Under the pieces are notes generated by a model. That model saw only the letters and a program-made list of their open reading frames with translations, ran no database searches and was not told the origin of the DNA. A stretch of DNA of 60,468 bases from Acidobacteriota bacterium (lineage in GTDB: Bacteria; Acidobacteriota; Terriglobia; Terriglobales; Acidobacteriaceae): positions 1-60,468 of the forward strand of contig JAJZDM010000009.1 in the NCBI GenBank assembly GCA_021806005.1. The letters run 5' to 3'. Of this stretch, positions 1 to 60,468 are shown one piece after another. A program made the position numbers and the translations under genes. Numbering within the stretch: the stretch's first letter is position 1; every line of letters begins with the position of its first letter.

Positions 1-1
1 C

Positions 2-325
2 CCTCTTGCAACGTCGGAGTTCACCGCACTGATCAAAGCTCACCCTGAAGACAATCTCTCTGGCAATGCTTACTTCTACCTGGGAGAGATGGATATGCGC
101 AATCACAAACCCTCAGCCGCCATCAGGAGCTACGATCAGGTGATTACCACCTATCCCGACAACGCGAAGATCCCCGCCGCTGAACTGCACAAGGCCTACG
201 CACTGCTCGATGAGCGCGAAACCGCAGCGGCCGAACGCGAACTCCACGAGCTCATCCAACGCTTCCCTGTCTCTCCAGAGGCATCTCAGGCCCGCACCAA
301 ACTCAAAACCATCCGCCGCCAGTAA
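2..325 (+). CDS. ybgF: CpoB/YbgF-like TPR protein, C-terminal part
   Basis: The reading frame is open from the window edge and ends at a TAA, so only the last 107 residues are present and the start lies upstream. The piece carries two to three tetratricopeptide repeats: a GNAYFYLGE segment, then AAIRSYDQVITTYPDNAKIP, then a helix pair ending LIQRFPVSPEASQARTKL. This spacing, with the recurrent 'YP/FP-x-S/N' turns, is what the C-terminal domain of CpoB (YbgF) looks like. In proteobacteria CpoB is periplasmic and coordinates Tol-Pal constriction with peptidoglycan synthesis. The coiled-coil N-terminus and signal peptide cannot be seen, so another periplasmic TPR protein remains possible. A strong hairpin follows 26 bases after the stop. 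Confidence 0.7.
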   Translation, partial: PLATSEFTALIKAHPEDNLSGNAYFYLGEMDMRNHKPSAAIRSYDQVITTYPDNAKIPAAELHKAYALLDERETAAAERELHELIQRFPVSPEASQARTKLKTIRRQ

Positions 326-351
326 GACCCCCTATGGCTTGTAAGCCTCCT

Positions 352-381
352 GGCTGCATGGAACAAGAGTTCCATGCAGCC
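352..381 (+). terminator. Perfect 13-bp hairpin between convergent genes
   Basis: GGCTGCATGGAAC (352-364) is exactly complementary to 369-381 across a 4-base AAGA loop. It lies just behind the TPR gene and ahead of the convergent DHDPS-like gene. No T-run follows, so it may be a rho-assisted terminator, an mRNA end stabiliser or a mobile palindrome. The 12-base string CCTGGCTGCATG that opens it also opens a second hairpin at 25603-25636. Confidence 0.6.
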
Positions 382-564
382 GATAGCGGCTCGCCTCAGA
401 TTCACCCTCCGCCGTCCTCGCTCGGCCTCAATGGCACATTGGAATTCGCTGCAGCCAACGCCATGAGCCGAAGAAACAAGCCGACGACACGCCCATCTCG
501 GCGGTCCTTTCCCCAACCCTAAGCCACCTCACAGCCCATTACCTCCCGGCACCGGCGTTCTTTT

Positions 565-1617
565 TTAGTTTCGGATCCCCATCAACACCTGCTCCACAGC
601 GGCCTGCCCTTCCGCATTCAGCGAAAGACGCGGCAGCCGGGGTGCCCCGCCAAAGTACCCGTTCCAGTCGCACCCATACTTCACGCCGCTGATCCCCAGG
701 CCACCGAGCAGCGTATCGGCCTCTGCCATTCGCTGAACCTTCTCAGTCGCAAGCGCCGGATCTCCATCCTTGAACGCCGCATAAGCCTCGTGGCAAGCCT
801 GCGGGGAACATGCGGAGAGAGAGAACATCGCGCCGGCCACACCTGACTCCAGCAACTCCACAAACCCCGCGGAGGTCCCCATCGCCATCACCTGAAAGCC
901 AACAGTTTTGGTGCGTGTCTTGATCGCAATCTTCGGCACCGTCATCACCGAGCTTGAGTTCCCGATGGAACCCGCGGGCACAAACCCTGCCCCATCCGCC
1001 TCACCGCGGAAAGCCATGCGCCGGGTCACAGGGGCAAATACACTGGTCACCACCACATCCCGCCGCACATCCTGAGTAACCCCGGAGATCGCTAGAAACC
1101 GCTCCACGGTAAGCCCCTGATCGTAGATGCCCAGTACATTCCTGTGCACGGCCAACTCGGCGATCTCATCCACACTCAACCGGTAGCCCTGCTGCCGAAC
1201 CTCACTGGTCAGGGCAACAGGCAGTACTGATTCGTCCGCCACAGTCCGGAAGTAGAGCATCACCTCCTGCTCGGTCAATCGTTCCCACTGCGGCGGTGCT
1301 GCTAACAGCACCATATCGAAACCCGCCTTGGCCGCCATCTCCGCCACAGCGAGTGCGCCACGCACACTGTCCCTGGCTACCGCGGCCACCAGCACCTTCG
1401 CCGGATCAGCCACCTCACCCATCACTCGCAGCGTCTCAGCAATCTCCGCATCGCTGAGCGCAGCGCCCTCAGCCTCGGCGGTCAAAGCCACCAACCCTGA
1501 AGCTGGCGTCAACGAATAGCGTTGGACGTTGTACTCCAACTTGTGCAGATAGATCCCGCCGTCCCTGGTAAACGGCACTGTCAGTGGTATGTGAATTCCG
1601 TCAATCAGCATCCTCAT
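565..1617 (-). CDS. DHDPS/NAL-family protein lacking the Schiff-base lysine
   Basis: The 350-aa product aligns along its length with dihydrodipicolinate synthase and N-acetylneuraminate lyase, class I aldolase TIM barrels. It opens with DGIHIPLTVPF, has a middle GFDMVLLAAPP strand, and a late GVAGAMFSLSACSPQ strand. In the family the sixth strand carries G-I-K with the substrate-binding lysine. Here the segment reads VLGIYDQG, so Tyr165 occupies that site, and the usual catalytic YN-P tyrosine region is PVALTSEV. About 45 extra residues (roughly 195-240) separate this strand from the next recognisable one. I chose the ATG at 1617 because the upstream in-frame extension is Arg-rich and unlike the family; the ATG at 1611 is also possible. 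The aldolase fold is likely, but the reaction is unknown and may differ from retro-aldol chemistry. Confidence 0.75.
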   Translation of the reverse strand: MRMLIDGIHIPLTVPFTRDGGIYLHKLEYNVQRYSLTPASGLVALTAEAEGAALSDAEIAETLRVMGEVADPAKVLVAAVARDSVRGALAVAEMAAKAGFDMVLLAAPPQWERLTEQEVMLYFRTVADESVLPVALTSEVRQQGYRLSVDEIAELAVHRNVLGIYDQGLTVERFLAISGVTQDVRRDVVVTSVFAPVTRRMAFRGEADGAGFVPAGSIGNSSSVMTVPKIAIKTRTKTVGFQVMAMGTSAGFVELLESGVAGAMFSLSACSPQACHEAYAAFKDGDPALATEKVQRMAEADTLLGGLGISGVKYGCDWNGYFGGAPRLPRLSLNAEGQAAVEQVLMGIRN

Positions 1618-2273
1618 AAGTTTATCGCCATCCCACCGGCGCCGCACCCTTCAATCGCTCACTCCGAACCGGTATAGGGGCCTGGCCGTAAACCCTCACC
1701 CGCCCATCCCTCAATCCCAGCCACCCACATCGCGGCTTGTCACGCTCCAGCACATGGTTTGCCGCTCATCGAATGATTTGGGCCGGCCGCGGATGAGGGT
1801 ATTGCAGTAGACGGCCAGCAGGTTCCCCTGCATTTGGCGGATATGGGCCCGCTCTCCGGCAGGCTTATCGCGATCCGCCAGCGCTGCTGTTTGACATCGA
1901 AGGCGCTCTGCCTGTCCACCTTCAGGGTCCAATTCCCTTCTGGGTACGCTCAAGCAGGCGGGTTGGGTTGCAGGGCTTCGGTCCGGACCTCCAACTCCGG
2001 TTTGAGCCTCCCAGGCGAGTTCCGGGACCGTGCAGTGCGTTCTGCCATCCCGTTCGGACCGCCCGCTCGATTCCACGCCATCCCCGTCCATCCAGTCGGT
2101 CGCAAGATACCAGACTCGCGACAGAACCGGCTCGACGCGCGCTTCGCCTCACCCTGCGCTGCCACCTGTTCCCCGCGCCCGCGAACCTTCGCTCAAATTC
2201 GCGTAGCTGAGCGATAATCATGGTGGCGCGCGCACGCCTGCGCCGCCACGTCGCAAGGAGACGAATCGAAATC
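1618..2273. other. 656-bp intergenic stretch, no convincing gene
   Basis: This lies between divergent genes. Several short overlapping frames exist on both strands, but none shows a ribosome binding site, a domain or consistent codon use. On the minus strand, an open piece upstream of about 1950 continues after a single in-frame stop to about 1770 with protein-like composition (PEGNWTLKVDRQ), so a decayed gene is possible. The right-hand end must contain the promoter of the envelope protein at 2274; an AAGGAG lies at 2254-2259. Confidence 0.4.
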
Positions 2274-3326
2274 ATGAAAAAACTGGCCGGAATCCTCGTC
2301 CTGCTCTTCGCTTTCACCACCGCGGCCTTCGCAGACATCGTTGTGCTGCACGACGGTCGCAGCTACTCTGGCACCTTTGCCGGCGCGCCCAGCGGCACAC
2401 TCGTCTTCAAGGGAGTACACGGTACCCAGTACACCTTCCCGCTCGCTCAGATACAGTCCATCGTCTTCTCGAACGTCGGTGACCATATCACCCTGCGCGG
2501 CGGCCACGCCTACAGAGGCCAGCTGGTCGGCCTCACCACCCTGCCCTTCAACGGCCAGAACGGCATCTCCTACGTCTTCCCGCTGGCGGACGTAACCACA
2601 GTCATCTTCGCCGAACAGCCGTCGCCGTCGGCGCCGATGGAGAATGCGTCAATGGGCCAGGCTGGCGAGCCGATGGCTGAAGGACAGATGGCTGGTGCGC
2701 AGATGGCCGGCGCGCCGATGACTGAAGGACAGATGGCTGGTGCGCAGATGGCTGGAGGACAAATGGCGAATGGTGCGATGGCCTACGGCCCATCCGGGGC
2801 CGCCAACATGCGTAACGCCATCGTCGTTCCCGCCGGCACGCAGATCGACGTCCGTACCGACGTCCCCATCGACACCACCCGGGACACCGCCGGGATGGAG
2901 TACGCTGCCACCGTACAGAACAACGTTCGCGACAGCACGGGAGTTGTCAGCATCCCTGCCGGAACCCGCGCCAAGCTTCAGGTCATTGACGCATCGCAAG
3001 GCGGCATCCACGGCCAGGCCTACGCCGTCGACCTCTACGCGGTCCTGGTCAACGGCACGCCCTACCGGGTCGATTCCAGCTCCGTCGGAGGACAGGAGGG
3101 CGTCGGCTTGAATAAGCGGACGGCACTGTTCGGCGGCGGCGGACTGGCCCTCGGCTCACTGCTCGGCGCAGCCTTTGGCGGTGGAACCGGCGCAGCCATC
3201 GGTGCGCTCGCTGGCGGAGCCGGCGGAATCGGCACCCAGATGTTCACCCACGGGAAAACCGTCAAGATCCCCGCCGAAACCGTCCTCAGCTTCCAGTTGC
3301 AGCGCACCCTCGTTCTACATCCGTAA
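2274..3326 (+). CDS. Secreted envelope protein with Met-rich repeats and glycine zipper
   Basis: The start ATG at 2274 is preceded by AAGGAG and begins a clear signal peptide (MKKLAGILVLLFAFTTAAFA). The 350-aa protein then has two similar beta units (residues about 20-50 and 55-95) built on 'VVLHDGRSYSGTF' and 'ITLRGGHAYRGQL', each ending in YTFPL/YVFPL-A. A low-complexity block of 5-residue units of the MAGAQ/MAEGQ type follows at about 120-175. A compact domain starting with VPAGTQIDVRTD comes next. Near the C-terminus a glycine zipper (GSLLGAAFGG, GAAIGALAGGAGG) could insert in or associate with a membrane. The product is therefore probably periplasmic or outer-membrane associated. The function is unknown. 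The gene stands alone and is followed by a strong hairpin at 3340. Confidence 0.8.
   Translation: MKKLAGILVLLFAFTTAAFADIVVLHDGRSYSGTFAGAPSGTLVFKGVHGTQYTFPLAQIQSIVFSNVGDHITLRGGHAYRGQLVGLTTLPFNGQNGISYVFPLADVTTVIFAEQPSPSAPMENASMGQAGEPMAEGQMAGAQMAGAPMTEGQMAGAQMAGGQMANGAMAYGPSGAANMRNAIVVPAGTQIDVRTDVPIDTTRDTAGMEYAATVQNNVRDSTGVVSIPAGTRAKLQVIDASQGGIHGQAYAVDLYAVLVNGTPYRVDSSSVGGQEGVGLNKRTALFGGGGLALGSLLGAAFGGGTGAAIGALAGGAGGIGTQMFTHGKTVKIPAETVLSFQLQRTLVLHP
2677..2752 (+). repeat. In-gene direct repeat encoding the Met-rich block
   Basis: Bases 2677-2707 are repeated exactly at 2722-2752, a 45-base (15-residue) period, inside the gene at 2274-3326. The repeats encode variants of M-x-x-x-Q pentapeptides. 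Exact identity suggests recent slippage or recombination, so repeat number may vary between strains. Confidence 0.85.
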
Positions 3327-3339
3327 TCACCGTTCCGGA

Positions 3340-3363
3340 GCGAGCCGGCATCCGCCGGCTCGC
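3340..3363 (+). terminator. GC-rich 10-bp hairpin after the envelope protein
   Basis: GCGAGCCGGC (3340-3349) pairs exactly with 3354-3363 across an ATCC loop, 14 bases behind the stop at 3326. No T-run follows. It may serve both this gene and the convergent ketopantoate-reductase-like gene. Confidence 0.6.
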
Positions 3364-3462
3364 GAACCCGGTCCGCATCAGCCGATGTTGCGCAGATTCA
3401 AAGAGGCGACGCGGAGACTCACGCCTCTCAGGGAGCGTGCGCCTGGCGGTTATTATCCGCAG

Positions 3463-4329
3463 CTACAGCGCTTCCAGAAGAGAGAGCAACAGGCTGTTTC
3501 TTGGCGTTGGTACGTTGCACTCCCGTCCGAAGCGCACAATCGCTCCGATGCGGGCGTCCGTCTCCATCGGACGGCGCGCAAGGCGGTCCGCCAACAATGA
3601 GTTCACTGAGTCCACCGGGTAATTGCGATATTGAGTGAGCACCTTCTCCGGAAGATCCTCATCCAGGATGGCTCCCACGGCACGGCCCACCTCGGCGCAC
3701 TCCCGCACCACTTCCAGCGTTACCTTGCCGATCGCCTCCTCCCGGAAGACACCCGCGGGCTTGCCCAGCAGCGCGGAGATGGAACCGGCAGAGTTGATAC
3801 AGAGCTTTCTCCACGCGGCGGAAAGAAAGTCATCCGTCAGAGTGATCTGCGCAGCGGAGCCATGAAAGAGGCCCGCAAAGGCCCGTCCTTGCGCATCGGC
3901 CGGGATGAAGAGCTCAGCGGTTCCACGCTGGTGCACACTCCCTGGCGCTCGCCGTTCCGCCGGGCAATCGATGATGACGGGGACGATCCGGTCTTCCGGC
4001 ACATAGACGGCAAAGCGTTCCCGGTGCTCCACGCCATTCTGAATCACTGCCACCGGAGCACCTTGCTCCGCGAGTCGTTTGATCCATGCGCCCGCACCGG
4101 GAGCGTCGTAGGTCTTGGTCGCCACGATGACCCAATCGACCACCTGGGCTACTGAAGGGGATGTAAGGTTCGTGTAGCTGACGCGGACGTTTCCTTCCGG
4201 AGTCTCAACGTCCAGGTGCGGCAGTGGACGCCGCGTACACAGCACAAGCTCGTTTTGCCCGGCTGTCTGCAGCAGGGCTGCAATAACAGACCCGATAGCG
4301 CCCACTCCCACAACTGCGATCCGCGGCAT
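3463..4329 (-). CDS. Ketopantoate reductase-like (ApbA/PanE) dehydrogenase
   Basis: The 288-aa protein starts with a textbook Rossmann nucleotide-binding loop, IAVVGVGAIGSVIAALL, as in NADPH-dependent 2-dehydropantoate reductases. 'DWVIVATKTYD' (about 65-75) and 'VAVIQNGVEHRE' (about 95-105) match the conserved TK and QNG segments of the family. The 'AAWRKLCINSAGSISALLG' helix (about 165-185) carries the catalytic Lys and the Asn of the W-K-x3-N motif. Length matches the family. PanE would make pantoate for coenzyme A, but many paralogues act on other 2-oxo acids, so the substrate is uncertain. It lies 113 bases behind fliJ on the same strand and could be read through from the flagellar operon, though no functional link is evident. 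Confidence 0.85.
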   Translation of the reverse strand: MPRIAVVGVGAIGSVIAALLQTAGQNELVLCTRRPLPHLDVETPEGNVRVSYTNLTSPSVAQVVDWVIVATKTYDAPGAGAWIKRLAEQGAPVAVIQNGVEHRERFAVYVPEDRIVPVIIDCPAERRAPGSVHQRGTAELFIPADAQGRAFAGLFHGSAAQITLTDDFLSAAWRKLCINSAGSISALLGKPAGVFREEAIGKVTLEVVRECAEVGRAVGAILDEDLPEKVLTQYRNYPVDSVNSLLADRLARRPMETDARIGAIVRFGRECNVPTPRNSLLLSLLEAL

Positions 4330-4442
4330 AGCAACATTATGGCACGCAGGCTCATGGCGAAGAGTCCCCTCCTCAGCCGGACTCCAGCCTGCGCTACAGA
4401 CAAATTTGAGATGACATCAGAGCTCACCCTCCAGGAGAGAGT

Positions 4443-4880
4443 TCACCGGCGCGATCGCCGCGCCAGAAAGACATCGTCCAGCCGCTTCTGTTCCTCGTGC
4501 CGTTGCCTGCGCTGGAACGCCTCTCTCTGTCTCTGCAGCATTTCGCTCAGCATCTCGCGGTCCTGATGGGCCGCCTGGTAGGCCTTGATCTGCCCCTGCA
4601 ACTCCTGATGAAGACGCTGCATCTCTGCCTGCAGCAGCTTGCCCCGCTCCTCTGCCAGTACCTCCTCGCGCAGCAGGGCCTGCAGATGCCCACTCGGAAT
4701 CGACTCGCGAAGCGCCTGCTCCCGCTGCCTGCGCGCTTCATCCATCGCCGCTCGCAACCGCTCCATCTGGGCTTCGACGCGGGCCACCGAGGAACGAACC
4801 CTGTGCAGCGCCCGCTCCTCGCGGCGTTCGATACTCTCCCGAAACCGCAACACCGCTGCCAGGGGAGATTGAAATGCCAT
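4443..4880 (-). CDS. fliJ: Flagellar export protein FliJ
   Basis: This is a 145-aa, almost entirely helical and charged protein (runs of E, R, Q, K with heptad hydrophobics), with the FliJ-like opening FQSPLAAVLRFRESIERREE. FliJ is the coiled-coil stalk of the flagellar type III export ATPase and binds the centre of the FliI hexamer. Assignment rests on this opening, on coiled-coil character, on size, and on its place immediately behind fliI. The ATG at 4880 follows fliI's stop by 34 bases. It appears to be the last gene of the flagellar operon. Confidence 0.88.
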   Translation of the reverse strand: MAFQSPLAAVLRFRESIERREERALHRVRSSVARVEAQMERLRAAMDEARRQREQALRESIPSGHLQALLREEVLAEERGKLLQAEMQRLHQELQGQIKAYQAAHQDREMLSEMLQRQREAFQRRQRHEEQKRLDDVFLARRSRR

Positions 4881-4914
4881 CGATCCTCCGTCCTCGCCTG
4901 CTCCGTCTCCGCAG

Positions 4915-6222
4915 CTACTCCGGCAACGCCAGCAAAAGTTTCACAGACACGTCATAAGGGCACAGTGCCTCCGCACCCTGTTGCAGATAACCATTGATCG
5001 CGGGCAGATTCTGCACCGCCTGATCCAGCGCCGGGTCGGAGTTCTTCTGATAGGCCCCAATCCGGATCAGATCCTCCGAGCGCGCATACGTCGCCATCGC
5101 TCGCCGCACCGCTCCAGCCTTCGCCAGGTGCTCCCGGCAGACGACCTTGGGCATCAATCGGCTCAAGCTGTCCAGAATGGAGATCGGAGGATAGTGGTTG
5201 CGCATCGCCAGATTTCTATCCAGCACCACGTGCCCGTCCAGAAGCGAACGAACCGTATCCACCACCGGATCCTGCTGATCGTCACCCTCCATAAGCACCG
5301 TATAGAAGGCGGTAATGCTGCCCTGGGAAAAGTTTCCCGCCCGCTCCACCAGCCCGGCCAGCATGTTCAACACCGACGGCGTGTATCCCTTGGCTGTCGG
5401 CGGCTCTCCTGCGGCCAGCCCGATCTCCCGCTGTGCCATCGCGAACCTGGTCAGGGAATCGGTCACCAGCAGAACGTTCTTCCCCATGCTGGCAAAGTAC
5501 TCCGCAACCGCCGTAGCCGAAAGCGCCGCTCGAATCCTCTGCAGCGGCGACTGATCGGAGGTCGATACAATCACCACCGCGCGCCGCAGCCCGTCCTCGC
5601 CCAGCACCTCCAGAAACTCCCCCACCTCACGCCCGCGCTCTCCCACCAGGGCCAGCACCGTCATATCCGCCGCAGTGCCGCGCGCCATCATCCCGATCAG
5701 CGTGCTTTTTCCCACTCCACTGCCGCCAAAGATCCCAATCCGCTGCCCCCTCCCGCACGTCAGCAGGCCATCGATCGCGCGGATGCCACAGCCCAGCGGC
5801 TCCCGGATCGGAACGCGCTCCATCGGCAGCGGCGCGCTTCCGCCCAGACTCATCGACCCGGTCGCCCGGTACTCTCCCTTGCCATCGATAGGCTTCCCCG
5901 CAGGATCGATCACCCGGCCCAGCATCTCCAGGCCTACCCGTACCGACGGACGCGCACCCCACGCAACAATCGAATCTCCCAGGCGAACACCACGCGGATG
6001 ATCCACGGCCATCGACAACACGGTTGCGCCCCGGAAGCCAATAATCTCTCCCTCGTACACCCTTCCCTTGGCGGTTCGCACCTCGCAGGTCTCTCCGACA
6101 AACCCTGCCGGACCCGCTGACTCCATCAGGTTGCCGACCACCTGGCTCAGGCGGCCCGTCCAGCGCAGCGTCGAACTGGCCTCGAGATGATGCAGATACG
6201 GCGCCAGCAGCGCTTGCGTCAT
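4915..6222 (-). CDS. fliI: Flagellum-specific export ATPase FliI
   Basis: The 435-aa protein has the F1-beta-like ATPase fold of FliI. The Walker A loop IFGGSGVGKSTLIG is near residue 165, 'ALVGERGREVGEFLE' follows near 190, and the Walker B strand KNVLLVTDSLTRFA lies near 250, followed by the family signature GEPPTAKGYTPSVLNMLAGLVERAG (given here as positions about 270-295). The C-terminal helical part ends in 'LLALPE'. FliI hydrolyses ATP at the cytoplasmic face of the export gate. Its ATG overlaps the fliH stop in an ATGA arrangement, which implies translational coupling. Length and motifs are all normal. Confidence 0.97.
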   Translation of the reverse strand: MTQALLAPYLHHLEASSTLRWTGRLSQVVGNLMESAGPAGFVGETCEVRTAKGRVYEGEIIGFRGATVLSMAVDHPRGVRLGDSIVAWGARPSVRVGLEMLGRVIDPAGKPIDGKGEYRATGSMSLGGSAPLPMERVPIREPLGCGIRAIDGLLTCGRGQRIGIFGGSGVGKSTLIGMMARGTAADMTVLALVGERGREVGEFLEVLGEDGLRRAVVIVSTSDQSPLQRIRAALSATAVAEYFASMGKNVLLVTDSLTRFAMAQREIGLAAGEPPTAKGYTPSVLNMLAGLVERAGNFSQGSITAFYTVLMEGDDQQDPVVDTVRSLLDGHVVLDRNLAMRNHYPPISILDSLSRLMPKVVCREHLAKAGAVRRAMATYARSEDLIRIGAYQKNSDPALDQAVQNLPAINGYLQQGAEALCPYDVSVKLLLALPE

Positions 6223-7019
6223 CTTCTCTTCGGCCCCTTCCCCGGCCGTAACGCCATCAGATCGAAGAACCCCTGCTCTACCTCTTTGAGCTGCGTGTCC
6301 AATCCGAAGTTGGCCGTCCCCAGTTCGGTCTCCACCAGGCAGTCCTGGTCACTCAATCCGCCATCCTCTTCCACCTCAACCCGCACACCGGCTACCGGCT
6401 CGCAGAAGAAGCTCTTCCATCGCGATCCCTTCCCCTTGCCGATGCGCACCTTCACTCTCGATCCCTCCCCAAGCTTCTCCACCGCCATCCTCACCAGCGT
6501 CGCCACCAGCATCGGATCCACCTGCGCCTCGCGGTGCAGGATCCTGGCCGCAATGGCCAGGGCAAGTTGCACAATCTCCGCCTCGGCGCGCCCGAAGTAC
6601 TCCTCACGCTCCGCGGCAAAACCAGCGATCGCGGAGCGAACCAGGACTCGTTCCGCCTCCAGCTTTCCCTCATACTCACGGCGCAGCCGCTGTTCCGCTT
6701 CGCGAACCGCATCTGCTCTCTCCTGCTGAATCCTTCTTGCAAGATCCTGGTGCGACATCTCCACCTCGGCCCGCACCACCGTGGATTCGTTGCCCGCCAG
6801 GTCGGTACCCCCGGGCATCATCGAACCGGATACAGCAGAAGAGGCGGAAGCCGCCAATCCAAAGGCATCTGGCGCCGCGGCCTCCTCGCCGTGAACCCCC
6901 ACTCGGGGAGCAGCCGCACCGGAAACCGCACCCTTGCCCGCCATATCGCGGTACACCAGAGCCCTTACCGGCCCTCCCGGCAGACTCTCCCCCGTCAGAA
7001 CGCTAGAGGACATACTCAT
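6219..7019 (-). CDS. fliH: Flagellar assembly protein FliH
   Basis: The C-terminal half (about residues 120-266) has the FliH/YscL pattern: long helices rich in A, E and R, then 'QLALAIAARILHREAQVDPMLV' and a globular end with VRVEVEEDGGL. The N-terminal about 80 residues are low-complexity and divergent, as is usual for FliH. FliH inhibits FliI and links it to FliN. The start lies inside the end of fliG; candidates are the ATGs at 7019 and 7013, both within reach of a GGGAG in the fliG tail, and I give the longer of these. The stop overlaps the fliI start. Confidence 0.92.
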   Translation of the reverse strand: MSMSSSVLTGESLPGGPVRALVYRDMAGKGAVSGAAAPRVGVHGEEAAAPDAFGLAASASSAVSGSMMPGGTDLAGNESTVVRAEVEMSHQDLARRIQQERADAVREAEQRLRREYEGKLEAERVLVRSAIAGFAAEREEYFGRAEAEIVQLALAIAARILHREAQVDPMLVATLVRMAVEKLGEGSRVKVRIGKGKGSRWKSFFCEPVAGVRVEVEEDGGLSDQDCLVETELGTANFGLDTQLKEVEQGFFDLMALRPGKGPKRR

Positions 7020-8025
7020 CTTCTCCCTCACTCTTCAGGACAATCTTGCCTTCAGACTCCAGCTTGTGAGCAATAGCGATGATCTCCGCCTGGGCCTTGG
7101 CGACGTCCTTGCTCCGTACCGGACCCATCGCATCGGAGTCTTCCTTCATCATCTCGACGGCACGCGAGGACATGGTCCGGTAAAAATGGCTTCTCAGCTC
7201 CTCGCCCGCGCCCTTCAAGGCGATCATCAATACTTTCTTGTCAAGGACATTCATCAGTTCGCGAAGCTCCTGATCCGGCACCTCCAGAAAATCATCAAAG
7301 GTGAACATCAGGTCCCGGATGTTCATCACGAGTTGAGGCTCGTCTTTCTCGATGTTGTCCAGAATCTCCCGCGCCACCAGGGGGTCCAGACGATTCATCA
7401 GCTCCGCCACCTCCCGGAAACCGAACTCCGTTCGCTTGCTCTGATCGCCCACCGAGCGCAGCCGGCGATTCAGCACGGTTGAAACCTTGCTGGCCACCTC
7501 CGGGGAGAACTGCCCTATATTCGCCAGCCGCTTCACACAGTCAGCCCGCACCCCCGGCTCCAGCTTCATCAGCAGCGCCGATGCCTGTTTCACATCCAGG
7601 TGACCAAGGATCAGCGCTTTGGTCTGCGAGTGTTCTCCCACCAGAAACCTCGCCAATTGCCTTGGATCGACCTTCTTCAAAGAATCCATTCGCATCGCAT
7701 TGGCGTCATTGGGGCGCAGCAGTTGTTGTAGCATCGCCTTGGCGCCACTCTCCCCAAAGGCCTTGGTCAGCAGCCGGGCAGCTACATCATGCCCTCCCAC
7801 GGCCAGAAAATCCTGCGCCACCATGATCTGGTGAAACTCCTCCAGCACTCTGGACGCGGTCTCAAATGGAACCGCGGTCAACGCCGCTACCTCCGCGCTC
7901 ACGCGTTGCACCTCCTCCTCCGGAAGATTCTGCAGAATCGCGGCTGCGGCGTCCTCGCCCAGCACAGAGAGCAGAATGGCGGCCTTGCGTGTGCCGCTCA
8001 GCGGCGCCTGCTCCATAATGCTCAT
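7003..8025 (-). CDS. fliG: Flagellar motor switch protein FliG
   Basis: The 340-aa protein shows all three FliG domains. The N-terminal one begins TRKAAILLSVLGED and binds FliF. The middle has the EHSQTKALILGHLD segment (the EHPQ motif site). The C-terminal torque helix reads 'ELRELMNVLDKKVLMIALKGA' (about 275-300), keeping the alternating charged residues that interact with the stator. The ATG at 8025 is chosen because it overlaps the fliF stop (ATGA) and has GGAGG eight bases upstream; the extension further upstream is not FliG-like. FliG is the rotor protein that converts ion flow into rotation. Confidence 0.97.
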   Translation of the reverse strand: MSIMEQAPLSGTRKAAILLSVLGEDAAAAILQNLPEEEVQRVSAEVAALTAVPFETASRVLEEFHQIMVAQDFLAVGGHDVAARLLTKAFGESGAKAMLQQLLRPNDANAMRMDSLKKVDPRQLARFLVGEHSQTKALILGHLDVKQASALLMKLEPGVRADCVKRLANIGQFSPEVASKVSTVLNRRLRSVGDQSKRTEFGFREVAELMNRLDPLVAREILDNIEKDEPQLVMNIRDLMFTFDDFLEVPDQELRELMNVLDKKVLMIALKGAGEELRSHFYRTMSSRAVEMMKEDSDAMGPVRSKDVAKAQAEIIAIAHKLESEGKIVLKSEGEDEYVL

Positions 8026-9608
8026 AAGGTCTCCTCCCGCAACCACGCCTGCACCGCGCGCGCCGTGTTCACCGGCTTCTGTTGAATCATCTCCACGGTC
8101 TCCTGCTTCAACTGGCCGGCCCTCTGGCTGGCGTTCATCACCGTCGCTGAGCTCAGCACCGGGGTCTCTGCGCCCACCGGCTCAGGCAGCACCGCTTGCT
8201 CCGCCCCCGGCCCCAGGGCCTGCTTCTGTATCGGTCGCAGCACGAACAGATACGCCAGCAGGAACAGAGCCAGCAGGGAGAGAGGCCGAAGCACGGCAGC
8301 GTACTCCGTCACCGCCTTCTGCACCTTCTCCGCAACGCCCGCGGTGGGCATGCTGTTCAAGTCCGCATCCGTGGCGAACGGCATGTTCTGGATGCTGATG
8401 GTATCCCCCCGCTGGGGATCAAACCCGATCACCGCTTGAGCCAACTGCTGAATCTTATTCAGCTCCGCCGGCGTCCGCGGCCGCCGTGTAAAGGTCACCT
8501 TCCCCGCGTGAATGCTCTTCACCACCGCATCATCCACCAGAATCGCCGCGCTGATCCGCTGTAACTGGCCGGCCGGCATCAGGCGGCGAATCACCACCCG
8601 ATTCACGCCATAGCGCGCGTTCTCCGTCGACGCAAGGTGCGAGGATCCGGGTGAAGTCACCGGCTTGACGGTCTTCGTCGGCTTGGGTGCAGGAACGTTG
8701 CTGGCCGTTCCCGGCACGCCTCCCAACGACCCGTCGCCACTCTCCTGATCCTGCGACTTCTGGTCGCTCAACAGTGCGCTCGTCGTCGGATCGTACTTCT
8801 CCTGGCTCTCTTCACTGGAGGACCGGTCATAGGCCACATTCACGCTCGCGCGGATGTTTCCCACACCCACCACAGGCTCCAGCGTATGCATCAACTGCTG
8901 GGCCAGGCTCGTCTCCAACCCCTCGCCCCCCTCCATACCATCCTGGCGGACGTTGAGCGACCGATCGGAGTCGGCATCAATGATGTTCACATCCGCTGGC
9001 TTCAACCCATCTACCGCGCCGGCGACCAGCCGGGCAATCGCCTGCACCGCATCCTTTGAGATGTCGTCGCCGTTCAGCTTCAGAATCACGGAGGCTTTGG
9101 CCGCGCGCTGCTGGTCCTCATAGATGGAGTCTGTGGCCATTACCAGGTGCACCCGCGCGCTCTTCACATCGCTCAATGTCTCAATCGTGCGCTCCAGTTC
9201 ACCCTCCAGCGCCCGTTGGTAGGTCACCTTTTCATCGAACTCGGTCTCACCCCAACTCATCTTGTCGAATAACTCAAAACCCATCCTTCCGCTGTGCGGC
9301 GTACCCTGCGCCGCGGTCTGCATCCGGGCCACATCCAGCTTGTCCGCCGGAACGCTGATCGTACGGCCGTCGGCGCTGATCTGATGCGGAATGCTCTGCG
9401 CGTCCAGTTGCGCGGAGAGCGTCTGCACGTCACTTGGATCCAGCCCGGTGTACAACGGCTTATAGTCCGGAGCTCCCAGCAGGCTGACAAACAACCCCAC
9501 CAGCACCGCGGTCGCCGCCGCACCGGCCAGCAGAAACGTCTTCTGACGTTTGTCCCTGCTTGCCCAGAACTGCTGCGCCTGCCTCGTGATCTCGCTCAAC
9601 CCGGCCAT
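8022..9608 (-). CDS. fliF: Flagellar MS-ring protein FliF
   Basis: The 528-aa protein has the FliF layout: a first transmembrane helix at about 25-45 (TFLLAGAAATAVLVGLFVSL), the YscJ-like ring-building domains beginning YKPLYTGLDPSDVQTL, the conserved RVHLVMATDSIYEDQQRAAKASV strand (about 145-170), a Ser/Pro/Gly-rich periplasmic linker (about 285-320), a second transmembrane helix at about 435-452 (LLALFLLAYLFVLRPI), and a cytoplasmic tail that binds FliG. FliF forms the inner-membrane MS ring on which the motor is built. It starts 12 bases behind fliE and overlaps fliG. Confidence 0.97.
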   Translation of the reverse strand: MAGLSEITRQAQQFWASRDKRQKTFLLAGAAATAVLVGLFVSLLGAPDYKPLYTGLDPSDVQTLSAQLDAQSIPHQISADGRTISVPADKLDVARMQTAAQGTPHSGRMGFELFDKMSWGETEFDEKVTYQRALEGELERTIETLSDVKSARVHLVMATDSIYEDQQRAAKASVILKLNGDDISKDAVQAIARLVAGAVDGLKPADVNIIDADSDRSLNVRQDGMEGGEGLETSLAQQLMHTLEPVVGVGNIRASVNVAYDRSSSEESQEKYDPTTSALLSDQKSQDQESGDGSLGGVPGTASNVPAPKPTKTVKPVTSPGSSHLASTENARYGVNRVVIRRLMPAGQLQRISAAILVDDAVVKSIHAGKVTFTRRPRTPAELNKIQQLAQAVIGFDPQRGDTISIQNMPFATDADLNSMPTAGVAEKVQKAVTEYAAVLRPLSLLALFLLAYLFVLRPIQKQALGPGAEQAVLPEPVGAETPVLSSATVMNASQRAGQLKQETVEMIQQKPVNTARAVQAWLREETL

Positions 9609-9620
9609 AACCCCTCAGAT

Positions 9621-9938
9621 CTAAAACTGCATCTTCTCGATATCCTGATACGCGCTCACAATCTTGTTGCGGACCTGCATCATCAACTGAAACGAAGCAT
9701 CGGCCTTCTCCACCGCGATCATCACGCTGCTCATGTCTCCGCCCCTGCCCGCCATCAGATCGTTGACCTGCATACCGGCGCTGTTGTTAACCGCGTCCAC
9801 GCTCTCAACCGCATTCTTCAGAACGGCGCCAAAGCTCAGGCCGCCGCTGCCCTCCAGGCCAATATCCGCGCCGCCATCCAGCTCCGCTGGCTGCGGCATA
9901 TTCAAACCCGGAGATCCACTCAGACTCACCTGACCCAT
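9621..9938 (-). CDS. fliE: Flagellar hook-basal body protein FliE
   Basis: This 105-aa protein has the FliE C-terminal signature: SFGAVLKNAVESVDAVNN, then DLMAGRGGDMSSVMIAVEKAD, then FQLMMQVRNKIVSAYQDI with a Met near the end. FliE joins the MS ring to the proximal rod and is among the first exported rod parts. It sits between flgC and fliF, the order seen in many bacteria. Confidence 0.97.
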   Translation of the reverse strand: MGQVSLSGSPGLNMPQPAELDGGADIGLEGSGGLSFGAVLKNAVESVDAVNNSAGMQVNDLMAGRGGDMSSVMIAVEKADASFQLMMQVRNKIVSAYQDIEKMQF

Positions 9939-9952
9939 CGCTGCTCTCCCAC

Positions 9953-10402
9953 CTAGGCATTCTTCAGGATGTCGATCGATTCCTGAATCATCTGCTTGGC
10001 GGCATTCACCGCCGAAGCGTTCAACTGATACGACCGCACCGCGCTCATCAGATCCACCATCTCGCTGGAGGGATCGATCGCCGGATACTCCACATATCCG
10101 GAGGCGTTCGCATCCGGACTCCCCGGCTCATAACGCATCACCGGCGGTGTCGGATCATCCATCACCTGGGAGAGTTGCACGCTGCCCTCAGGGGCCTGCC
10201 CGGAACCCGAAACTCCCGCAAACACCATACCGAACGGCGTCGGACTCCGGGCAGTAAAGACAACCTCCTTGCGCACATAAGGACCACCCGCATCGGTATG
10301 GGTCGTCTCCGCGTTGGCCAGGTTCGCAGAGGTCACCTCCGCACGTAGCCTCTCCGCGCTCAGCGCGGACCCGCTGATCTCCAGCATGTCAAACAGACTC
10401 AT
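9953..10402 (-). CDS. flgC: Flagellar proximal rod protein FlgC
   Basis: The 149-aa product begins MSLFDMLEISGSALSAERLRAEV and contains the rod-protein N-terminal 'SANLANAETT' motif. Its C-terminus is the heptad helix SEMVDLMSAVRSYQLNASAVNAAKQM, both typical of FlgC. The ATG at 10402 is preceded by AAGGAA at good spacing; a TTG two codons upstream is a weaker choice. The start lies just behind the flgB stop. The 'EMVDLMSA-RSY-N' end is the region that packs in the rod. Confidence 0.96.
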   Translation of the reverse strand: MSLFDMLEISGSALSAERLRAEVTSANLANAETTHTDAGGPYVRKEVVFTARSPTPFGMVFAGVSGSGQAPEGSVQLSQVMDDPTPPVMRYEPGSPDANASGYVEYPAIDPSSEMVDLMSAVRSYQLNASAVNAAKQMIQESIDILKNA

Positions 10403-10404
10403 CG

Positions 10405-10800
10405 TCAATTTCCTTCCTTGATGGCGGTCATCACCATCTGCATATCGGACTTCACCAGTTGCACACCCACCTCAAACTGCAGTTGGGTCTGCGCCATCAG
10501 CATGCTCTCTCTATCGACGTTCACATTGTTGCCATCCGGTCGCTCCGGCAGTCCTCGGGTCTCAAGCGTCGCCTCCTCCAGCCGCGGACCCTCGGCAGAC
10601 ACTACGCTCCCATCCGCATCTCCCTCGGGATCTTCCCATCCCTGCTCCATCGCCTGGCGCAGGGACGCACTGAAGTCCACGTCCCGGGTGTGATATCCAG
10701 GTGTGTCGATGTTGGCCATATTCGCCGTGATGAGCTGCTGACGGTCCGTCAGCAGCTTCAGATAGTTCTGCAGCATGTCAATGGAAGAGTAGACAGGCAT
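10405..10800 (-). CDS. flgB: Flagellar proximal rod protein FlgB
   Basis: The 131-aa product carries the rod motif 'LITANMANIDTPGYHTRDVDFSASLRQAM' (positions about 25-52), the hallmark of FlgB. It ends in a conserved C-terminal helix with QTQLQFEVGVQLVKSDMQMV. FlgB begins the proximal rod and is exported by the type III apparatus. The start codon directly abuts the stop of the upstream NtrC-type regulator with no spacer, so the regulators and structural genes appear to be one transcript. Confidence 0.96.
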   Translation of the reverse strand: MPVYSSIDMLQNYLKLLTDRQQLITANMANIDTPGYHTRDVDFSASLRQAMEQGWEDPEGDADGSVVSAEGPRLEEATLETRGLPERPDGNNVNVDRESMLMAQTQLQFEVGVQLVKSDMQMVMTAIKEGN

Positions 10801-12216
10801 CTACACGGTCCTCCTGGGGGGCAGTCCGTACTCTCGAATCCGATTGCGCAGTGTTCGCAGACTGATGCCCAGCATCTCCGCCGCGTGCGTCCGGTTTCCA
10901 TCCGTCAGCGCCAGCGTGTTCTCCACATGCATGCGCTCGATCTGGCGAATCGGCGTCCCCGCCAGCGCCGCGGAAGACGGCGTCGGCGGTTGTCCTGCCG
11001 ATGGAGAGGTTGAGGGCGAGGCCAACCGGCTCGATGCCAGCGCTGCGATCTGGAACTCGCGGTCGAAACATTCGGCATCCAGGTCCTGGGTCCCGCTCAG
11101 GGTAACTACCCGGCGCATGAAGTTGGCCAACTCGCGCACATTTCCCGGCCACGGATGGGTCTGCAGCCGATCCAGAAACTCCTCGCGAAGCACCGCTGCC
11201 TGCGTATTGTCGGGCATCCCGGACTGCGCCCTGTACTTCTCCGCAAAGTGCCGCGCCAGCGCTGGAATATCTCCCTTGCGCTCGCGCAGCGGCGGCAGCG
11301 TCAGGGGAATCACGTTCAAGCGGTAGTAGAGATCTCCGCGAAACTTCCCCCGCTCTACCAGCGCGGCCAGCGAGACATTCGTCGTGGCAATCACCCGGAT
11401 ATCCACCGCCACGCTGCGCGCCTCCCCCAGCCGTTCAATCTCCCGCTCCTGAAGAGCCCGCAACAGCTTCGGCTGCAGATGCAGCGGCATCTCTCCAATC
11501 TCATCCAGCAGGATCGTCCCTCCGTGCGCCTGCTCGAACTTGCCCTGCTTGACCCCCACCGCGCCGGTAAAGGCGCCTCTTCCATGCCCGAAGAGCTCGC
11601 TCTCCAGCAGCGCCTCGGGAACCGCGGCGCAGTTCACCGCTACAAAAGGCTTGCCGCTGCGATCGCTTGCCTGGTGAATGAACCTCGCCAGCAACTCCTT
11701 GCCCGTGCCGCTCTCCGCCTCAATCAGCACATCGGCGCTGGTGCTGGCCGCCGCGCGGGCGCGCTGCAGCGTCCTCTGCAGCAGCGGCGACTGTCCGATG
11801 ATCCCACTCTCTGGCTGAACCTCCTTGGATGGCCTCTCCATGGCACGCTGCATCACCCTCGCAGCCGTCCTCTGCAGTTGGTCAAACGAGATCGGTTTGG
11901 TCAGGTAATCCAGCGCCCCGTCGCGCATCGCACTCACCGCATCGGGCACAGAACCATACGCCGTCAGCAGGATCACCGCCGCGGAGGAGCAGAGCTGCCG
12001 CGTCGAACGCATCACCTCCAGCCCCGTCCCATCCGGCATGCGTATGTCGGTCACCACCAGATCGAACTCCCTGCCCTCCAGCAGGCGGACGGCCTCCCGC
12101 ACCGACCCGGCCGCCTCCACCTTCCATCCATGGCGCAGAAAGTTCGCCCGCAACGCCGTCCGAATACCCGGCTCATCATCCACTACCAACACCGAGGAGA
12201 CACACTCACTGGTCAT
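10801..12216 (-). CDS. NtrC-type sigma-54 response regulator (FlrC/FleR-like)
   Basis: The 471-aa protein has three domains. The receiver (1-120) has acidic residues in VVDDEP, phospho-acceptor Asp57 in VVTDIRMP, and the Lys of LTKPIS. The AAA+ domain (about 150-375) has Walker A ESGTGKE, the sigma-54 contact loop GAFTGA and Walker B LLDEIGEMP. A Fis-type helix-turn-helix ends the protein (HAAEMLGISLRTLRNRIREYGL at about 440-463). All catalytic residues are intact. The ATG at 12216 is chosen because it forms an ATGA overlap with the upstream kinase. With that kinase it forms the expected pair for sigma-54 control of flagellar genes, like FlrB/FlrC or FleS/FleR. The likely targets are the adjacent flagellar genes. 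Confidence 0.93.
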   Translation of the reverse strand: MTSECVSSVLVVDDEPGIRTALRANFLRHGWKVEAAGSVREAVRLLEGREFDLVVTDIRMPDGTGLEVMRSTRQLCSSAAVILLTAYGSVPDAVSAMRDGALDYLTKPISFDQLQRTAARVMQRAMERPSKEVQPESGIIGQSPLLQRTLQRARAAASTSADVLIEAESGTGKELLARFIHQASDRSGKPFVAVNCAAVPEALLESELFGHGRGAFTGAVGVKQGKFEQAHGGTILLDEIGEMPLHLQPKLLRALQEREIERLGEARSVAVDIRVIATTNVSLAALVERGKFRGDLYYRLNVIPLTLPPLRERKGDIPALARHFAEKYRAQSGMPDNTQAAVLREEFLDRLQTHPWPGNVRELANFMRRVVTLSGTQDLDAECFDREFQIAALASSRLASPSTSPSAGQPPTPSSAALAGTPIRQIERMHVENTLALTDGNRTHAAEMLGISLRTLRNRIREYGLPPRRTV

Positions 12217-13505
12217 ATCGCAGGAAACTCCAGTTGAAACGTACTGCCACAACCCTCTTGACTCTGTATCCGGATCTCGCCGCCATGAAACGCCGCCAGC
12301 CGCCTGCACACCGCCAGCCCCAGCCCCGGGGTGTCGCCGCTGGCGCTGAAGCCGGCCTCAAAGACCCGCTCCCTCTGCTCCACGGAAATTCCGCATCCGG
12401 TGTCACTCACCTCCAGCAACACCCGCCCCTCCGCGGAGCCAGCCCCCGGTCGAACGCGGACCTCCACGCTTCCTCCCGCGGGAGTGTGACGGATCGCGTT
12501 GCACACCAGATTCAGCAGAATCTGGCGCAGCAGGTTCTCATTGCCCTCGATCCGCGCGCCATCCTCGATGTCCACCCCCAGCAGCACACCCGCCTGCTCG
12601 GCGATCGGGCGAACAAACGCCGCGCCATCCCGTATGCAGGCGGAAAGATCCAGGGCCAACTTCTGCCAGCCGCTGCCGCTCTGCAGACTCAACACATTGT
12701 TCACCGTCGCGGAGAGCAGGCGTATGCCGGCTCGCAGATGCGAGACCCAAATCTCACTCTGCGCAGGCTCCTCGGCGAGCAACCCCGCAAACAGCTCCAT
12801 GCTTGCTAACGGATTCCTCATCTCATGGGCCAGAATCCCGGCCACCTCGGCCAGCGCCATCGCGTTCCTCGCCGCCTCACGCTCCTGCTCAGCCTCCTTG
12901 CCGGCGGTAATGTCGCGCAAAATCCAGATGCTCTCCAACCCGGCTCTCTCCCGCCCGGCCCTCTCCATTCCTGCTACCCTCTCAGGAGTTGAAGCACTCC
13001 CTGCGCTGCAGGATAGAATTCGCCGGCTGACGGCCAGCCAGCGCCTCCTGCCCTCCGACGCCATGCAGATCTCACGATCCGATGATCCCGCATCCGCCGG
13101 CGCCTCCAGATCAACCTTGCAGATCGTCGCCAGATCCTGCAGACTGCGCACCCGCTCCGGGCCAATCTCAGCGCCAAGTTGGAGCAGGCGCCGCGCCTCG
13201 GGATTGATCGTGAAGATGCGGCCGGAGCGATCCAGCACCAGCACTCCGCAGGGCATGGAATCGAGGATCTGCTGCAGCGCCCCCCGCATCTGGTGGTTCT
13301 CCGCCAGGCTGCGTGTCAGCGCCGCATTGCGCTCGGCCAGCTCGCTGCCCAGTTGCCCCACCTCACCCTGCAGCTCGCGGTAGGATCTCTCCAACTGCGC
13401 CGACGCAGCGATGAACTCCGAAAACGCCGCGGCCAGCACCTCCGGACCGCACAGCGACCCCGGCGCCGTAGCCTCAATTTGATTTTGATGAGAACCGGGC
13501 AACAT
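12213..13505 (-). CDS. Soluble PAS histidine kinase (FlrB/FleS-like)
   Basis: The 430-aa protein has no membrane segment, so it should sense a cytoplasmic cue. After a helical segment (about 25-75) comes a PAS domain ('ILDSMPCGVLVLDRSGRIFTINPEARRLL' region, about 80-175), then the dimerisation helix with the phospho-His in AGILAHEMRNPLAS. The ATPase follows with N-box QILLNLVCNAIRHTP and G-boxes VSDTGCGI and GLGLAV. I place the start at the ATG at 13505 because AGGAG lies eight bases upstream; a GTG at 13574 directly behind the previous stop lacks such a site. It should phosphorylate the NtrC-type regulator encoded next, as FlrB does FlrC. Confidence 0.92.
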   Translation of the reverse strand: MLPGSHQNQIEATAPGSLCGPEVLAAAFSEFIAASAQLERSYRELQGEVGQLGSELAERNAALTRSLAENHQMRGALQQILDSMPCGVLVLDRSGRIFTINPEARRLLQLGAEIGPERVRSLQDLATICKVDLEAPADAGSSDREICMASEGRRRWLAVSRRILSCSAGSASTPERVAGMERAGRERAGLESIWILRDITAGKEAEQEREAARNAMALAEVAGILAHEMRNPLASMELFAGLLAEEPAQSEIWVSHLRAGIRLLSATVNNVLSLQSGSGWQKLALDLSACIRDGAAFVRPIAEQAGVLLGVDIEDGARIEGNENLLRQILLNLVCNAIRHTPAGGSVEVRVRPGAGSAEGRVLLEVSDTGCGISVEQRERVFEAGFSASGDTPGLGLAVCRRLAAFHGGEIRIQSQEGCGSTFQLEFPAI

Positions 13506-13575
13506 TTGCCTACTCCTGCCTGCCTCCAGAAGCACGGCAGTGGCCAAACCCAAAGCCGTGCGCTCCCCGGCCACC

Positions 13576-14751
13576 TCAGAGCAGGATGTGTTCGCTCAGA
13601 ATCTCCCTCTCCGAACCCACGAGAATCGTCGCTCGCTCCATCACGTTGCGCAACTCGCGAACGTTCCCCGGCCAGGAGTGCACCCGGAGCCGCTCAAACG
13701 CCTCCTCGCTGAGCACCTTGCCCGCATGAAACCTGGCGATGAAGCTCTCCGCCAGAGCCCTCAGATCGCCCATCCGCTCACGCAGCGGAGGCAACGTAAT
13801 GGGAAACACCGCCAGCCGGTAGTACAGGTCTTCGCGAAACTGCTGTCTATCCATCTGCTTCTTCAGATTCACATTGGTGGCCGCCACTACCCGGACGTCC
13901 ACCTTCAGGTTGTCGTTGGCGCCCAGGCGCTGTACCTCGCCCTGCTCCAGGAACCGAAGCAGCTTGCCCTGCAAAGAAAGCGGCATGTCGCCAATCTCAT
14001 CCAGAAATAACGTCCCTCCATGGGCCGCATGGATGCGCCCGATGCGCGACTGCACCGCTCCCGTAAACGCACCCTTGCTGTATCCGAACAGCTCGGCCTC
14101 CAGCAGCGGCTCGGGGATCGCCGAACAATTCATCACCACGAACGGCTGCTTTCTCCGGGAACTGATCTGATGAATCTCCTGCGCCACCAGATCCTTGCCC
14201 GTACCGCTCTCCCCGGTCACAAGAACGGTCGTATCGCGCACCGCTACCATGCGCGTCAGGCGAAACACCGCCTGCATCGGATCAGTCTCCCCCACCATGC
14301 CGCGCAGGGTGTTCTTCTCCCGACGCATCCCGCGCCCGCTCCCGTCATCAAACTCCCGCCGGGCGAAGACCGCCTCGGGTGCTCTCTCCACATTCACCAG
14401 CTCCATCAGAGACTTCGATAGCGGCGAGATGGATCCGTCCCCGGAGAACAACTCTCCGGTACGCGAGTTCATCGTGACCACCGGAGTATTCGGAAACCGG
14501 CGTTGAATCATCCCCTGAAACTCACCCGGTTCAAGATCCGGCAGCACCGGATCCAGCAACAGGACCCCATCGCCATTGCTGTGCTCGTGGAGCACCTCCA
14601 GCGCCACCGCCCCACTACCCGCCTCCACCACTCTCCAGCGCGGATGGCTCAACTTCTCCCGCAGCCCGGCGCGAATACGCGGATTCGAGCTGACAACAAA
14701 GACGTTGGTCGGGACCTGCACCCCCTGCGAAACAAACGATGCAACTTGCAT
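13576..14751 (-). CDS. Sigma-54 activator with degenerate receiver and no DNA-binding domain
   Basis: This 391-aa protein has an N-terminal receiver-like domain where the acidic pair is replaced (VFVVSSNP, Ser21-Ser22), an Asp remains at position 67 (LLLDPVLP), and the conserved Lys is absent. The AAA+ domain is intact, with ESGTGKD, GAFTGA and LFLDEIGDMP. The protein ends at '...REILSEHILL', directly after the AAA+ helical lid, so the Fis-type helix-turn-helix is missing. FleQ has a degenerate receiver, and FlgR of Helicobacter lacks a DNA-binding domain; this protein combines both traits. It probably activates sigma-54 polymerase from solution or joins the neighbouring NtrC-type protein in mixed oligomers. 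Confidence 0.9.
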   Translation of the reverse strand: MQVASFVSQGVQVPTNVFVVSSNPRIRAGLREKLSHPRWRVVEAGSGAVALEVLHEHSNGDGVLLLDPVLPDLEPGEFQGMIQRRFPNTPVVTMNSRTGELFSGDGSISPLSKSLMELVNVERAPEAVFARREFDDGSGRGMRREKNTLRGMVGETDPMQAVFRLTRMVAVRDTTVLVTGESGTGKDLVAQEIHQISSRRKQPFVVMNCSAIPEPLLEAELFGYSKGAFTGAVQSRIGRIHAAHGGTLFLDEIGDMPLSLQGKLLRFLEQGEVQRLGANDNLKVDVRVVAATNVNLKKQMDRQQFREDLYYRLAVFPITLPPLRERMGDLRALAESFIARFHAGKVLSEEAFERLRVHSWPGNVRELRNVMERATILVGSEREILSEHILL

Positions 14752-14899
14752 TTTCTACGACTCTCTGACTGCCTCCCAGAACGGAGACCTTGCACTCCAT
14801 TGGAACTATGAGATCGAAATCAGCATCGAAATCAGCTTGGCAAATCAGCAGGTAACCGAGCCCTGGCAGGGAGGGAACGCTCGCTCTGCCCGCGCGCTC

Positions 14900-15649
14900 T
14901 CAGACGTCGCGAAGTTCGTACCCAAACCCTCGGATCGTGTGGGTCAGCTTCCGCTCCCCGGGTCCGTCCACCTTGTCCCGCACATACTTCATATAGACAT
15001 CCACAATGTTGCTGGAGGGATTGTGAGGCAGATTCCATACCTCCTCAAAGAGCGTCGCCCGCGAGACCGGCTGCCCGGCGTGGCGCAGCATGCACTCCAG
15101 CATCGAGAACTCACGCGGCGTCAGATCGATCCTCCGCCCGTTCCGCTCCACCCGGTGCTCTTCGCGATAGAGCCTCAGGTCGCCCACCTCGGACATGTTG
15201 GGAACCACCCCGAAGTGTCGCCGCAGCAACACCTGCACTCGCGCCAGCAGCTCGGCAAAGGAGAACGGCTTGCTCAAAAAGTCGTCAGCACCGCTCTGCA
15301 GCGCCAGCACCTTGTCTTCCACCTGGCAGCGAGAAGCCAGCACCATCATCGGCATCCGCGGACGCTCCGGACGCACCCGCCGGATCAGTTGCAGACCATC
15401 CAGCCGGGGCAGATTCAGCTCCAGAATCACCAGATCGAAGCGCTTCTGGCGAAGCGCTGCCAGCGCTGTCTCCCCGTCCAGCAATACCTCTACTCGGTAG
15501 GACTCCGCCTCCAACTCCTGGCGCAGAAGATTGGCCAGCGAAGCATTCTCATCCACTATCAACACACTGCTGATGCCTGCTGAACTGGCACGCTTCTGCC
15601 CCGTATCCAGCTCGGCCTTCCGCTCTTCATCTTTCTCAAATTGGCTCAT
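14900..15649 (-). CDS. OmpR/PhoB-type regulator with Glu in place of the phospho-Asp
   Basis: The 249-aa protein has a receiver (about 27-140) and a winged-helix DNA-binding domain (about 155-245, with LTPREFSMLECMLRHAGQPVSR and a NIVDVYMKYVRDKV recognition helix). The receiver reads VDEN at the acidic site and VILELNLP where the phosphorylated Asp should be, so Glu77 replaces it. The switch Thr/Ser is Ala105 (MMVLASR). Lys127 is kept. A Glu often mimics phosphorylation, so the protein may be constitutively active or controlled in another way. No kinase gene is adjacent. It is the most upstream gene of the minus-strand block; 148 bases separate it from the sigma-54 activator. Confidence 0.9.
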   Translation of the reverse strand: MSQFEKDEERKAELDTGQKRASSAGISSVLIVDENASLANLLRQELEAESYRVEVLLDGETALAALRQKRFDLVILELNLPRLDGLQLIRRVRPERPRMPMMVLASRCQVEDKVLALQSGADDFLSKPFSFAELLARVQVLLRRHFGVVPNMSEVGDLRLYREEHRVERNGRRIDLTPREFSMLECMLRHAGQPVSRATLFEEVWNLPHNPSSNIVDVYMKYVRDKVDGPGERKLTHTIRGFGYELRDV

Positions 15650-15953
15650 TGACTGTCCGTACCATCAACTGCATATAATTCAGATTCTTGCAGTCCAAAC
15701 CATGAAGTTCAACATTAATGCCAATCCGTGCTTCCGCTCTCATGAAAATCCTGTCATCTCGCGGCGGTATCTCCAATCTCCTCCAGCTACCGACCTGGGC
15801 ACAATACGTTCTTATGAAAATCTCATCCTGTTTTCCCAAAGCGGAAACGACCATGCGCCAAATTCCACTTTTGGTCCCGGATGTGGCCCGTGCCAACCTT
15901 GGTTCCCTACAACTCGATCCTCCGGTTCGCCTTTTATTCGCTACAATGTGCTC
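15650..15953. other. Divergent promoter region of lexA and the OmpR-type regulator
   Basis: This is a 304-bp intergenic region between divergent genes that is noticeably richer in A/T around 15680-15720 than its surroundings. It should hold promoters for both directions. I see no small gene in it. The lexA-proximal end contains a candidate LexA operator described separately. Confidence 0.5.
15925..15947 (+). promoter_or_regulatory. Candidate LexA operator overlapping a -10 element
   Basis: GTTC (15925-15928), seven bases, then ATTC (15936-15939) forms a near-direct repeat of the GTTC-N7-GTTC type known for alphaproteobacterial LexA. A TACAAT (15942-15947) that could be a -10 box follows directly, seven bases before the lexA ATG. 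That short spacing would make the transcript nearly leaderless. Autoregulation of lexA makes such a site expected, but one copy cannot prove it. Confidence 0.35.
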
Positions 15954-16559
15954 ATGGCTATCACCCGCCGGCAAAAAGAGGTTCTGGACTTTCTCTCTGC
16001 CTTCACCGCCCGCAACGGCTACTCCCCCTCCTACGAGGAGATTGCCGCGGGCCTCGGCCTCAGATCTCTGGCCACCGTGCATAAACACATCACCAACCTG
16101 CACTCCAAGGGCCTCCTGCAACGGGCACAGAATCGCAGCCGGTCCATTGACGTCATCCCCCAGCGCGCCGCTCGCAAAGCCGCTGATCGCTTGCCGCTGC
16201 TTGGCCGTATCGCCGCCGGGAAACCCGTCGAAGCGATCCAGAACGCGGAGACCATCTCCCTCAGCGATATCATCGGCGCGCGCGAGGTCTTTGCCCTCGA
16301 GGTCCATGGCGACTCGATGCGCGACGAACACATCATCTCTGGCGACTACGTTCTGGTCGAACGCACGCGCACCGCTCGCGAGGGAGAGATCGTCGTTGCC
16401 CTGGTCGACGGCGCCGATGCCACACTCAAACGCTTCTACCATGAAGGCAACCTCATCCGCCTGCAGCCCTCTAACAGTGAGATGAAGCCCATCTACGCCC
16501 CCGCGGGCAACGTCAGCATCCAGGGCAAGGTGCTCGGTGTACTGCGCCGCTACGCCTGA
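15954..16559 (+). CDS. lexA: SOS repressor LexA
   Basis: The 201-aa protein has the LexA winged helix at 1-65 (RQKEVLDFLSAFTARNGYSPS, then LRSLATVHKHITNL), the self-cleavage bond Ala88-Gly89 in RIAAGKP, and the catalytic pair Ser121 (HGDSM) and Lys159 (DATLKR). Length is standard. The ATG at 15954 is the only start consistent with the conserved MAITRRQKEVL opening; the open frame further upstream is not protein-like. LexA represses DNA-damage genes until RecA filaments trigger its cleavage. It stands alone, with no imuB or dnaE2 cassette beside it. Confidence 0.97.
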   Translation: MAITRRQKEVLDFLSAFTARNGYSPSYEEIAAGLGLRSLATVHKHITNLHSKGLLQRAQNRSRSIDVIPQRAARKAADRLPLLGRIAAGKPVEAIQNAETISLSDIIGAREVFALEVHGDSMRDEHIISGDYVLVERTRTAREGEIVVALVDGADATLKRFYHEGNLIRLQPSNSEMKPIYAPAGNVSIQGKVLGVLRRYA

Positions 16560-16630
16560 CCCACACACCACGCACTCTTCCCATCAAGAACGGATCCACG
16601 GAACATCCGGCCTGCAGACTGCGTATCCTA

Positions 16631-16665
16631 CCTCCGAAGATTAGCCCTTCAGGCGTCTTCGGAGG
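16631..16665 (+). promoter_or_regulatory. Hairpin that encloses the ribosome binding site of the fusion protein
   Basis: CCTCCGAAGA (16631-16640) is exactly complementary to TCTTCGGAGG (16656-16665) over a 15-base loop. The last five bases of the right arm, GGAGG, are the ribosome binding site for the GTG at 16670. Folding would hide it, so this is a possible translational control element; it may also end lexA transcription. Confidence 0.55.
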
Positions 16666-16669
16666 CTCC

Positions 16670-17896
16670 GTGAACCCTTCCCCACGAACAAAGTCCGGAT
16701 CGCGCAAACGGCGGTGGATCCTCCTCGCTGCATTCATCTGCGTGCTCGCAGGCGGCGGCATCGTCGCCGCTAGAAGTCTCGACAGCCCCACACCACTCGA
16801 TCCATCTCAACTCGCCACCGCCCGGATCGGGGATATTAATCGCTCCGTCGTCGCTACCGGCAAGGTCCAGCCCATCACCGAGGTCAAAGTCAAGTCCAAG
16901 GCCAGCGGCATCGTCACCCGGCTCTATACAGACATCAACCAGAGCGTGCAGAAGGGCCAGATCCTGGCGCAACTGGATCAGGATGAGACCCTGGACCAGG
17001 TCGCCGCACAGAAGGCGCAACTGGCCGCCGCCGTCTCCAGCGCCAACTCCGCTCAAGCCGCGGTGGCCTACGACAAAGTCGCCGCCCAGGCCCCTGATCT
17101 CCCCATGTTCCAGCACACCTACCAGCGCGCCCTTGAGATGGAGCAGGACGGCGTACTCTCCCGGCAGGCTCTGGACGAGGCCCACCAGAAGTACCTCGCC
17201 GCCCTCAACTCCCGCGATAAAGCCGTGGCCCAGATTGCCGTCGATCAGGCTCGCCTGCATCAGACACAGGCCCAGGTGCAGCAGGCCCAAGCCTCTCTCC
17301 GCCAGCTTGAGGAGCAACTCTCCTACACCACCATCACCTCACCGATCGACGGCGTGGTGCTCTCCCGCGATGTGCAGGTCGGCGATGCGGTCAGCTCGAT
17401 TCTAGTTCTGGGATCCACCGCGACTCTGGTCATGACCCTGGGCGACACCCACCAGGTCTACGTCAAAGGCAAGGTCGACGAGTCCGATATCGCCAAGGTC
17501 TATCTTGGCCAGGCCGCACGCATCAAGGTGCAGAGCTTTCCCAACCGGACCTTCGATGGGCGGGTGACCAAGATCGCTCCCCTGGGCGTCGAAAAGGACA
17601 ACGTCACTACCTTTGAGGTGCAGATCTCCATCGACAACCCCGGCGGTGAACTCAAGGCCAACATGACCGCTAACGCTGAGATCGTCCTCGAAGAGCACAA
17701 GAACGCCCTCACCATCCCCGAGCAGGCCGTCCTTTATGACAAGGACCGCCACGCCTCGGTCTGGGTTCCCGACGTCCATAGCCGGGACGGGCATCGCACC
17801 GTCGCCATCCGAACCGGCATCTCCAACGGCAGCCGCATCGAGATCCTCTCCGGTCTCAAACCCGGCGACGCGGTCATTCTGCAGCAGACATCCTGA
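16670..17896 (+). CDS. HlyD/MacA-type membrane fusion protein
   Basis: The start is a GTG four bases behind GGAGG. The 408-aa protein has a single N-terminal membrane anchor (about 16-36, WILLAAFICVLAGGGIVAA). A barrel-sandwich opening (VVATGKVQPITEVKVKSKASG) follows. A long coiled coil occupies about 100-220, rich in A and Q, and the barrel returns with TTITSPIDGVVLSRDV. A beta-barrel domain and a C-terminal domain with PEQAVLYD complete it. This is the periplasmic adaptor of RND or MacAB-type tripartite exporters. The expected inner-membrane pump (macB or an RND gene) and outer-membrane channel are not adjacent, so it is an orphan here; the neighbour downstream is a repeat protein. The substrate is unknown. 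Confidence 0.93.
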   Translation: MNPSPRTKSGSRKRRWILLAAFICVLAGGGIVAARSLDSPTPLDPSQLATARIGDINRSVVATGKVQPITEVKVKSKASGIVTRLYTDINQSVQKGQILAQLDQDETLDQVAAQKAQLAAAVSSANSAQAAVAYDKVAAQAPDLPMFQHTYQRALEMEQDGVLSRQALDEAHQKYLAALNSRDKAVAQIAVDQARLHQTQAQVQQAQASLRQLEEQLSYTTITSPIDGVVLSRDVQVGDAVSSILVLGSTATLVMTLGDTHQVYVKGKVDESDIAKVYLGQAARIKVQSFPNRTFDGRVTKIAPLGVEKDNVTTFEVQISIDNPGGELKANMTANAEIVLEEHKNALTIPEQAVLYDKDRHASVWVPDVHSRDGHRTVAIRTGISNGSRIEILSGLKPGDAVILQQTS

Positions 17897-18041
17897 CGCC
17901 GAGCTACAGTCTGCTTGCCGTAAGCAAAGGTGGAAGGTCACGACCAAGCCGCACCCACCCACTCTGGCCTCCACGCGGGGGTGCTCCAGATCCAGGTCAG
18001 GATCCTCTGACTCCATACACTCATTGCAGGAGCGTACCAAC

Positions 18042-18914
18042 ATGAAACTTCCCCTTCTTGCAGGACTCGCCTTCGTACCGGCGCTTCTCCTGGCGGCCTC
18101 TCCGGCAGCCTTGGCCTCTGACAACCAGTTTGAACGCACTCTCAACGTCTCCTCGCCAGCGGATCTGTACGTTTCGACCGGCGCTGGCGACATCACCATA
18201 CATCCCGGAGCCTCCGACCAGATCCACATCGTCGGCCACATCCACGCGGGCTGGACGCTCTTCGGTAACGCCCAGCAACGGATTCAGCAGATCCTGCAGC
18301 ATCCTCCCATCACCCAGAGCGGCAACACCGTTCGGGTGGGGGAGTCTGTCGATCACGAACTCTACAACAACATCAGCATCGACTATGACATCTCCGCACC
18401 GGCCTCCGTAGCGCTCAATCTGCGCAGCGGCTCCGGCGACATCCTCGTGGATCACACCGGCCGCTTCCTATCCGCCTCCAGCGGCTCAGGGGACCTCCGC
18501 GCCCACGGGATCAACGGCCCCGCCGCTCTCGCCACCGGGTCCGGAGACATTGAACTGGATGAGAACGGCGCCGGCGATATCAAGGTCCGCTCCGGCTCTG
18601 GCGATATCAAGATCCACGGCTTCAACGGCGGCCTCATCATACGCTGCGGCTCGGGAGACATCCAGGCAGACGGCCGTCTCAGCGGCCCTGCGAACCTCAC
18701 CTCCGGCTCCGGCGACATCAAGCTGCACCTCACCCCGGATGCGCACTTCGACCTGGAGGCCGCCACCGGCTCCGGCGACATCGACGTGAACTTCCCCGGG
18801 GCTCCCCGCCAGTCCGACCGCTCCCGGCATCATCTCACTGCGCCCATCAACGGCGGCGGGCCGCCGCTCCAGGTCCGCACCGGCTCCGGCGATATTGAGA
18901 TCAACCGCCACTAG
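18042..18914 (+). CDS. Secreted DUF4097-like protein with GSGDI repeats
   Basis: The 290-aa product has a signal peptide (MKLPLLAGLAFVPALLLAA, cleavage near ALA-SDNQ). It then contains about ten copies of a G-S-G-D-I/L motif every 18-25 residues, each followed by a short strand, which is typical of the beta-helix-like DUF4097 (putative adhesin) family. Repeats run from about 45 to the C-terminus, which ends RTGSGDIEINRH. GCAGGAGC lies about eight bases before the ATG at 18042. DUF4097 genes in other bacteria often accompany anti-sigma or envelope-stress genes; none is seen here. It is probably periplasmic. The repeated motif also makes GGCTCCGGCGACAT recur in the DNA. The function is not known. 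Confidence 0.85.
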   Translation: MKLPLLAGLAFVPALLLAASPAALASDNQFERTLNVSSPADLYVSTGAGDITIHPGASDQIHIVGHIHAGWTLFGNAQQRIQQILQHPPITQSGNTVRVGESVDHELYNNISIDYDISAPASVALNLRSGSGDILVDHTGRFLSASSGSGDLRAHGINGPAALATGSGDIELDENGAGDIKVRSGSGDIKIHGFNGGLIIRCGSGDIQADGRLSGPANLTSGSGDIKLHLTPDAHFDLEAATGSGDIDVNFPGAPRQSDRSRHHLTAPINGGGPPLQVRTGSGDIEINRH

Positions 18915-19546
18915 AACCTTGCCAAAGGAACGCACTTCGCCAGATTCTCTCGCTGTCGTTGCCAAAGCTCGCTGCACGTTCCAACGGATCAGGCCCCCGT
19001 GGCGGCGACCTCTGGCATCTCCAGCGCTGACGGGTCTCTCGCAGAGGACATGTTGTTGCATCTTCCCTCGGGAACACTCCCATCCAGGTCCACGGGGCAG
19101 ACGACGCCTCCGCTGAAGATGCTTTCGGCCCCTTCACAACCCGCCACAATACGCCTCCCGACCCTCAACGTCTCGGCAACTTGCTCGTCGCTCAGGAACG
19201 CTGTCAGACCGCGCTCGCGGGTGGCGTCAAGTCACCTGCGAAAATAGCGGTGATTCTGGGCAAGCTGCGCATCTCCCACCCGATGATTCGCACCAATGGC
19301 ACTGTACGTCATCCGGACAAAGAGCATCCCAGGCTCGCTTCCTCTCGTCACCTGCTATTACACCAGGGCATAAACACTTCGCCCTCGACTGATGTGGGTC
19401 CAGCGCTCCGCGCCGCGGGTAAAGATAGCCCCAAAATCAGCCAGAATAATCGATAAGCGGCCCAAATCTCAGAACACTCCACAAATTTTCCTTGACATAA
19501 TATCAATGTTTGATGTAAATTTCCCGCCAATTTCAGGAGACCTTCC
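18915..19546. other. 632-bp stretch without a convincing gene
   Basis: Short frames on both strands (the longest about 80-90 codons) lack a start signal or family features. GC content stays high until about 19440, then falls at the promoter of the lipoprotein gene. The composition of 18930-19400 is gene-like, so it may be a decayed gene, but I cannot name one. Confidence 0.4.
19492..19520 (+). promoter_or_regulatory. Candidate sigma-70 promoter of the Ig-repeat lipoprotein
   Basis: A consensus TTGACA (19492-19497) is followed after 17 bases by GTAAAT (19515-19520), a weak -10 preceded by TGAT. The region is AT-rich compared with the rest of the window. The start codon at 19547 is 27 bases downstream. 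Confidence 0.5.
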
Positions 19547-21934
19547 ATGACTGAGTTGGCCTCGTTGTTGGAAGCAATCTGCAAGAAGGCGCCCCGGACG
19601 ATCGGAATCTCAGGATTGTCCCTCTGTTTGATGGTTGCCGCTGGTTGTAACGGAGGATACGGGAGCTCGAGCAGTTCCTCTATCACCGTCAAGGTTGCCA
19701 GCTCAGCTTCCAGCATTACTGCGGGCCAGACAGCCGACATCACAGCTACAGTCGCTTACGATTCTTCCAATATGGGCGTCACATGGTCGGTCTCCGGCGG
19801 GGGAACACTCTCCAATCAGACCTCGACGACAGCGGTCTATAACGCTCCATCTTCGGTGACCGCAAATACAACCGTCACCATTACCGCAACCTCCGTCGCC
19901 AACACCTCTGTATCTGCTTACGTGATGATTACCGTCACTCCTGCGGCGGCTATCACCGTCAAGATCACGGATCCGATCACCACGGTTGCTGCAGGCGCTG
20001 CTGCCGTAACCCTCAATGCCACGGTACAGAACGACTCCACGAACAGCGGTGTCACCTGGACGCTCACCGCGGGAGGGGCCAACTGCATGTCCACTACCTG
20101 CGGCACGCTCTCCTCGGCGACAACGACCAGCGTAGTGTATACACCGCCGGCCGGAACTCCCGCCTCACCCTACAATGCGCCGACGATCACTGCTACTTCG
20201 ATCGCCAATACCTCGGCCTCTGCCACCGATCCTTTCACCATCACGGCGCCAGCTTCTCTGCCGATCTCGGTGAGTCTTAGCAACACATTCACGACCATCG
20301 CCGCAGGCGCGGCTGGCATAACTCTCACCGCCACGGTGCAAAACGACCCAACAGGCGACGGCGTGAGTTGGACGCTCACCACAGGCGGAGCCGACTGCTC
20401 AACCACCTGCGGCACGCTCTCCTCGGCGACAACGACCAGCGTGGTCTATACACCGCCATCCAGCGTTCCCGCTTCGCCGGACAATGCGCCCACCATTACA
20501 GCGACCTCCATCGCGGATACCGTCGTAACGGCTACCGACGCCTTCACCATTACGTCCACCACGGCGAATCATGACGGCATGCTCAAGGGTCAATATGCGT
20601 TTCTGGCAGCGGGATTCGGCACCACCGTGCTGGCAGGCAGCATCACCGCCAACGGCAGCGGCGCCATCACCGGAGGCGAAGAGGATATCGTCAGCCAGGG
20701 CCAGACTCCGAGTATCTCGGCCTCGGATTTAGCCATCACCAGCGGAACCTACACGGTGGACACCTCCGACAATCGCGCCACCCTCACCTACACAGACGCC
20801 AATAAAAACACGTTTACCTTCGCCCTCGCGCTCGGCTCCGTGTCCAATGGAGTTGCAACCAAGGGCCAGATGATCGATGAAAACTACCTCGTGACTGGTT
20901 CTCTCGCGCTCCAGAGTCCCGCGGCGTTCTCTACTTCGGCGTTGACCGGGTCCTACGCGTTCGGGTTCCCTGGCTGGAACGGCAGCCTGGAGCCGGAGGT
21001 TTCCGTCGGAAGCTTCACCATGAACAACGGCATATTGAGCAACGGGCTTATGGACATGAATGACTATGGGACTCTCACCGCCGCGGCAACACTCACGGGC
21101 AGCATAAGCGGCAGTATTGACTCGAGCGGTCGCGGTACATTCAACTTCACGGTCCAAGGCGAGGCGGGAACGGGGACAGAGACTTTTTATGTTGTTTCGG
21201 CCGGCAAGTTCTTCGCCATCGTAAACAACGGTAACGGCTCCGCGAGCTACGGCGAAATCCTGCAGCAGTCCGGCGGTCCATATAGCCTGGCATCTTTGAA
21301 CGGTGCGACCATCGTCTCTGAGCAGTCGGGCGGCGGGCAAAATCCGCCGGACGACACGCTCGGGATCGGAACTTTCAATGGATCCGGCACAGGTTCATTT
21401 TCGTTCGATCAGATCCAGGGAAGTGGTTCGGACCAGCAGACAACTGGAACCGCAACCATCGTTCTCGATTCCGCTGCAAACGGAAGATTTACCATCACGC
21501 CACCAGGGAGCAGCATTATCCTATACATGATTGCGCCCAATCAGGCGTTTTTATTGGATACCGCTACTGATCCAGGGTTCGGTTTCATCGAACCGCAAAC
21601 AGCCGGCACCTACAGCAACAGCATGGTGCAGGGTTCGTTCTTCTTCGGTACCCTGCCGCTGGTCAGCCCACCCGCGTCCGGATTGAGTTACAGCTCCGGC
21701 GTTGTGACCGTCAGCAGCGCGGGGGCAATCTCAGGCACCTCAGACGAGTTCTCCAACGGGACGTTTACCTCCGGGAACTCTATCTCCGGATCCCTCACGC
21801 TCGCAGGAAATGGCCGTGCGACCACCAGTTCAGGAGACAACGTCATCTACTTTGCCTCACCCACCAAGTTCTACATCCTCACCATTCCGTCCGGCGGTTC
21901 GGACAACCCGACGATCGGAACCGGCGAGCAGTAG
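19547..21934 (+). CDS. Large Ig-repeat surface lipoprotein
   Basis: The 795-aa protein has a long signal sequence ending in a lipobox (LMVAAGC, Cys at about 34) followed by a Ser-rich linker. Three bacterial Ig-like units follow (about 45-135, 138-235, 240-340); units two and three are about 103 residues apart and nearly identical around CGTLSSATTTSVVYTPP. The rest (about 345-795) has repeated beta segments of the 'L-x-G-x-Y-A-F' type (MLKGQYAFLAAGF, ALTGSYAFGFPGW, and NSMVQGSFFFGTL). The composition is dominated by S, T, G, A and N, with very few charged residues, like cell-surface proteins of Acidobacteriota. It probably sits on the outer surface. There is no enzymatic domain I recognise. 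A promoter and a strong terminator flank it, so it is a single-gene unit. Confidence 0.85.
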   Translation: MTELASLLEAICKKAPRTIGISGLSLCLMVAAGCNGGYGSSSSSSITVKVASSASSITAGQTADITATVAYDSSNMGVTWSVSGGGTLSNQTSTTAVYNAPSSVTANTTVTITATSVANTSVSAYVMITVTPAAAITVKITDPITTVAAGAAAVTLNATVQNDSTNSGVTWTLTAGGANCMSTTCGTLSSATTTSVVYTPPAGTPASPYNAPTITATSIANTSASATDPFTITAPASLPISVSLSNTFTTIAAGAAGITLTATVQNDPTGDGVSWTLTTGGADCSTTCGTLSSATTTSVVYTPPSSVPASPDNAPTITATSIADTVVTATDAFTITSTTANHDGMLKGQYAFLAAGFGTTVLAGSITANGSGAITGGEEDIVSQGQTPSISASDLAITSGTYTVDTSDNRATLTYTDANKNTFTFALALGSVSNGVATKGQMIDENYLVTGSLALQSPAAFSTSALTGSYAFGFPGWNGSLEPEVSVGSFTMNNGILSNGLMDMNDYGTLTAAATLTGSISGSIDSSGRGTFNFTVQGEAGTGTETFYVVSAGKFFAIVNNGNGSASYGEILQQSGGPYSLASLNGATIVSEQSGGGQNPPDDTLGIGTFNGSGTGSFSFDQIQGSGSDQQTTGTATIVLDSAANGRFTITPPGSSIILYMIAPNQAFLLDTATDPGFGFIEPQTAGTYSNSMVQGSFFFGTLPLVSPPASGLSYSSGVVTVSSAGAISGTSDEFSNGTFTSGNSISGSLTLAGNGRATTSSGDNVIYFASPTKFYILTIPSGGSDNPTIGTGEQ
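20096..20457 (+). repeat. 309-bp spaced direct repeat within the lipoprotein gene
   Basis: Bases 20096-20148 recur at 20405-20457 with two differences in 53 positions, the same 309-base spacing as the Ig units. Such DNA-level identity indicates recent domain duplication or gene conversion. Confidence 0.85.
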
Positions 21935-21969
21935 ATCCACTGTGCTTCATCCGATCCTGTCTGCTAAAT

Positions 21970-22003
21970 GGGCCGGCACATTTGATGCCGGCCCTATTTT
22001 TCG
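21970..22003 (+). terminator. Intrinsic terminator
   Basis: GGGCCGGCA (21970-21978) pairs exactly with TGCCGGCCC (21986-21994) over a 7-base loop, followed by TATTTTT. This is a classic rho-independent terminator 35 bases after the lipoprotein stop. Confidence 0.9.
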
Positions 22004-22070
22004 GTTTGCAGAGATTCCAGCGAGGCACTGGCCCCGCGCTTGGGCATCGAAGGGCGGTACACTGAATATC

Positions 22071-22781
22071 ATGCCCGGTGCTCTTCCCCGCCTGCTGGTC
22101 TTTGATCTCGACGGCACGCTGATCGACTCCTCCCTTGACCTCTGCAACTCCGTCAATGCAGCCCTCGAGTACGTCGGTAAGCCGCTCCTTCCCAATCCCC
22201 TCATCGCCAGCTTCATCGGCAACGGCGCCGCCATGCTGGTTCGCCGCGCCCTGGGTGATCCTCATGATCTCGACTCCCTTCACCCCACCGAGTGCGACGA
22301 TCTCTTTCGCCGCACCTTCGACTTCTTCCTCACCTTCTACCGGGCGCACAAGCTGGACAACACCCGTTGCTATCCAGGCGTGCTCGAGTCTCTCACCCAG
22401 ATTCGCGCCCGCAACCCACATCTGCCCATGGCGGTGCTCACCAACAAGCCCGTCATCCCCTCTCGGGAGATTTGCCGGGATCTGGGGCTGGAACCCTTCT
22501 TCTTCCAGAACTACGGCGGCAACTCCTTTGATACCAAGAAGCCCGATCCAGAGGGCCTGCTCGCCCTGATCGCAGAGGCCAGAGATCTCACCCAAACCCC
22601 GCTCACTCCGGAGCAGACCGTCCTGATCGGCGACTCTGACATCGACGCCCTCACTGCGCAGCGTTGCGGAACCCGCTTCCTTGGCTGCACCTTCGGCCTT
22701 GCCCCTGCGGCACTGGCTGCCGCCCAGCCCGAACTCACGGTGGATCATGCCTCCGAGTGGCCCGCGGCTCTTGGCTTTTAG
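22071..22781 (+). CDS. HAD-family phosphatase (phosphoglycolate phosphatase-like)
   Basis: The 236-aa protein has the HAD motifs in order: motif I FDLDGTLIDSS (about 12-22, nucleophile Asp and general-acid Asp), a helical cap, motif II VLTNKP (about 124), motif III Lys in KKPDPEG (about 163), and motif IV IGDSDIDALTA (about 193). The order and length match Gph, which removes 2-phosphoglycolate, but Gph-like enzymes are often promiscuous, so the substrate is not certain. Translation starts at the ATG at 22071; no strong ribosome binding site is visible. It is a single gene, separated from its upstream neighbour by a strong terminator. Confidence 0.85.
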   Translation: MPGALPRLLVFDLDGTLIDSSLDLCNSVNAALEYVGKPLLPNPLIASFIGNGAAMLVRRALGDPHDLDSLHPTECDDLFRRTFDFFLTFYRAHKLDNTRCYPGVLESLTQIRARNPHLPMAVLTNKPVIPSREICRDLGLEPFFFQNYGGNSFDTKKPDPEGLLALIAEARDLTQTPLTPEQTVLIGDSDIDALTAQRCGTRFLGCTFGLAPAALAAAQPELTVDHASEWPAALGF

Positions 22782-23528
22782 AATGCATCACCTCAAGGAC
22801 TAACTTCTACTCAAGGGTTAACAAAGCCGCGGCTGGTCCCACTCTCACATCCTTCAGTCTCGGCGCGTTCCGCACAATCCCATATCCGAGCATAGGCCCC
22901 TCCGGAGTCTCTGGCCGCTCATCTGGAACAGATTCACCGGACGAATCGAACCAACAACCTGTTCGATGAGCGATTCCATGTGCCTATGCGAGCTGGAGAC
23001 ACTTAAAGAAAAACTTTCACAGAGCACCTTTCCTGCTCCTGCGCCTCCCAGAGAGCGCGGCTGCATCTTCTTCCCCCGGCCTCCACCATGGCACGCTGGA
23101 CATAGCCATTTAAACCTATTCTTTCAAAATACTTACCAGACAATATTCATCATCCATCAGAGCGACTGCACGCCCTGGCGTTCTCCGTCATGCAAGCCCC
23201 CCAGAGCCTCCGTCCAGGACGCCCGATCTCTGGTTTCACCCCGGCTCGCCAAAGATCTTTGAAGCATAAACTATTATATGTAAATAACTTACGCATAAAC
23301 CATTAAACCGAAGGACAAATATAGGCCAATAGCGGGACTACGCACCCCGGAACTTCTCAGTCTCTCCCACACCTACTCCAGGAGCTCTGCACGGAGGCTA
23401 CAGACAGGCCCACCGGGCGGAGATCTCTCCCGTCATGGAACAGGTCAGGCTTGTCCTCTCGCTCTTCAGTATTTCCCTCGTTCAATTGTTTACTTTTCAT
23501 CTGTATTTAGCAGATAAATAGTTAATTG
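22782..23528. other. 747-bp gap between convergent genes, partly AT-rich
   Basis: No convincing gene is visible. The part at 23110-23160 and the parts at 23260-23330 and 23490-23540 are clearly AT-rich against the window average. GCATAAACTATTA (23264-23276) recurs at 23293-23305 with one change. No T-run-tailed hairpin is obvious. It could be a former gene, an unrecognised RNA, or foreign DNA left between two genes. Confidence 0.45.
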
Positions 23529-24470
23529 CTAGTCAACATTCATGCCCTCAACCGACCCTGCCTCTCCTTTTTGCAGAGGCCATAGCCAGGCTGCTCCGCG
23601 GACACCGCTGGAGTCTCCATGCTGATTGCGCAGGATGGGCGTCTCGACACCACCGCCAAAGCCGTAGTCGCGCAGCCGCAGAGCGAGTTCGCCATCGTAA
23701 AGCCGCTTGAGGTTTGAAAGACCTCCTCCGATCACGATCGCATCAGGGTCCAGCACATTGACCACCGTAGCCAACCCGCGCGCCAGGCGTTCGATCAGCC
23801 GGTTCAGCGCCTGCTGGGCCTCCTCATCGCCCGCCTCTGCAGCCGCTACAATCTCTGGTCCGCGCAGGTTCCGGCTCGTCTCGCGCGCAAAGTCCCACTC
23901 CAGTCCGGTTCCGGAGATCCATGTCTCCAGACAACCGTGGCGCCCACAGTAGCAGAGCGCCCCTGGCAACTCCTCTGCAGTCGCCCAGGGCAGCGGTGTA
24001 TGTCCCCACTCGCCCCCCAGTCCGTTGGGCCCGGTATGGATCCGTCCGGAGATCGACACGCCTCCTCCGCAGCCGGTTCCAATGATCACCCCAAAGACAA
24101 CCTCATATCCCCGTCCCGCACCATCAGTCGCCTCGCTGATCGCAAAGCAGTTGGCGTCGTTGGCGCAGCGCACCTCGCGGTCCAGCTCCCGACGGAGATC
24201 TTGCTGCAAGGCCCGGCCATTCATCCAGGTGGAGTTGGCATTCTTCACCAGCCCGGTAGAGCGGACGATCGTCCCGGGAATACCCACACCCACCGTGCCC
24301 TTCTCTCCGGTCATCCCCTCCAACTCCCTCACAAGGCCGGCGATGGTGGCAACCGTCCCCGCGTAATCTCCCTTGGGAGTCGGCTTTCGAATCCGCTGCA
24401 ACTCCACGCCGTGCGCATCCAGGGCAATCGCCTCAATCTTCGTTCCACCTACATCAACACCGATTCGCAT
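23529..24470 (-). CDS. ROK-family sugar kinase (fructokinase/glucokinase type)
   Basis: The 313-aa protein opens with the ATP phosphate loop MRIGVDVGGTKIEAIAL and has the catalytic Asp in CANDANCFAISEA. It carries the sugar-binding G-GGEWGH stretch followed by the ROK zinc site (GEWGHTPLP, then CYCGRHGCLETWISG), and ends with DPDAIVIGGGLS. Length and all motifs are those of bacterial Mak/RokA-type kinases, which phosphorylate glucose, fructose or mannose. The sequence alone does not choose between these sugars. The upstream neighbour is the start of a ZIP-family gene on the same strand, 206 bases away, with no clear functional link. Confidence 0.93.
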   Translation of the reverse strand: MRIGVDVGGTKIEAIALDAHGVELQRIRKPTPKGDYAGTVATIAGLVRELEGMTGEKGTVGVGIPGTIVRSTGLVKNANSTWMNGRALQQDLRRELDREVRCANDANCFAISEATDGAGRGYEVVFGVIIGTGCGGGVSISGRIHTGPNGLGGEWGHTPLPWATAEELPGALCYCGRHGCLETWISGTGLEWDFARETSRNLRGPEIVAAAEAGDEEAQQALNRLIERLARGLATVVNVLDPDAIVIGGGLSNLKRLYDGELALRLRDYGFGGGVETPILRNQHGDSSGVRGAAWLWPLQKGEAGSVEGMNVD

Positions 24471-24676
24471 CGTCTCCTCTTCGCTCCTCGTCCTTGCGCA
24501 CCGCTCCGCCGCAGGATCAATCCCATGAGGGAATCCTCTTCATGCTCTTCCCAAACTTGTTCCAAGGCCCAATCCAGGAACTGCGGCTCGCAGTCGCCGT
24601 CCTGGTCACACCGCCTCCCCCTGGCCAGAACATCCACGGGGATGATCGCGTTGATGATCTCTTCAGCATAACCGTT

Positions 24677-25474
24677 TCAGGCGCCCGGGATACGCGTCAA
24701 CCCTAACGCCAGAGCGATACCAGCCGCCAATCCCAGGATCTGTGCCAGCACGGCCATCGGCCGTCGTTCATACTGCAGCTCTGGCAACAGATCCACCATC
24801 GAAATATACAGAAAGCTGCCCGCGCTGACCGGCAGCAGCCAGGCAGCCTGCTGCGATCCATGCTCTCCCAGCACCGCCACCAGCGACCAGCCCAGCAAGC
24901 TGGAGCTGGCAGCCAGAATCGCCAGCAAAGCAGCCCGCGTGCGATCGATGCCCATATGCACCAGCAGCGCCATGTCTCCCAGCCGGTGCGGCACCTCGTG
25001 CAGACCGACCGCCAGCGCCGTCACCCAGCCAACCTGCGGACTGATGGCGAAGGCCGCGGCCACGCCAGTCCCGTCCACCAGACTGTGGGTAAAACTTCCT
25101 AGCAGCAGCGTCGCCGGCTTTGACGGATGGTGGTGGTGGGCGTGCAACCCCCGCTCATGCGCATCCTCAACATCCGGCGCAGGTTCAGCACTCACTCCGG
25201 AGAAGACCTGGAAGCCGCGTTCAAAGCCATAGAGCACAAACATCGTCAGCAGCAACACCAGCCACAAAGCGCTGCGATCTCCCAGCGTCGCCACCGCCTC
25301 CGGAATCAGGTGGACCGTCCCGGTCGCCAGCAGCACCCCCACCGCAACGCTGATGACATAGGGCAAGACGCGCCGCAACCAGGCATCCGAGCGCCGCATC
25401 GAGATCACTGGAACCGCGGCCAGCACCTGCACGCCCATCACGGCCATCAGGGATGTCAAAACCCGTGTATGCAA
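24677..25474 (-). CDS. ZIP-family metal transporter
   Basis: The 265-aa product is an integral membrane protein with about eight hydrophobic helices. It has the ZIP features: an H in VGVLLATGTVHLIPEAV (second part of the N-terminal half), a His-rich cytoplasmic loop (HERGLHAHHHHPSK), and the metal-binding helices GSFTHSLVDGTGVAAAF and LAVGLHEVPHRLGDMALL. These carry H-N/D-x-x-D-G and H-E-x-P-H. ZIP proteins import zinc, iron or manganese. I choose a TTG at 25474 because GGGGAGGGG lies just upstream; the extension further upstream is Gly/Arg-rich and not membrane-like. The usual Asn of HN-x2-DG is Ser here (HSLVDG), which may affect metal choice. Confidence 0.88.
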   Translation of the reverse strand: MHTRVLTSLMAVMGVQVLAAVPVISMRRSDAWLRRVLPYVISVAVGVLLATGTVHLIPEAVATLGDRSALWLVLLLTMFVLYGFERGFQVFSGVSAEPAPDVEDAHERGLHAHHHHPSKPATLLLGSFTHSLVDGTGVAAAFAISPQVGWVTALAVGLHEVPHRLGDMALLVHMGIDRTRAALLAILAASSSLLGWSLVAVLGEHGSQQAAWLLPVSAGSFLYISMVDLLPELQYERRPMAVLAQILGLAAGIALALGLTRIPGA

Positions 25475-25602
25475 TGCCCCTCCCCCATCACCCTGCGCTG
25501 CCGGGCCCGGACCCCGCCTCACCTGGATTCGCCTCGCAAGGAATGATGCTCGACCCTCGCCAGGAGGCTCTCCACGGCAGAGATTCAACGCTCACAAGCG
25601 GA

Positions 25603-25636
25603 GCCTGGCTGCATGTCGGTCGGCATGCAGCCAGGC
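25603..25636 (-). terminator. 13-bp hairpin behind the thioredoxin-fold gene
   Basis: GCCTGGCTGCATG (25603-25615) is exactly complementary to 25624-25636 across an 8-base loop. It lies downstream of the minus-strand gene at 25736 and upstream of the ZIP gene. It shares its core with the hairpin at 352-381. No T-run follows on either strand. Confidence 0.6.
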
Positions 25637-25735
25637 GGAAAAGTGAAGATCTCCAGATTTCAACCCTTCCGCACTGCGCTCCTCACTCCGCTCAGGGACC
25701 GCTTCACTGCTACGCGCCAACCAAGCCCTCCGGAT

Positions 25736-26788
25736 CTACTTCAGGTTCGTCAGCGTCGGCTGTACCTGTACCTTCACACCGTTCAAACCAGCCTGATAGG
25801 CAACAATCCGCTTGAGCGTGTCATATGGAATATCCACGGAAGGAAGCACCCGCCCGTTCACCACCAGCATCGGAGCCGCATCGACCCCCGCCGCGCTTGC
25901 CAGAGCCATCGAAGCTTCTACATCCGCCTTCGTCTCCGGCAGCACCGCGCAGGCGTTCACGCTCTTCGGATCGGCCCCAGCCTGCGTAATCGCCGCATTC
26001 AGCCCCTTCTCCAGTGTCGCCACCGTAAACTGGCTCTGGCGGCTGAACACGCCATGCATGTAGACAAAAAAAGCCGCATCTCCCTTCGCCTTGCGCACAC
26101 ACACCCCATCTTCGGCAGCGAGCAAGGCATACGGGCTTCCATCGGCGGGCAGATTCTCGAACACCAGGCGGATCTGGGGAATCTCCGCAACCAGCTTGTC
26201 GATCTCGTCCTGCAGCGTCCTGGCCCTGCCATTCAAAAGATCCGAGAACTCCACAAGCATCAGTCCGTTGCCCGCAGCTCCCTCGGCCGGTCCGTGCGCC
26301 TGCTGCAGCAGCAGGGCCTGGCGGGCATCATAGGGATGCGCCCCAAAATCCGTCACCCCCCCTGAGATTGCGTGCTTGCCGTCCGGGGTTACAAAAAACT
26401 CGCTGCGGCCTATCTTCCCCGGCTGATTCTTGTTGGCGGTAAACACCACCACCCGCGCCACACCCGGAGCCGGAGTCTTCAGGATCGCGGCCACGCTCCA
26501 CGTCTGATCAGGATCATAGCCCCACACAACCTTCAGAAAGGCGTTCACCTCGTCAACTGTGGGGGTAGTGGCCGTAAAGTTCTTCAGATTCACCGGAGGA
26601 AACGGGTTTGTTGGGGTCGAATGCGGCGCCGGCGCCTGTGGTTCCGCAACCTGTTGCGCCTCGGTGGTCGCCGGCGACGCCACCGCTGATGAGGGCTTCT
26701 GATACCACGCCGAAGAGGGCGCCTGCGCCCACCCTGAAGCTCCCGCGGTAACCATCATCAATCCCAGCGCCCATACCATCTTCTTCAT
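25736..26788 (-). CDS. Exported DsbA/thioredoxin-fold protein without CxxC
   Basis: The ATG at 26788 has AAGGAG seven bases upstream and starts a signal peptide (MKKMVWALGLMMVTAGASGW). After a Pro/Gln-rich linker (about 25-70) come a small alpha/beta domain (about 75-155) and a DsbA-like thioredoxin fold (about 175-350). In DsbA the strand VEFSD is followed by the CPxC active site. Here it reads VEFSDLLNGRAR, with no cysteine. The family's cis-Pro segment remains as 'APMLVVNGRVLPSVD'. Two lone cysteines (VCVRKAKG and NACAVLP) occur elsewhere. The protein therefore is not a thiol oxidoreductase of the usual kind; it may be a chaperone or a binding protein. An earlier ATG at 26809 is possible. 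Confidence 0.85.
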   Translation of the reverse strand: MKKMVWALGLMMVTAGASGWAQAPSSAWYQKPSSAVASPATTEAQQVAEPQAPAPHSTPTNPFPPVNLKNFTATTPTVDEVNAFLKVVWGYDPDQTWSVAAILKTPAPGVARVVVFTANKNQPGKIGRSEFFVTPDGKHAISGGVTDFGAHPYDARQALLLQQAHGPAEGAAGNGLMLVEFSDLLNGRARTLQDEIDKLVAEIPQIRLVFENLPADGSPYALLAAEDGVCVRKAKGDAAFFVYMHGVFSRQSQFTVATLEKGLNAAITQAGADPKSVNACAVLPETKADVEASMALASAAGVDAAPMLVVNGRVLPSVDIPYDTLKRIVAYQAGLNGVKVQVQPTLTNLK

Positions 26789-26879
26789 GCCCTGCTCCTT
26801 GTTCATCATCGAACCCCTCTTCACAGTGATCGTCTCCTCCTGACTGCAACTCCGGACCGAAGTCAGCCTGCAACCCTCA

Positions 26880-28631
26880 TCAAACTTCCCGTCTGGCGGC
26901 AATCGGAAACCTTCTTCCCATGCCAAACGACTTCCTTGAAACCTTCAATACCGGCGCCGCCTGCTGCCGCTTGTACTCGCTCAACTCCACCAGCCGGATC
27001 ACCCTTCGCACCAGTTCCAGATCCACACCCTGACTCCGGGCTATCTCCTCTGCGGATCTGTAGTCCTCAATGTACGCCTTCAACATCGGATCCAGCAGAT
27101 CGTAGGGTGGCAGCGAGTCCGTATCCTTCTGTCCCGGCCTCAGCTCCGCTGAGGGCGGCTTGGTCAGTGTATCCTCTGGAATCACTTCGCGCTCGCGATT
27201 CAGCCACCGGCTCAATGCATAAACCTCTGTCTTGTACAGATCCCCTATCACCGCCAGCGCACCCACCATGTCGCCGTACAACGTGCAATATCCGCAGGCC
27301 ATCTCGCTCTTGTTGCCCGTGGTGAGCACCAGGGCGCCGGTCTTGTTGGAGAGCGCCATCAGTAGACTGCCGCGAATCCTCGGCTGCAAGTTCTCCTCAG
27401 CCAGGCCAAAGCCCGGCTGCACCCCGGCCGAGTGATACACCGGCTCCAGCGATCCCAGAAACCGCTCATAGATCTCCCGGATAGGAACCACCGTAAAGCC
27501 AATTCCCAGACTCTTCGCCAGCTTTTCGGCATCCTCGATCGAACCGGCGGAGGAGAACTCGCTCGGCATGCCCACGCCCTGCACCTGCTCTGCGCCCAGA
27601 GCCGCAACGGCGATCGCCGCCACCAGCGCCGAATCGATTCCACCGCTCAATCCCACAATCGCCTTGCGGAATCCGCACTTGTGAAGGTAGTCGCGCGTCC
27701 CCAGAACCAGCGCCTTCCAGATACTGGCAATGTGGTCTTCACCCTCACTCCCTCGCCAACTCTCCGGCGCCTCCTTGTCCTGCAGCCGGTCCCCTGGCCC
27801 GGCGGGCACGCCTCGACTCGCCGCAACCTCGCTCTCGGTCTCGATCAACAGAAGATCCTCTTCAAAGCTGCGCGCCTCGGCAAATACCTCTCCGTTCGGT
27901 CCGGCGGCAAACGACGCTCCATCAAAGATCAGGCTGTCGTTCGCCCCCACTTGATTCACCATCACCACCGTGGCTCTATGCCTCCGGGCCAGCGCTCCAA
28001 TCATCCGCTGCCGCAGCTCCAGCTTCCCGTGCCAGAACGGCGAAGCGGAGATGTTCAGAATCAGCCGGTGCCCGCTCAGCGGCTGTGGCAATACCTCCCA
28101 CTGCCGCATCAACTCTTCGATCGGGTCTACCGGATACATCTGCCGCGGCCAGAAGAGCTTGTCGTTCCACGCATCCTCGCAGACCGTAATCGCCACGGCC
28201 TGGCCCTTTACCACCGCCAGCATCTGCTTTCTGGCCGGCTCAAAGTAGCGCTGCTCATCGAAGACGTCATAGAAGGGAAGCAGCATCTTCTGCTGCACAA
28301 ACCGGATCTCGCCGTCCTCCAGCAGCGCAGCCACGTTCCGCACCCGCTTGCCGGAAACACTCTCGCAACGCATCGGCGATCCACACAGCACCGCCGGCCG
28401 GCCAGGGCCCTTCGTCAACACCGCCAGCTCCGCCAGCGTCTCTTCGGAGCGTTGCACAAACACTTCTTTTTCCAGCAGATCCGCCGGAGGATAACCACAG
28501 GTCGCCAGCTCCGGAAAGACCACCAGCGCAGCCCCTTCCGTCGCCGCCTGCTCGACGAACCCCTTGATCTTCTTCAGATTCCCTGAGAAGTCTCCAACCG
28601 TTGGATTAATCTGCGCCAGCGCGATCCGCAC
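26880..28631 (-). CDS. nadE: Glutamine-dependent NAD+ synthetase
   Basis: The 583-aa protein joins a nitrilase-fold glutaminase and an NAD synthase. The first has Glu in VFPELATCGYPP (about 41), Lys in QQKMLLPFYDVFDE (about 114) and the nucleophile Cys in VAITVCEDAW (about 150). The second has the PP-loop GLSGGIDSALVAA (about 310) and the LTTGNKSE and YCTLYGDMVGA segments (about 425-450). It makes NAD+ from deamido-NAD+ using glutamine as the ammonia source, in the cytoplasm. Translation starts with a GTG at 28631, which gives the conserved MRIALAQINPTVGDF. Size is typical. It lies 162 bases downstream of the sugar transferase on the same strand. Confidence 0.96.
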   Translation of the reverse strand: MRIALAQINPTVGDFSGNLKKIKGFVEQAATEGAALVVFPELATCGYPPADLLEKEVFVQRSEETLAELAVLTKGPGRPAVLCGSPMRCESVSGKRVRNVAALLEDGEIRFVQQKMLLPFYDVFDEQRYFEPARKQMLAVVKGQAVAITVCEDAWNDKLFWPRQMYPVDPIEELMRQWEVLPQPLSGHRLILNISASPFWHGKLELRQRMIGALARRHRATVVMVNQVGANDSLIFDGASFAAGPNGEVFAEARSFEEDLLLIETESEVAASRGVPAGPGDRLQDKEAPESWRGSEGEDHIASIWKALVLGTRDYLHKCGFRKAIVGLSGGIDSALVAAIAVAALGAEQVQGVGMPSEFSSAGSIEDAEKLAKSLGIGFTVVPIREIYERFLGSLEPVYHSAGVQPGFGLAEENLQPRIRGSLLMALSNKTGALVLTTGNKSEMACGYCTLYGDMVGALAVIGDLYKTEVYALSRWLNREREVIPEDTLTKPPSAELRPGQKDTDSLPPYDLLDPMLKAYIEDYRSAEEIARSQGVDLELVRRVIRLVELSEYKRQQAAPVLKVSRKSFGMGRRFPIAARREV

Positions 28632-28793
28632 CCATACAGTCTAGTGCAGTTCCATAGGATCGTCCCCGTGGCGGATCTCGGCCGCGCCGTTTTCTTGAGG
28701 AAAACAGCCTCGCCCGATGCCCCACTCGCCAGACGCAAACTACCCAGGTGCATTCGAATCTCGTCTGGAACTCGCCTGAACGTCACCCGGATC

Positions 28794-30302
28794 TCAGGAA
28801 CCGGTTCCACTCAGCACCACACCCACCGTACGGGCCAGAATGCGCAGATCCAGCACCAGGTTCCAGTTCTCCACATAGGCCGTGTCTAGTGAGATGTAGC
28901 TGTCAAAGGACGGATCCTGGCGCGCCTCTACCTGCCACAATCCGGTGATCCCGGGCAGCACATCCAGTCGGCGCAGGTGGCTCAGGTCGTACTTCTCCAC
29001 CTCCGCGGCCAGCGGTGGCCTGGGGCCCACCAGACTCATGTCTCCGATTAATACATTGAAGAACTGCGGCAGTTCATCCAGTGAGTACTTGCGCAGCCAC
29101 GCCCCCACCCGCGTGATCCGCGGATCGTTGCTGATCTTGAACAGGATTCCGTCGCGTTCATTCTTATCCGCCAGATCCTGTTTTAGCTGGTCCGCATTGG
29201 CCACCATCGTACGGAACTTCAAGCAGGTGAACGTCCGCCCCTTTCGTCCGATGCGCACCGCTCGGTAGAAGACCGGGCCAGAAGAGTCCAGTCGAATCAG
29301 TACGGCGATTACCGCCATGAACGGAAGGATCACCACCAGCGCCAGTAGAGACAGAAAGACATCCAGACCGCGCTTCAGCAGAAAAGCGCCACGGGGAAAC
29401 TGCCGCTGGTGCAGAGGAATCGTCGGAAACTGCCCGATAAACTCTACCGGAGCATTCCAGGCCAGCCCGTCATAGAGGTCCGGCACCACCCGCACCTCGA
29501 TGCCATGCACGCGCGCCTCCTCCACCACCGAGATCACCGTCTGCTTCTCCGCCGGCGTTGAGAAGTAGATCTCATCCACAAACAGCGACCGCGCCAGCGA
29601 GACGCAGCTTTGGATGTTCCCGATCGACTGCGCGTTCTCCGGTTCTTCCGCCTCCTCGTCCAGAGAGATGAACCCCATGAACCGGAAGCCCATATGGGGC
29701 AGCGCCTGCAGGTGGTTGCGCAGCGCCTGCGCCACGCGCCCGTTGCCTACAATAAGCACATTTCTGGTCTCCCGCCCTTGCAGGAACCTCCGCTGCATCA
29801 TCTTGCGCTCAATGGCCCGCCGCACCATCAGTAGCGCCAGCGTGATAAAGATCGTCAGCGCCACCACCACCCGCGAGACGGCGTACTCCTTCATCACGTA
29901 CAACGTGCCGCAGAACATCAGGCCAGAGGTCAGGGTCGCCTGTGCCGTAAGCCGCTGTTCATTCAATCCGCTGCGCACATCCGGCGGCCGGTACAGTCCG
30001 TAGATCCTGGCAAACACCACAAGGTACACGCTGAAAACCAGCAGATACACGATGGAAACCAGCGGAGCGGCGGCCTCCAGATGTCTCAAAACCGGATCGG
30101 CCGTCGGCTGCACCACGGGATTCAGGTGGACTCGGAACGCGATGAACCCCGCCAGCAACGCGCTCAGAAAGTCCTGCATCGCCCAGACCAGAATGGCAAT
30201 CGATGGCCGCGCGAACATCCGCCCGCGCTCTTGCGCTCTAGCCATATGCCGCTGCTGGCTCGAGACGGTCGCTTGCTTCAGATGATCAAGAGTCCCCATC
30301 AT
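28794..30302 (-). CDS. Undecaprenyl-phosphate sugar phosphotransferase (WcaJ/EpsE-type)
   Basis: This 502-aa membrane protein has four to five N-terminal helices (about 30-160), a CoA-binding-like Rossmann domain with VLIVGNGRVAQALRNHL (about 185-205), another helix (about 325-350, LFLSLLALVVILPF area), and the C-terminal catalytic domain of polyprenyl glycosylphosphotransferases. The latter contains TFTCLKFRTMVANAD, RITRVGAWLRKYSLDELPQ (in two parts) and MSLVGPRPPL, then ITGLWQVEARQDPSF. It starts the lipid-linked synthesis of an exopolysaccharide or O-antigen by loading the first sugar phosphate on undecaprenyl phosphate. No glycosyltransferase or export gene is adjacent, so it acts with genes elsewhere. 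Its upstream region (30303-30538) is AT-rich and probably contains the promoter. Confidence 0.93.
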   Translation of the reverse strand: MMGTLDHLKQATVSSQQRHMARAQERGRMFARPSIAILVWAMQDFLSALLAGFIAFRVHLNPVVQPTADPVLRHLEAAAPLVSIVYLLVFSVYLVVFARIYGLYRPPDVRSGLNEQRLTAQATLTSGLMFCGTLYVMKEYAVSRVVVALTIFITLALLMVRRAIERKMMQRRFLQGRETRNVLIVGNGRVAQALRNHLQALPHMGFRFMGFISLDEEAEEPENAQSIGNIQSCVSLARSLFVDEIYFSTPAEKQTVISVVEEARVHGIEVRVVPDLYDGLAWNAPVEFIGQFPTIPLHQRQFPRGAFLLKRGLDVFLSLLALVVILPFMAVIAVLIRLDSSGPVFYRAVRIGRKGRTFTCLKFRTMVANADQLKQDLADKNERDGILFKISNDPRITRVGAWLRKYSLDELPQFFNVLIGDMSLVGPRPPLAAEVEKYDLSHLRRLDVLPGITGLWQVEARQDPSFDSYISLDTAYVENWNLVLDLRILARTVGVVLSGTGS

Positions 30303-30538
30303 GCGTCCCCGCAGTGCTGATCCTTTTTCCCAGGCCGCTGGTCACGCCATACCCTCATGGCAGAAATGGTTATTTAAGCTCTAGTTTACTTCTTGTATAT
30401 CATCCCTATCACTACGGTTTAGAGAAATTATTACTTGGGTGGCAAAGCAGTAATTCTAAAGGTTCACGTTATGCAAAAATCAGCACTTAAGGCGCTAGAC
30501 TTGGCCGTTAGTATCCAGCCTCTTCTCGGACCAGCACT
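30303..30538 (-). promoter_or_regulatory. AT-rich intergenic region upstream of the sugar transferase
   Basis: These 236 bases stand out as AT-rich (30355-30500) in a GC-rich window. They lie between the MlaF-like stop and the sugar transferase start, both on the minus strand, so they should hold the latter's promoter. I do not see a confident -35/-10 pair. Confidence 0.4.
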
Positions 30539-31645
30539 CTAGAGCGGCACTACCAGTTCGTCTTTGGAAAAGAACTCCCGCAGCACCGGGTCCTGGCTGG
30601 CTCGCATCTCCTCCGTGGTGCCAAAGAACCGCACCCCGCCGTCATGCAGGAAAACCAGCCGGTCCGCCAGCCTCTCGGCAAAGCGCATGTCATGGGTTAC
30701 TACGATACTGGTCAGATGCAACTGCATCTTGAGCCGTTGGATCAGGCTCCCCAGCAGATGTCCCATCAAAGGATCCACCATCGTCGTGGGCTCGTCGTAC
30801 AGCACTGCAGAGGGCTGCGCCGCAAGGGCCCGCGCAATCGCCACACTCCGCTTCATCCCCGTCGAAAGCTCCGCGGGCAACTGGCTGTCCATCCCCGCCA
30901 TCCCGACCATCTCCAGTAAACCCTTCACCACCTGCAGGATCTGGTCCTCCTGCATATCTCCCCGCTCCCGCAGGGGAAAGGCCACATTCTCCCCCACCGA
31001 AATTGAGTCGAACAGTGCTCCATTCTGAAAGACCATCGTCACCTTGCGCCGGACATCCTGCATCTCCCGTTCGCTCAAGCCGCCGATCTCCTGGCCAGCC
31101 ACCCTCACCGTTCCACGGTCCACCTTCAGAAAGCCCATCAGGATCTGCAGCGACACGGACTTCCCGACCCCGCTCCGCCCAAAGATGCACAGCGTCTCAC
31201 CCGGCTTCACATAGAAGCTCACATCCCTCAACACCACCGTATCGCCAAATGACTTGCTGACATGTTCGAAGGAGATGAACGGGGCGATCTCTTCCGTTGT
31301 CTTCTGCGCAGCTCCATTGGAACTGTCAGCCCGCAACGATGTCTCGGCCGCAACCGCCGCCTCCTCCTCCAGATTCGCTTGCGCCGCCTCCGCGATGAAC
31401 TCCTCTACCACCGGAGCAACATCCGCCGAAACATCCTCGATCAGCGGCTTCTCAATCTGCTCCTGATCCCCACCAGGCTCCTCCGCTCCCGTCTGTCGTT
31501 GCACCGCAGCGCTCTCCGAACCCGATCGCGAAGCCCCCGCTACAGAGACTGAGGATCCGGCGGGCTCGGAGGGCTTGGAAGGCTCACTGAGCCGGGAAGA
31601 CTCTCGGGGTCTGGAAGGATCAGAACGCTGCTCCGGTTCACTCAT
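30539..31645 (-). CDS. MlaF-like ABC ATPase with a 120-residue N-terminal extension
   Basis: Residues 123-368 are a complete ATPase of the Mla/Mce lipid-transport type. They have Walker A GRSGVGKS (about 157), Q-loop MVFQNGALFDSISVGENV, signature LSTGMKRSVAIARAL with the ST-G-M-K variant typical of MlaF, Walker B VLYDEPTTMVDP and the switch VVTHD. Residues 1-120 are low-complexity: first SRPRESSRLSEPSKPSEPAG-type repeats, then a Glu/Ala-rich acidic stretch. MlaF drives phospholipid movement between the membranes. The matching permease (mlaE) and MCE protein are not adjacent. The start at 31645 was chosen because the open frame upstream is not protein-like. It lies 98 bases behind mobA. Confidence 0.9.
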   Translation of the reverse strand: MSEPEQRSDPSRPRESSRLSEPSKPSEPAGSSVSVAGASRSGSESAAVQRQTGAEEPGGDQEQIEKPLIEDVSADVAPVVEEFIAEAAQANLEEEAAVAAETSLRADSSNGAAQKTTEEIAPFISFEHVSKSFGDTVVLRDVSFYVKPGETLCIFGRSGVGKSVSLQILMGFLKVDRGTVRVAGQEIGGLSEREMQDVRRKVTMVFQNGALFDSISVGENVAFPLRERGDMQEDQILQVVKGLLEMVGMAGMDSQLPAELSTGMKRSVAIARALAAQPSAVLYDEPTTMVDPLMGHLLGSLIQRLKMQLHLTSIVVTHDMRFAERLADRLVFLHDGGVRFFGTTEEMRASQDPVLREFFSKDELVVPL

Positions 31646-31743
31646 CGCGGTACTTCCTATGATGCACGCTATTGCTCCCTTGCATCCCCGCAAAATTCCA
31701 CAGCCCGCACCTGCGCTGGTCCCCTGCGACTCCTGCTTTGCTG

Positions 31744-32382
31744 TCACCCCTCCCCGCTCGCCCAACGCTCTGCATCGGCCAACTCCTCGGGGGTGTTGAG
31801 GTTCGCAAACCATCGCGAGACAATCTTCCGCTGCGTCTCTCCTGCCAACTCCTGCACGTCGCACACCCACACTCGCCCGCCACCGGCAATCTGCAACAGA
31901 TCCTCCAGTCTGCGCAGCCCCTGGTCCAAACCCGCCGACAATCTCTCCCTGCACTCAGCCCGGACCATGCAAAACGCCGGTTGACTCTGGCCGCAGCGGA
32001 GATAACTCACGGTCAGTCCCTGCCCGGCCAGCACGGCCTCACACCACCGCCGCAGCAGATGCGCCGGAACCAGTGGAGCATCCACCGGCAGAAACATCGT
32101 CCACGGCTGGCGAGCTGCGCCCAGGCCAGCCTCGATCCCCGCCGCCGGCCCCACCTCCAGCCTCAACTCAGGAACCACGGGCGCAAACTCCGCCAGGTCT
32201 GCACGATTGCCGGCGATCCCCACCTCCGCGCAGAACCCGCTCAGCTTCTCCACAGCCAGTTCCACCATCGGTCTGCCCCGGAATCGCAGGCGCGCCTTGT
32301 CCTCTCCCATTCGAGCGCTCTTCCCCCCGGCCAGCACAAACCCCTGCACCGGCAAAGGACCCGCAGGCAGCGCCAGGGCCAT
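31744..32382 (-). CDS. mobA: MobA-like molybdenum cofactor nucleotidyltransferase
   Basis: The 212-aa protein has the nucleotidyltransferase signature VLAGGKSARMGEDKA near its start (about 16-30), a G-P-A-A-G-I-E-A-G-L segment (about 80-90) and 'MFLPVDAPLV' (about 97-106), where MobA usually has CDxP. It ends with 'RWFANLNTPEELADAER', matching the conserved FxNxNTPEDL end. MobA attaches GMP to molybdopterin. The catalytic 'P-x-D-x-P' reads PVDAPLV, which fits. The ATG at 32382 overlaps the stop of the M20 peptidase gene (TGATG), so the two are coupled. No other molybdenum gene is near. Confidence 0.88.
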   Translation of the reverse strand: MALALPAGPLPVQGFVLAGGKSARMGEDKARLRFRGRPMVELAVEKLSGFCAEVGIAGNRADLAEFAPVVPELRLEVGPAAGIEAGLGAARQPWTMFLPVDAPLVPAHLLRRWCEAVLAGQGLTVSYLRCGQSQPAFCMVRAECRERLSAGLDQGLRRLEDLLQIAGGGRVWVCDVQELAGETQRKIVSRWFANLNTPEELADAERWASGEG

Positions 32383-33821
32383 CAACTCCCCGCCTTGGCC
32401 GGCTCTCCCACCTTGTCCAGGAAACGCACAATCGACTCGATCCCGCGGTGGAAGTTGGCCAGATGAAACTTCTCGTTGGGCGCGTGCAGGTTGTCATCCG
32501 GAAGCCCAAAGCCCATCAGCACCGTCGGCGTCTCCAACTCGCGCACAAAGTCTCCCACGATCGGAATCGACCCTCCCCCGCGGACAAAGACCGTCGGCTT
32601 GCCGAACACCTCGGCCATCGCCTCGGTCGCCGCATGCACGTACTGATTGTCCGTACTCACCACAATCGGATCGCCGGAGTGAATCAGCGTTGCCTTCACC
32701 TGAATCCCTCGGGGGCAGATCTGCGCCACAAACCTCTTGTACCGGGCAAAGGTCTCCTCCGGCTTCATCCCCGGAACCAGACGGAAGCTGATCTTCGCCG
32801 TCGCTCTGGCCGGAATCACCGTCTTCGCCCCCACACCGGTAAATCCTCCCACCACCCCATGAACATCCATCGTCGGCCGCGCCCAGGTTCTCTCCAGCAC
32901 AGAGTACCCCTCTTCTCCGGTCAACGCCGTCGAACCCACCTCGTGCCGCCGGTACTCCTCTTCATCAAACGGCAGCGAACCCCACGCCTCCAGCTCCGCC
33001 GGTGTGGGCTCCTCGATCCCGTCATAAAATCCGGGCACCGCGATATGGCCATCCGCGGTCTTCAACTGCGCGATGATCTGCGCCAGCGCCACCAGAGGAT
33101 TCGGAGCCGCCCCTCCATACATCCCCGAGTGCAGATCCGTCGCCGCACCCCTGGCCTCCAACTCCGTATAGATCATGCCACGCAGGCCCACGGTCAGGGT
33201 CGGAAGCTCCGGCGCAAACATCTCCGTATCGCTCACCAGAGCCACATCGGCCTTCAACTGCTCGCCATGCTCCCGTACAAATGCGGCGATTCCCTCGCCA
33301 CCCACCTCCTCCTCGCCCTCCACAATCACCCGTACGTTCACCGGCAGCCTTCCATCGGCCTTCAACAGAGACTCCAGGGCCTTAACCTGCATCCACATCT
33401 GACCCTTGTCATCTACTGCGCCCCGCGCATAGATGTTCCCATCCCGCTCGGTCGGCTCAAACGGCGGCGACTTCCACTCCTCCAGCGGCTCAGCCGGCTG
33501 CACGTCATAGTGCCCGTACAGCAGCACCGTCGGACGGGCGCTCCCATCCGGCAGCGGCTCGGCACGCAGCCACTCCGCATAGACCAGCGGATGCCCCTGA
33601 TGTCCCGGCCTGCCCTGCGACGCCTCCGTGCTGGTCTCGATCAGCCGCACCTGCTCCATCCCCGCCGAGCGCAACCCGGCCGCCACAAACTCCGCTGCCC
33701 GGCGCACGTCCCCCACATGCTCCGGCGCCGTTGAAACCGATGGAATCCTCAACAGATCCTTCAACTCACTGACAAACCGCTGCCCCTGCTCCCGCGCGTA
33801 CCCAACCGCCGTCTCACTCAT
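32382..33821 (-). CDS. M20-family dipeptidase/carboxypeptidase
   Basis: The 479-aa protein has the M20 di-zinc layout: H-x-D in LYGHYDVQPAEP (about 95), the bridging Asp in YARGAVDDKGQMW (about 130), the catalytic Glu pair in VIVEGEEEVGGEG (about 160), and a lid domain around 'VRGGGSIPIVGDF' region near the C-terminus (about 415). The final metal His lies in GLPDDNLHAPNEKF. It matches the DUG1/CNDP-type dipeptidases of about 450-480 residues. It would hydrolyse small peptides in the cytoplasm. The ATG at 33821 follows a purine-rich AAAGGAAAAG. The stop overlaps the mobA start. Confidence 0.94.
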   Translation of the reverse strand: MSETAVGYAREQGQRFVSELKDLLRIPSVSTAPEHVGDVRRAAEFVAAGLRSAGMEQVRLIETSTEASQGRPGHQGHPLVYAEWLRAEPLPDGSARPTVLLYGHYDVQPAEPLEEWKSPPFEPTERDGNIYARGAVDDKGQMWMQVKALESLLKADGRLPVNVRVIVEGEEEVGGEGIAAFVREHGEQLKADVALVSDTEMFAPELPTLTVGLRGMIYTELEARGAATDLHSGMYGGAAPNPLVALAQIIAQLKTADGHIAVPGFYDGIEEPTPAELEAWGSLPFDEEEYRRHEVGSTALTGEEGYSVLERTWARPTMDVHGVVGGFTGVGAKTVIPARATAKISFRLVPGMKPEETFARYKRFVAQICPRGIQVKATLIHSGDPIVVSTDNQYVHAATEAMAEVFGKPTVFVRGGGSIPIVGDFVRELETPTVLMGFGLPDDNLHAPNEKFHLANFHRGIESIVRFLDKVGEPAKAGS

Positions 33822-34011
33822 CGATCTTTTCCTTTCCCTTGCCGGCCTGCACCTTGTACGCTCTCTGCAGGCCACTTCCTTCCCACCAAGCTGATCTCCG
33901 CTGCTGGATCTCCGCCGCGTGGGTCGCCCACTCAGCATAGTCTCCTCGCCGGTTCGCAGCCACCCCGCCTGCACCGCCGCCGCGCCAGAACGAATCCACC
34001 TCCGGCAACAC
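33814..34011 (-). CDS. Possible small protein overlapping the peptidase start
   Basis: A 65-codon frame starts with GTG at 34011 and ends eight bases inside the M20 gene. The middle, DYAEWATHAAEIQQRRSAWW, looks like genuine helical protein and has reasonable codon use. It might be translated ahead of the peptidase and coupled to it. No ribosome binding site is clear and I know no family for it. Confidence 0.35.
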   Translation of the reverse strand: MLPEVDSFWRGGGAGGVAANRRGDYAEWATHAAEIQQRRSAWWEGSGLQRAYKVQAGKGKEKIDE

Positions 34012-34058
34012 AATCCGGCATCCAGTAATCCTGCATTTCGTTTAAGATGGAAGCAAGG

Positions 34059-34412
34059 ATGCATCTGCGTAACCGCCATATCGCTTGCCTGCTCCTCCTG
34101 CTCTCTTCGCTGAGCGCCGGCGAGGGTTCGCAACCGGCGCTCCTGGCGCGCTGGGGCAGCTCTCAGGCACGCTTCCTGCGCCGCACGGATCTCACCCTCG
34201 GCGGCCGCTATATCTGCAGTCTGCTCATTCAGATGCGGAGCACCGCCGCCGTAGCGCTCTCCTCGCCGCTGGCCCGCAGCGCCAGCTCGCTTCCCAGGGA
34301 ATCCATGGCGCTCGCTCCGGCCCACCGCGAGCTTCAGTCTGCTGCCTGGGCCATGTATCCTCCCGCCCAGCAGTCCGCCGCGCTGGAGGCCGTCACCTCC
34401 CGCCGGGCCTGA
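34059..34412 (+). CDS. Possible small secreted protein ahead of secA
   Basis: A 117-codon frame begins MHLRNRHIACLLLLLSSLSA, a good signal peptide, 100 bases ahead of secA. The rest is rich in Ala, Ser, Leu and Arg with no recognised domain. An ATG four codons upstream (34047) is also in frame. The signal-like start and its position favour a real gene, but composition alone could create it in GC-rich DNA. Confidence 0.4.
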   Translation: MHLRNRHIACLLLLLSSLSAGEGSQPALLARWGSSQARFLRRTDLTLGGRYICSLLIQMRSTAAVALSSPLARSASSLPRESMALAPAHRELQSAAWAMYPPAQQSAALEAVTSRRA

Positions 34413-34512
34413 ACCCGTCCGAGCCAGACTCGCACGATCCTGCCTCCCCGGTCCTCCCGTTCGCTACTCCTCTTCCGCGCCGCAGCGCGCCACCTGCAAA
34501 GGATTCCTTCCC

Positions 34513-37500
34513 GTGTTCAACCACGCCCTCGCCAAAATCTTCGGCACCAGCAACGAACGCGCCGTCAAACGCATGCTCCCCATGCTGGCGCGGATCAATG
34601 ACCATGAGGCTGCTCTGCAGGCCCTCTCAGACTCCGAACTGGCCGCCAAAACCACGGAGTTTCGCGCCCGCATCGCTGCCGCAACCCAAAACCTCACCGA
34701 CCAGGAGGAGATCCTCGCCGCTGAAAAGCAGGCCCTTGACGATCTGCTCCCTGAGGCATTCGCTGTCGTCCGCGAGGCGGGTCGCCGGGTCGTCGGCATG
34801 CGCCACTTTGACGTCCAGATGATCGGCGGCATGGCCCTCCATCAGGGCAAGATCTCCGAGATGAAGACCGGCGAAGGTAAGACCCTGGTCGCCACCCTTC
34901 CCTGTTACCTCAATGCTCTGGCCGGGCGTGGCGTTCACGTCGTCACCGTCAACGACTACCTGGCCAAGCGCGACGCCGAGTGGATGGGCAAGATCTATGG
35001 CTTCCTTGGCCTCAGCGTCGGCGTCATCGTTCATGACCTCTCCGACGCCGAACGTCGCGCCGCCTACGCCGCCGACATCACCTACGGCACCAACAATGAG
35101 TTCGGCTTCGACTACCTTCGCGACAACATGAAGTTCGATCTCGCCGAGATGGTGCAGCGCGGCCAGAACTACTGCATCGTCGACGAGGTGGACTCCATCC
35201 TCATCGACGAAGCCCGCACTCCGCTCATCATCTCGGGCCCCACCGACAAGACCACTGACAAGTACACCCTGGCCAACGCCATCGTGCCTCAACTCGAACC
35301 AGGAGAGCTGATCGAGACCCTGGAGACCAAGACCTGGAGCGGCGACTACGTCGTCGACGAGAAGGCCCGCGCCATCACCGTCACCGACGAGGGCTATGAG
35401 AAGATCGAAAAGCTCCTCGGCATCGGCAGCATAGCCGATCCTGAGAACTGGGACATGAAGCGCCACATCGAGGTGGCCATCAAAGCCCACTCCCTCTACC
35501 GTCGCGACGTCGAGTACGTGGTCAAGGATGGCGAGGTCATCATCGTCGATGAGTTCACCGGCCGTCTCATGCCCGGACGCCGCTGGTCCGATGGCCTCCA
35601 CCAGGCCGTCGAAGCCAAGGAGGGCGTCCAGGTCCGCAAGGAAGACCAGACCCTGGCCACCATCACCTTCCAGAACTACTTCCGCCTCTACAAGAAACTC
35701 TCCGGCATGACCGGAACCGCCGAGACCGAGGCCTCCGAGTTTGAGTCCATCTACAAGCTTGAGATCCTCGTCATCCCCACCAACCGTCCCATGCTCCGCA
35801 TCGAGCACCCAGACGTGGTCTACCGTACGGCCAAGGAGAAGTACTTCGCCGTGGCCGATGAGATTGAGCGTCTGCATGCGGCCAGACAGCCCGTTCTCGT
35901 AGGCACCACCAGTATCGAAAAGTCCGAACTTCTCTCCGAGATCCTCAAACGCAAGGGCGTCCGCCACGTCGTCCTCAACGCCAAGTTCCATGAGAAAGAG
36001 GCCGAGATCGTCGCCCAGGCCGGCCGTCTCGGCATGGTTACCATCTCCACCAACATGGCTGGCCGCGGCACGGACATCCTGCTCGGAGGCAACCCTGAGT
36101 TCATGGCCCGCCAGGATCTGGTAAAGCGCAAGATCGCCCGCGCGGTCTCCGCTGCCGAGGGTGCCATCCAACCCGTCGCCAGTCCCGGCTTCATCCGCTT
36201 CTACTACCAGTCGCAGGAGTTTGAAGTCTCCCATCAGGAGTGGGACACCGCTCTCCAGACCCACGCCGCTGCCACCAAGGCTGAACACGATGCCGTGGTG
36301 GAGGCCGGAGGCCTCCACATTCTCGGCACCGAGCGCCATGAGTCCCGCCGCGTCGACAACCAGCTCCGCGGCCGTGCCGGCCGTCAGGGCGACCCCGGCA
36401 GCTCGCGGTTCTTCCTCTCACTCGAAGATGACCTGATGCGCATCTTCGCCCGCGAGTGGGTCTCCAACCTGCTCCAGTCCCTGGGCATGGAAGAGGGCGT
36501 CCCCATCGAGAGCCGCATGATCTCCAAGCGGATCGAGGGTGCGCAAAAGGCCGTTGAAAGCCAGAACTTCGAGTCCCGCAAGCACGTCCTCGAGTACGAC
36601 GACGTCATGAACAAGCAGCGTGAGGCCGTCTACTCGCTGCGCCACCAGCTCATGGAGGGCGTCAACCAGAAGCAGCTCATCACCGAGGACTACGTCTCCA
36701 CCATCCTCTCCAGCATCCTGGATGAGTTCGCCCCCGAAAAGGTCCATCCCGAGATGTGGGACACCGAGAACATCTTCAAGCAGGTCAAGGACATCTTCGG
36801 TGCCGACCTGGCCGCGGAGATCGACCCCTCCCAGCTCAACCGCCATGAGCTCGGTGACACCATCTACGAGCAGCTTCAACAGCGCTACAACATCAAGGAA
36901 CAGATCCTCGGAGAAGATCAGCTCCGTTACCACGAGCGCGTCGTGATGCTCTCAGTTCTCGATGCCCTCTGGAAAGAACACCTGCTCAACATGGACCACC
37001 TCAAGGAGGGCATCGGTCTACGCGGCTACGGTCAGGTCGATCCTCTCGTCGAGTACAAGAAGGAGTCCTTCGAGCTCTTCGAGGCCATGATGTTGCGCTT
37101 CCAGGAAGACACGGCTCGCAACCTCTTCCGAATGCAGATCCTGGCCCCGGACGGAACCCCCATCGAGAGCGTCGAGCAGCTCTCCCGCCTGCAACTCACC
37201 CGCCCCGCACCCAGCACCCCCGCCCCGCTGCAGAACCCTCCAATGGCCTCCCAGCCGGCCCAGCCTCTGGCCCCTCCGCCGGTCGTTCCAACGCGCTCCC
37301 CCTCCACCACCATCGACGCGCTGGAGCGGGAGTTCCAGCGCAACAAGCAGCGCGACCTGGCCGCGGCCCGTCAGGCCGGTGGCGGTGCCGCTTCCGCTGT
37401 CGCCACCCCGCGGCGTACCGGCGAAACCATCGGACGCAACGACCCCTGCTTCTGCGGCTCCGGCAAGAAGTACAAGAAGTGCCACGGAGCCAACGCCTGA
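34513..37500 (+). CDS. secA: Preprotein translocase ATPase SecA
   Basis: This 995-aa protein has every SecA landmark: the opening KRMLPMLARINDHEAALQAL, Walker A MKTGEGKTLVA (about 116), DEVDSILIDEARTPLIISG (about 220-240), the preprotein-binding domain, the second helicase half with GTTSIEKSE and NMAGRGTDILLGG (about 510-525), and the helical scaffold. It ends with a Pro-rich linker and the zinc-binding CFCGSGKKYKKCHG, which binds SecB and ribosomes. It drives Sec-dependent export from the cytoplasm. Translation starts with GTG at 34513. The protein is about 100 residues longer than E. coli SecA because of insertions in the middle and in the linker. A small hairpin (37496-37512) overlaps the stop. 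Confidence 0.98.
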   Translation: MFNHALAKIFGTSNERAVKRMLPMLARINDHEAALQALSDSELAAKTTEFRARIAAATQNLTDQEEILAAEKQALDDLLPEAFAVVREAGRRVVGMRHFDVQMIGGMALHQGKISEMKTGEGKTLVATLPCYLNALAGRGVHVVTVNDYLAKRDAEWMGKIYGFLGLSVGVIVHDLSDAERRAAYAADITYGTNNEFGFDYLRDNMKFDLAEMVQRGQNYCIVDEVDSILIDEARTPLIISGPTDKTTDKYTLANAIVPQLEPGELIETLETKTWSGDYVVDEKARAITVTDEGYEKIEKLLGIGSIADPENWDMKRHIEVAIKAHSLYRRDVEYVVKDGEVIIVDEFTGRLMPGRRWSDGLHQAVEAKEGVQVRKEDQTLATITFQNYFRLYKKLSGMTGTAETEASEFESIYKLEILVIPTNRPMLRIEHPDVVYRTAKEKYFAVADEIERLHAARQPVLVGTTSIEKSELLSEILKRKGVRHVVLNAKFHEKEAEIVAQAGRLGMVTISTNMAGRGTDILLGGNPEFMARQDLVKRKIARAVSAAEGAIQPVASPGFIRFYYQSQEFEVSHQEWDTALQTHAAATKAEHDAVVEAGGLHILGTERHESRRVDNQLRGRAGRQGDPGSSRFFLSLEDDLMRIFAREWVSNLLQSLGMEEGVPIESRMISKRIEGAQKAVESQNFESRKHVLEYDDVMNKQREAVYSLRHQLMEGVNQKQLITEDYVSTILSSILDEFAPEKVHPEMWDTENIFKQVKDIFGADLAAEIDPSQLNRHELGDTIYEQLQQRYNIKEQILGEDQLRYHERVVMLSVLDALWKEHLLNMDHLKEGIGLRGYGQVDPLVEYKKESFELFEAMMLRFQEDTARNLFRMQILAPDGTPIESVEQLSRLQLTRPAPSTPAPLQNPPMASQPAQPLAPPPVVPTRSPSTTIDALEREFQRNKQRDLAAARQAGGGAASAVATPRRTGETIGRNDPCFCGSGKKYKKCHGANA

Positions 37501-37708
37501 AGCATCTTCAGGACTGGCGCTGGAAGACACTGCCCCACACTTCGCGCTGTCTTTGCGCCAGGCATGGAAGGCGGCGTTGGCCTCTTGAGGGCTGACAACA
37601 CGTGAACCAAAGATGCCATCGAGCGTGTAACCGCTGACAGCATCCCATCTCTCGCACCACGTCCATCCTGAACGGCGCAGCCGCCCAGGATGGGCAGCAA
37701 GGACTCTT

Positions 37709-38032
37709 ATGGACTTAGAGATCTCGATCACCGAGGCCCATGCTCTTCTCTCCGGAGACAACCCGCCGTTACTGCTTGATGTTCGCGAACTGGCAGAGTA
37801 CGCCACAGCGCGCATCAATCCCAGCACCCACATCCCGATGGGCGAGATACCCGGCCGCGCCCTCCTGGAGCTGGAGGAAGACGCGCCCATTCTGGTTCTC
37901 TGCCATCACGGCATGCGCTCGCTCTCCGTGGCCGCATGGCTCCGCCAGCAGGGATTTGAGAGGGCCCAGTCTGTCCGTGGCGGCATCCACGCCTGGTCTA
38001 CCAGCATCGACCCCACGATCCCCTGCTATTAG
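37709..38032 (+). CDS. Single-domain rhodanese
   Basis: The 107-aa protein is one rhodanese domain: 'PLLLDVRELAEYATARI' (about 20-36), then 'HIPMGEIPGRALLELE' and the active-site loop LVLCHHGMRSLSVA with the catalytic Cys (about 64), then GFERAQSVRGGIHAWS. It is the small GlpE/PspE-like type that transfers sulfane sulfur. Candidate roles are sulfur trafficking or detoxification. It starts 208 bases behind secA. The next plus-strand gene is far downstream, so it is probably a monocistronic unit. Confidence 0.93.
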   Translation: MDLEISITEAHALLSGDNPPLLLDVRELAEYATARINPSTHIPMGEIPGRALLELEEDAPILVLCHHGMRSLSVAAWLRQQGFERAQSVRGGIHAWSTSIDPTIPCY

Positions 38033-38339
38033 AGAATCTTCGACTCAAGGGTTACCAGAACCTCGGGTGCGATCCCACATCCCGCCTCTTTTTTGAGATC
38101 TGGGATCGCACGATTCCCGTCACGCGCCTACCAGAACAAGCGCAGCATACGGCAAACGGAAACCGAACCCATCCCGGTATTCCACACAATCTGATCTCTT
38201 GGGCATACAGCTCCTTCCCAGGCTCTGTTCACTCGTCACAACCAGGTTCTCCCATTCAATCAAACGGACAACCTGTTGCAACACCCCCTGTCGTCCGCTC
38301 CCGCACCCCTGTTCTGGTCTCCCAAATCGACTCGCGTAC
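38033..38339. other. 307-bp gap with a palindromic repeat-like element
   Basis: This lies between the convergent rhodanese and xerC-type genes. GTGCGATCCCA (38067-38077) pairs exactly with 38101-38111, enclosing CTC-TTTTTT-GAG, so the transcript would form a long hairpin. The form resembles abundant intergenic palindromes I associate with acidobacterial genomes (recollection, not a search). Nothing else is seen. Confidence 0.45.
38067..38111 (+). terminator. Long palindrome behind the rhodanese gene
   Basis: An 11-bp perfect outer stem encloses a second short pairing (CTC with GAG) around a T6 loop. It lies 35 bases behind the rhodanese stop. It may end transcription from both sides or be a member of a dispersed palindrome family. 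Confidence 0.45.
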
Positions 38340-39458
38340 TTACTTCGAGCGCGGATGCGTCTGGTCGTACACCCGCTGGATCTGCCCCACCGTGAGCTGC
38401 GTATAGCGCTGCGTCGTACTCAGGCGCTCGTGACCCAGCATCTCCTGAATGGCGCGCAGGTCAGCCCCTTCCTCCAGCATGTGGGTCCCAAAGGCATGGC
38501 GCAAGGTATGCGGATGCACATCGGCAGCCAGCCCTCTGCTCAACGCGATGCTCTTCACAATCCTGCCGACACTGCGCGTGGTCAACCGCGCCGCGCCCTT
38601 GGCTACGCCCACCCTCAACCGAATCAGCAGCGGCCCGTCCTGCACCAGCCTCCCCAGCCCTGCGGTCTCCAGCCGCGTCTGGCGCTGCGGCAGGTAGGCC
38701 CGCACCGCCTCAGCCGCCGCGTCACCCAGCGGCACCAGCCGCTCCTTCCTTCCCTTGCCAAAGACCCGGATCGCATCATCGCTCCAGCAGATCGAGTCCA
38801 TATCCAACCCCACCAGCTCCGAGTTGCGAATACCGCATCCATAGAGAAGTTCAAAGATCACCCGCTCCCGCTCGGGCCACGTCGCGGCACCCTCTGTCTG
38901 GGATCCATGATCCTCCGCCCCTCCTCGACCCACGCTCCCTGGCCCTCGACCAGGCTCCAGCGAGTCCAACACACGATTCACTTCTTCCACACTCGGAACC
39001 CGGGGCAGATGCCTGGGCAGCTTCGGTGTGCTCACCAGCTGCGCTGGATTGCTTTCCACCAACCCTCTTCTGGCCGCCCACTTGAACCAGCTCCGAATCG
39101 CAGCCAGGGCTCGCGCCACGCTGGCCTTGGTCAACCCCTTATCCAGCAGTAATGCCATGTACGCTCGGATGTGGGTATGCTCCACCCTGGACAGGGGTAC
39201 CGCCCCCACTGCACCCTCTCCCAGGCTCTCAGTCAAAAAGCCGGTAAACGCCCTCAACTCCCGCGAATAGGCCCGCAGAGTATGCTCGCTGGCTCCGCGT
39301 TCGTTCCGCAGCCCGGCCAGAAACTCCTCTGCGCGTGCGGCAAACAGCACTTCCGCGGTCGTCTTTCCCTCCACCTCCGCCAGCAAAGCTCCGCCGTTCT
39401 GATGCCTCCCGGAGGCGGCATCAGCGTCTGGAGATTTTGTTCCAGAGGAACGGTTCAT
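38340..39458 (-). CDS. Tyrosine recombinase, XerC-like
   Basis: The 372-aa protein has a SAM-like N-terminal core-binding domain (about 40-140, [19 protein letters not shown]) and a catalytic domain with the tyrosine-recombinase set: Arg in [12 protein letters not shown], Lys in [11 protein letters not shown], His-x-x-Arg in [14 protein letters not shown], His in LGHERLSTT and nucleophile Tyr in QRYTQL. A Gly/Glu-rich insertion occurs near 180-205 and the N-terminus is extended by about 35 residues. Its ATG at 39458 overlaps the stop of the second recombinase gene. XerC with XerD resolves chromosome dimers at dif. No phage or integron gene is near, so housekeeping use is likely. Confidence 0.93.
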
Positions 39459-40444
39459 GCCTCCACCATCCTCCGCTGAGCCCGCGGATGGCACATCCGA
39501 TGCACCGTCTTCAACCGGTCGATTGCAAGGTGGGTGTAGACCTGTGTCGTTGCAATATCGGCGTGGCCCAACAGCGTCTGCACCGTCCTCAGATCCGCTC
39601 CGTGTTCCACCATGTGCGTCGCCATACTATGCCGCAGCTTGTGTGGGCTGGCGTGGCTATCCGCCCTGCGCACCATCTGCCACACCGCCTGGGTGGTCAA
39701 CGGCCTTCCCCTAACTGAGAGAAACAGCGTTCTCTCCAACCCATCGCCGCGTCCTCCGCCGCCTCTCCGGGCCCGCAGAAGCTCCGGGCGTCCGTTCTGC
39801 AGGTACGCCTCCAGGGCCTCCACCGCGCTGCGCCCAATGGGCACAATCCGCTCCTTGTCGCCCTTGCCACGAACCTGCACACTGGCCGTGTCCAGGTGCA
39901 GATCCTCCTGGCGAAGCGAAACCATCTCTCCCACCCGCAGGCCGCCCGCATAAAGCACCTCGAGCATCGCATGGTCCCGCAGAGCGACCCCCAGCCCCGA
40001 CCCCGCTCCATCCCCAACCCGCGCCGCAGCGGCTGACCGCTCCAGCATCTCCGTCACTTCATCCTCAGGCAGTGACTTCGGCAGCACCTTCCAACTCTCC
40101 GGGCTCTCGATGTTCACCGTCGGATCGCGCTGAATCCGCTTGTCCATGAGCAGCCAACGATAGAGCCCGCGCAGGCAACTCAGCTTGCGAGCGATGGACC
40201 GCGACTGCACCCCATGCTCCCGCAGATGCTGCAGAAACCCGCTCACATCCGCCTGTTGCGCGGTCAAAAACGTCTTTACCCCTGCACCATCTCCTCCGCC
40301 GCCCTCCAGGTACTCGGCGAAGATCTCCAGGTCGTGCTGGTAGGCCTCGCAGCTAAGCGGACGCAACCCCTTCTCCACTCTCAGGTGGGTCATATATTCG
40401 CGCAGCATCGTTCCACAACTCCCTGCATTCGACGCCTGATTCAT
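39455..40444 (-). CDS. Tyrosine recombinase, XerD-like
   Basis: The 329-aa protein has the same two-domain layout. The N-terminal part begins [26 protein letters not shown] and has '[18 protein letters not shown]'. The catalytic residues are Arg in [12 protein letters not shown], Lys in [11 protein letters not shown], HxLRH in [13 protein letters not shown], His in LGHADIATT and Tyr in QVYTHL. It resembles XerD more than XerC, but the distinction is by eye. The ATG at 40444 is used because the upstream extension is not protein-like. The gene overlaps its neighbour by four bases (ATGA), so both are made from one message. Both lie downstream of the divergent transsulfuration operon promoter. 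Confidence 0.93.
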
Positions 40445-40796
40445 CCCTAGATTCTCACGCCCTGCCTCCCTCTGCGCCAGCCCCGGTATCTGCCTCGCTA
40501 CGTGGCCGCTCACCCTTCCGATGCACCCAAAGGGCCATCCTTCGAAGCCTTCTCCCTGGGAGCACTCCTCAAGGCCCACAACCCCGTCCATCGGTTGAGC
40601 TTATTTGCTAAACTCGTTGCAATGAGTCTGTCTGCTGCCTCTCGAATGCCGAGGGCGATTCGATCTCCCGAGGAGATCCGTCCGGCATCGAGTGGGTGAG
40701 TTCGACGCAACCATCATCTCTCTGTCCGCCGCCTTGGACCCTGCTGGCGGCTTTGTTGCCTCTGAATTCACGTCCGACCTCAGTAAGGAGAGAGGG
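40445..40796. other. 352-bp divergent region with a structured leader
   Basis: This separates the recombinase pair from the transsulfuration genes. From about 40595 the plus strand becomes AT-richer (TTGAGCTTATTTGCTAAACT), a probable promoter site, and a nested hairpin at 40641-40692 follows. No credible gene is seen. Confidence 0.5.
40641..40692 (+). promoter_or_regulatory. Nested hairpin in the leader of the transsulfuration operon
   Basis: CTCGAATGCCG (40641-40651) pairs with CGGCATCGAG (40683-40692) with a single bulged A. Inside, GATCTCC (40662-40668) pairs exactly with 40672-40678 across a 3-base loop. The structure stands about 105 bases ahead of the chosen TTG start. It does not match the SAM-I or SAM-II cores that I know. 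It may be an attenuator, a protein site or an unknown riboswitch. Confidence 0.5.
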
Positions 40797-41990
40797 TTGT
40801 CCGCAAAGAACCTTCAAGAAGCCACTATCGCCATTCGTGGCGGCCGCACGCTGGACAGCCACGCCAGCTCCATCCTCTTCCCGCTCTACCAGACCGGCAA
40901 CTTCGTCCACGATCAGGTCGGCGTCGATAAGGGGTACAGCTACTCGCGGGTCTCCAATCCCACCGTGGATGCTTTGGAACAGGCCATCGCGGCTCTGGAG
41001 GGCACAGCTTCCGCGGTCTGCTTCCGCACCGGAATGGCCGCTATCACCACGCTGCTCTTCTCTCTGCTCCGCGCCGGCGACCACGCCGTCCTCTCCGACG
41101 TCGTCTATGGCGGCACCATGCGTCTCTTCCGCGAGGTCCTCGATCATCTCGGCATCCACGGAGACTTCGTCGACACCTCCAACCCCGCCAGCGTCGAAGC
41201 CGCCATCCGGCCCACCACCCGCCTCATCCTCATCGAGACCCCCGGCAACCCCACCCTCAAGCTCACCGATATCGCCGCCATCGCCCGGATCGCCAAAGCT
41301 CACTCCATCCTGCTCGCCGTGGACAACACCTTCCTGACTCCGGTCCTGCAGAGGCCCTTTGAGCTCGGAGCCGACATCTCCATCCTCTCCACCACCAAGT
41401 ACATCGATGGACACAACGCCACCGTCGGCGGATCTATCGCCACCCACGACGGGCAGCTCACCGAGCGCCTGCGCCTCATCCGCAAGACGCTGGGCACCAT
41501 TCAGGCGCCCTTTGAAGCCTGGCTCACACTGCAGGGCATCAAGACTCTGCCCATGCGCCTGCGCCTGCACTGCGCCGGGGCGCTGCGCATCGCGCAGTGG
41601 CTCGAAGCCCATCCGGCCGTCCAATACGTCTTCTACCCTGGTCTGCCATCCTTCCCACAACACGCGCTCGCGGCTGCGCAGCAGCGCGGCTCCGGCGGCA
41701 TCGTCGCCTTCGAGCTCAAAGGTGGCGCCGAGGCCGCCCGACTCACCCTCAACCACCTCCAACTCTGCTCCCGCGCCGAAAGCCTCGGCGGACTCGAGAC
41801 GCTGGCCACCCATCCCTCTACCACCACCCACGCTGACCTGGACCCCCAACTGCGTCAGGCTCTCGGCATCAGCGACGGGCTGATCCGCATCTCCGTCGGC
41901 CTTGAAGATCCTGAAGATCTCATCGCCGACCTCGCTCAGGCCATCGCCGCCGCGGATCATCACCCCCACGCACAGGAAGACAAGCAATGA
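40797..41990 (+). CDS. Trans-sulfuration PLP enzyme (cystathionine gamma-synthase/lyase type), first copy
   Basis: The 397-aa protein belongs to the Cys/Met-metabolism PLP family. It has YSRVSNPTVDALE (about 48), the GMAAI phosphate loop (about 80), DNTFLTPVLQRP (about 180) and the PLP lysine in SSTTKYIDGH (about 205). The C-terminal substrate region reads SLGGLETLATHPSTTTHA, with the SLGG-E-L--HP-x-x-x-TH pattern of gamma-synthases and lyases. I place the start at a TTG because AAGGAG lies six bases upstream; the frame extends upstream but without a start signal. The next gene is a paralogue overlapping by four bases. The pair could perform successive steps of methionine synthesis or its reverse. 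Confidence 0.9.
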   Translation: MSAKNLQEATIAIRGGRTLDSHASSILFPLYQTGNFVHDQVGVDKGYSYSRVSNPTVDALEQAIAALEGTASAVCFRTGMAAITTLLFSLLRAGDHAVLSDVVYGGTMRLFREVLDHLGIHGDFVDTSNPASVEAAIRPTTRLILIETPGNPTLKLTDIAAIARIAKAHSILLAVDNTFLTPVLQRPFELGADISILSTTKYIDGHNATVGGSIATHDGQLTERLRLIRKTLGTIQAPFEAWLTLQGIKTLPMRLRLHCAGALRIAQWLEAHPAVQYVFYPGLPSFPQHALAAAQQRGSGGIVAFELKGGAEAARLTLNHLQLCSRAESLGGLETLATHPSTTTHADLDPQLRQALGISDGLIRISVGLEDPEDLIADLAQAIAAADHHPHAQEDKQ

Positions 41991-43162
41991 AATTCGCCAC
42001 CCGGCTGGTCAACTTCCAGGCCGCGCCCAAAGATCCCTACCAGCCGAGCGTTACTCCCATCTACCAGACCTCGACCTTTGAGCGGGAAACGATGGATGCC
42101 TCCGGCGAGTTCGACTATTCGCGTAGCGGCAACCCTACCCGAGCCGTTGCCGAACGCCAACTCGCCAGCCTCGAGAATGGGACCCACGCCTTCTGTTTCT
42201 CCAGCGGCATGGCCGCCATCACCGCCGTCACCGGCCTGCTGCGCAGCGGCGACCAGATCGTCTCCGACATCGATCTCTACGGCGGAACATGCCGCCTCTT
42301 CTCCCGGGTTCTCAACCGTTCGGGCATCCGGGCGGTCTACGCCGATGCGCTCGCCCCCGACGCCTTCGCCGCTCATTTCACTCCGGCCACCCGCCTGGTC
42401 CACATCGAGTCGCCCACCAATCCGCTCTTTCACATCCTGGATATCCAGCGGCTCGCTGCGGCAGCCCACGCCCATGGAGCTCTCCTCTCCATCGACAACA
42501 GCGTCATGTCCCCCTACCTGCAGAATCCCCTCGACCTCGGCGCCGACATCGTGATCCATTCCGGCACCAAGTTTCTGGGTGGCCATCACGACGTCACCTG
42601 CGGAGCCGTCATCGTCAAAGACGAGGGCCTGGCCGACCAGATCCGCTTCATCAGCAACGCGGAGGGCGCCGCGCTCTCGCCCTTTGACAGCTTCCTGCTC
42701 CTGCGCGGCCTACAGACCCTCAAACTCCGCATCGACTGCCAGCAGAAGAATGCTCTTGCCGTGGCCCGCTGGCTCGCCGCGCGCCCGGAGGTCACCCGCG
42801 TCTTCTATCCCGGCATTGCCGCGGACCCCGCCTTCTCCCTGCACCAACGCCAGGCCTCCGGCCCAGGCTCGGTCATGAGTTTCTCCACCGGCTCGGTCGC
42901 TCTCTCCAAAGCCATCGCGGAGTCCACCCGCCTCTTTCACATCGCGGTCAGCTTTGGCAGCGTCACCTCTTCCATCAGCATGCCCGCCACCATGTCGCAC
43001 GCCAGCGTTCCACCTGAACTGCTGGCCCAGCGCGAGCTTCCACCCGATCTGGTGCGCGTCTCCGTCGGCGTCGAAGATGAAGAGGACCTGATCGCCGACC
43101 TCGATCAGGCCTTCGAACGAGCTGCCGGGCTGCATCCGTCCACCTCCGCTACGGGCGTCTGA
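41987..43162 (+). CDS. Trans-sulfuration PLP enzyme, second copy (MetC/MetB-like)
   Basis: The 391-aa protein is a second member of the same family. It contains FDYSRSGNPTRAVAE (about 42), the CFSSGMAAI loop (about 70), 'LSIDNSVMSPYLQNP' (about 165) and the PLP lysine in HSGTKFLGGHHDV (about 190). Its C-terminal region reads 'VSFGSVTSSISMPATMSHAS' where the family usually has SLG-x-ESL--HP, so substrate contacts differ. The first copy keeps the canonical form. The ATG at 41987 is in an ATGA overlap with the stop of the first. Together they may be a cystathionine gamma-synthase and beta-lyase pair. Exact roles cannot be settled by sequence. Confidence 0.9.
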   Translation: MKFATRLVNFQAAPKDPYQPSVTPIYQTSTFERETMDASGEFDYSRSGNPTRAVAERQLASLENGTHAFCFSSGMAAITAVTGLLRSGDQIVSDIDLYGGTCRLFSRVLNRSGIRAVYADALAPDAFAAHFTPATRLVHIESPTNPLFHILDIQRLAAAAHAHGALLSIDNSVMSPYLQNPLDLGADIVIHSGTKFLGGHHDVTCGAVIVKDEGLADQIRFISNAEGAALSPFDSFLLLRGLQTLKLRIDCQQKNALAVARWLAARPEVTRVFYPGIAADPAFSLHQRQASGPGSVMSFSTGSVALSKAIAESTRLFHIAVSFGSVTSSISMPATMSHASVPPELLAQRELPPDLVRVSVGVEDEEDLIADLDQAFERAAGLHPSTSATGV

Positions 43163-43206
43163 AGCCATCACCGCAATGGCGACAATGGCTATACTCGTAC
43201 ATAGTC

Positions 43207-44589
43207 ATGTTTGAAACGCTCTCCGAAAAACTCCAACGCTCCTTCAAGACCCTGCGCGGCCAGGGCACGCTCAGCGACGAGAACATCAATGAAGCCCTGC
43301 GCGAGATCCGTGTCGCCCTGCTCGAATCCGACGTCAACCTCGAGGTCGCCCGCGATCTGATCGAAAAGATCCGCGCCAAGGCCCTTGGTTCCACTGTCGC
43401 CACCGCGCTCTCTCCGGCCGAGCAGATCGTAAAGATCGTCCGTGACGAACTCATCGCCACCCTGGGCACCGACACCGCGCGTTTCAAGTTCGCCTCCCAG
43501 CCGCCCTCAGTCATCCTTATGGCCGGCCTGCAGGGCTCCGGCAAGACCACCACCTCCGGCAAGCTGGCCCAGTGGCTCAAGAAGGGCGGTCATCGTCCCC
43601 TGCTGGTCTCCGTCGACGTCTACCGCCCCGCCGCCCGCGAGCAACTCGCCGTCGTCGCCCGCTCCATCAGCGCCCAACTCTACGAAGGCAAGCTTGACCC
43701 CAACGGCGCCGGCACCGACGACGTGCTCCGTCTGGCAAAGGAGGCCCGCCGCGAAGCGGCCAACTACGGCTGCGACATCCTCATCGTGGACACCGCCGGA
43801 CGCCTCGGCATCGACGAGGCCCTCATGGAAGAGATGGCCCAGCTCAAAAAGCTGCTCTCCCCCACCGAGATCCTCTTCGTCGCCGACGCCATGACCGGCC
43901 AGGACGCCGTCAACTCCGCCAAAGCCTTCAACGACAAGCTGCAGATCACCGGAGCCATTCTCACCAAGATGGACGGCGACTCCCGTGGCGGCGCCGCCCT
44001 CTCCATCCGCCAGATCACCGGCCAGCCTATCAAGTTCCTCGGCACCGGGGAGAAGCCGGACGCCTTTGAACCCTTCCATCCCGATCGCATCGTCAGCCGC
44101 ATCATGGGCATGGGAGACATCGCCACCCTCCTCGAACGCGCCGATGAGAAGCTGGACAAGAGTAAGGCCGCCGACTTCGCCAAGAAGGCTCTCTCCGGCG
44201 ACGGCTTTTCTCTGGAGGACTTCCGCGAGCAACTCCGTCAGATCAAGAAGCTCGGCAGCATGCAGTCCATCCTCAAGATGCTCCCCTCCGTCGGCCCCTT
44301 CGCCCAGATGCAGAAGGCCGCCGGCTCCATCGATGAGAAGCAGTTCAGCCGTGTTGAAACCATCATCGACTCGATGACCCGCAAGGAGCGCCAGAACGCC
44401 TCCATCATCAACGGCAGCCGCCGCAAGCGCATCGCCGCAGGCTCAGGAACCTCCGTGCAGGAGGTCAACAACCTGCTCCGCCAACACCAGCAGATGAGCA
44501 AGATGTTCAAGACCATGGGCTCGGGCGGTGGCAAGATGCAGCAGCGCCTCATGAGCCAGTTGGGCAACCAGCAAAGGTTCGGGCGCTAA
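43207..44589 (+). CDS. ffh: Signal recognition particle protein Ffh
   Basis: The 460-aa protein has the N domain (about 1-85), the GTPase with G1 LQGSGKTTTSGKLA (about 104-118), DVYRPAAREQL (about 138), G3 VDTAGRLGIDEAL (about 193) and TKMDGDSRGGAALS (about 253). The Met-rich M domain follows (about 325-440), with MGSGGGKMQQRLMSQ near the end. It binds signal peptides and 4.5S RNA and directs ribosomes to FtsY and SecYEG. Length is typical. The gene ends with a stop that overlaps the convergent decarboxylase stop by four bases. rpsP or trmD, frequent neighbours, are not present within this window. Confidence 0.97.
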   Translation: MFETLSEKLQRSFKTLRGQGTLSDENINEALREIRVALLESDVNLEVARDLIEKIRAKALGSTVATALSPAEQIVKIVRDELIATLGTDTARFKFASQPPSVILMAGLQGSGKTTTSGKLAQWLKKGGHRPLLVSVDVYRPAAREQLAVVARSISAQLYEGKLDPNGAGTDDVLRLAKEARREAANYGCDILIVDTAGRLGIDEALMEEMAQLKKLLSPTEILFVADAMTGQDAVNSAKAFNDKLQITGAILTKMDGDSRGGAALSIRQITGQPIKFLGTGEKPDAFEPFHPDRIVSRIMGMGDIATLLERADEKLDKSKAADFAKKALSGDGFSLEDFREQLRQIKKLGSMQSILKMLPSVGPFAQMQKAAGSIDEKQFSRVETIIDSMTRKERQNASIINGSRRKRIAAGSGTSVQEVNNLLRQHQQMSKMFKTMGSGGGKMQQRLMSQLGNQQRFGR

Positions 44590-46238
44590 CCCCTTGCAGC
44601 AGAGGATGCGGCTTGAGACACCGGCATCCATCTGCCGCCCTCCTTCAGCACAGACTCCAAAAGCGTATCGATCTCCGCCCGCGTGGTACGGTGATTCACC
44701 ATGGCGGCACGGATCACTACCCGCCCCCGGATCCTGGTCGTTGAGGGAGCCACTGCCCCTGCTTCCTGCACCGCGATTACAATCTCACGATTCAGACGAT
44801 CCAGCCATCCATCATCCTCCCCCCGCTCTGCGTCCGGCTCCTCCATCGTCAGCGTTCCCCGGTACCGGAAGCAGGCGATATTCAACTCCACCGGGGCCAT
44901 CATCTCCAGTTCCGGCATCCCGGCCACCCGGCTCTCCAGATAGCGGGCCAGCCGGCAGGTATGGCTCACAACCTCTCCGAGCGCCTGGGTTCCGTACACC
45001 TTCAACGTCATCCAGACCTTCAGTGCGCGGAAGCTCCGCGAGAGATCCGGGCCAAGATCGCACGGCCACGGCGACCCCCCGGCGATTCCCCGCTCCTCCC
45101 GCGCCAGATAAGCGTTGCTGGAGGCGAAGGCCGCCTGCTGTAGCCCTCCGTCGCGCATCAGGATGAAGCCGGCATCGAAGGGGACTTGCGCCCACTTATG
45201 AAAATCAAAGGCCAACGAATCGGCCCGCTCGATTCCCTTGAGCCGGCCCGCCAGTTCGGGGCACAGCATCGCCAGCGCGCCGAAGGCTCCATCCACGTGG
45301 AACCAGATCCGCTCCCGTGCGCACAGCGCCGCGATGCCATCCAGATCGTCGATCGCACCGGTGTCCACCGCTCCCGCCGTCCCCACCACTAGAAACGGCG
45401 TCAGCCCTTCTCTGCGGTCCCTGGCCACCTGCGCTCCCAGCGCCTCCAGATCCATCCGATGCCGCAAATCGGCGGCGATCAGCCGCAGCGCATCGCTGCC
45501 CAGCCCGGCCATATCCATCGCCCGCGCCACGCAGCCATGCACCTCCGTCGAGGCGTAGGCCACCAGCCGCCCCGCCCGCACCATCTCTCCCACTCCCTTG
45601 CGTCGACCCTCAAAACCCAGGCGGACATCCCGCGCCACCTTCACCGCAATGAAGTTGGCCAGCGAACTCCCGGTCACCAACAGCCCTGACCCGCCCTCCG
45701 GGAAGCCGAACAGAGTCCGCATCCACTCTGTAATCTGGCGCTCCACCTCCACCGGTATCTGATCACGCCCACCCAGATTGGCGTTCAACCAGGCGGAGAG
45801 CATCTCCGCCAGTGCCCCTACCGACGTTCCCCCACCCTGCACCCAGCCCATAAACCCAGGATGTCCGTTGCGTGCCGTATACGGCAGGATGAACCGCAGA
45901 AACTCCTCATGAACCTCATCAAGAGGGGTCGCCTGCACCGGCAGTTCTCGTTGAAATCGCTCCCGCACCTCCTGCGGAATCCTCTGCCATACCGGCTGCC
46001 GTGCTATCCCCTCGGTGTAGTCCAGCATGTCATCCAGCATCCGATGCGCCTGGGCGCGAAGGTCACCCCAGCTCTTCGGATCCAGGGGATCCAGACCCTC
46101 CGCCGCGATTCTCTGCTCATCCGCGGCGGCTGCACCGGGCTCCTTCACATCCGGAGCCAGCCGGGCGCCTTCTGTGCGCTCTTGATCGAGCACTGTCGAT
46201 ACGCTTGAATCGCTCTGTGTCTTCATCATCTCGTGCAT
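44586..46238 (-). CDS. Group II PLP decarboxylase (aromatic amino acid/glutamate type)
   Basis: The 550-aa protein carries the group II decarboxylase signature: HPGFMGWVQGGGTSVGALAE-type opening (about 125-140), 'LLVTGSSLANFIAV' (about 197), then the Schiff-base lysine in LAFDFHKWAQVPFD (about 355). An N-terminal extension of about 60 residues, rich in acidic residues, precedes the domain. It would decarboxylate aromatic amino acids or a similar substrate, as do tyrosine and DOPA decarboxylases; substrate is unclear. Start: the ATG at 46238 with weak GAG-containing site; 46229 and 46226 are alternatives. It is convergent with ffh and divergent from the STAS gene, hence a single unit. Confidence 0.9.
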   Translation of the reverse strand: MHEMMKTQSDSSVSTVLDQERTEGARLAPDVKEPGAAAADEQRIAAEGLDPLDPKSWGDLRAQAHRMLDDMLDYTEGIARQPVWQRIPQEVRERFQRELPVQATPLDEVHEEFLRFILPYTARNGHPGFMGWVQGGGTSVGALAEMLSAWLNANLGGRDQIPVEVERQITEWMRTLFGFPEGGSGLLVTGSSLANFIAVKVARDVRLGFEGRRKGVGEMVRAGRLVAYASTEVHGCVARAMDMAGLGSDALRLIAADLRHRMDLEALGAQVARDRREGLTPFLVVGTAGAVDTGAIDDLDGIAALCARERIWFHVDGAFGALAMLCPELAGRLKGIERADSLAFDFHKWAQVPFDAGFILMRDGGLQQAAFASSNAYLAREERGIAGGSPWPCDLGPDLSRSFRALKVWMTLKVYGTQALGEVVSHTCRLARYLESRVAGMPELEMMAPVELNIACFRYRGTLTMEEPDAERGEDDGWLDRLNREIVIAVQEAGAVAPSTTRIRGRVVIRAAMVNHRTTRAEIDTLLESVLKEGGRWMPVSQAASSAARG

Positions 46239-46640
46239 CGTTCTGCTCTTCGAAAGGAGCACCCTATTCCTCTATCCTTGCTCGGGCTCGATCTTCGCGC
46301 CTGGCCCGGAGCAGCCTGCCAACCTCGCATCTGCTCCTCAAACCCATGAGACCCATCTTAGAGCGCGGGAGCAGCCCTAAGCCTGAGGGAGCAGCCCTGA
46401 GCCTATCAAGCCAGCCCTGCGTCAGCGGCCATCCTCCCCCCCAGTGTCCGCTTTTGCCCGCGACACGCTTTCGTCCAGGCCGTACACTGAGAGCAATTTT
46501 CCTGCCCAGCGCTCCTCCTGCCGACCATCTCCCGAAGCGTGCGGCGGCGTCTCAGGTGGAGCAGACTCCCCTCGATCCTCGGGCTCCGCACGAAGATGAC
46601 TCTATACCCTGGCAGGCCTGCCTCATCCGGAGAGAGCGAC
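46239..46640. other. 402-bp divergent intergenic region with a 20-bp tandem duplication
   Basis: This region between the divergent decarboxylase and STAS genes should contain both promoters. It includes two tandem 20-bp copies of GGGAGCAGCCCTAAGCCTGA (46367-46386 and 46387-46406), differing at two positions. I see no open frame worth calling. Confidence 0.5.
46367..46406. repeat. Two tandem 20-bp units in an intergenic region
   Basis: The first unit 46367-46386 is repeated immediately with two substitutions. It lies midway between two divergent start codons. This may be a regulatory duplication or slippage product. Confidence 0.75.
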
Positions 46641-47339
46641 ATGCAACTCACCCTCGAAACCGCCTTTGTCGGCAACGTCCATATCATCCGCTGCACCGGC
46701 GCCATCGTACTCGGCCCGGAGACCTCCGCCCTGGAGGCGGCCTTCACCGAGCGTTCCCTTGCCTACACGAACTTCGTACTCACGCTCACCGGCGTGCACC
46801 GCTTAGACAGCATCGGCCTCGGGCTCATCGCCCGCTACATGACCAACGTCCGCCAGCGTGGCGGCGATCTCCGCATCGCCGCACCCTCGTCCTTCGTCTC
46901 CACGCTGCTGGACCTGACCATGCTCTCCACGGTCATCCGGGTCTTCCCCACCGAACCAGAGGCCATCGCCTCCTTCCACAGCAGATCTGATCCACGGCAG
47001 GCGGCACAGCTCAGCGGCCGTCGCGTGCTCGCGTTCGATCCCTCTCCCGATCTCTGCGCCTTCGTCCGCACCGTCCTCACCCAGCACCACTTCGCCGTTC
47101 GTACCTGCAGCATGCTCCAGGACGCAAAGATCATCCTCCGCTCCACCCCCACGGAGATCCTTCTCATCGGCCCGGGCTCTGGCCACCTCTCCCCGGAGGC
47201 CATCGCGCAGAGTCTCAGCCCCATCGCCCCCCAGGCGCGCACCCTTAAACTCCCTGCGGAGTTCAAGACCCAGAACGCCGAAGAGGCAACCAGCATCCTT
47301 CTCAAGCTCTTTGAGCTTCTCCCAACATCACCCGCATGA
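46641..47339 (+). CDS. STAS domain fused to a receiver-like domain
   Basis: The 232-aa protein opens with a STAS domain (about 1-115; LTLETAFVGNVHIIRCTGAIV, then VLTLTGVHRLDSIGLGLIARY), like anti-anti-sigma factors, with a Ser (Ser57) after Asp at the position that is phosphorylated in SpoIIAA. A receiver-like fold follows (about 125-225, RRVLAFDPSPDLCAFVRTVL), without the acidic pair, Asp or Lys of true receivers. It may bind a partner kinase and respond to it through the STAS serine. No RsbW-like kinase or sigma factor is adjacent. The start is the ATG at 46641, behind GGAGAGAG. Confidence 0.8.
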   Translation: MQLTLETAFVGNVHIIRCTGAIVLGPETSALEAAFTERSLAYTNFVLTLTGVHRLDSIGLGLIARYMTNVRQRGGDLRIAAPSSFVSTLLDLTMLSTVIRVFPTEPEAIASFHSRSDPRQAAQLSGRRVLAFDPSPDLCAFVRTVLTQHHFAVRTCSMLQDAKIILRSTPTEILLIGPGSGHLSPEAIAQSLSPIAPQARTLKLPAEFKTQNAEEATSILLKLFELLPTSPA

Positions 47340-47470
47340 TCCGGCCACCGCTGCCACACAGGCATCAACGCCCTGCCGGCAACCTTTGGCTCGAAAACAA
47401 CGGCTCTTCCTCTCAGAAAGAGCCGCCCTGCAGAGCCTTCGCTTCCAGCCTGCGCCATCCTCCCCCGGCT

Positions 47471-47956
47471 CTAATCCTCCGGATAGAACATCAACACCTG
47501 TCTGTAGGAGCTTCCCTCCCTGGTGGTCAGCGTCTCCCGCAGCAGCAGCGTCCCTTTATCCTTGGATACGGACAGCACACCATCCACGCTTGTTCCATCG
47601 GACAATATCAACTGCTCCTGGCCCTTGCGGTCGATCCCGAACATGCCTCCCGGCATACCTTGCACCGGCAGCATCTTGCCGTTCTGCGGCCCGCTCCATG
47701 AACTCCTGGTGGTCAACCCCGCGGCATCCACGGTGACAAACTGCATGCTGAGATCGTCCGGCTTGTCGCTGGACACCGTAAAGATAACGGACCGCAGCAT
47801 CGGCCCACCTCCAAAGTCTGACCGTAGCTGATCCAACTCCCAATGGCTCGGCACCGGCAACTTCGTCCGCGTGGGCCACTTCAACTTCGCCGCCAGGCAT
47901 ATGGTCGCCGCACCCAACAACAGCCCTGCCGCAAGAATCCTCCACCCACCTCTCAT
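47471..47956 (-). CDS. Small membrane-anchored protein of unknown function
   Basis: The 161-aa protein begins with a membrane segment or uncleaved signal (MRGGWRILAAGLLLGAATIC). The rest is mixed alpha/beta with a beta-rich C-terminal half (SDGTSVDGVLSVSKDKGTLLL, then SYRQVLMFYPED). It resembles no family I can name. It stands alone. The likely location is periplasmic or membrane-anchored. Confidence 0.6.
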   Translation of the reverse strand: MRGGWRILAAGLLLGAATICLAAKLKWPTRTKLPVPSHWELDQLRSDFGGGPMLRSVIFTVSSDKPDDLSMQFVTVDAAGLTTRSSWSGPQNGKMLPVQGMPGGMFGIDRKGQEQLILSDGTSVDGVLSVSKDKGTLLLRETLTTREGSSYRQVLMFYPED

Positions 47957-48199
47957 CGCTTTTCCCTCGCTGGACCTTGGTCTCTTCTTTGCCTTCGTAA
48001 AGCTGGTTGATCATACATCCGGCCCTGATGGAGTGCAATAACTCTTCAAGCACCCAATCGCTGCAAGCACTCGACCGCCCCCCGATCCACTCCTAACCGC
48101 ATGGCCCTAGCATCCGGATCCCCGCACGCCCGGGCCTGCGTTCGAACATCGCTCCTGGCACTCCTCGCAATCGGCTCTCGGGCATTTAAACTGGAGAAG

Positions 48200-48907
48200 A
48201 TGCCGCGCTCTACCCCTCTTCAAACCAGACTGGACAACATCACGACCCAGACCCGTTCGCTGGTGCAGCCTGAACGGCTGGCGATCACCGATAACGCTGT
48301 CCACGACCTTCTGCTCTCCGGCATCGAAGACCGCATCCTGCCCGTCGGTGCCATAGCACCTTCCTTCGACCTGCCCGATGCTGCGGCCACCGCCCTCAGC
48401 AACGCCTCCTCGGCCAACACCCGCTTCGTCCACTCCTCTGACCTGCTGGCCATCGGGCCCCTCATCGTCCTCTTCTTCCGTGGCCGCTGGTGCCCCTACT
48501 GCATGACGCAGTTGGAAGCCTGGCAGGCCGCCTTCTCTCAAGTCCGCGCGCACGGGGCGCTGCTGGTGGCCATCTCGCCTCAACTCCCTCGCCAGAACGA
48601 CTTCGCCGTCCAGCATCATGGCCTCACCTATCCACTGCTCTCCGACGCAGGCTGCCGGATCGCCGACGCCTTCCGTGTCGCCTACGCCGTCCCGGAGCCC
48701 CTCCAGGAGCACTATCGCTCCATCATGATCAATCTCCCCTTCATCCACGGTGACCAGGGCGCCGACACCTGGCGTCTCCCCGTCCCCGCCACCTTCGTCA
48801 TCGCTCCTTCAGGCAGGATTCTCTTCGCCGAGGCCCATGCGGACCACCGCGTTCGCCCCGATCCCTACGACGTCCTCACCGTACTGGAAGACCCTGCGAA
48901 CAGATAA
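48200..48907 (+). CDS. Peroxiredoxin-like AhpC/TSA family protein
   Basis: The 235-aa protein starts with an amphipathic helical region (about 1-60), then a thioredoxin fold with 'LIVLFFRGRWCPYCMTQLEAW' (about 95-115), in which a CPYC motif replaces the usual PxxTxxC. The fold continues with HGLTYPLLSDAGCRIADAF and the cis-Pro strand VPATFVIAPSGRILF. Such AhpC/TSA-like proteins with an N-terminal helical domain are common in soil bacteria; they may reduce peroxides. The ATG at 48200 behind GGAG is chosen; another in-frame start at 48101 is possible. A bidirectional terminator hairpin (49023-49050) follows. Confidence 0.85.
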   Translation: MPRSTPLQTRLDNITTQTRSLVQPERLAITDNAVHDLLLSGIEDRILPVGAIAPSFDLPDAAATALSNASSANTRFVHSSDLLAIGPLIVLFFRGRWCPYCMTQLEAWQAAFSQVRAHGALLVAISPQLPRQNDFAVQHHGLTYPLLSDAGCRIADAFRVAYAVPEPLQEHYRSIMINLPFIHGDQGADTWRLPVPATFVIAPSGRILFAEAHADHRVRPDPYDVLTVLEDPANR

Positions 48908-49022
48908 CCCCACCGCCGGCCCCACGCTCACGCGCAATGGCAGCTTCCTCTTCCGGTTCTGGCGCTGCGAAGGTGGCGTGCAGTTGCGTGCAACGGCTTG
49001 TTCTTTTCACCTCAACCGACGA

Positions 49023-49050
49023 GACCCCGGCAGGCGAGCCTGTCGGGGTC
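49023..49050. terminator. Hairpin terminator between convergent genes
   Basis: GACCCCGGCAGG (49023-49034) pairs with CCTGTCGGGGTC (49039-49050) with one G-T pair and a 4-base loop; TTTAAA follows. It serves the peroxiredoxin-like gene and probably also the convergent one. Confidence 0.75.
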
Positions 49051-49073
49051 TTTAAACCTGCAGGAGCAGGGCT

Positions 49074-50567
49074 CTACGCGCCAACGGTCTGCGGCAGTTC
49101 CTGCGCCGCACCCTCCCCGTTGACCAGCAGAACCTCCTGCGGAAACAGCCCTCTCTCCAACTCCGCAATCACATCCAGCGCGCTGTAACCCGTCGCGCCC
49201 GGACGTAGAAACTGCCCCAGCGTCGTCAGGTCGTCGCCCGCCGTCACCAGTCCCGGCTCCGCCCGATCTCCATTGAGCACCTGCCCCAGACCGAGGTTGG
49301 CAAACAGTCCATTGCAAACGCACTTTCGCCCCGCCGTCTCCTCCGCGTGCCCCCCCTTGGAAAGATAGATGCTCAGCGGCTCAGAGGCGCACCGGTAGCC
49401 GATGCCGCCCTCCGGCGTGCGGTAGGCCTGGCGCAGGTAGCCCAGGTTGCAGATCCGCGGCCGGCTCTCATACACATCCTCCTCCGAGGCTGTGCCCTCC
49501 AGACGGGCCACCTTGAAGGGAAAACCGGTAGGAGAGGCCAGCGGATCGGTGAAGACACTCGCCCTCCCCGCAACCACCATCTCCAGCAACTCCCGCTTGT
49601 ACTCCTTCTTCAGGCCCGACTCGTCAGAAAAGGCAAAGGCCGTTCCCACCTGGACCCCAGCCGCTCCCAGCGCCCGCGCCTCACGCAGCTTCTCCGCACT
49701 GCCGTAACCGCCGGCCAACCAGAAAGGAACTCCCAGGTCGCAGAGCTTCTCGATATCCACCGCATCTCGCTCCCCATAGATCGGCTCACCCAGAGCGTTC
49801 AACTGCATCTTCCCGCGCGGCGGAGCGTTGTGCCCACCCGCAATCTGGGTCTCGATCACCAACCCGTCCACCCGGCCATTGGCCTTTTTCGTCATGGTGA
49901 TCGCCAGCGTATTGGAGGAGACGATTGCCAGAAACCTGGGCCGCTCCAACGCCGGAAGCTCGAACTCAGCGTACTCGGCCGGGTTGAAGCGCATCATCGT
50001 ATCGTCGCCCTCCAACGCCCCCGCCACATGCAGCGGATACTCAGCCGCACGATGTTGCGCATAGGCATCCAGTACCCCTGGGATCTTCAACGGAATCCCC
50101 GCTCCCATGATGACGTACCCAACCCCCGCCAGCATCGCGCCATACATGCTGGGCAGAATCGCCGTCTGAATCTTCTCCAGGTAGTTGATGCCCACCGGAT
50201 TCCCGTGCCCCTCGCGGGCCAGAAACACCTCCACAAAGTTGGCCACAATGCACAACTCCGCAAGCTCCCGCGGATTGTCCTTCACCAGCAGAGGAATCGA
50301 CCGATAAGGAGTCCGATCCGCCTTTCCACCCTCGATAAAATAAGCCTCGCGAATCCGCCCCGCCATCGCCGGAAACGGAAACGCCTCCAGCGCCCGCCGC
50401 ATGTGCCCATCGGGATCTCCCTGCTGCAGCCGTCGCGCCAGCACCTGATCCAGCGCCGTTCCAGAGACCACACCCAAGTGTCCCGCCGCGGAGACCGTCC
50501 GCGCCAGTCTCCAATCAGAGACTCCAACTCCCATGCCACCTTGAATGATCGCGCAATACTCGCTCAT
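49074..50567 (-). CDS. Nitronate monooxygenase/2-nitropropane dioxygenase-like enzyme
   Basis: The 497-aa protein has the FMN-binding TIM barrel of the nitronate monooxygenase/FabK family. It opens IIQGGMGVGVSDWRLA and has VIETQIAGGHNAPP (about 235), FWLAGGYGSAEKL (about 280) and AAGVQVGTAFAFSDES (about 295-310). The first half carries the family's 'A-G-H-L-G-V-V-S-G' strand. The protein is 150 residues longer than classical enzymes; its extra C-terminus (about 390-497) has CVCNGLFANLGL and a hydrophobic end. This resembles the long form near PfaD-type enoyl reductases. The start ATG at 50567 has a GGAGG only one base away; the in-frame ATG at 50591 is the alternative. Confidence 0.85.
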   Translation of the reverse strand: MSEYCAIIQGGMGVGVSDWRLARTVSAAGHLGVVSGTALDQVLARRLQQGDPDGHMRRALEAFPFPAMAGRIREAYFIEGGKADRTPYRSIPLLVKDNPRELAELCIVANFVEVFLAREGHGNPVGINYLEKIQTAILPSMYGAMLAGVGYVIMGAGIPLKIPGVLDAYAQHRAAEYPLHVAGALEGDDTMMRFNPAEYAEFELPALERPRFLAIVSSNTLAITMTKKANGRVDGLVIETQIAGGHNAPPRGKMQLNALGEPIYGERDAVDIEKLCDLGVPFWLAGGYGSAEKLREARALGAAGVQVGTAFAFSDESGLKKEYKRELLEMVVAGRASVFTDPLASPTGFPFKVARLEGTASEEDVYESRPRICNLGYLRQAYRTPEGGIGYRCASEPLSIYLSKGGHAEETAGRKCVCNGLFANLGLGQVLNGDRAEPGLVTAGDDLTTLGQFLRPGATGYSALDVIAELERGLFPQEVLLVNGEGAAQELPQTVGA

Positions 50568-50945
50568 ACCTCCGATTCTTTCACCCCCCATGCGGAACCG
50601 AAGGTATTAGTTTTGTAACCTTAACCGATGCCACCGCCGCGAAGTCGCGCCGCTGATTCAGGTCAAGCAACACGGATATCGCCTTCCACACACGTCAACG
50701 CTTGCTGTTGAGGCACATTGAGACTGACCCCGGCCTCGGGGGTTCGGAACAGTTTCGCTGCGGAGCCTGGTCACGGCTGGAATCGCAAGATCATTCCCGG
50801 CGACCATTAAGTCTTTCAGAAACCAGGGGAACCCGTTTCTGCATCTTCATGCGCACCCGCTGGCGATCGCGCGCAACCGGCAGAACCCGACCAGCAGATC
50901 CGCTGGCTTTTTCAGGCCGACCACCGATCTCGGGAATCCGCTGCG
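50568..50945. other. 378-bp intergenic region upstream of the nitronate monooxygenase
   Basis: Both flanking genes are on the minus strand, so this holds the promoter of the monooxygenase and the end of the anti-sigma gene. It includes a short AT-rich piece (50606-50630). No gene is convincing. Confidence 0.5.
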
Positions 50946-51743
50946 TTATCCATTCAATGCGCCGACCAGTACCTTTGGCCCGGTAGGCTGTGGCCTTCCT
51001 CCATACGGCTCCAGGGTCACCGCGAACGCTTTGGCCGTGACCCCATGCTGCAAATGCACCACCACTGCCTGGCTCTGTTGGTCCGCGGCAACCAGCCCCA
51101 GGCTCACTGGAGCTCCCGCCGAAGGCACCAGCCAGAGCTGGTAGCTCCGTTCGACCGGAGCAGGGGCCATCTCACCGGAGTAAACCACCACGCCCATCCT
51201 GGCGTTGAACAGAACATGCGCCTGTCCCGGCGCAGCTTCTGACTGCTGCAGCAACGCCACCTGCAGTGTATCCGGGGCCCCCACCACCGCGTTCATCGTC
51301 CGCAGGGTTTCGGCTTGGTGCGATGCCTGTGCCTGCGTACTGTAAATCTGCGCCTGCAGCGCCTTGATCTCCTGCCGCTGCCATTGATCCTTCTTCCAGA
51401 AGAAGCTCGCGGCGAAAGCAATGATCACCGTCGCGCAGGCAAATCCCAGCGCAAGGTTCAAACTCCACGATGTTCTTCGCGGCCGATCCTGTTTCATCTG
51501 CTTCGCACGTTCTGAGCTCTCCGTTCGAACCTTCCGCATCAGATCCGCCTTGACCGAAGCGGAGGGCGCGAGAGGAACCGCCGCCAGGCCCAGCAGCACA
51601 GAGAGCCGCCGCGCCTCGTCAAGCTGCTGCCGGCATTCGGCGCACGACAGTACATGGGCCTCAAAGGCCACTCTGTCTTCGCCGTCCAGCGCGCCGAACG
51701 CGTAAAGGTCGAAGTCTTCCGGATTGGGATGCCGTTCTGTCAT
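50946..51743 (-). CDS. Anti-sigma factor of the RskA type
   Basis: The 265-aa protein has a cytoplasmic zinc-finger anti-sigma domain (about 1-60) with the H-x3-C-x2-C motif in HVLSCAEC. A basic/polar linker follows, then a single transmembrane helix (about 96-115, LALGFACATVIIAFAASFFW). A periplasmic coiled segment (about 120-145) leads into the RskA-like C-terminal domain with VVVYSGEMAPAPVERSYQLW. Like RskA, it should hold its sigma factor at the membrane until regulated proteolysis releases it. Its ATG overlaps the sigma gene's stop (ATGA), so both are made together. Confidence 0.92.
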   Translation of the reverse strand: MTERHPNPEDFDLYAFGALDGEDRVAFEAHVLSCAECRQQLDEARRLSVLLGLAAVPLAPSASVKADLMRKVRTESSERAKQMKQDRPRRTSWSLNLALGFACATVIIAFAASFFWKKDQWQRQEIKALQAQIYSTQAQASHQAETLRTMNAVVGAPDTLQVALLQQSEAAPGQAHVLFNARMGVVVYSGEMAPAPVERSYQLWLVPSAGAPVSLGLVAADQQSQAVVVHLQHGVTAKAFAVTLEPYGGRPQPTGPKVLVGALNG

Positions 51744-52297
51744 CGCAATATCAGCTTCAGCGACTGCATCGCTGTACGAACCCTCGTCTTTACGGTCCCC
51801 AACGGGCTTCCCGTCCGGGATGCAATCTCCGTCTGTGTCAATCCTTCAAAGTAAGCCAGCTCCACAGCCTGCCTTTGTTCCTCCGGCAACTGATGGAGCG
51901 CTTCGGTCAATCGTCGTCTCAACTCCGTTCGTGACACCTCTTCTTCAATGTTGTGAGCGGAAACAAACGTATCCGCATAAAGACCCTCTTCCTCTTCCAA
52001 TATCTCCCGGCTGGCACGTCCGCGAAGCCGGGAGATCGCCCGGTTCCGGCCGCTCACCATCAACCATGCCGCAAGAGAACCACGAGTCGAATCGAACTGC
52101 GCGGCGCTGCGCCACAGTTGCAGAAATAGGTCCTGCAAAACCTCTTCGGCCATTTGCTTGTCACGGAGTATCCGCAGGATCACTCCAAAGAGCATCGCTG
52201 AGTACCGATCGTAGATCGTTGAAAGCGCAGCTTCATCGCCGGAGATCACTCTCTCGACAAGCGCGGCATCTGATGCGGGCTGCATGGGGGCAGTCAC
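51740..52297 (-). CDS. ECF sigma factor, SigK-like
   Basis: The 185-aa protein has region 2 (about 28-95, YSAMLFGVILRILRDKQMAEEVLQDLF, then RGSLAAWLMVSGRNRAISRLRGR) and region 4 (about 125-180, LPEEQRQAVELAYFEGLTQTEIASR). The LTQTEIASRTGSPLGTVKTRVRTAM helix-turn-helix is typical for ECF factors of the SigK/RpoE kind. The start is a GTG at 52297. It is co-translated with the RskA-like anti-sigma factor. A fasciclin gene is divergent from it, and in Mycobacterium the SigK targets MPT70 and MPT83 are also fasciclin-domain proteins. Confidence 0.93.
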   Translation of the reverse strand: MTAPMQPASDAALVERVISGDEAALSTIYDRYSAMLFGVILRILRDKQMAEEVLQDLFLQLWRSAAQFDSTRGSLAAWLMVSGRNRAISRLRGRASREILEEEEGLYADTFVSAHNIEEEVSRTELRRRLTEALHQLPEEQRQAVELAYFEGLTQTEIASRTGSPLGTVKTRVRTAMQSLKLILR

Positions 52298-52608
52298 GAG
52301 TCGGATCTCCGGCTATAAGGGAAGTACGCGAGAAAGAATCTCAACGGATTGATATCCAGGCAAATCCTTCGCTGCCGCCTTGGCTTCGCTCCTGCCAGGA
52401 AGCGCCAACTCTCTGAGAGCCTAACCGGATTCAGTGGCAATTGCAAGAAATCCGGCTCCATCCGCAGCACTCGCCTTCTCCGACCAATCCGATCCCCAGC
52501 CTCTACGCGTACAGCCACCAGAAACTCTGGCCCGGAGAACTTCTCTCAGGTTCACCACAAAATGAATCCGTTCGACACTCAAACGCTTTTACGAAAGGAC
52601 GTATCGCA
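52298..52608. promoter_or_regulatory. Divergent promoter region of the sigma factor and the fasciclin gene
   Basis: Both directions have the octamer AATCCGTT ahead of the start: on the minus strand at 52350-52343, 45 bases from the sigma GTG; on the plus strand at 52565-52572, 36 bases from the fasciclin ATG. A shared box would fit control of both by the same sigma factor. I cannot see a clear second box, so this is only a candidate. Confidence 0.3.
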
Positions 52609-53157
52609 ATGAAGAAACTTTTGAGCCTCCTGTGTGCGGTGGCAATGACCTTTGGCATCTCCAGTGCTCATGCGCAAAAGGACCCCATGGTTGGAGGAGC
52701 GGCTATGTATCCCTCCAAAAACATCGTTCAAAACGCGGTCGACTCCAGGGACCACACCACACTGGTCGCGGCTGTCAAAGCCGCCGGTCTCGTCGATACC
52801 CTCGAAGGTCCCGGGCCCTTCACCGTCTTCGCTCCAACCAATCAGGCCTTTGCGAAACTCCCTGCCGGAACAGTCAGCAACCTGCTCAAACCCGAGCACG
52901 TGAACCAGTTGAGGAAGATCCTCACCTACCACGTTGTTCCCGGCAGGATCACCACCAGGGACCTGCATAAGCGGATCAAGCAGGGCGGCGGAAAAGCTAC
53001 ACTCACAACCGTCGAGGGCGGAACACTTACAGCAACCATGTCCGGCGGACATTACGTGCTGACCGACGCCAAAGGGAACTCCGCCACCATCACCATTCCC
53101 AACGTCTATCAGTCGAATGGCATGATTCAGGTCATCGACGCCGTGCTGCTGCCGTAG
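52609..53157 (+). CDS. Secreted fasciclin-domain protein
   Basis: The 182-aa protein has a signal peptide (MKKLLSLLCAVAMTFGISSAHA) and one complete fasciclin (FAS1) domain (about 40-180). It contains DHTTLVAAVKAAGLVDTL, the signature GPFTVFAPTNQAFAKLP, RKILTYHVVPGRIT and a C-terminal NGMIQVIDAVLLP. FAS1 domains mediate adhesion or binding to polysaccharides. GAAAGGACG lies upstream of the ATG at 52609. Its position opposite to a SigK-like sigma gene suggests control by it. A strong hairpin (53173-53217) follows. Confidence 0.93.
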   Translation: MKKLLSLLCAVAMTFGISSAHAQKDPMVGGAAMYPSKNIVQNAVDSRDHTTLVAAVKAAGLVDTLEGPGPFTVFAPTNQAFAKLPAGTVSNLLKPEHVNQLRKILTYHVVPGRITTRDLHKRIKQGGGKATLTTVEGGTLTATMSGGHYVLTDAKGNSATITIPNVYQSNGMIQVIDAVLLP

Positions 53158-53172
53158 CGGAGGGCCGGGGCC

Positions 53173-53217
53173 AGCGAGTCCGGCTCTGCGCCCTGCAGGC
53201 GCTCAAGCCGGCTCGCT
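53173..53217 (+). terminator. Strong hairpin behind the fasciclin gene
   Basis: AGCGAGTCCGGCT (53173-53185) pairs with AGCCGGCTCGCT (53206-53217) with one bulge, and GCGCC (53188-53192) pairs with GGCGC (53198-53202) inside. It starts 15 bases after the stop. No T-run follows. Confidence 0.6.
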
Positions 53218-53400
53218 GCTCTCAGCACCTTCCACCGCCGCAACGCCGACATAGCAACGTTCCAGATCGGCCTCTCCAGCCTTCCCTTCAAAAACTCTGC
53301 TTCCGGACCAATCCGAAGACCGTGCCGGTTGCGTACTCCGTGTGAAACCACAAACTCTCTCCCTTCCCTCACCGGAACGGAGCCGAAATGAGGAGCTTGC

Positions 53401-54396
53401 ATGTCGACAGACAAGTTAATCAGGAATCTCGCCATCGCCAACGGAGTCAATCGCCGCTCCTTCCTCACCGGTGCAACCATGTTCGGCATCGGTGCCGTCT
53501 CCACGGCCATCGTTGACGGATGCAGCGGAGGAAGCTACATGATGAGCACCACACCCGTGTCGGCGGCGGCGTCCACGGATACGGCAACCAACATCCTCAC
53601 TGCAGCCCTCATCGCGGAGAGCCTTGCCATCACCACCTACTACACGGCTCTCTCCACGCAGGCGGTCATCACCGATTCCAATCTCGCCGGATCGGGCGGA
53701 ACTGCTCTCAACGTCAGCGCAAGCGGAAGTCAGGTGAACGTCGCCTACCTTCAGGGCGCGTTGCTCGAAGAGGTCTCCCACGCTCAAACCTTGCGCTCAC
53801 TTCTCGGATTGGCAACGGATGGAAGCGGAGACGCCGGCGCAGGCATTCCCCAGAGCTTCTACTTCCCCTCCGGAACCTTCGCATCGCTCAGCGGCTTCCT
53901 GCCGGTTCTCCTCGCCCTCGAAACTGCCTTCATCGGGGCTTACATGACCGCGGTGGAAGAGTTCGCCTCCATGGCAGCGGGTTTCAACGGCTTCAGCTCC
54001 ACCCAGGTAAATCCCGCATCCAGCGGCTCCAACCTCACCCAGGCCGACCTCATTCTCTATGCCAAGGTGGCATCGTCGATCCTCGGTGTCGAGTCCGAGC
54101 ATCGCGCGCTGGTGCGCGCCATACCCTCTGTTACCCTGGCGTCTCCAAACTACGGCACCATCAACCTGATTCCCGCAAACAACGTCAACTACGAGAGCTC
54201 TGACAGCTTCACCGGCCTGATCACAAGCGTAAGCGGAGACAGCACCACAACTGCCGCCGCCGCTCTGGGTCCGTTCATCTCTGCTGGAACCAACCCGGAT
54301 ATGGTGGCAACAGTCGCAGCGCAAGCCAACTTCTCTTCGGTGGTTACCGCCTCTGTCGCAGCCAACGTTACAGGAGGCATCCCCTCCGCCGAGTAG
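53401..54396 (+). CDS. Tat-exported diiron ferritin-like protein
   Basis: The 331-aa protein has a twin-arginine signal (NRRSFLTGATMFGIGAVSTA) ending near 'VDGCSGGS', possibly a lipidated Cys. Four helices (about 60-245) carry the diiron ligands E-x-x-H twice: IAESLAITTYY and LEEVSHAQTLR in the first half, LALETAFIGAYM and VESEHRALV in the second. This is the ferritin-like fold seen as Ferritin_2/DUF4439 family. The last 80 residues are Ser/Thr/Ala-rich. It may store iron or detoxify oxidants in the periplasm. It follows the fasciclin gene by 243 bases with a hairpin between, so it may have its own promoter. Confidence 0.88.
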   Translation: MSTDKLIRNLAIANGVNRRSFLTGATMFGIGAVSTAIVDGCSGGSYMMSTTPVSAAASTDTATNILTAALIAESLAITTYYTALSTQAVITDSNLAGSGGTALNVSASGSQVNVAYLQGALLEEVSHAQTLRSLLGLATDGSGDAGAGIPQSFYFPSGTFASLSGFLPVLLALETAFIGAYMTAVEEFASMAAGFNGFSSTQVNPASSGSNLTQADLILYAKVASSILGVESEHRALVRAIPSVTLASPNYGTINLIPANNVNYESSDSFTGLITSVSGDSTTTAAAALGPFISAGTNPDMVATVAAQANFSSVVTASVAANVTGGIPSAE

Positions 54397-54447
54397 CCGG
54401 TGACACGCAACCTCGCCACCCAACTCCAAAAACTCTACCCATCAAGC

Positions 54448-54485
54448 ACAGCTCGAGCCGATCGCTTCTGATCGGTTCGAGCTGT
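54448..54485 (+). terminator. 16-bp hairpin behind the ferritin-like gene
   Basis: ACAGCTCGAGCCGATC (54448-54463) pairs with 54470-54485 with one G-T pair and a 6-base loop. It lies between the ferritin-like gene and the convergent carotenoid operon and may serve both. Confidence 0.75.
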
Positions 54486-54528
54486 CTTGCCTCTACCGCG
54501 CTCTCCTGTCCGCTCCTTCGATCCAATC

Positions 54529-55023
54529 TCAGCCCGCGCCCGTCGAAGCATCGCTCTCCATCCGACGTTCGGAGCCCCGAGCTTCAAAGCGCCTTCGCAA
54601 CTGCTCGGAACGGTAAGCGAAGATCCTCTCAATGTCAGGACGAACCAACCAGCGGTGTACGGCAAAATCAAAGGGAACGGCATACTCCACCCGGTCTCGC
54701 ACCCAGGTTCCACCGTCGCAGGCCTCGAACGTATGTCGATGAACCCACCTCTGGTAGGGGCCGCTAAGCTGCTCGTCCACAAAACAGTTCGGCGGCTCCC
54801 AAAGACTGATACGCGTGCGCCACCGGACGGGCCAACCATGGATGGCTAGTTTGTATTCGATCAATGCTCCCTTCCTCATCTCGACCGTTTCCGGGTTCAG
54901 GATCTTGAACTTCAACCAGTGCGGTGTGATCGTCTCCAGATTGGCCGCATCGGCAAAGAATGGAAACAACATCTCCGGCGCCACCGGCAACCATATCTCG
55001 CTTTGGAACTCTCGGATCTTCAT
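54529..55023 (-). CDS. SRPBCC-fold protein at the end of the carotenoid operon
   Basis: The 164-aa protein is of the START/polyketide cyclase-like (SRPBCC) superfamily: 'FQSEIWLPVAPEMLFPFFADAANLETITP' at the start, and 'RWVHRHTFEACDGGTWVRDRVEYAVPF' in the middle (positions about 85-110). Such proteins have a deep hydrophobic pocket. The ATG at 55023 has GGAG six bases upstream; the earlier ATG abuts that GGAG. It lies 51 bases behind the preceding gene. Its position implies a link to carotenoid or membrane lipid handling, but nothing in the sequence shows a reaction. It resembles the CPBP-like 'ligand-binding SRPBCC domain' group often found near cell-wall or lipid genes. Confidence 0.85.
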   Translation of the reverse strand: MKIREFQSEIWLPVAPEMLFPFFADAANLETITPHWLKFKILNPETVEMRKGALIEYKLAIHGWPVRWRTRISLWEPPNCFVDEQLSGPYQRWVHRHTFEACDGGTWVRDRVEYAVPFDFAVHRWLVRPDIERIFAYRSEQLRRRFEARGSERRMESDASTGAG

Positions 55024-55074
55024 CGTCATCTCCTGATCTCTGTTTCGGGTTTTCAAGTCTGTCGATCCCGGGCC

Positions 55075-55425
55075 TCACTTCGCTCCACCCTCTCTGTCCC
55101 CAACACCCCAGCCCAACCGTGCCGCCTCTTCGCTGCTCAGGCGCAGAAGATAGAAGAAGCCATCGGGACCATCGATCTCCTCCATCACGTCCCGCACATC
55201 AGATCCATGCGGCAGCAGCAGCGGATTGATGACCTCCATCATCTCCCACTCATCGGCAAAGATTCGCTCCATCGTCTCGCTCCGGAAGTTGCTCCGGGCG
55301 CTCCAGGGACGAATTCGCACCGCATAACCGCAACTCTCGCTCGGGCCGTCGCCGACGCACAGGATCTGCACCAGATACCGGCGTCGCCGCGTCACGCCAA
55401 TCGGCTTTTGAACCTGTCCTCTCAT
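55075..55425 (-). CDS. Unknown 116-aa protein in the carotenoid operon
   Basis: The start ATG at 55425 overlaps the stop of the acyltransferase gene (ATGA), so it is translationally coupled to the pigment genes. The N-terminus has a basic patch (GVTRRRRYLVQILCVGDG), then a region with RIRPWSARSNF, and an acidic C-terminal half (ADEWEMMEVINPLLLP, DVMEEIDGPDGFFYLLRLSSEEA). It is soluble, with no membrane segment, and I do not recognise its family. A longer open frame upstream in this frame is a shadow of the acyltransferase gene. Confidence 0.75.
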   Translation of the reverse strand: MRGQVQKPIGVTRRRRYLVQILCVGDGPSESCGYAVRIRPWSARSNFRSETMERIFADEWEMMEVINPLLLPHGSDVRDVMEEIDGPDGFFYLLRLSSEEAARLGWGVGDREGGAK

Positions 55426-55901
55426 CGGACACTCAGGGCACGCTGCCGGGATCGCGTTACACGTTCCAGCGTCATTCGGTTGTACCGCTGGGCGACGATG
55501 CAGGGCAGATTGGCAGAGAGCGCATAGACCGTCATCATCCCCCAGGCCCAGGGCGGATTCCAAAAGAAGAAGATCGGCAGGCAGAGAAGCATGCACCAAT
55601 GAGCCAGCTCCGCGCGCCGTGTCTCCAGCACAAACTGTGCAAGGTACGCCTGGTCCCGAGAGTTCAATCTCTTCTTCGCAAACCCTCCCATCCACGACGC
55701 CCCATCCGGCAGCCACAACTTCCACCTGCGCGCTCCCAGCCACTCCCGATAGATCTGCCCCCCTCGCTCCCACCTGCGCGGAGCCGTCATCCAATCCTCC
55801 TCCGCAAAGAGCCGCGCCGGAAGGCGCACCGCAACAAAGGAGATGGAAAGTTGAATCACCGGCCAACCCAGAAGGTTGCCCATCCAGATCCATACCGTCA
55901 T
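55422..55901 (-). CDS. crtO: CrtO-like glycosyl-diaponeurosporenoate acyltransferase
   Basis: The 159-aa protein has two hydrophobic segments (about 3-25 and 105-135) and the family motifs: APRRWERGGQIYREWLGARRWKLWLPDG (positions about 40-68), then ETRRAELAHW (about 92-101), the NPPWAW turn and NLPCIVAQRYNR (about 131-142). In Staphylococcus aureus CrtO attaches a C15 acyl chain to the glycosylated C30 carotenoid acid, the last step to staphyloxanthin. Here it follows the crtQ-like gene in an ATGA overlap (start at 55901), which supports the same role. The acyl chain may differ. Confidence 0.87.
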   Translation of the reverse strand: MTVWIWMGNLLGWPVIQLSISFVAVRLPARLFAEEDWMTAPRRWERGGQIYREWLGARRWKLWLPDGASWMGGFAKKRLNSRDQAYLAQFVLETRRAELAHWCMLLCLPIFFFWNPPWAWGMMTVYALSANLPCIVAQRYNRMTLERVTRSRQRALSVR

Positions 55902-56977
55902 ACCTCGCGTCCCCTCCACGTGGCCTTGCCACCCAGAGCGCGCCGCAACGCCGTGCGCCCAAACAGAAAACAGAAGTAAAACAGTGGCAACGGATAGAGC
56001 AGACAGGCCCACACTCGATAGTTACCCAGCCGATGCGTCATCCAGGCGATCTGCAGGCTCAAGGCAACATAGACCAGGGCCACGCTCACACGGCTATCGT
56101 TGCCGGAGTTTGCCAGCAACAGCACGGTCGACCAGAGCACGGAGATCCACCCAACCGCCAGCCCAAGAACCACACCTCCGGAGTCCACCGCGCCCTGCAG
56201 AAGAGCCTTGCCCCAACTCTCCGTCATCTGCTGAAAGCCCTCTGGAAACATCCGCATCTGCAGCGTTCCTTCACCTCCAAGACACACCAGCTTCGCGCCG
56301 CACGCACCCAGCCGATCCGCCCAGCGCAGATTCTCCAGCACCACCCCGGGAACCGCCGCGTGACCTCCCGCGGCAAAATAAACGTCCCTCGAGAGCAACA
56401 GCGACTGACCAAAGAGCCTTGCCGGGGCAATCGGAGTGAACCCACCCGCACCCGCAGCCATCAAGATATGGAAGAAGATCGAGAACTGTTCATAAGCTCC
56501 CTCCATGGCGTGGTAGGGCAGCACCGATAGAACCAGATGGCGCACCTGCTCCTGTTCCTTTGACCAGAAGGAGATCAGCCGTTCCAATCCGCCGGGCAAA
56601 AACCATGTATCCGCATCCAGAAACAGAAACGCCTCGCCTCGGGCACTCTGTGCCCCCTGGTAGCAGGCCCAGGACTTCCCCGTCCATCCCGCGGGCCGCT
56701 CTCCCGGCACAAGCACTCGAGCCCCCAGGCTCCTCGCCACCACAGCCGTCCCGTCCGTCGAACCGTCATCCACCACCAGCACCTCCGCTGGCCGGATCCT
56801 CGAGCCACCAATCGATCTCAGGAGCCGCGGCAGATTCTCCTCCTCGTCCCGCGCGGGGATGATGATAGAGACACTCTCCGTCCTGCACGGTCCTTCCGGC
56901 GGACAGGTGGGGATCCGCCAGATCAGAAGCAGACCGGCAGCCACTCCCAGCACCCCCGGCAGAACCGCCGGCATCAT
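55898..56977 (-). CDS. crtQ: CrtQ-like 4,4'-diaponeurosporenoate glycosyltransferase
   Basis: The 359-aa protein is a GT2-type membrane glycosyltransferase. It has an N-terminal helix, SVSIIIPARDEEENLPRLL (about 36-55), 'VLVVDDGSTDGTAVV' (about 67-80), the D-x-D-like FLFLDADTWF (about 115), then a conserved end of the catalytic domain, followed by three C-terminal hydrophobic helices (about 265-345). CrtQ puts glucose on the carotenoid acid at the membrane. Its start overlaps the upstream CrtP-like gene's stop (ATGA) and its stop overlaps the CrtO-like start. That chain and the domain content make CrtQ the best match. Confidence 0.88.
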   Translation of the reverse strand: MMPAVLPGVLGVAAGLLLIWRIPTCPPEGPCRTESVSIIIPARDEEENLPRLLRSIGGSRIRPAEVLVVDDGSTDGTAVVARSLGARVLVPGERPAGWTGKSWACYQGAQSARGEAFLFLDADTWFLPGGLERLISFWSKEQEQVRHLVLSVLPYHAMEGAYEQFSIFFHILMAAGAGGFTPIAPARLFGQSLLLSRDVYFAAGGHAAVPGVVLENLRWADRLGACGAKLVCLGGEGTLQMRMFPEGFQQMTESWGKALLQGAVDSGGVVLGLAVGWISVLWSTVLLLANSGNDSRVSVALVYVALSLQIAWMTHRLGNYRVWACLLYPLPLFYFCFLFGRTALRRALGGKATWRGREV

Positions 56978-58491
56978 TGGGCCTCCTTCGCATCTTGCTC
57001 AGCAATCATCCGCGCCACATGCTGGCCGCTCAATGTCACCATGGGCATACCCCCTCCCGGATTCGTGCTGCCGCCCACAAAAAACAGATTGCGGAACTGT
57101 CCGCTCTGTTTCGGTGCCTTGAACGCAAAGTTGCTCCGCCGGTCGCAGACCACCCCGTAGATCGAGCCGCGGTTGGAACCATAGCGCGCCTCAATGTCGA
57201 ACGGCGTCCAGAAGTCTTCCACCACAATATGTCGGCGCAGATTGGGCAGCCCCATCCGCTCCAGCTTGTCCAGACAGATCTCCTTCAGCGCCACGTAGTC
57301 CTCGCGGGTCGTCGGCCGGCGCTCGTCCAGCGCCGGAATATGCGGCAGAATCTTGATATTGTCACAGCCCGCTGGAGCCTGCGACCGGTCCGTCCGCGTC
57401 GGTGCCACCACATACAGCGTGGGGTCGTCCGGCAGTCTCCCGTCCCGAAACACGCGCCGGAAGTGCCCGTGCAGGTCCCTTGAATAGAAGAAATTATGAT
57501 GCGCAAGCTGCGGATACACGCGATTCAGACCCAGGTGAAGCACAATTCCGGAGCACGAAGGCTTGAAGCGGCGCAGCTTCTTCATCGTCGCCGCAGGCGC
57601 CCCCAGCAGTTTCTGCATCGCCGGAACCACCTCCATGTTGGACACCACATAATCAGCCGCAAAAAAACCGGACCTGCCATCCGAATCGACCGTCTGCACC
57701 CCGGTTACCACTCCGTCCGCCTGACCGATCCTCACCACCTCCTGGCCCGGCAACAGGGCGGCCCCACTCTCCTCCAGACGGCGGCGAAAGGCCCGCGCCA
57801 GCTCATACAGACCACCCGAGACGTACCACAACCCGAACTCCATCTGGATGTTCGGCATCAGGTTCATGAACGCCGGCGCATCCAGCGCGCTCGATCCCAC
57901 ATACTTGATGAAGTACTCGAAGATATCGCGCAGGTACGGATTGCTCAACCGCCGCTGAATACTGCCCGACATCGAGCGCAGATAGTCAAGATCGCGCGCA
58001 TCCTTCCAACCATAAAAGCGGAGAAACTCACCAAACGTATCCAGCCCGTGGCGCAAATACCCGCGCTCGACTACCTCGTACTGCCGGCGAGAGTAGGCAA
58101 GAAACGCCTCGTACTGGCGAACCGTCTCCGCGCCAAACCGCCCCAACTCCGCACGCATCTTCTCCTGGTCTTCCCACAGATCCAACACCGTTCCGTCTTC
58201 AAAAAAGTTGCGCCACTGCGGATCGACACGCCGCAGCGTGATGTAGTCCTCCAGCTTACGTCCCTCGCCCTCAAAGATCGGCCGGAAGATCTGCGGCAGG
58301 GTGAAGATCGACGGGCCAAGATCGAAACGGAATCCCTCCGTCTCCAGCAGATTCAGCTTGCCGCCGGCATGCGCATTCTTCTCCAGCACGGTCACCTGAA
58401 ATCCGCTGCGCGCAAGCAGGATCGCTGCCGACATGCCGCCCAGTCCTGCTCCGATCACGACCACTCGCTTCTTCTTTGCAACCTGGCTCAT
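56974..58491 (-). CDS. crtP: CrtP/CrtN-family carotenoid desaturase or oxidase
   Basis: The 505-aa protein has the FAD-binding start VVVIGAGLGGMSAAILLARSG and EKNAHAGGKLNLLETEGFRFDLGPS (positions about 10-60), and the family's FAD end FFVGGSTNPGGGMPMVTLSG (about 470-490). Carotenoid desaturases and the CrtP oxidase share this fold, and the pair of such genes here resembles CrtN plus CrtP. Staphylococcal CrtP makes the terminal carboxylic acid. The ATG at 58491 gives the natural N-terminus. It is 101 bases behind the first desaturase gene and overlaps the crtQ-like gene. Which of the two genes is CrtN and which CrtP cannot be settled without alignment. Confidence 0.85.
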   Translation of the reverse strand: MSQVAKKKRVVVIGAGLGGMSAAILLARSGFQVTVLEKNAHAGGKLNLLETEGFRFDLGPSIFTLPQIFRPIFEGEGRKLEDYITLRRVDPQWRNFFEDGTVLDLWEDQEKMRAELGRFGAETVRQYEAFLAYSRRQYEVVERGYLRHGLDTFGEFLRFYGWKDARDLDYLRSMSGSIQRRLSNPYLRDIFEYFIKYVGSSALDAPAFMNLMPNIQMEFGLWYVSGGLYELARAFRRRLEESGAALLPGQEVVRIGQADGVVTGVQTVDSDGRSGFFAADYVVSNMEVVPAMQKLLGAPAATMKKLRRFKPSCSGIVLHLGLNRVYPQLAHHNFFYSRDLHGHFRRVFRDGRLPDDPTLYVVAPTRTDRSQAPAGCDNIKILPHIPALDERRPTTREDYVALKEICLDKLERMGLPNLRRHIVVEDFWTPFDIEARYGSNRGSIYGVVCDRRSNFAFKAPKQSGQFRNLFFVGGSTNPGGGMPMVTLSGQHVARMIAEQDAKEAQ

Positions 58492-58592
58492 ACGCCTCAC
58501 ACCATGGTGATTGTGATCCGCTCCGGCTGAGCGCCCATGCGAAAGGAACGCTCCCATTCCCGCGCGGGAATGCCATTCTCCCCCCGGGGTCT

Positions 58593-60134
58593 TCAAACGC
58601 ATGCCAACTCCAACGGTCTTGCCGCCGGATGAGCAACCTCATGCCTCTGGCAGATCAGGTTGGCGGAGATGCGCGCCGACTCGAAGATCGTCGGCAAACC
58701 GCTGCCCGGATGCGTGCCTCCGCCCACCAGGTAGCAGTTCTCAAACATCTCAAATCGGTTGTGCGGACGCAGCAAGAGCATCTGGTCCCAGCTATGCGCC
58801 ATGTTGAAGGTAGCGCCCAGAAAGACCGAATATCGGTTCTCCCAATCCTCCGGAGTCACGATCATCTCCTGCTGAATGTGCGGCGTCACATCGCCAAAAG
58901 GAGTTCGCTCGCGCAGAATGCGAAGGACGCGCTCCCGCATCTCCTGCTTCTGCTCCTGCCAGTCGATCCCGCTTCGGTTGTTGGCCACCGGCACCAGAAT
59001 GTAGAGTGCGGAGTGACCTGGAGGCGCGCCGGATGGATCGGTCCTGCAGGAGTTGCGGATATACACCGACATCTCATCCGGACTGTCGTGGCCCTGCGCA
59101 ATAGCCTCAATATTCTTCCTGTAGTCACGCGCAAAGACGATCGTGTGGTGCTCGGCATCATACGTCCTGTCCAGCCCCAGGTACATCATGAAGGTCGAGC
59201 AGGAGAACTTCCGCTTGCGCAGCTTCTCCGGCTGGTATCTTCCCAGGCTCTGCGGGTCAAAGAGTGTGGCCATGGCGTGCCCGAAGTCGGCATTCAGAAT
59301 CACATCATCGCAGTAAATCTTTTCACCACTCGCCAGTTCCACCCCTTTGGCTCGCCGGCCATCCACAAGCACGCGAGCCACCGGCGCCGAGGTGTGAATC
59401 TCCGCACCCTCGTCGAGAGCCACCTCTGCCAGCGCCTGCGTAATCCGGTTCAGCCCGCCCATCACGTGGTAGACCCCGTGCGCGTGTTCGGTGTAAGGAA
59501 TCATCGTGAACAGCCCCGGACAATCCCACGGCGACATGCCCAGATATTTGGACTGAAAGGTGAACGCCAGGCGCAACTCCTCGGAGCGGAAGTAGTCGCC
59601 CAGAACGTCGTATAGAGACCTGCCGGGAGCGATATGCGGAATCGTGGCCAGCAGACTGGGGCTCATCATGCTCGCCAGCGAGCCGTACGGCTTCTGCAGG
59701 CAGGGATAGAGTTTCTCAAACCGCTGGCTCTCACGCGCCAGAAAGCGATCCAGGTTATCGCCCTCCCCTGGAAAATGCCTCTCGATCTCCCGCTTCATCT
59801 CCTCCGGGTCGGAGCGGACCACCATGGTCTTGTCCGCAAACTTCAGCGCATACATGGGGTCGAGCTTTCGGAACTGGAGATAATCGCTCGACCGTCTTCC
59901 TCCCTCCGCGAACAGTTCGTCCAGCAGAAACTTCATCATCAGGAAGGTAGGTCCAAGGTCAAAACGATAATCTCCAAGACGCACCTCGGCATTCCGCCCT
60001 CCCACCACATCCTGCTTTTCAAAGACCTGCACCTGGAATCCTCGCTGCGCCAGCAGCATGGCCGCGGCCAGCCCACCCGGTCCCGCGCCAACGATCACAA
60101 TCTTCTTCTTGTTGCCCTTTGCAACGTTGCCCAT
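58593..60134 (-). CDS. Phytoene/diapophytoene desaturase (CrtI/CrtN family)
   Basis: The 513-aa protein has the FAD dinucleotide motif IVIVGAGPGGLAAAMLLAQRG and EKQDVVGGRNAEVRLGDYRFDLGPT (about 35-60), 'GVYHVMGGLNRITQALAE' (about 230) and the C-terminal CYLVGGGTHPGSGLPTIFESA (about 465-485). It is the CrtI/CrtN type that introduces double bonds into phytoene or diapophytoene. It is the first gene of the carotenoid operon, 168 bases behind a cupin-domain gene on the same strand. The crtM-type synthase expected in this pathway is not within the window, so the substrate is supplied elsewhere. Confidence 0.92.
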   Translation of the reverse strand: MGNVAKGNKKKIVIVGAGPGGLAAAMLLAQRGFQVQVFEKQDVVGGRNAEVRLGDYRFDLGPTFLMMKFLLDELFAEGGRRSSDYLQFRKLDPMYALKFADKTMVVRSDPEEMKREIERHFPGEGDNLDRFLARESQRFEKLYPCLQKPYGSLASMMSPSLLATIPHIAPGRSLYDVLGDYFRSEELRLAFTFQSKYLGMSPWDCPGLFTMIPYTEHAHGVYHVMGGLNRITQALAEVALDEGAEIHTSAPVARVLVDGRRAKGVELASGEKIYCDDVILNADFGHAMATLFDPQSLGRYQPEKLRKRKFSCSTFMMYLGLDRTYDAEHHTIVFARDYRKNIEAIAQGHDSPDEMSVYIRNSCRTDPSGAPPGHSALYILVPVANNRSGIDWQEQKQEMRERVLRILRERTPFGDVTPHIQQEMIVTPEDWENRYSVFLGATFNMAHSWDQMLLLRPHNRFEMFENCYLVGGGTHPGSGLPTIFESARISANLICQRHEVAHPAARPLELACV

Positions 60135-60301
60135 GCCTTGACCTTATCGGTCAGGCGTTCGCCGTCGGCTTCCAGCAGCCTTCGGCGCAACAATTACTTG
60201 CTTGCTGCGCAACAGATGCGCATTCTTTTACTTCCCGGGAAAACAGCCGGATCTCGCCCATGGCAAGTGCGACTTCGGCACGCCCCCGCACGGAAGATCC
60301 T

Positions 60302-60468
60302 TTACCGCGGCGCTCCCGTGGTCACCACCATCGCAATGCAGGGCGTCTCTGTCAGGCTTCGATAAGTATGCTTCTGCAGAGCGTCAAAGTAGATGGAGTC
60401 GCCGGCTCCAAGCTCGAACTTCTCCACGCCAATCTTCATCTCCAGCCGTCCCTCCATCACGTAGAGCA
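60302..60468 (-). CDS. Cupin-domain protein, C-terminal part (cut by window end)
   Basis: The reverse strand is open from the window end to a TAA at 60304-60302, giving 54 residues: LYVMEGRLEMKIGVEKFELG, then AGDSIYFDALQKHTYRSL, then TPCIAMVVTTGAPR. This is a typical cupin_2 barrel end as found in XRE-family regulators with a C-terminal sensor barrel. The start is outside the window. If it is such a regulator it may control the carotenoid genes that follow it on the same strand. Confidence 0.75.
   Translation of the reverse strand, partial: LYVMEGRLEMKIGVEKFELGAGDSIYFDALQKHTYRSLTETPCIAMVVTTGAPR

Follow-up and report, generated by a model that had tools for sequence, protein, structure and literature searches.

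The stretch between positions 54529 and 60134 of a contig from a soil member of the Acidobacteriaceae raises the question of how a C30 carotenoid operon of the staphyloxanthin type obtains its substrate when it holds no synthase gene, and what two additional genes at its end contribute. The window, i.e. the whole stretch of DNA that was analysed, is the entire contig C139 with 60,468 bp and belongs to a genome of 4.16 Mb (97.4% complete). The coordinates 54529-60134 were confirmed; the whole operon lies on the minus strand with all its reading frames open, and the order from 60134 to 54529 is CrtN, CrtP, a CrtQ-like glycosyltransferase, CrtO, a 116-residue protein denoted U116 and a SRPBCC protein. 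On the crtN side, 334 bp separate the operon start from the contig end. The probable product of the operon is a squalene-derived carotenoid that bears a sugar and an acyl group. The pathway itself and the squalene route are already known; new is the accessory part, namely an orphan family bound to CrtO, a SRPBCC protein that joined later and the loss of an AldH-DUF2141 protein. The retrieved portions of the literature on C30 carotenoids or staphyloxanthin in Acidobacteria, on Edaphobacter carotenoid clusters and on SRPBCC proteins with C30 carotenoids or photolyase hold no description of this operon, and the nameless U116 lies outside their scope.

The crtOPQMN-type operon on the Staphylococcus equorum plasmid NZ_CP013716 served as reference; its names CrtN, CrtP, CrtQ and CrtM were assigned here by gene order and products, the record naming only the acyltransferase. 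The gene at 60134-58593 (513 aa), which opens the operon within the limits of the contig, matches TIGR02734 with 451.7 bits (cut-off for the CrtN/CrtP type 238.1 bits) and is closer to S. equorum CrtN (28.3%, E 3e-78) than to CrtP (25.8%, E 3e-56); it shares 44.9% identity with the first crtI of the Azospirillum operon. The second desaturase-type gene (56974-58491, 367.6 bits with the same model, 505 aa from the likely start) is assigned as the CrtP-type oxidase with 45.4% identity to S. equorum CrtP compared to 25.3% to CrtN. It is followed by a family-2 glycosyltransferase of the CrtQ type (55898-56977, 359 aa, PF00535 E 5.7e-22), which is 27.5% identical to S. equorum CrtQ (E 3e-43) and contains three hydrophobic segments, and by CrtO, a glycosyl-4,4'-diaponeurosporenoate acyltransferase of 159 aa (55422-55901, PF18927 E 7.8e-30, 31.9% identity to S. 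equorum CrtO). No hydrophobic segment over threshold is found in CrtO, so that its membrane location is at most putative, a point against the explanation favoured below. The CrtN and CrtP types are accordingly grouped with a glycosyltransferase and an acyltransferase, the arrangement by which the operon is recognised, and the predicted pigment enzymes are borne out by the family matches and the S. equorum comparison; the two added genes, for the 116-aa and the SRPBCC protein, were predicted correctly as well. The overlaps between the genes were predicted correctly for CrtP/CrtQ, CrtQ/CrtO and CrtO/U116, each of 4 nt, and incorrectly for crtN/crtP, which are separated by a spacer of 101 nt.

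Within the family to which the window belongs, PF18927 is found in 39 of 398 genomes (38 over the cut-off). The operon is present in 30 of these 39, amounting to 31 loci, with one genome harboring two; G325 and the second G392 locus, both cut by contig ends, entered the count through CrtO, G325 additionally through U116 and SRPBCC. For the remaining nine CrtO genomes, no operon gene was detected in the fetched 7-16.5 kb (L066, L067, L068, L161, L163-L167).

No synthase gene is located in the window operon as far as the contig extends, and genome-wide exactly two genes match PF00494, adjacent to each other on contig C179. The first is HpnC (301 bits, cut-off 250), and the second is best matched by the HpnD model with 230.2 bits, which is below its cut-off of 278.6. 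HpnE adjoins the pair (399 bits, cut-off 283), and a squalene-hopene cyclase is encoded on contig C140. HpnC and HpnD share 21.5% and 29.4% identity, respectively, with the S. equorum synthase, while both are best matched by the HpnC/HpnD models. Since the only PF00494 genes found are HpnC and HpnD, beside HpnE, squalene is the likely precursor of the pigment as judged from gene content. The original prediction of an operon without synthase that draws its substrate from squalene via HpnCDE is therefore supported, and a search of the genome for hpnCDE or crtM returned the former on C179 and no CrtM. A staphyloxanthin operon with a hidden CrtM was considered and rejected, as no third PF00494 gene was found in the genome, a gene past the contig end being invisible to this search. 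Two PF00494 matches in tandem, and exactly two, are present in 25 of the 30 operon genomes; three matches occur in G226 (one of them short) and G392, and none in G301, G325 and G002, which are 67-84% complete. In G122 one gene of the pair has an internal stop. The typing as HpnC and HpnD covers the pair of the window genome only. No HpnC/HpnD-like match was obtained at E 1e-3 in the 43 fetched loci of the crt survey. As a side observation, a gene in the hpnCDE cluster (L070, 12055-13302), by eye similar to an alcohol dehydrogenase, shares 4 nt with the beginning of hpnC. According to the accessible parts of the respective papers, the squalene route with hpnCDE and crtNPOQ has been published for Azospirillum (PMC13274349), and the squalene route together with the glycosyl- and acyltransferase steps for Methylobacterium (PMC10448405).

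The spacer between crtN and crtP points to the history of the operon. The likely start of crtP, placed by the homologue in G116, is ATG 58491, 101 nt past the crtN stop, and an overlap of the two genes was rejected on the basis of this start and spacer. They do not overlap because the window operon keeps the last 16 codons of a DUF2141 gene as a scar: these codons and the stop (58497-58547, minus strand) match the end of the G116 DUF2141 gene both by blastn and in reading frame. Among 29 operon loci, AldH and DUF2141 are both situated between crtN and crtP in 20, AldH only in five, DUF2141 only in two and neither in one, the window; the spacer of G235 is cut. In six loci that were read through (G064, G017, G002, G122, G117 and G355) AldH and DUF2141 form one reading frame, in which Pfam recognises both domains for G064 and G117, and in G299 no frame is open across the whole stretch. 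A hydrophobic segment lies between the two domains in four of the five fusions tested, with none over threshold in G117. The loci L058, L059, L060, L063, L064 and L143 of relatives show AldH joined to DUF2141 at this place. Elsewhere in the window genome there are seven AldH matches with 28-35% identity to the G064 AldH, each a candidate for forming the acid, and a single DUF2141-like match (37%); a second DUF2141 is also present in the relatives G064 and G116. As AldH was lost from the window operon, the acid for CrtQ must come from another enzyme. The spacer left by the AldH-DUF2141 loss harbors a terminator-like inverted repeat at 58570-58551, because of which a single transcript across the operon is not certain. 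Terminator-like sites number 13 compared to 4.5 expected, and a scan for consensus promoters is near chance (3 compared to 1.6).

A tree of 29 loci was calculated from CrtN, CrtP, CrtQ and CrtO without an outgroup, G325 and the second G392 locus being too short for inclusion. The U116 loci group in one branch (support 100/100) together with G116, whose contig stops 47 nt after CrtO. Nested therein, four of the five SRPBCC loci, i.e. those contained in the tree, group with G116 (100/98) and comprise two genera, and G116, G301 and the window (G000), all devoid of AldH, constitute a further branch (100/99). This topology suggests the order U116 gain, SRPBCC gain, AldH loss and DUF2141 loss, as read from a tree without outgroup. 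The eight loci of the window's genus are scattered over the tree instead of forming a single clade (AU test p 3e-78); hence the operon either moved between lineages or was lost many times. On the stem branch where U116 appears, CrtQ accumulated 0.52 changes per site, compared to 0.08 for CrtO, 0.05 for CrtP and 0.11 for CrtN. Resampled stem lengths are 0.29-0.72 for CrtQ and 0.03-0.17 for CrtO; expressed as share of tree length in 20 resamplings, the CrtQ stem (0.020-0.048) overlaps with that of CrtN (0.014-0.031). The long CrtQ stem hints at a change at the glycosylation step. Fixed differences between operons with and without U116 number three in CrtQ, two in CrtN, one in CrtP and zero in CrtO, and because these counts are low in all four proteins they do not back the lead of CrtQ.

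U116 is encoded at 55075-55425 on the minus strand, where its start codon lies in a 4-nt overlap with the crtO stop, and gives no match over cut-off in Pfam, NCBIfam or the PDB sequences. A profile built from four sequences, all of them among the strong matches reported here, finds 18 of the 398 genomes, 15 of them, including that of the window, strongly (E 4.1e-31 or better). All 15 strong matches are in CrtO genomes and are positioned directly after CrtO. If 15 genomes were drawn at random, the probability of all of them lying among the 39 would be 4e-17, a figure that overstates independence since the 15 share descent. A 4-nt overlap of an in-frame start with the crtO stop is present in 14 of the 15 loci, the exception being G002. 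Purifying selection on U116 (pN/pS 0.27-0.43 in five loci) is about as strong as on CrtO (0.21-0.34), and a chance reading frame is ruled out by this together with the 15 strong matches. Three parts of the sequence are conserved: basic residues ahead of the first strand, a helix plus loop bearing the pattern DE..L...NPLLP.GSDVR, and L..E.A..LGW at the C-terminus. The structure model is weak (pLDDT 65.7), and the best fold match has a Z of 4.4, which is not significant, the second comparison having re-aligned Foldseek's own candidates. Named strains, Edaphobacter lichenicola M8UP30 among them, also carry the protein; a scan of genome contigs with two peptide patterns yielded four loci, of which L087 and L089 belong to named strains and the other two to metagenome bins. 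At the level of the phylum, a wider profile matches four of 297 genomes, all in the family of the window. Of the 16 remaining operon loci, 14 have no U116 within the 1.5 kb present after CrtO, and G116 and G392 are cut by the contig end. These 14 loci retain CrtO, and CrtQ is also seen in 13 of them; U116 is therefore not needed for the pathway as such. Conservation with crtO, as originally predicted, is thus confirmed for the 116-aa gene in 15 loci of one branch; its absence from related operons is not observed within this branch and applies to the 14 other loci.

The SRPBCC protein of 166 aa (54529-55029, minus strand, start ATG 55023 according to homologues) matches PF03364 with 44.1 bits (cut-off 23.4, E 3.1e-11), and a single-sequence structure model is useless for confirming the fold (pLDDT 41.5). 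In five of the 15 loci the protein comes after U116. Besides the window these are G301 and G325, from the window's genus, and G299 and G355, from a second genus; these four proteins are 71-80% identical to that of the window, and pN/pS among the five is 0.10-0.27. It is absent from nine of the ten other U116 loci, in which at least 3.9 kb after U116 are available; G002 ends about 0.5 kb after U116. The expectation that this gene, too, is conserved with crtO is consequently supported in part, by five loci. SRPBCC proteins are widespread, with a match in 67 of the 150 Acidobacteriaceae genomes searched, and 15 stretches around the best relatives outside the operon (38-54%, one 31-35%) contain no CrtO, CrtQ or U116 match, so that the function of the protein is not pigment-specific by descent. 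No SRPBCC match was found in the plasmids searched. Next to the operon, at 50946-54396, the window contains genes for a RskA-type anti-sigma factor, an ECF sigma factor, a fasciclin and a ferritin-like protein.

The best explanation, held with moderate confidence from comparison of genes and genomes, is a squalene-route C30 operon of Acidobacteriaceae in which U116 would act as a tailoring helper and SRPBCC as a ligand carrier. HpnC, HpnD and HpnE, encoded elsewhere, would convert farnesyl diphosphate to squalene; CrtN would desaturate squalene and CrtP would oxidise the terminal methyl group; the acid would be formed by a dehydrogenase encoded outside the operon, assumed in place of the lost operon copy, and CrtQ would add a sugar to this acid before acylation by CrtO, as their homology suggests. 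U116 is most likely a soluble helper of this CrtQ-CrtO tailoring, made in step with CrtO, a role proposed because of its strict place after CrtO and the start/stop overlap. SRPBCC, a later addition, most likely takes up squalene, a pathway intermediate or the final pigment in its pocket and hands it on; the family membership is what suggests a hydrophobic cargo. In a far-reaching version, U116 would represent a new family that serves CrtQ and CrtO exclusively and joins them in a sugar-and-acyl transfer complex at the membrane, SRPBCC would be a soluble carrier dedicated to the C30 carotenoid or its precursor, and both would belong to a pigment-delivery module, built stepwise, owing to which the lineage could dispense with the AldH-DUF2141 protein; this version appears improbable. 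To our knowledge, the hand-over of glycosylated, acylated C30 pigments between enzymes has not been described; the small CrtO-linked family and the probable carrier acquired after it are of interest in this respect.

Three other readings of the locus have to be considered. U116 could be a regulator or stability factor, for example in feedback on the operon or on squalene flux, instead of a tailoring part. Its small size, the lack of any hydrophobic segment over threshold, its absence from operons that still carry the enzymes and the weak, partial relatives in G142, G160 and G175 (L069, L168, L169), where CrtO was not found, would all be compatible with this. Nevertheless, the invariable position behind crtO and the nearly invariable stop overlap suit a fixed stoichiometry with CrtO better than regulation, and no family match over a cut-off speaks for it, which renders a regulatory U116 doubtful.

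Likewise, SRPBCC could be a mere neighbour of the pigment genes that belongs to the adjacent ECF sigma/anti-sigma/fasciclin cluster. In G017 (L080) a 46% relative indeed adjoins relatives of the window's RskA (37%), ECF (51%) and fasciclin (72%) proteins far from crtO, as found by comparison with the window genes at 50946-53157; the ferritin-like protein of the window has no match in that cluster at E 1e-3, and a ferritin-like gene is recognised there by eye only. The distance to U116 also varies, from 45 or 51 nt in the window through 80-95 nt (G355, G299) to roughly 270 nt (G301, G325). Against mere vicinity, the close relatives in G301, G325, G299 and G355 follow U116 with no cluster genes in the 5, 3, 1.2 and 6 kb, respectively, after SRPBCC, and the neighbour reading is therefore rather unlikely. 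Finally, loss of AldH might have broken or changed the pathway, leading to an aldehyde or another end product with CrtQ and CrtO in decay. The operons of G000, G116 and G301 lack AldH, that of G000 DUF2141 as well, and the best AldH elsewhere in the genome reaches only 35% identity to that of G064. However, the frames of the window are open, CrtO is under purifying selection between G000, G301 and G325 (pN/pS 0.21-0.33), and AldH is, in the part of the Methylobacterium paper available, often unclustered with the other genes (PMC10448405); this reading is accordingly very unlikely. Hence the squalene-route operon with a tailoring helper and a putative carrier remains the preferred reading.

In comparison to known systems, the window shares the CrtN, CrtP, CrtQ and CrtO types with the Staphylococcus operon, CrtP being the closest, whereas the latter contains its own synthase and differs in gene order; the S. 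equorum plasmid stretches fetched give no significant match to U116 or SRPBCC. Azospirillum brasilense (crtNPOQ) and Methylobacterium extorquens, as far as covered by the accessible parts of the sources, likewise combine two CrtI-type genes with a glycosyltransferase and an acyltransferase, separately from hpnCDE, but their acyltransferase is of the lysophospholipid type and not a CrtO. The Azospirillum stretch is again devoid of significant U116 or SRPBCC matches. In the Azospirillum record AldH and DUF2141 are found beside the pigment genes, with DUF2141 as a separate gene.

We know of no function for DUF2141. The A. brasilense pigment operon ends in a DUF2141 gene (L175, 15103-15570), so that the domain accompanies C30 carotenoid genes in two phyla. 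In Sphingomonadales, according to the portions consulted of two reports, DUF2141 adjoins the carotenoid gene crtG (PMC5989583, PMC9241875), there in the context of C40 carotenoids, whereas in Acidobacteriaceae it is often joined to AldH and has been lost from the window operon. The AldH-DUF2141 protein thus ties DUF2141 to carotenoids in the Acidobacteriaceae, as Azospirillum and Sphingomonadales do elsewhere.
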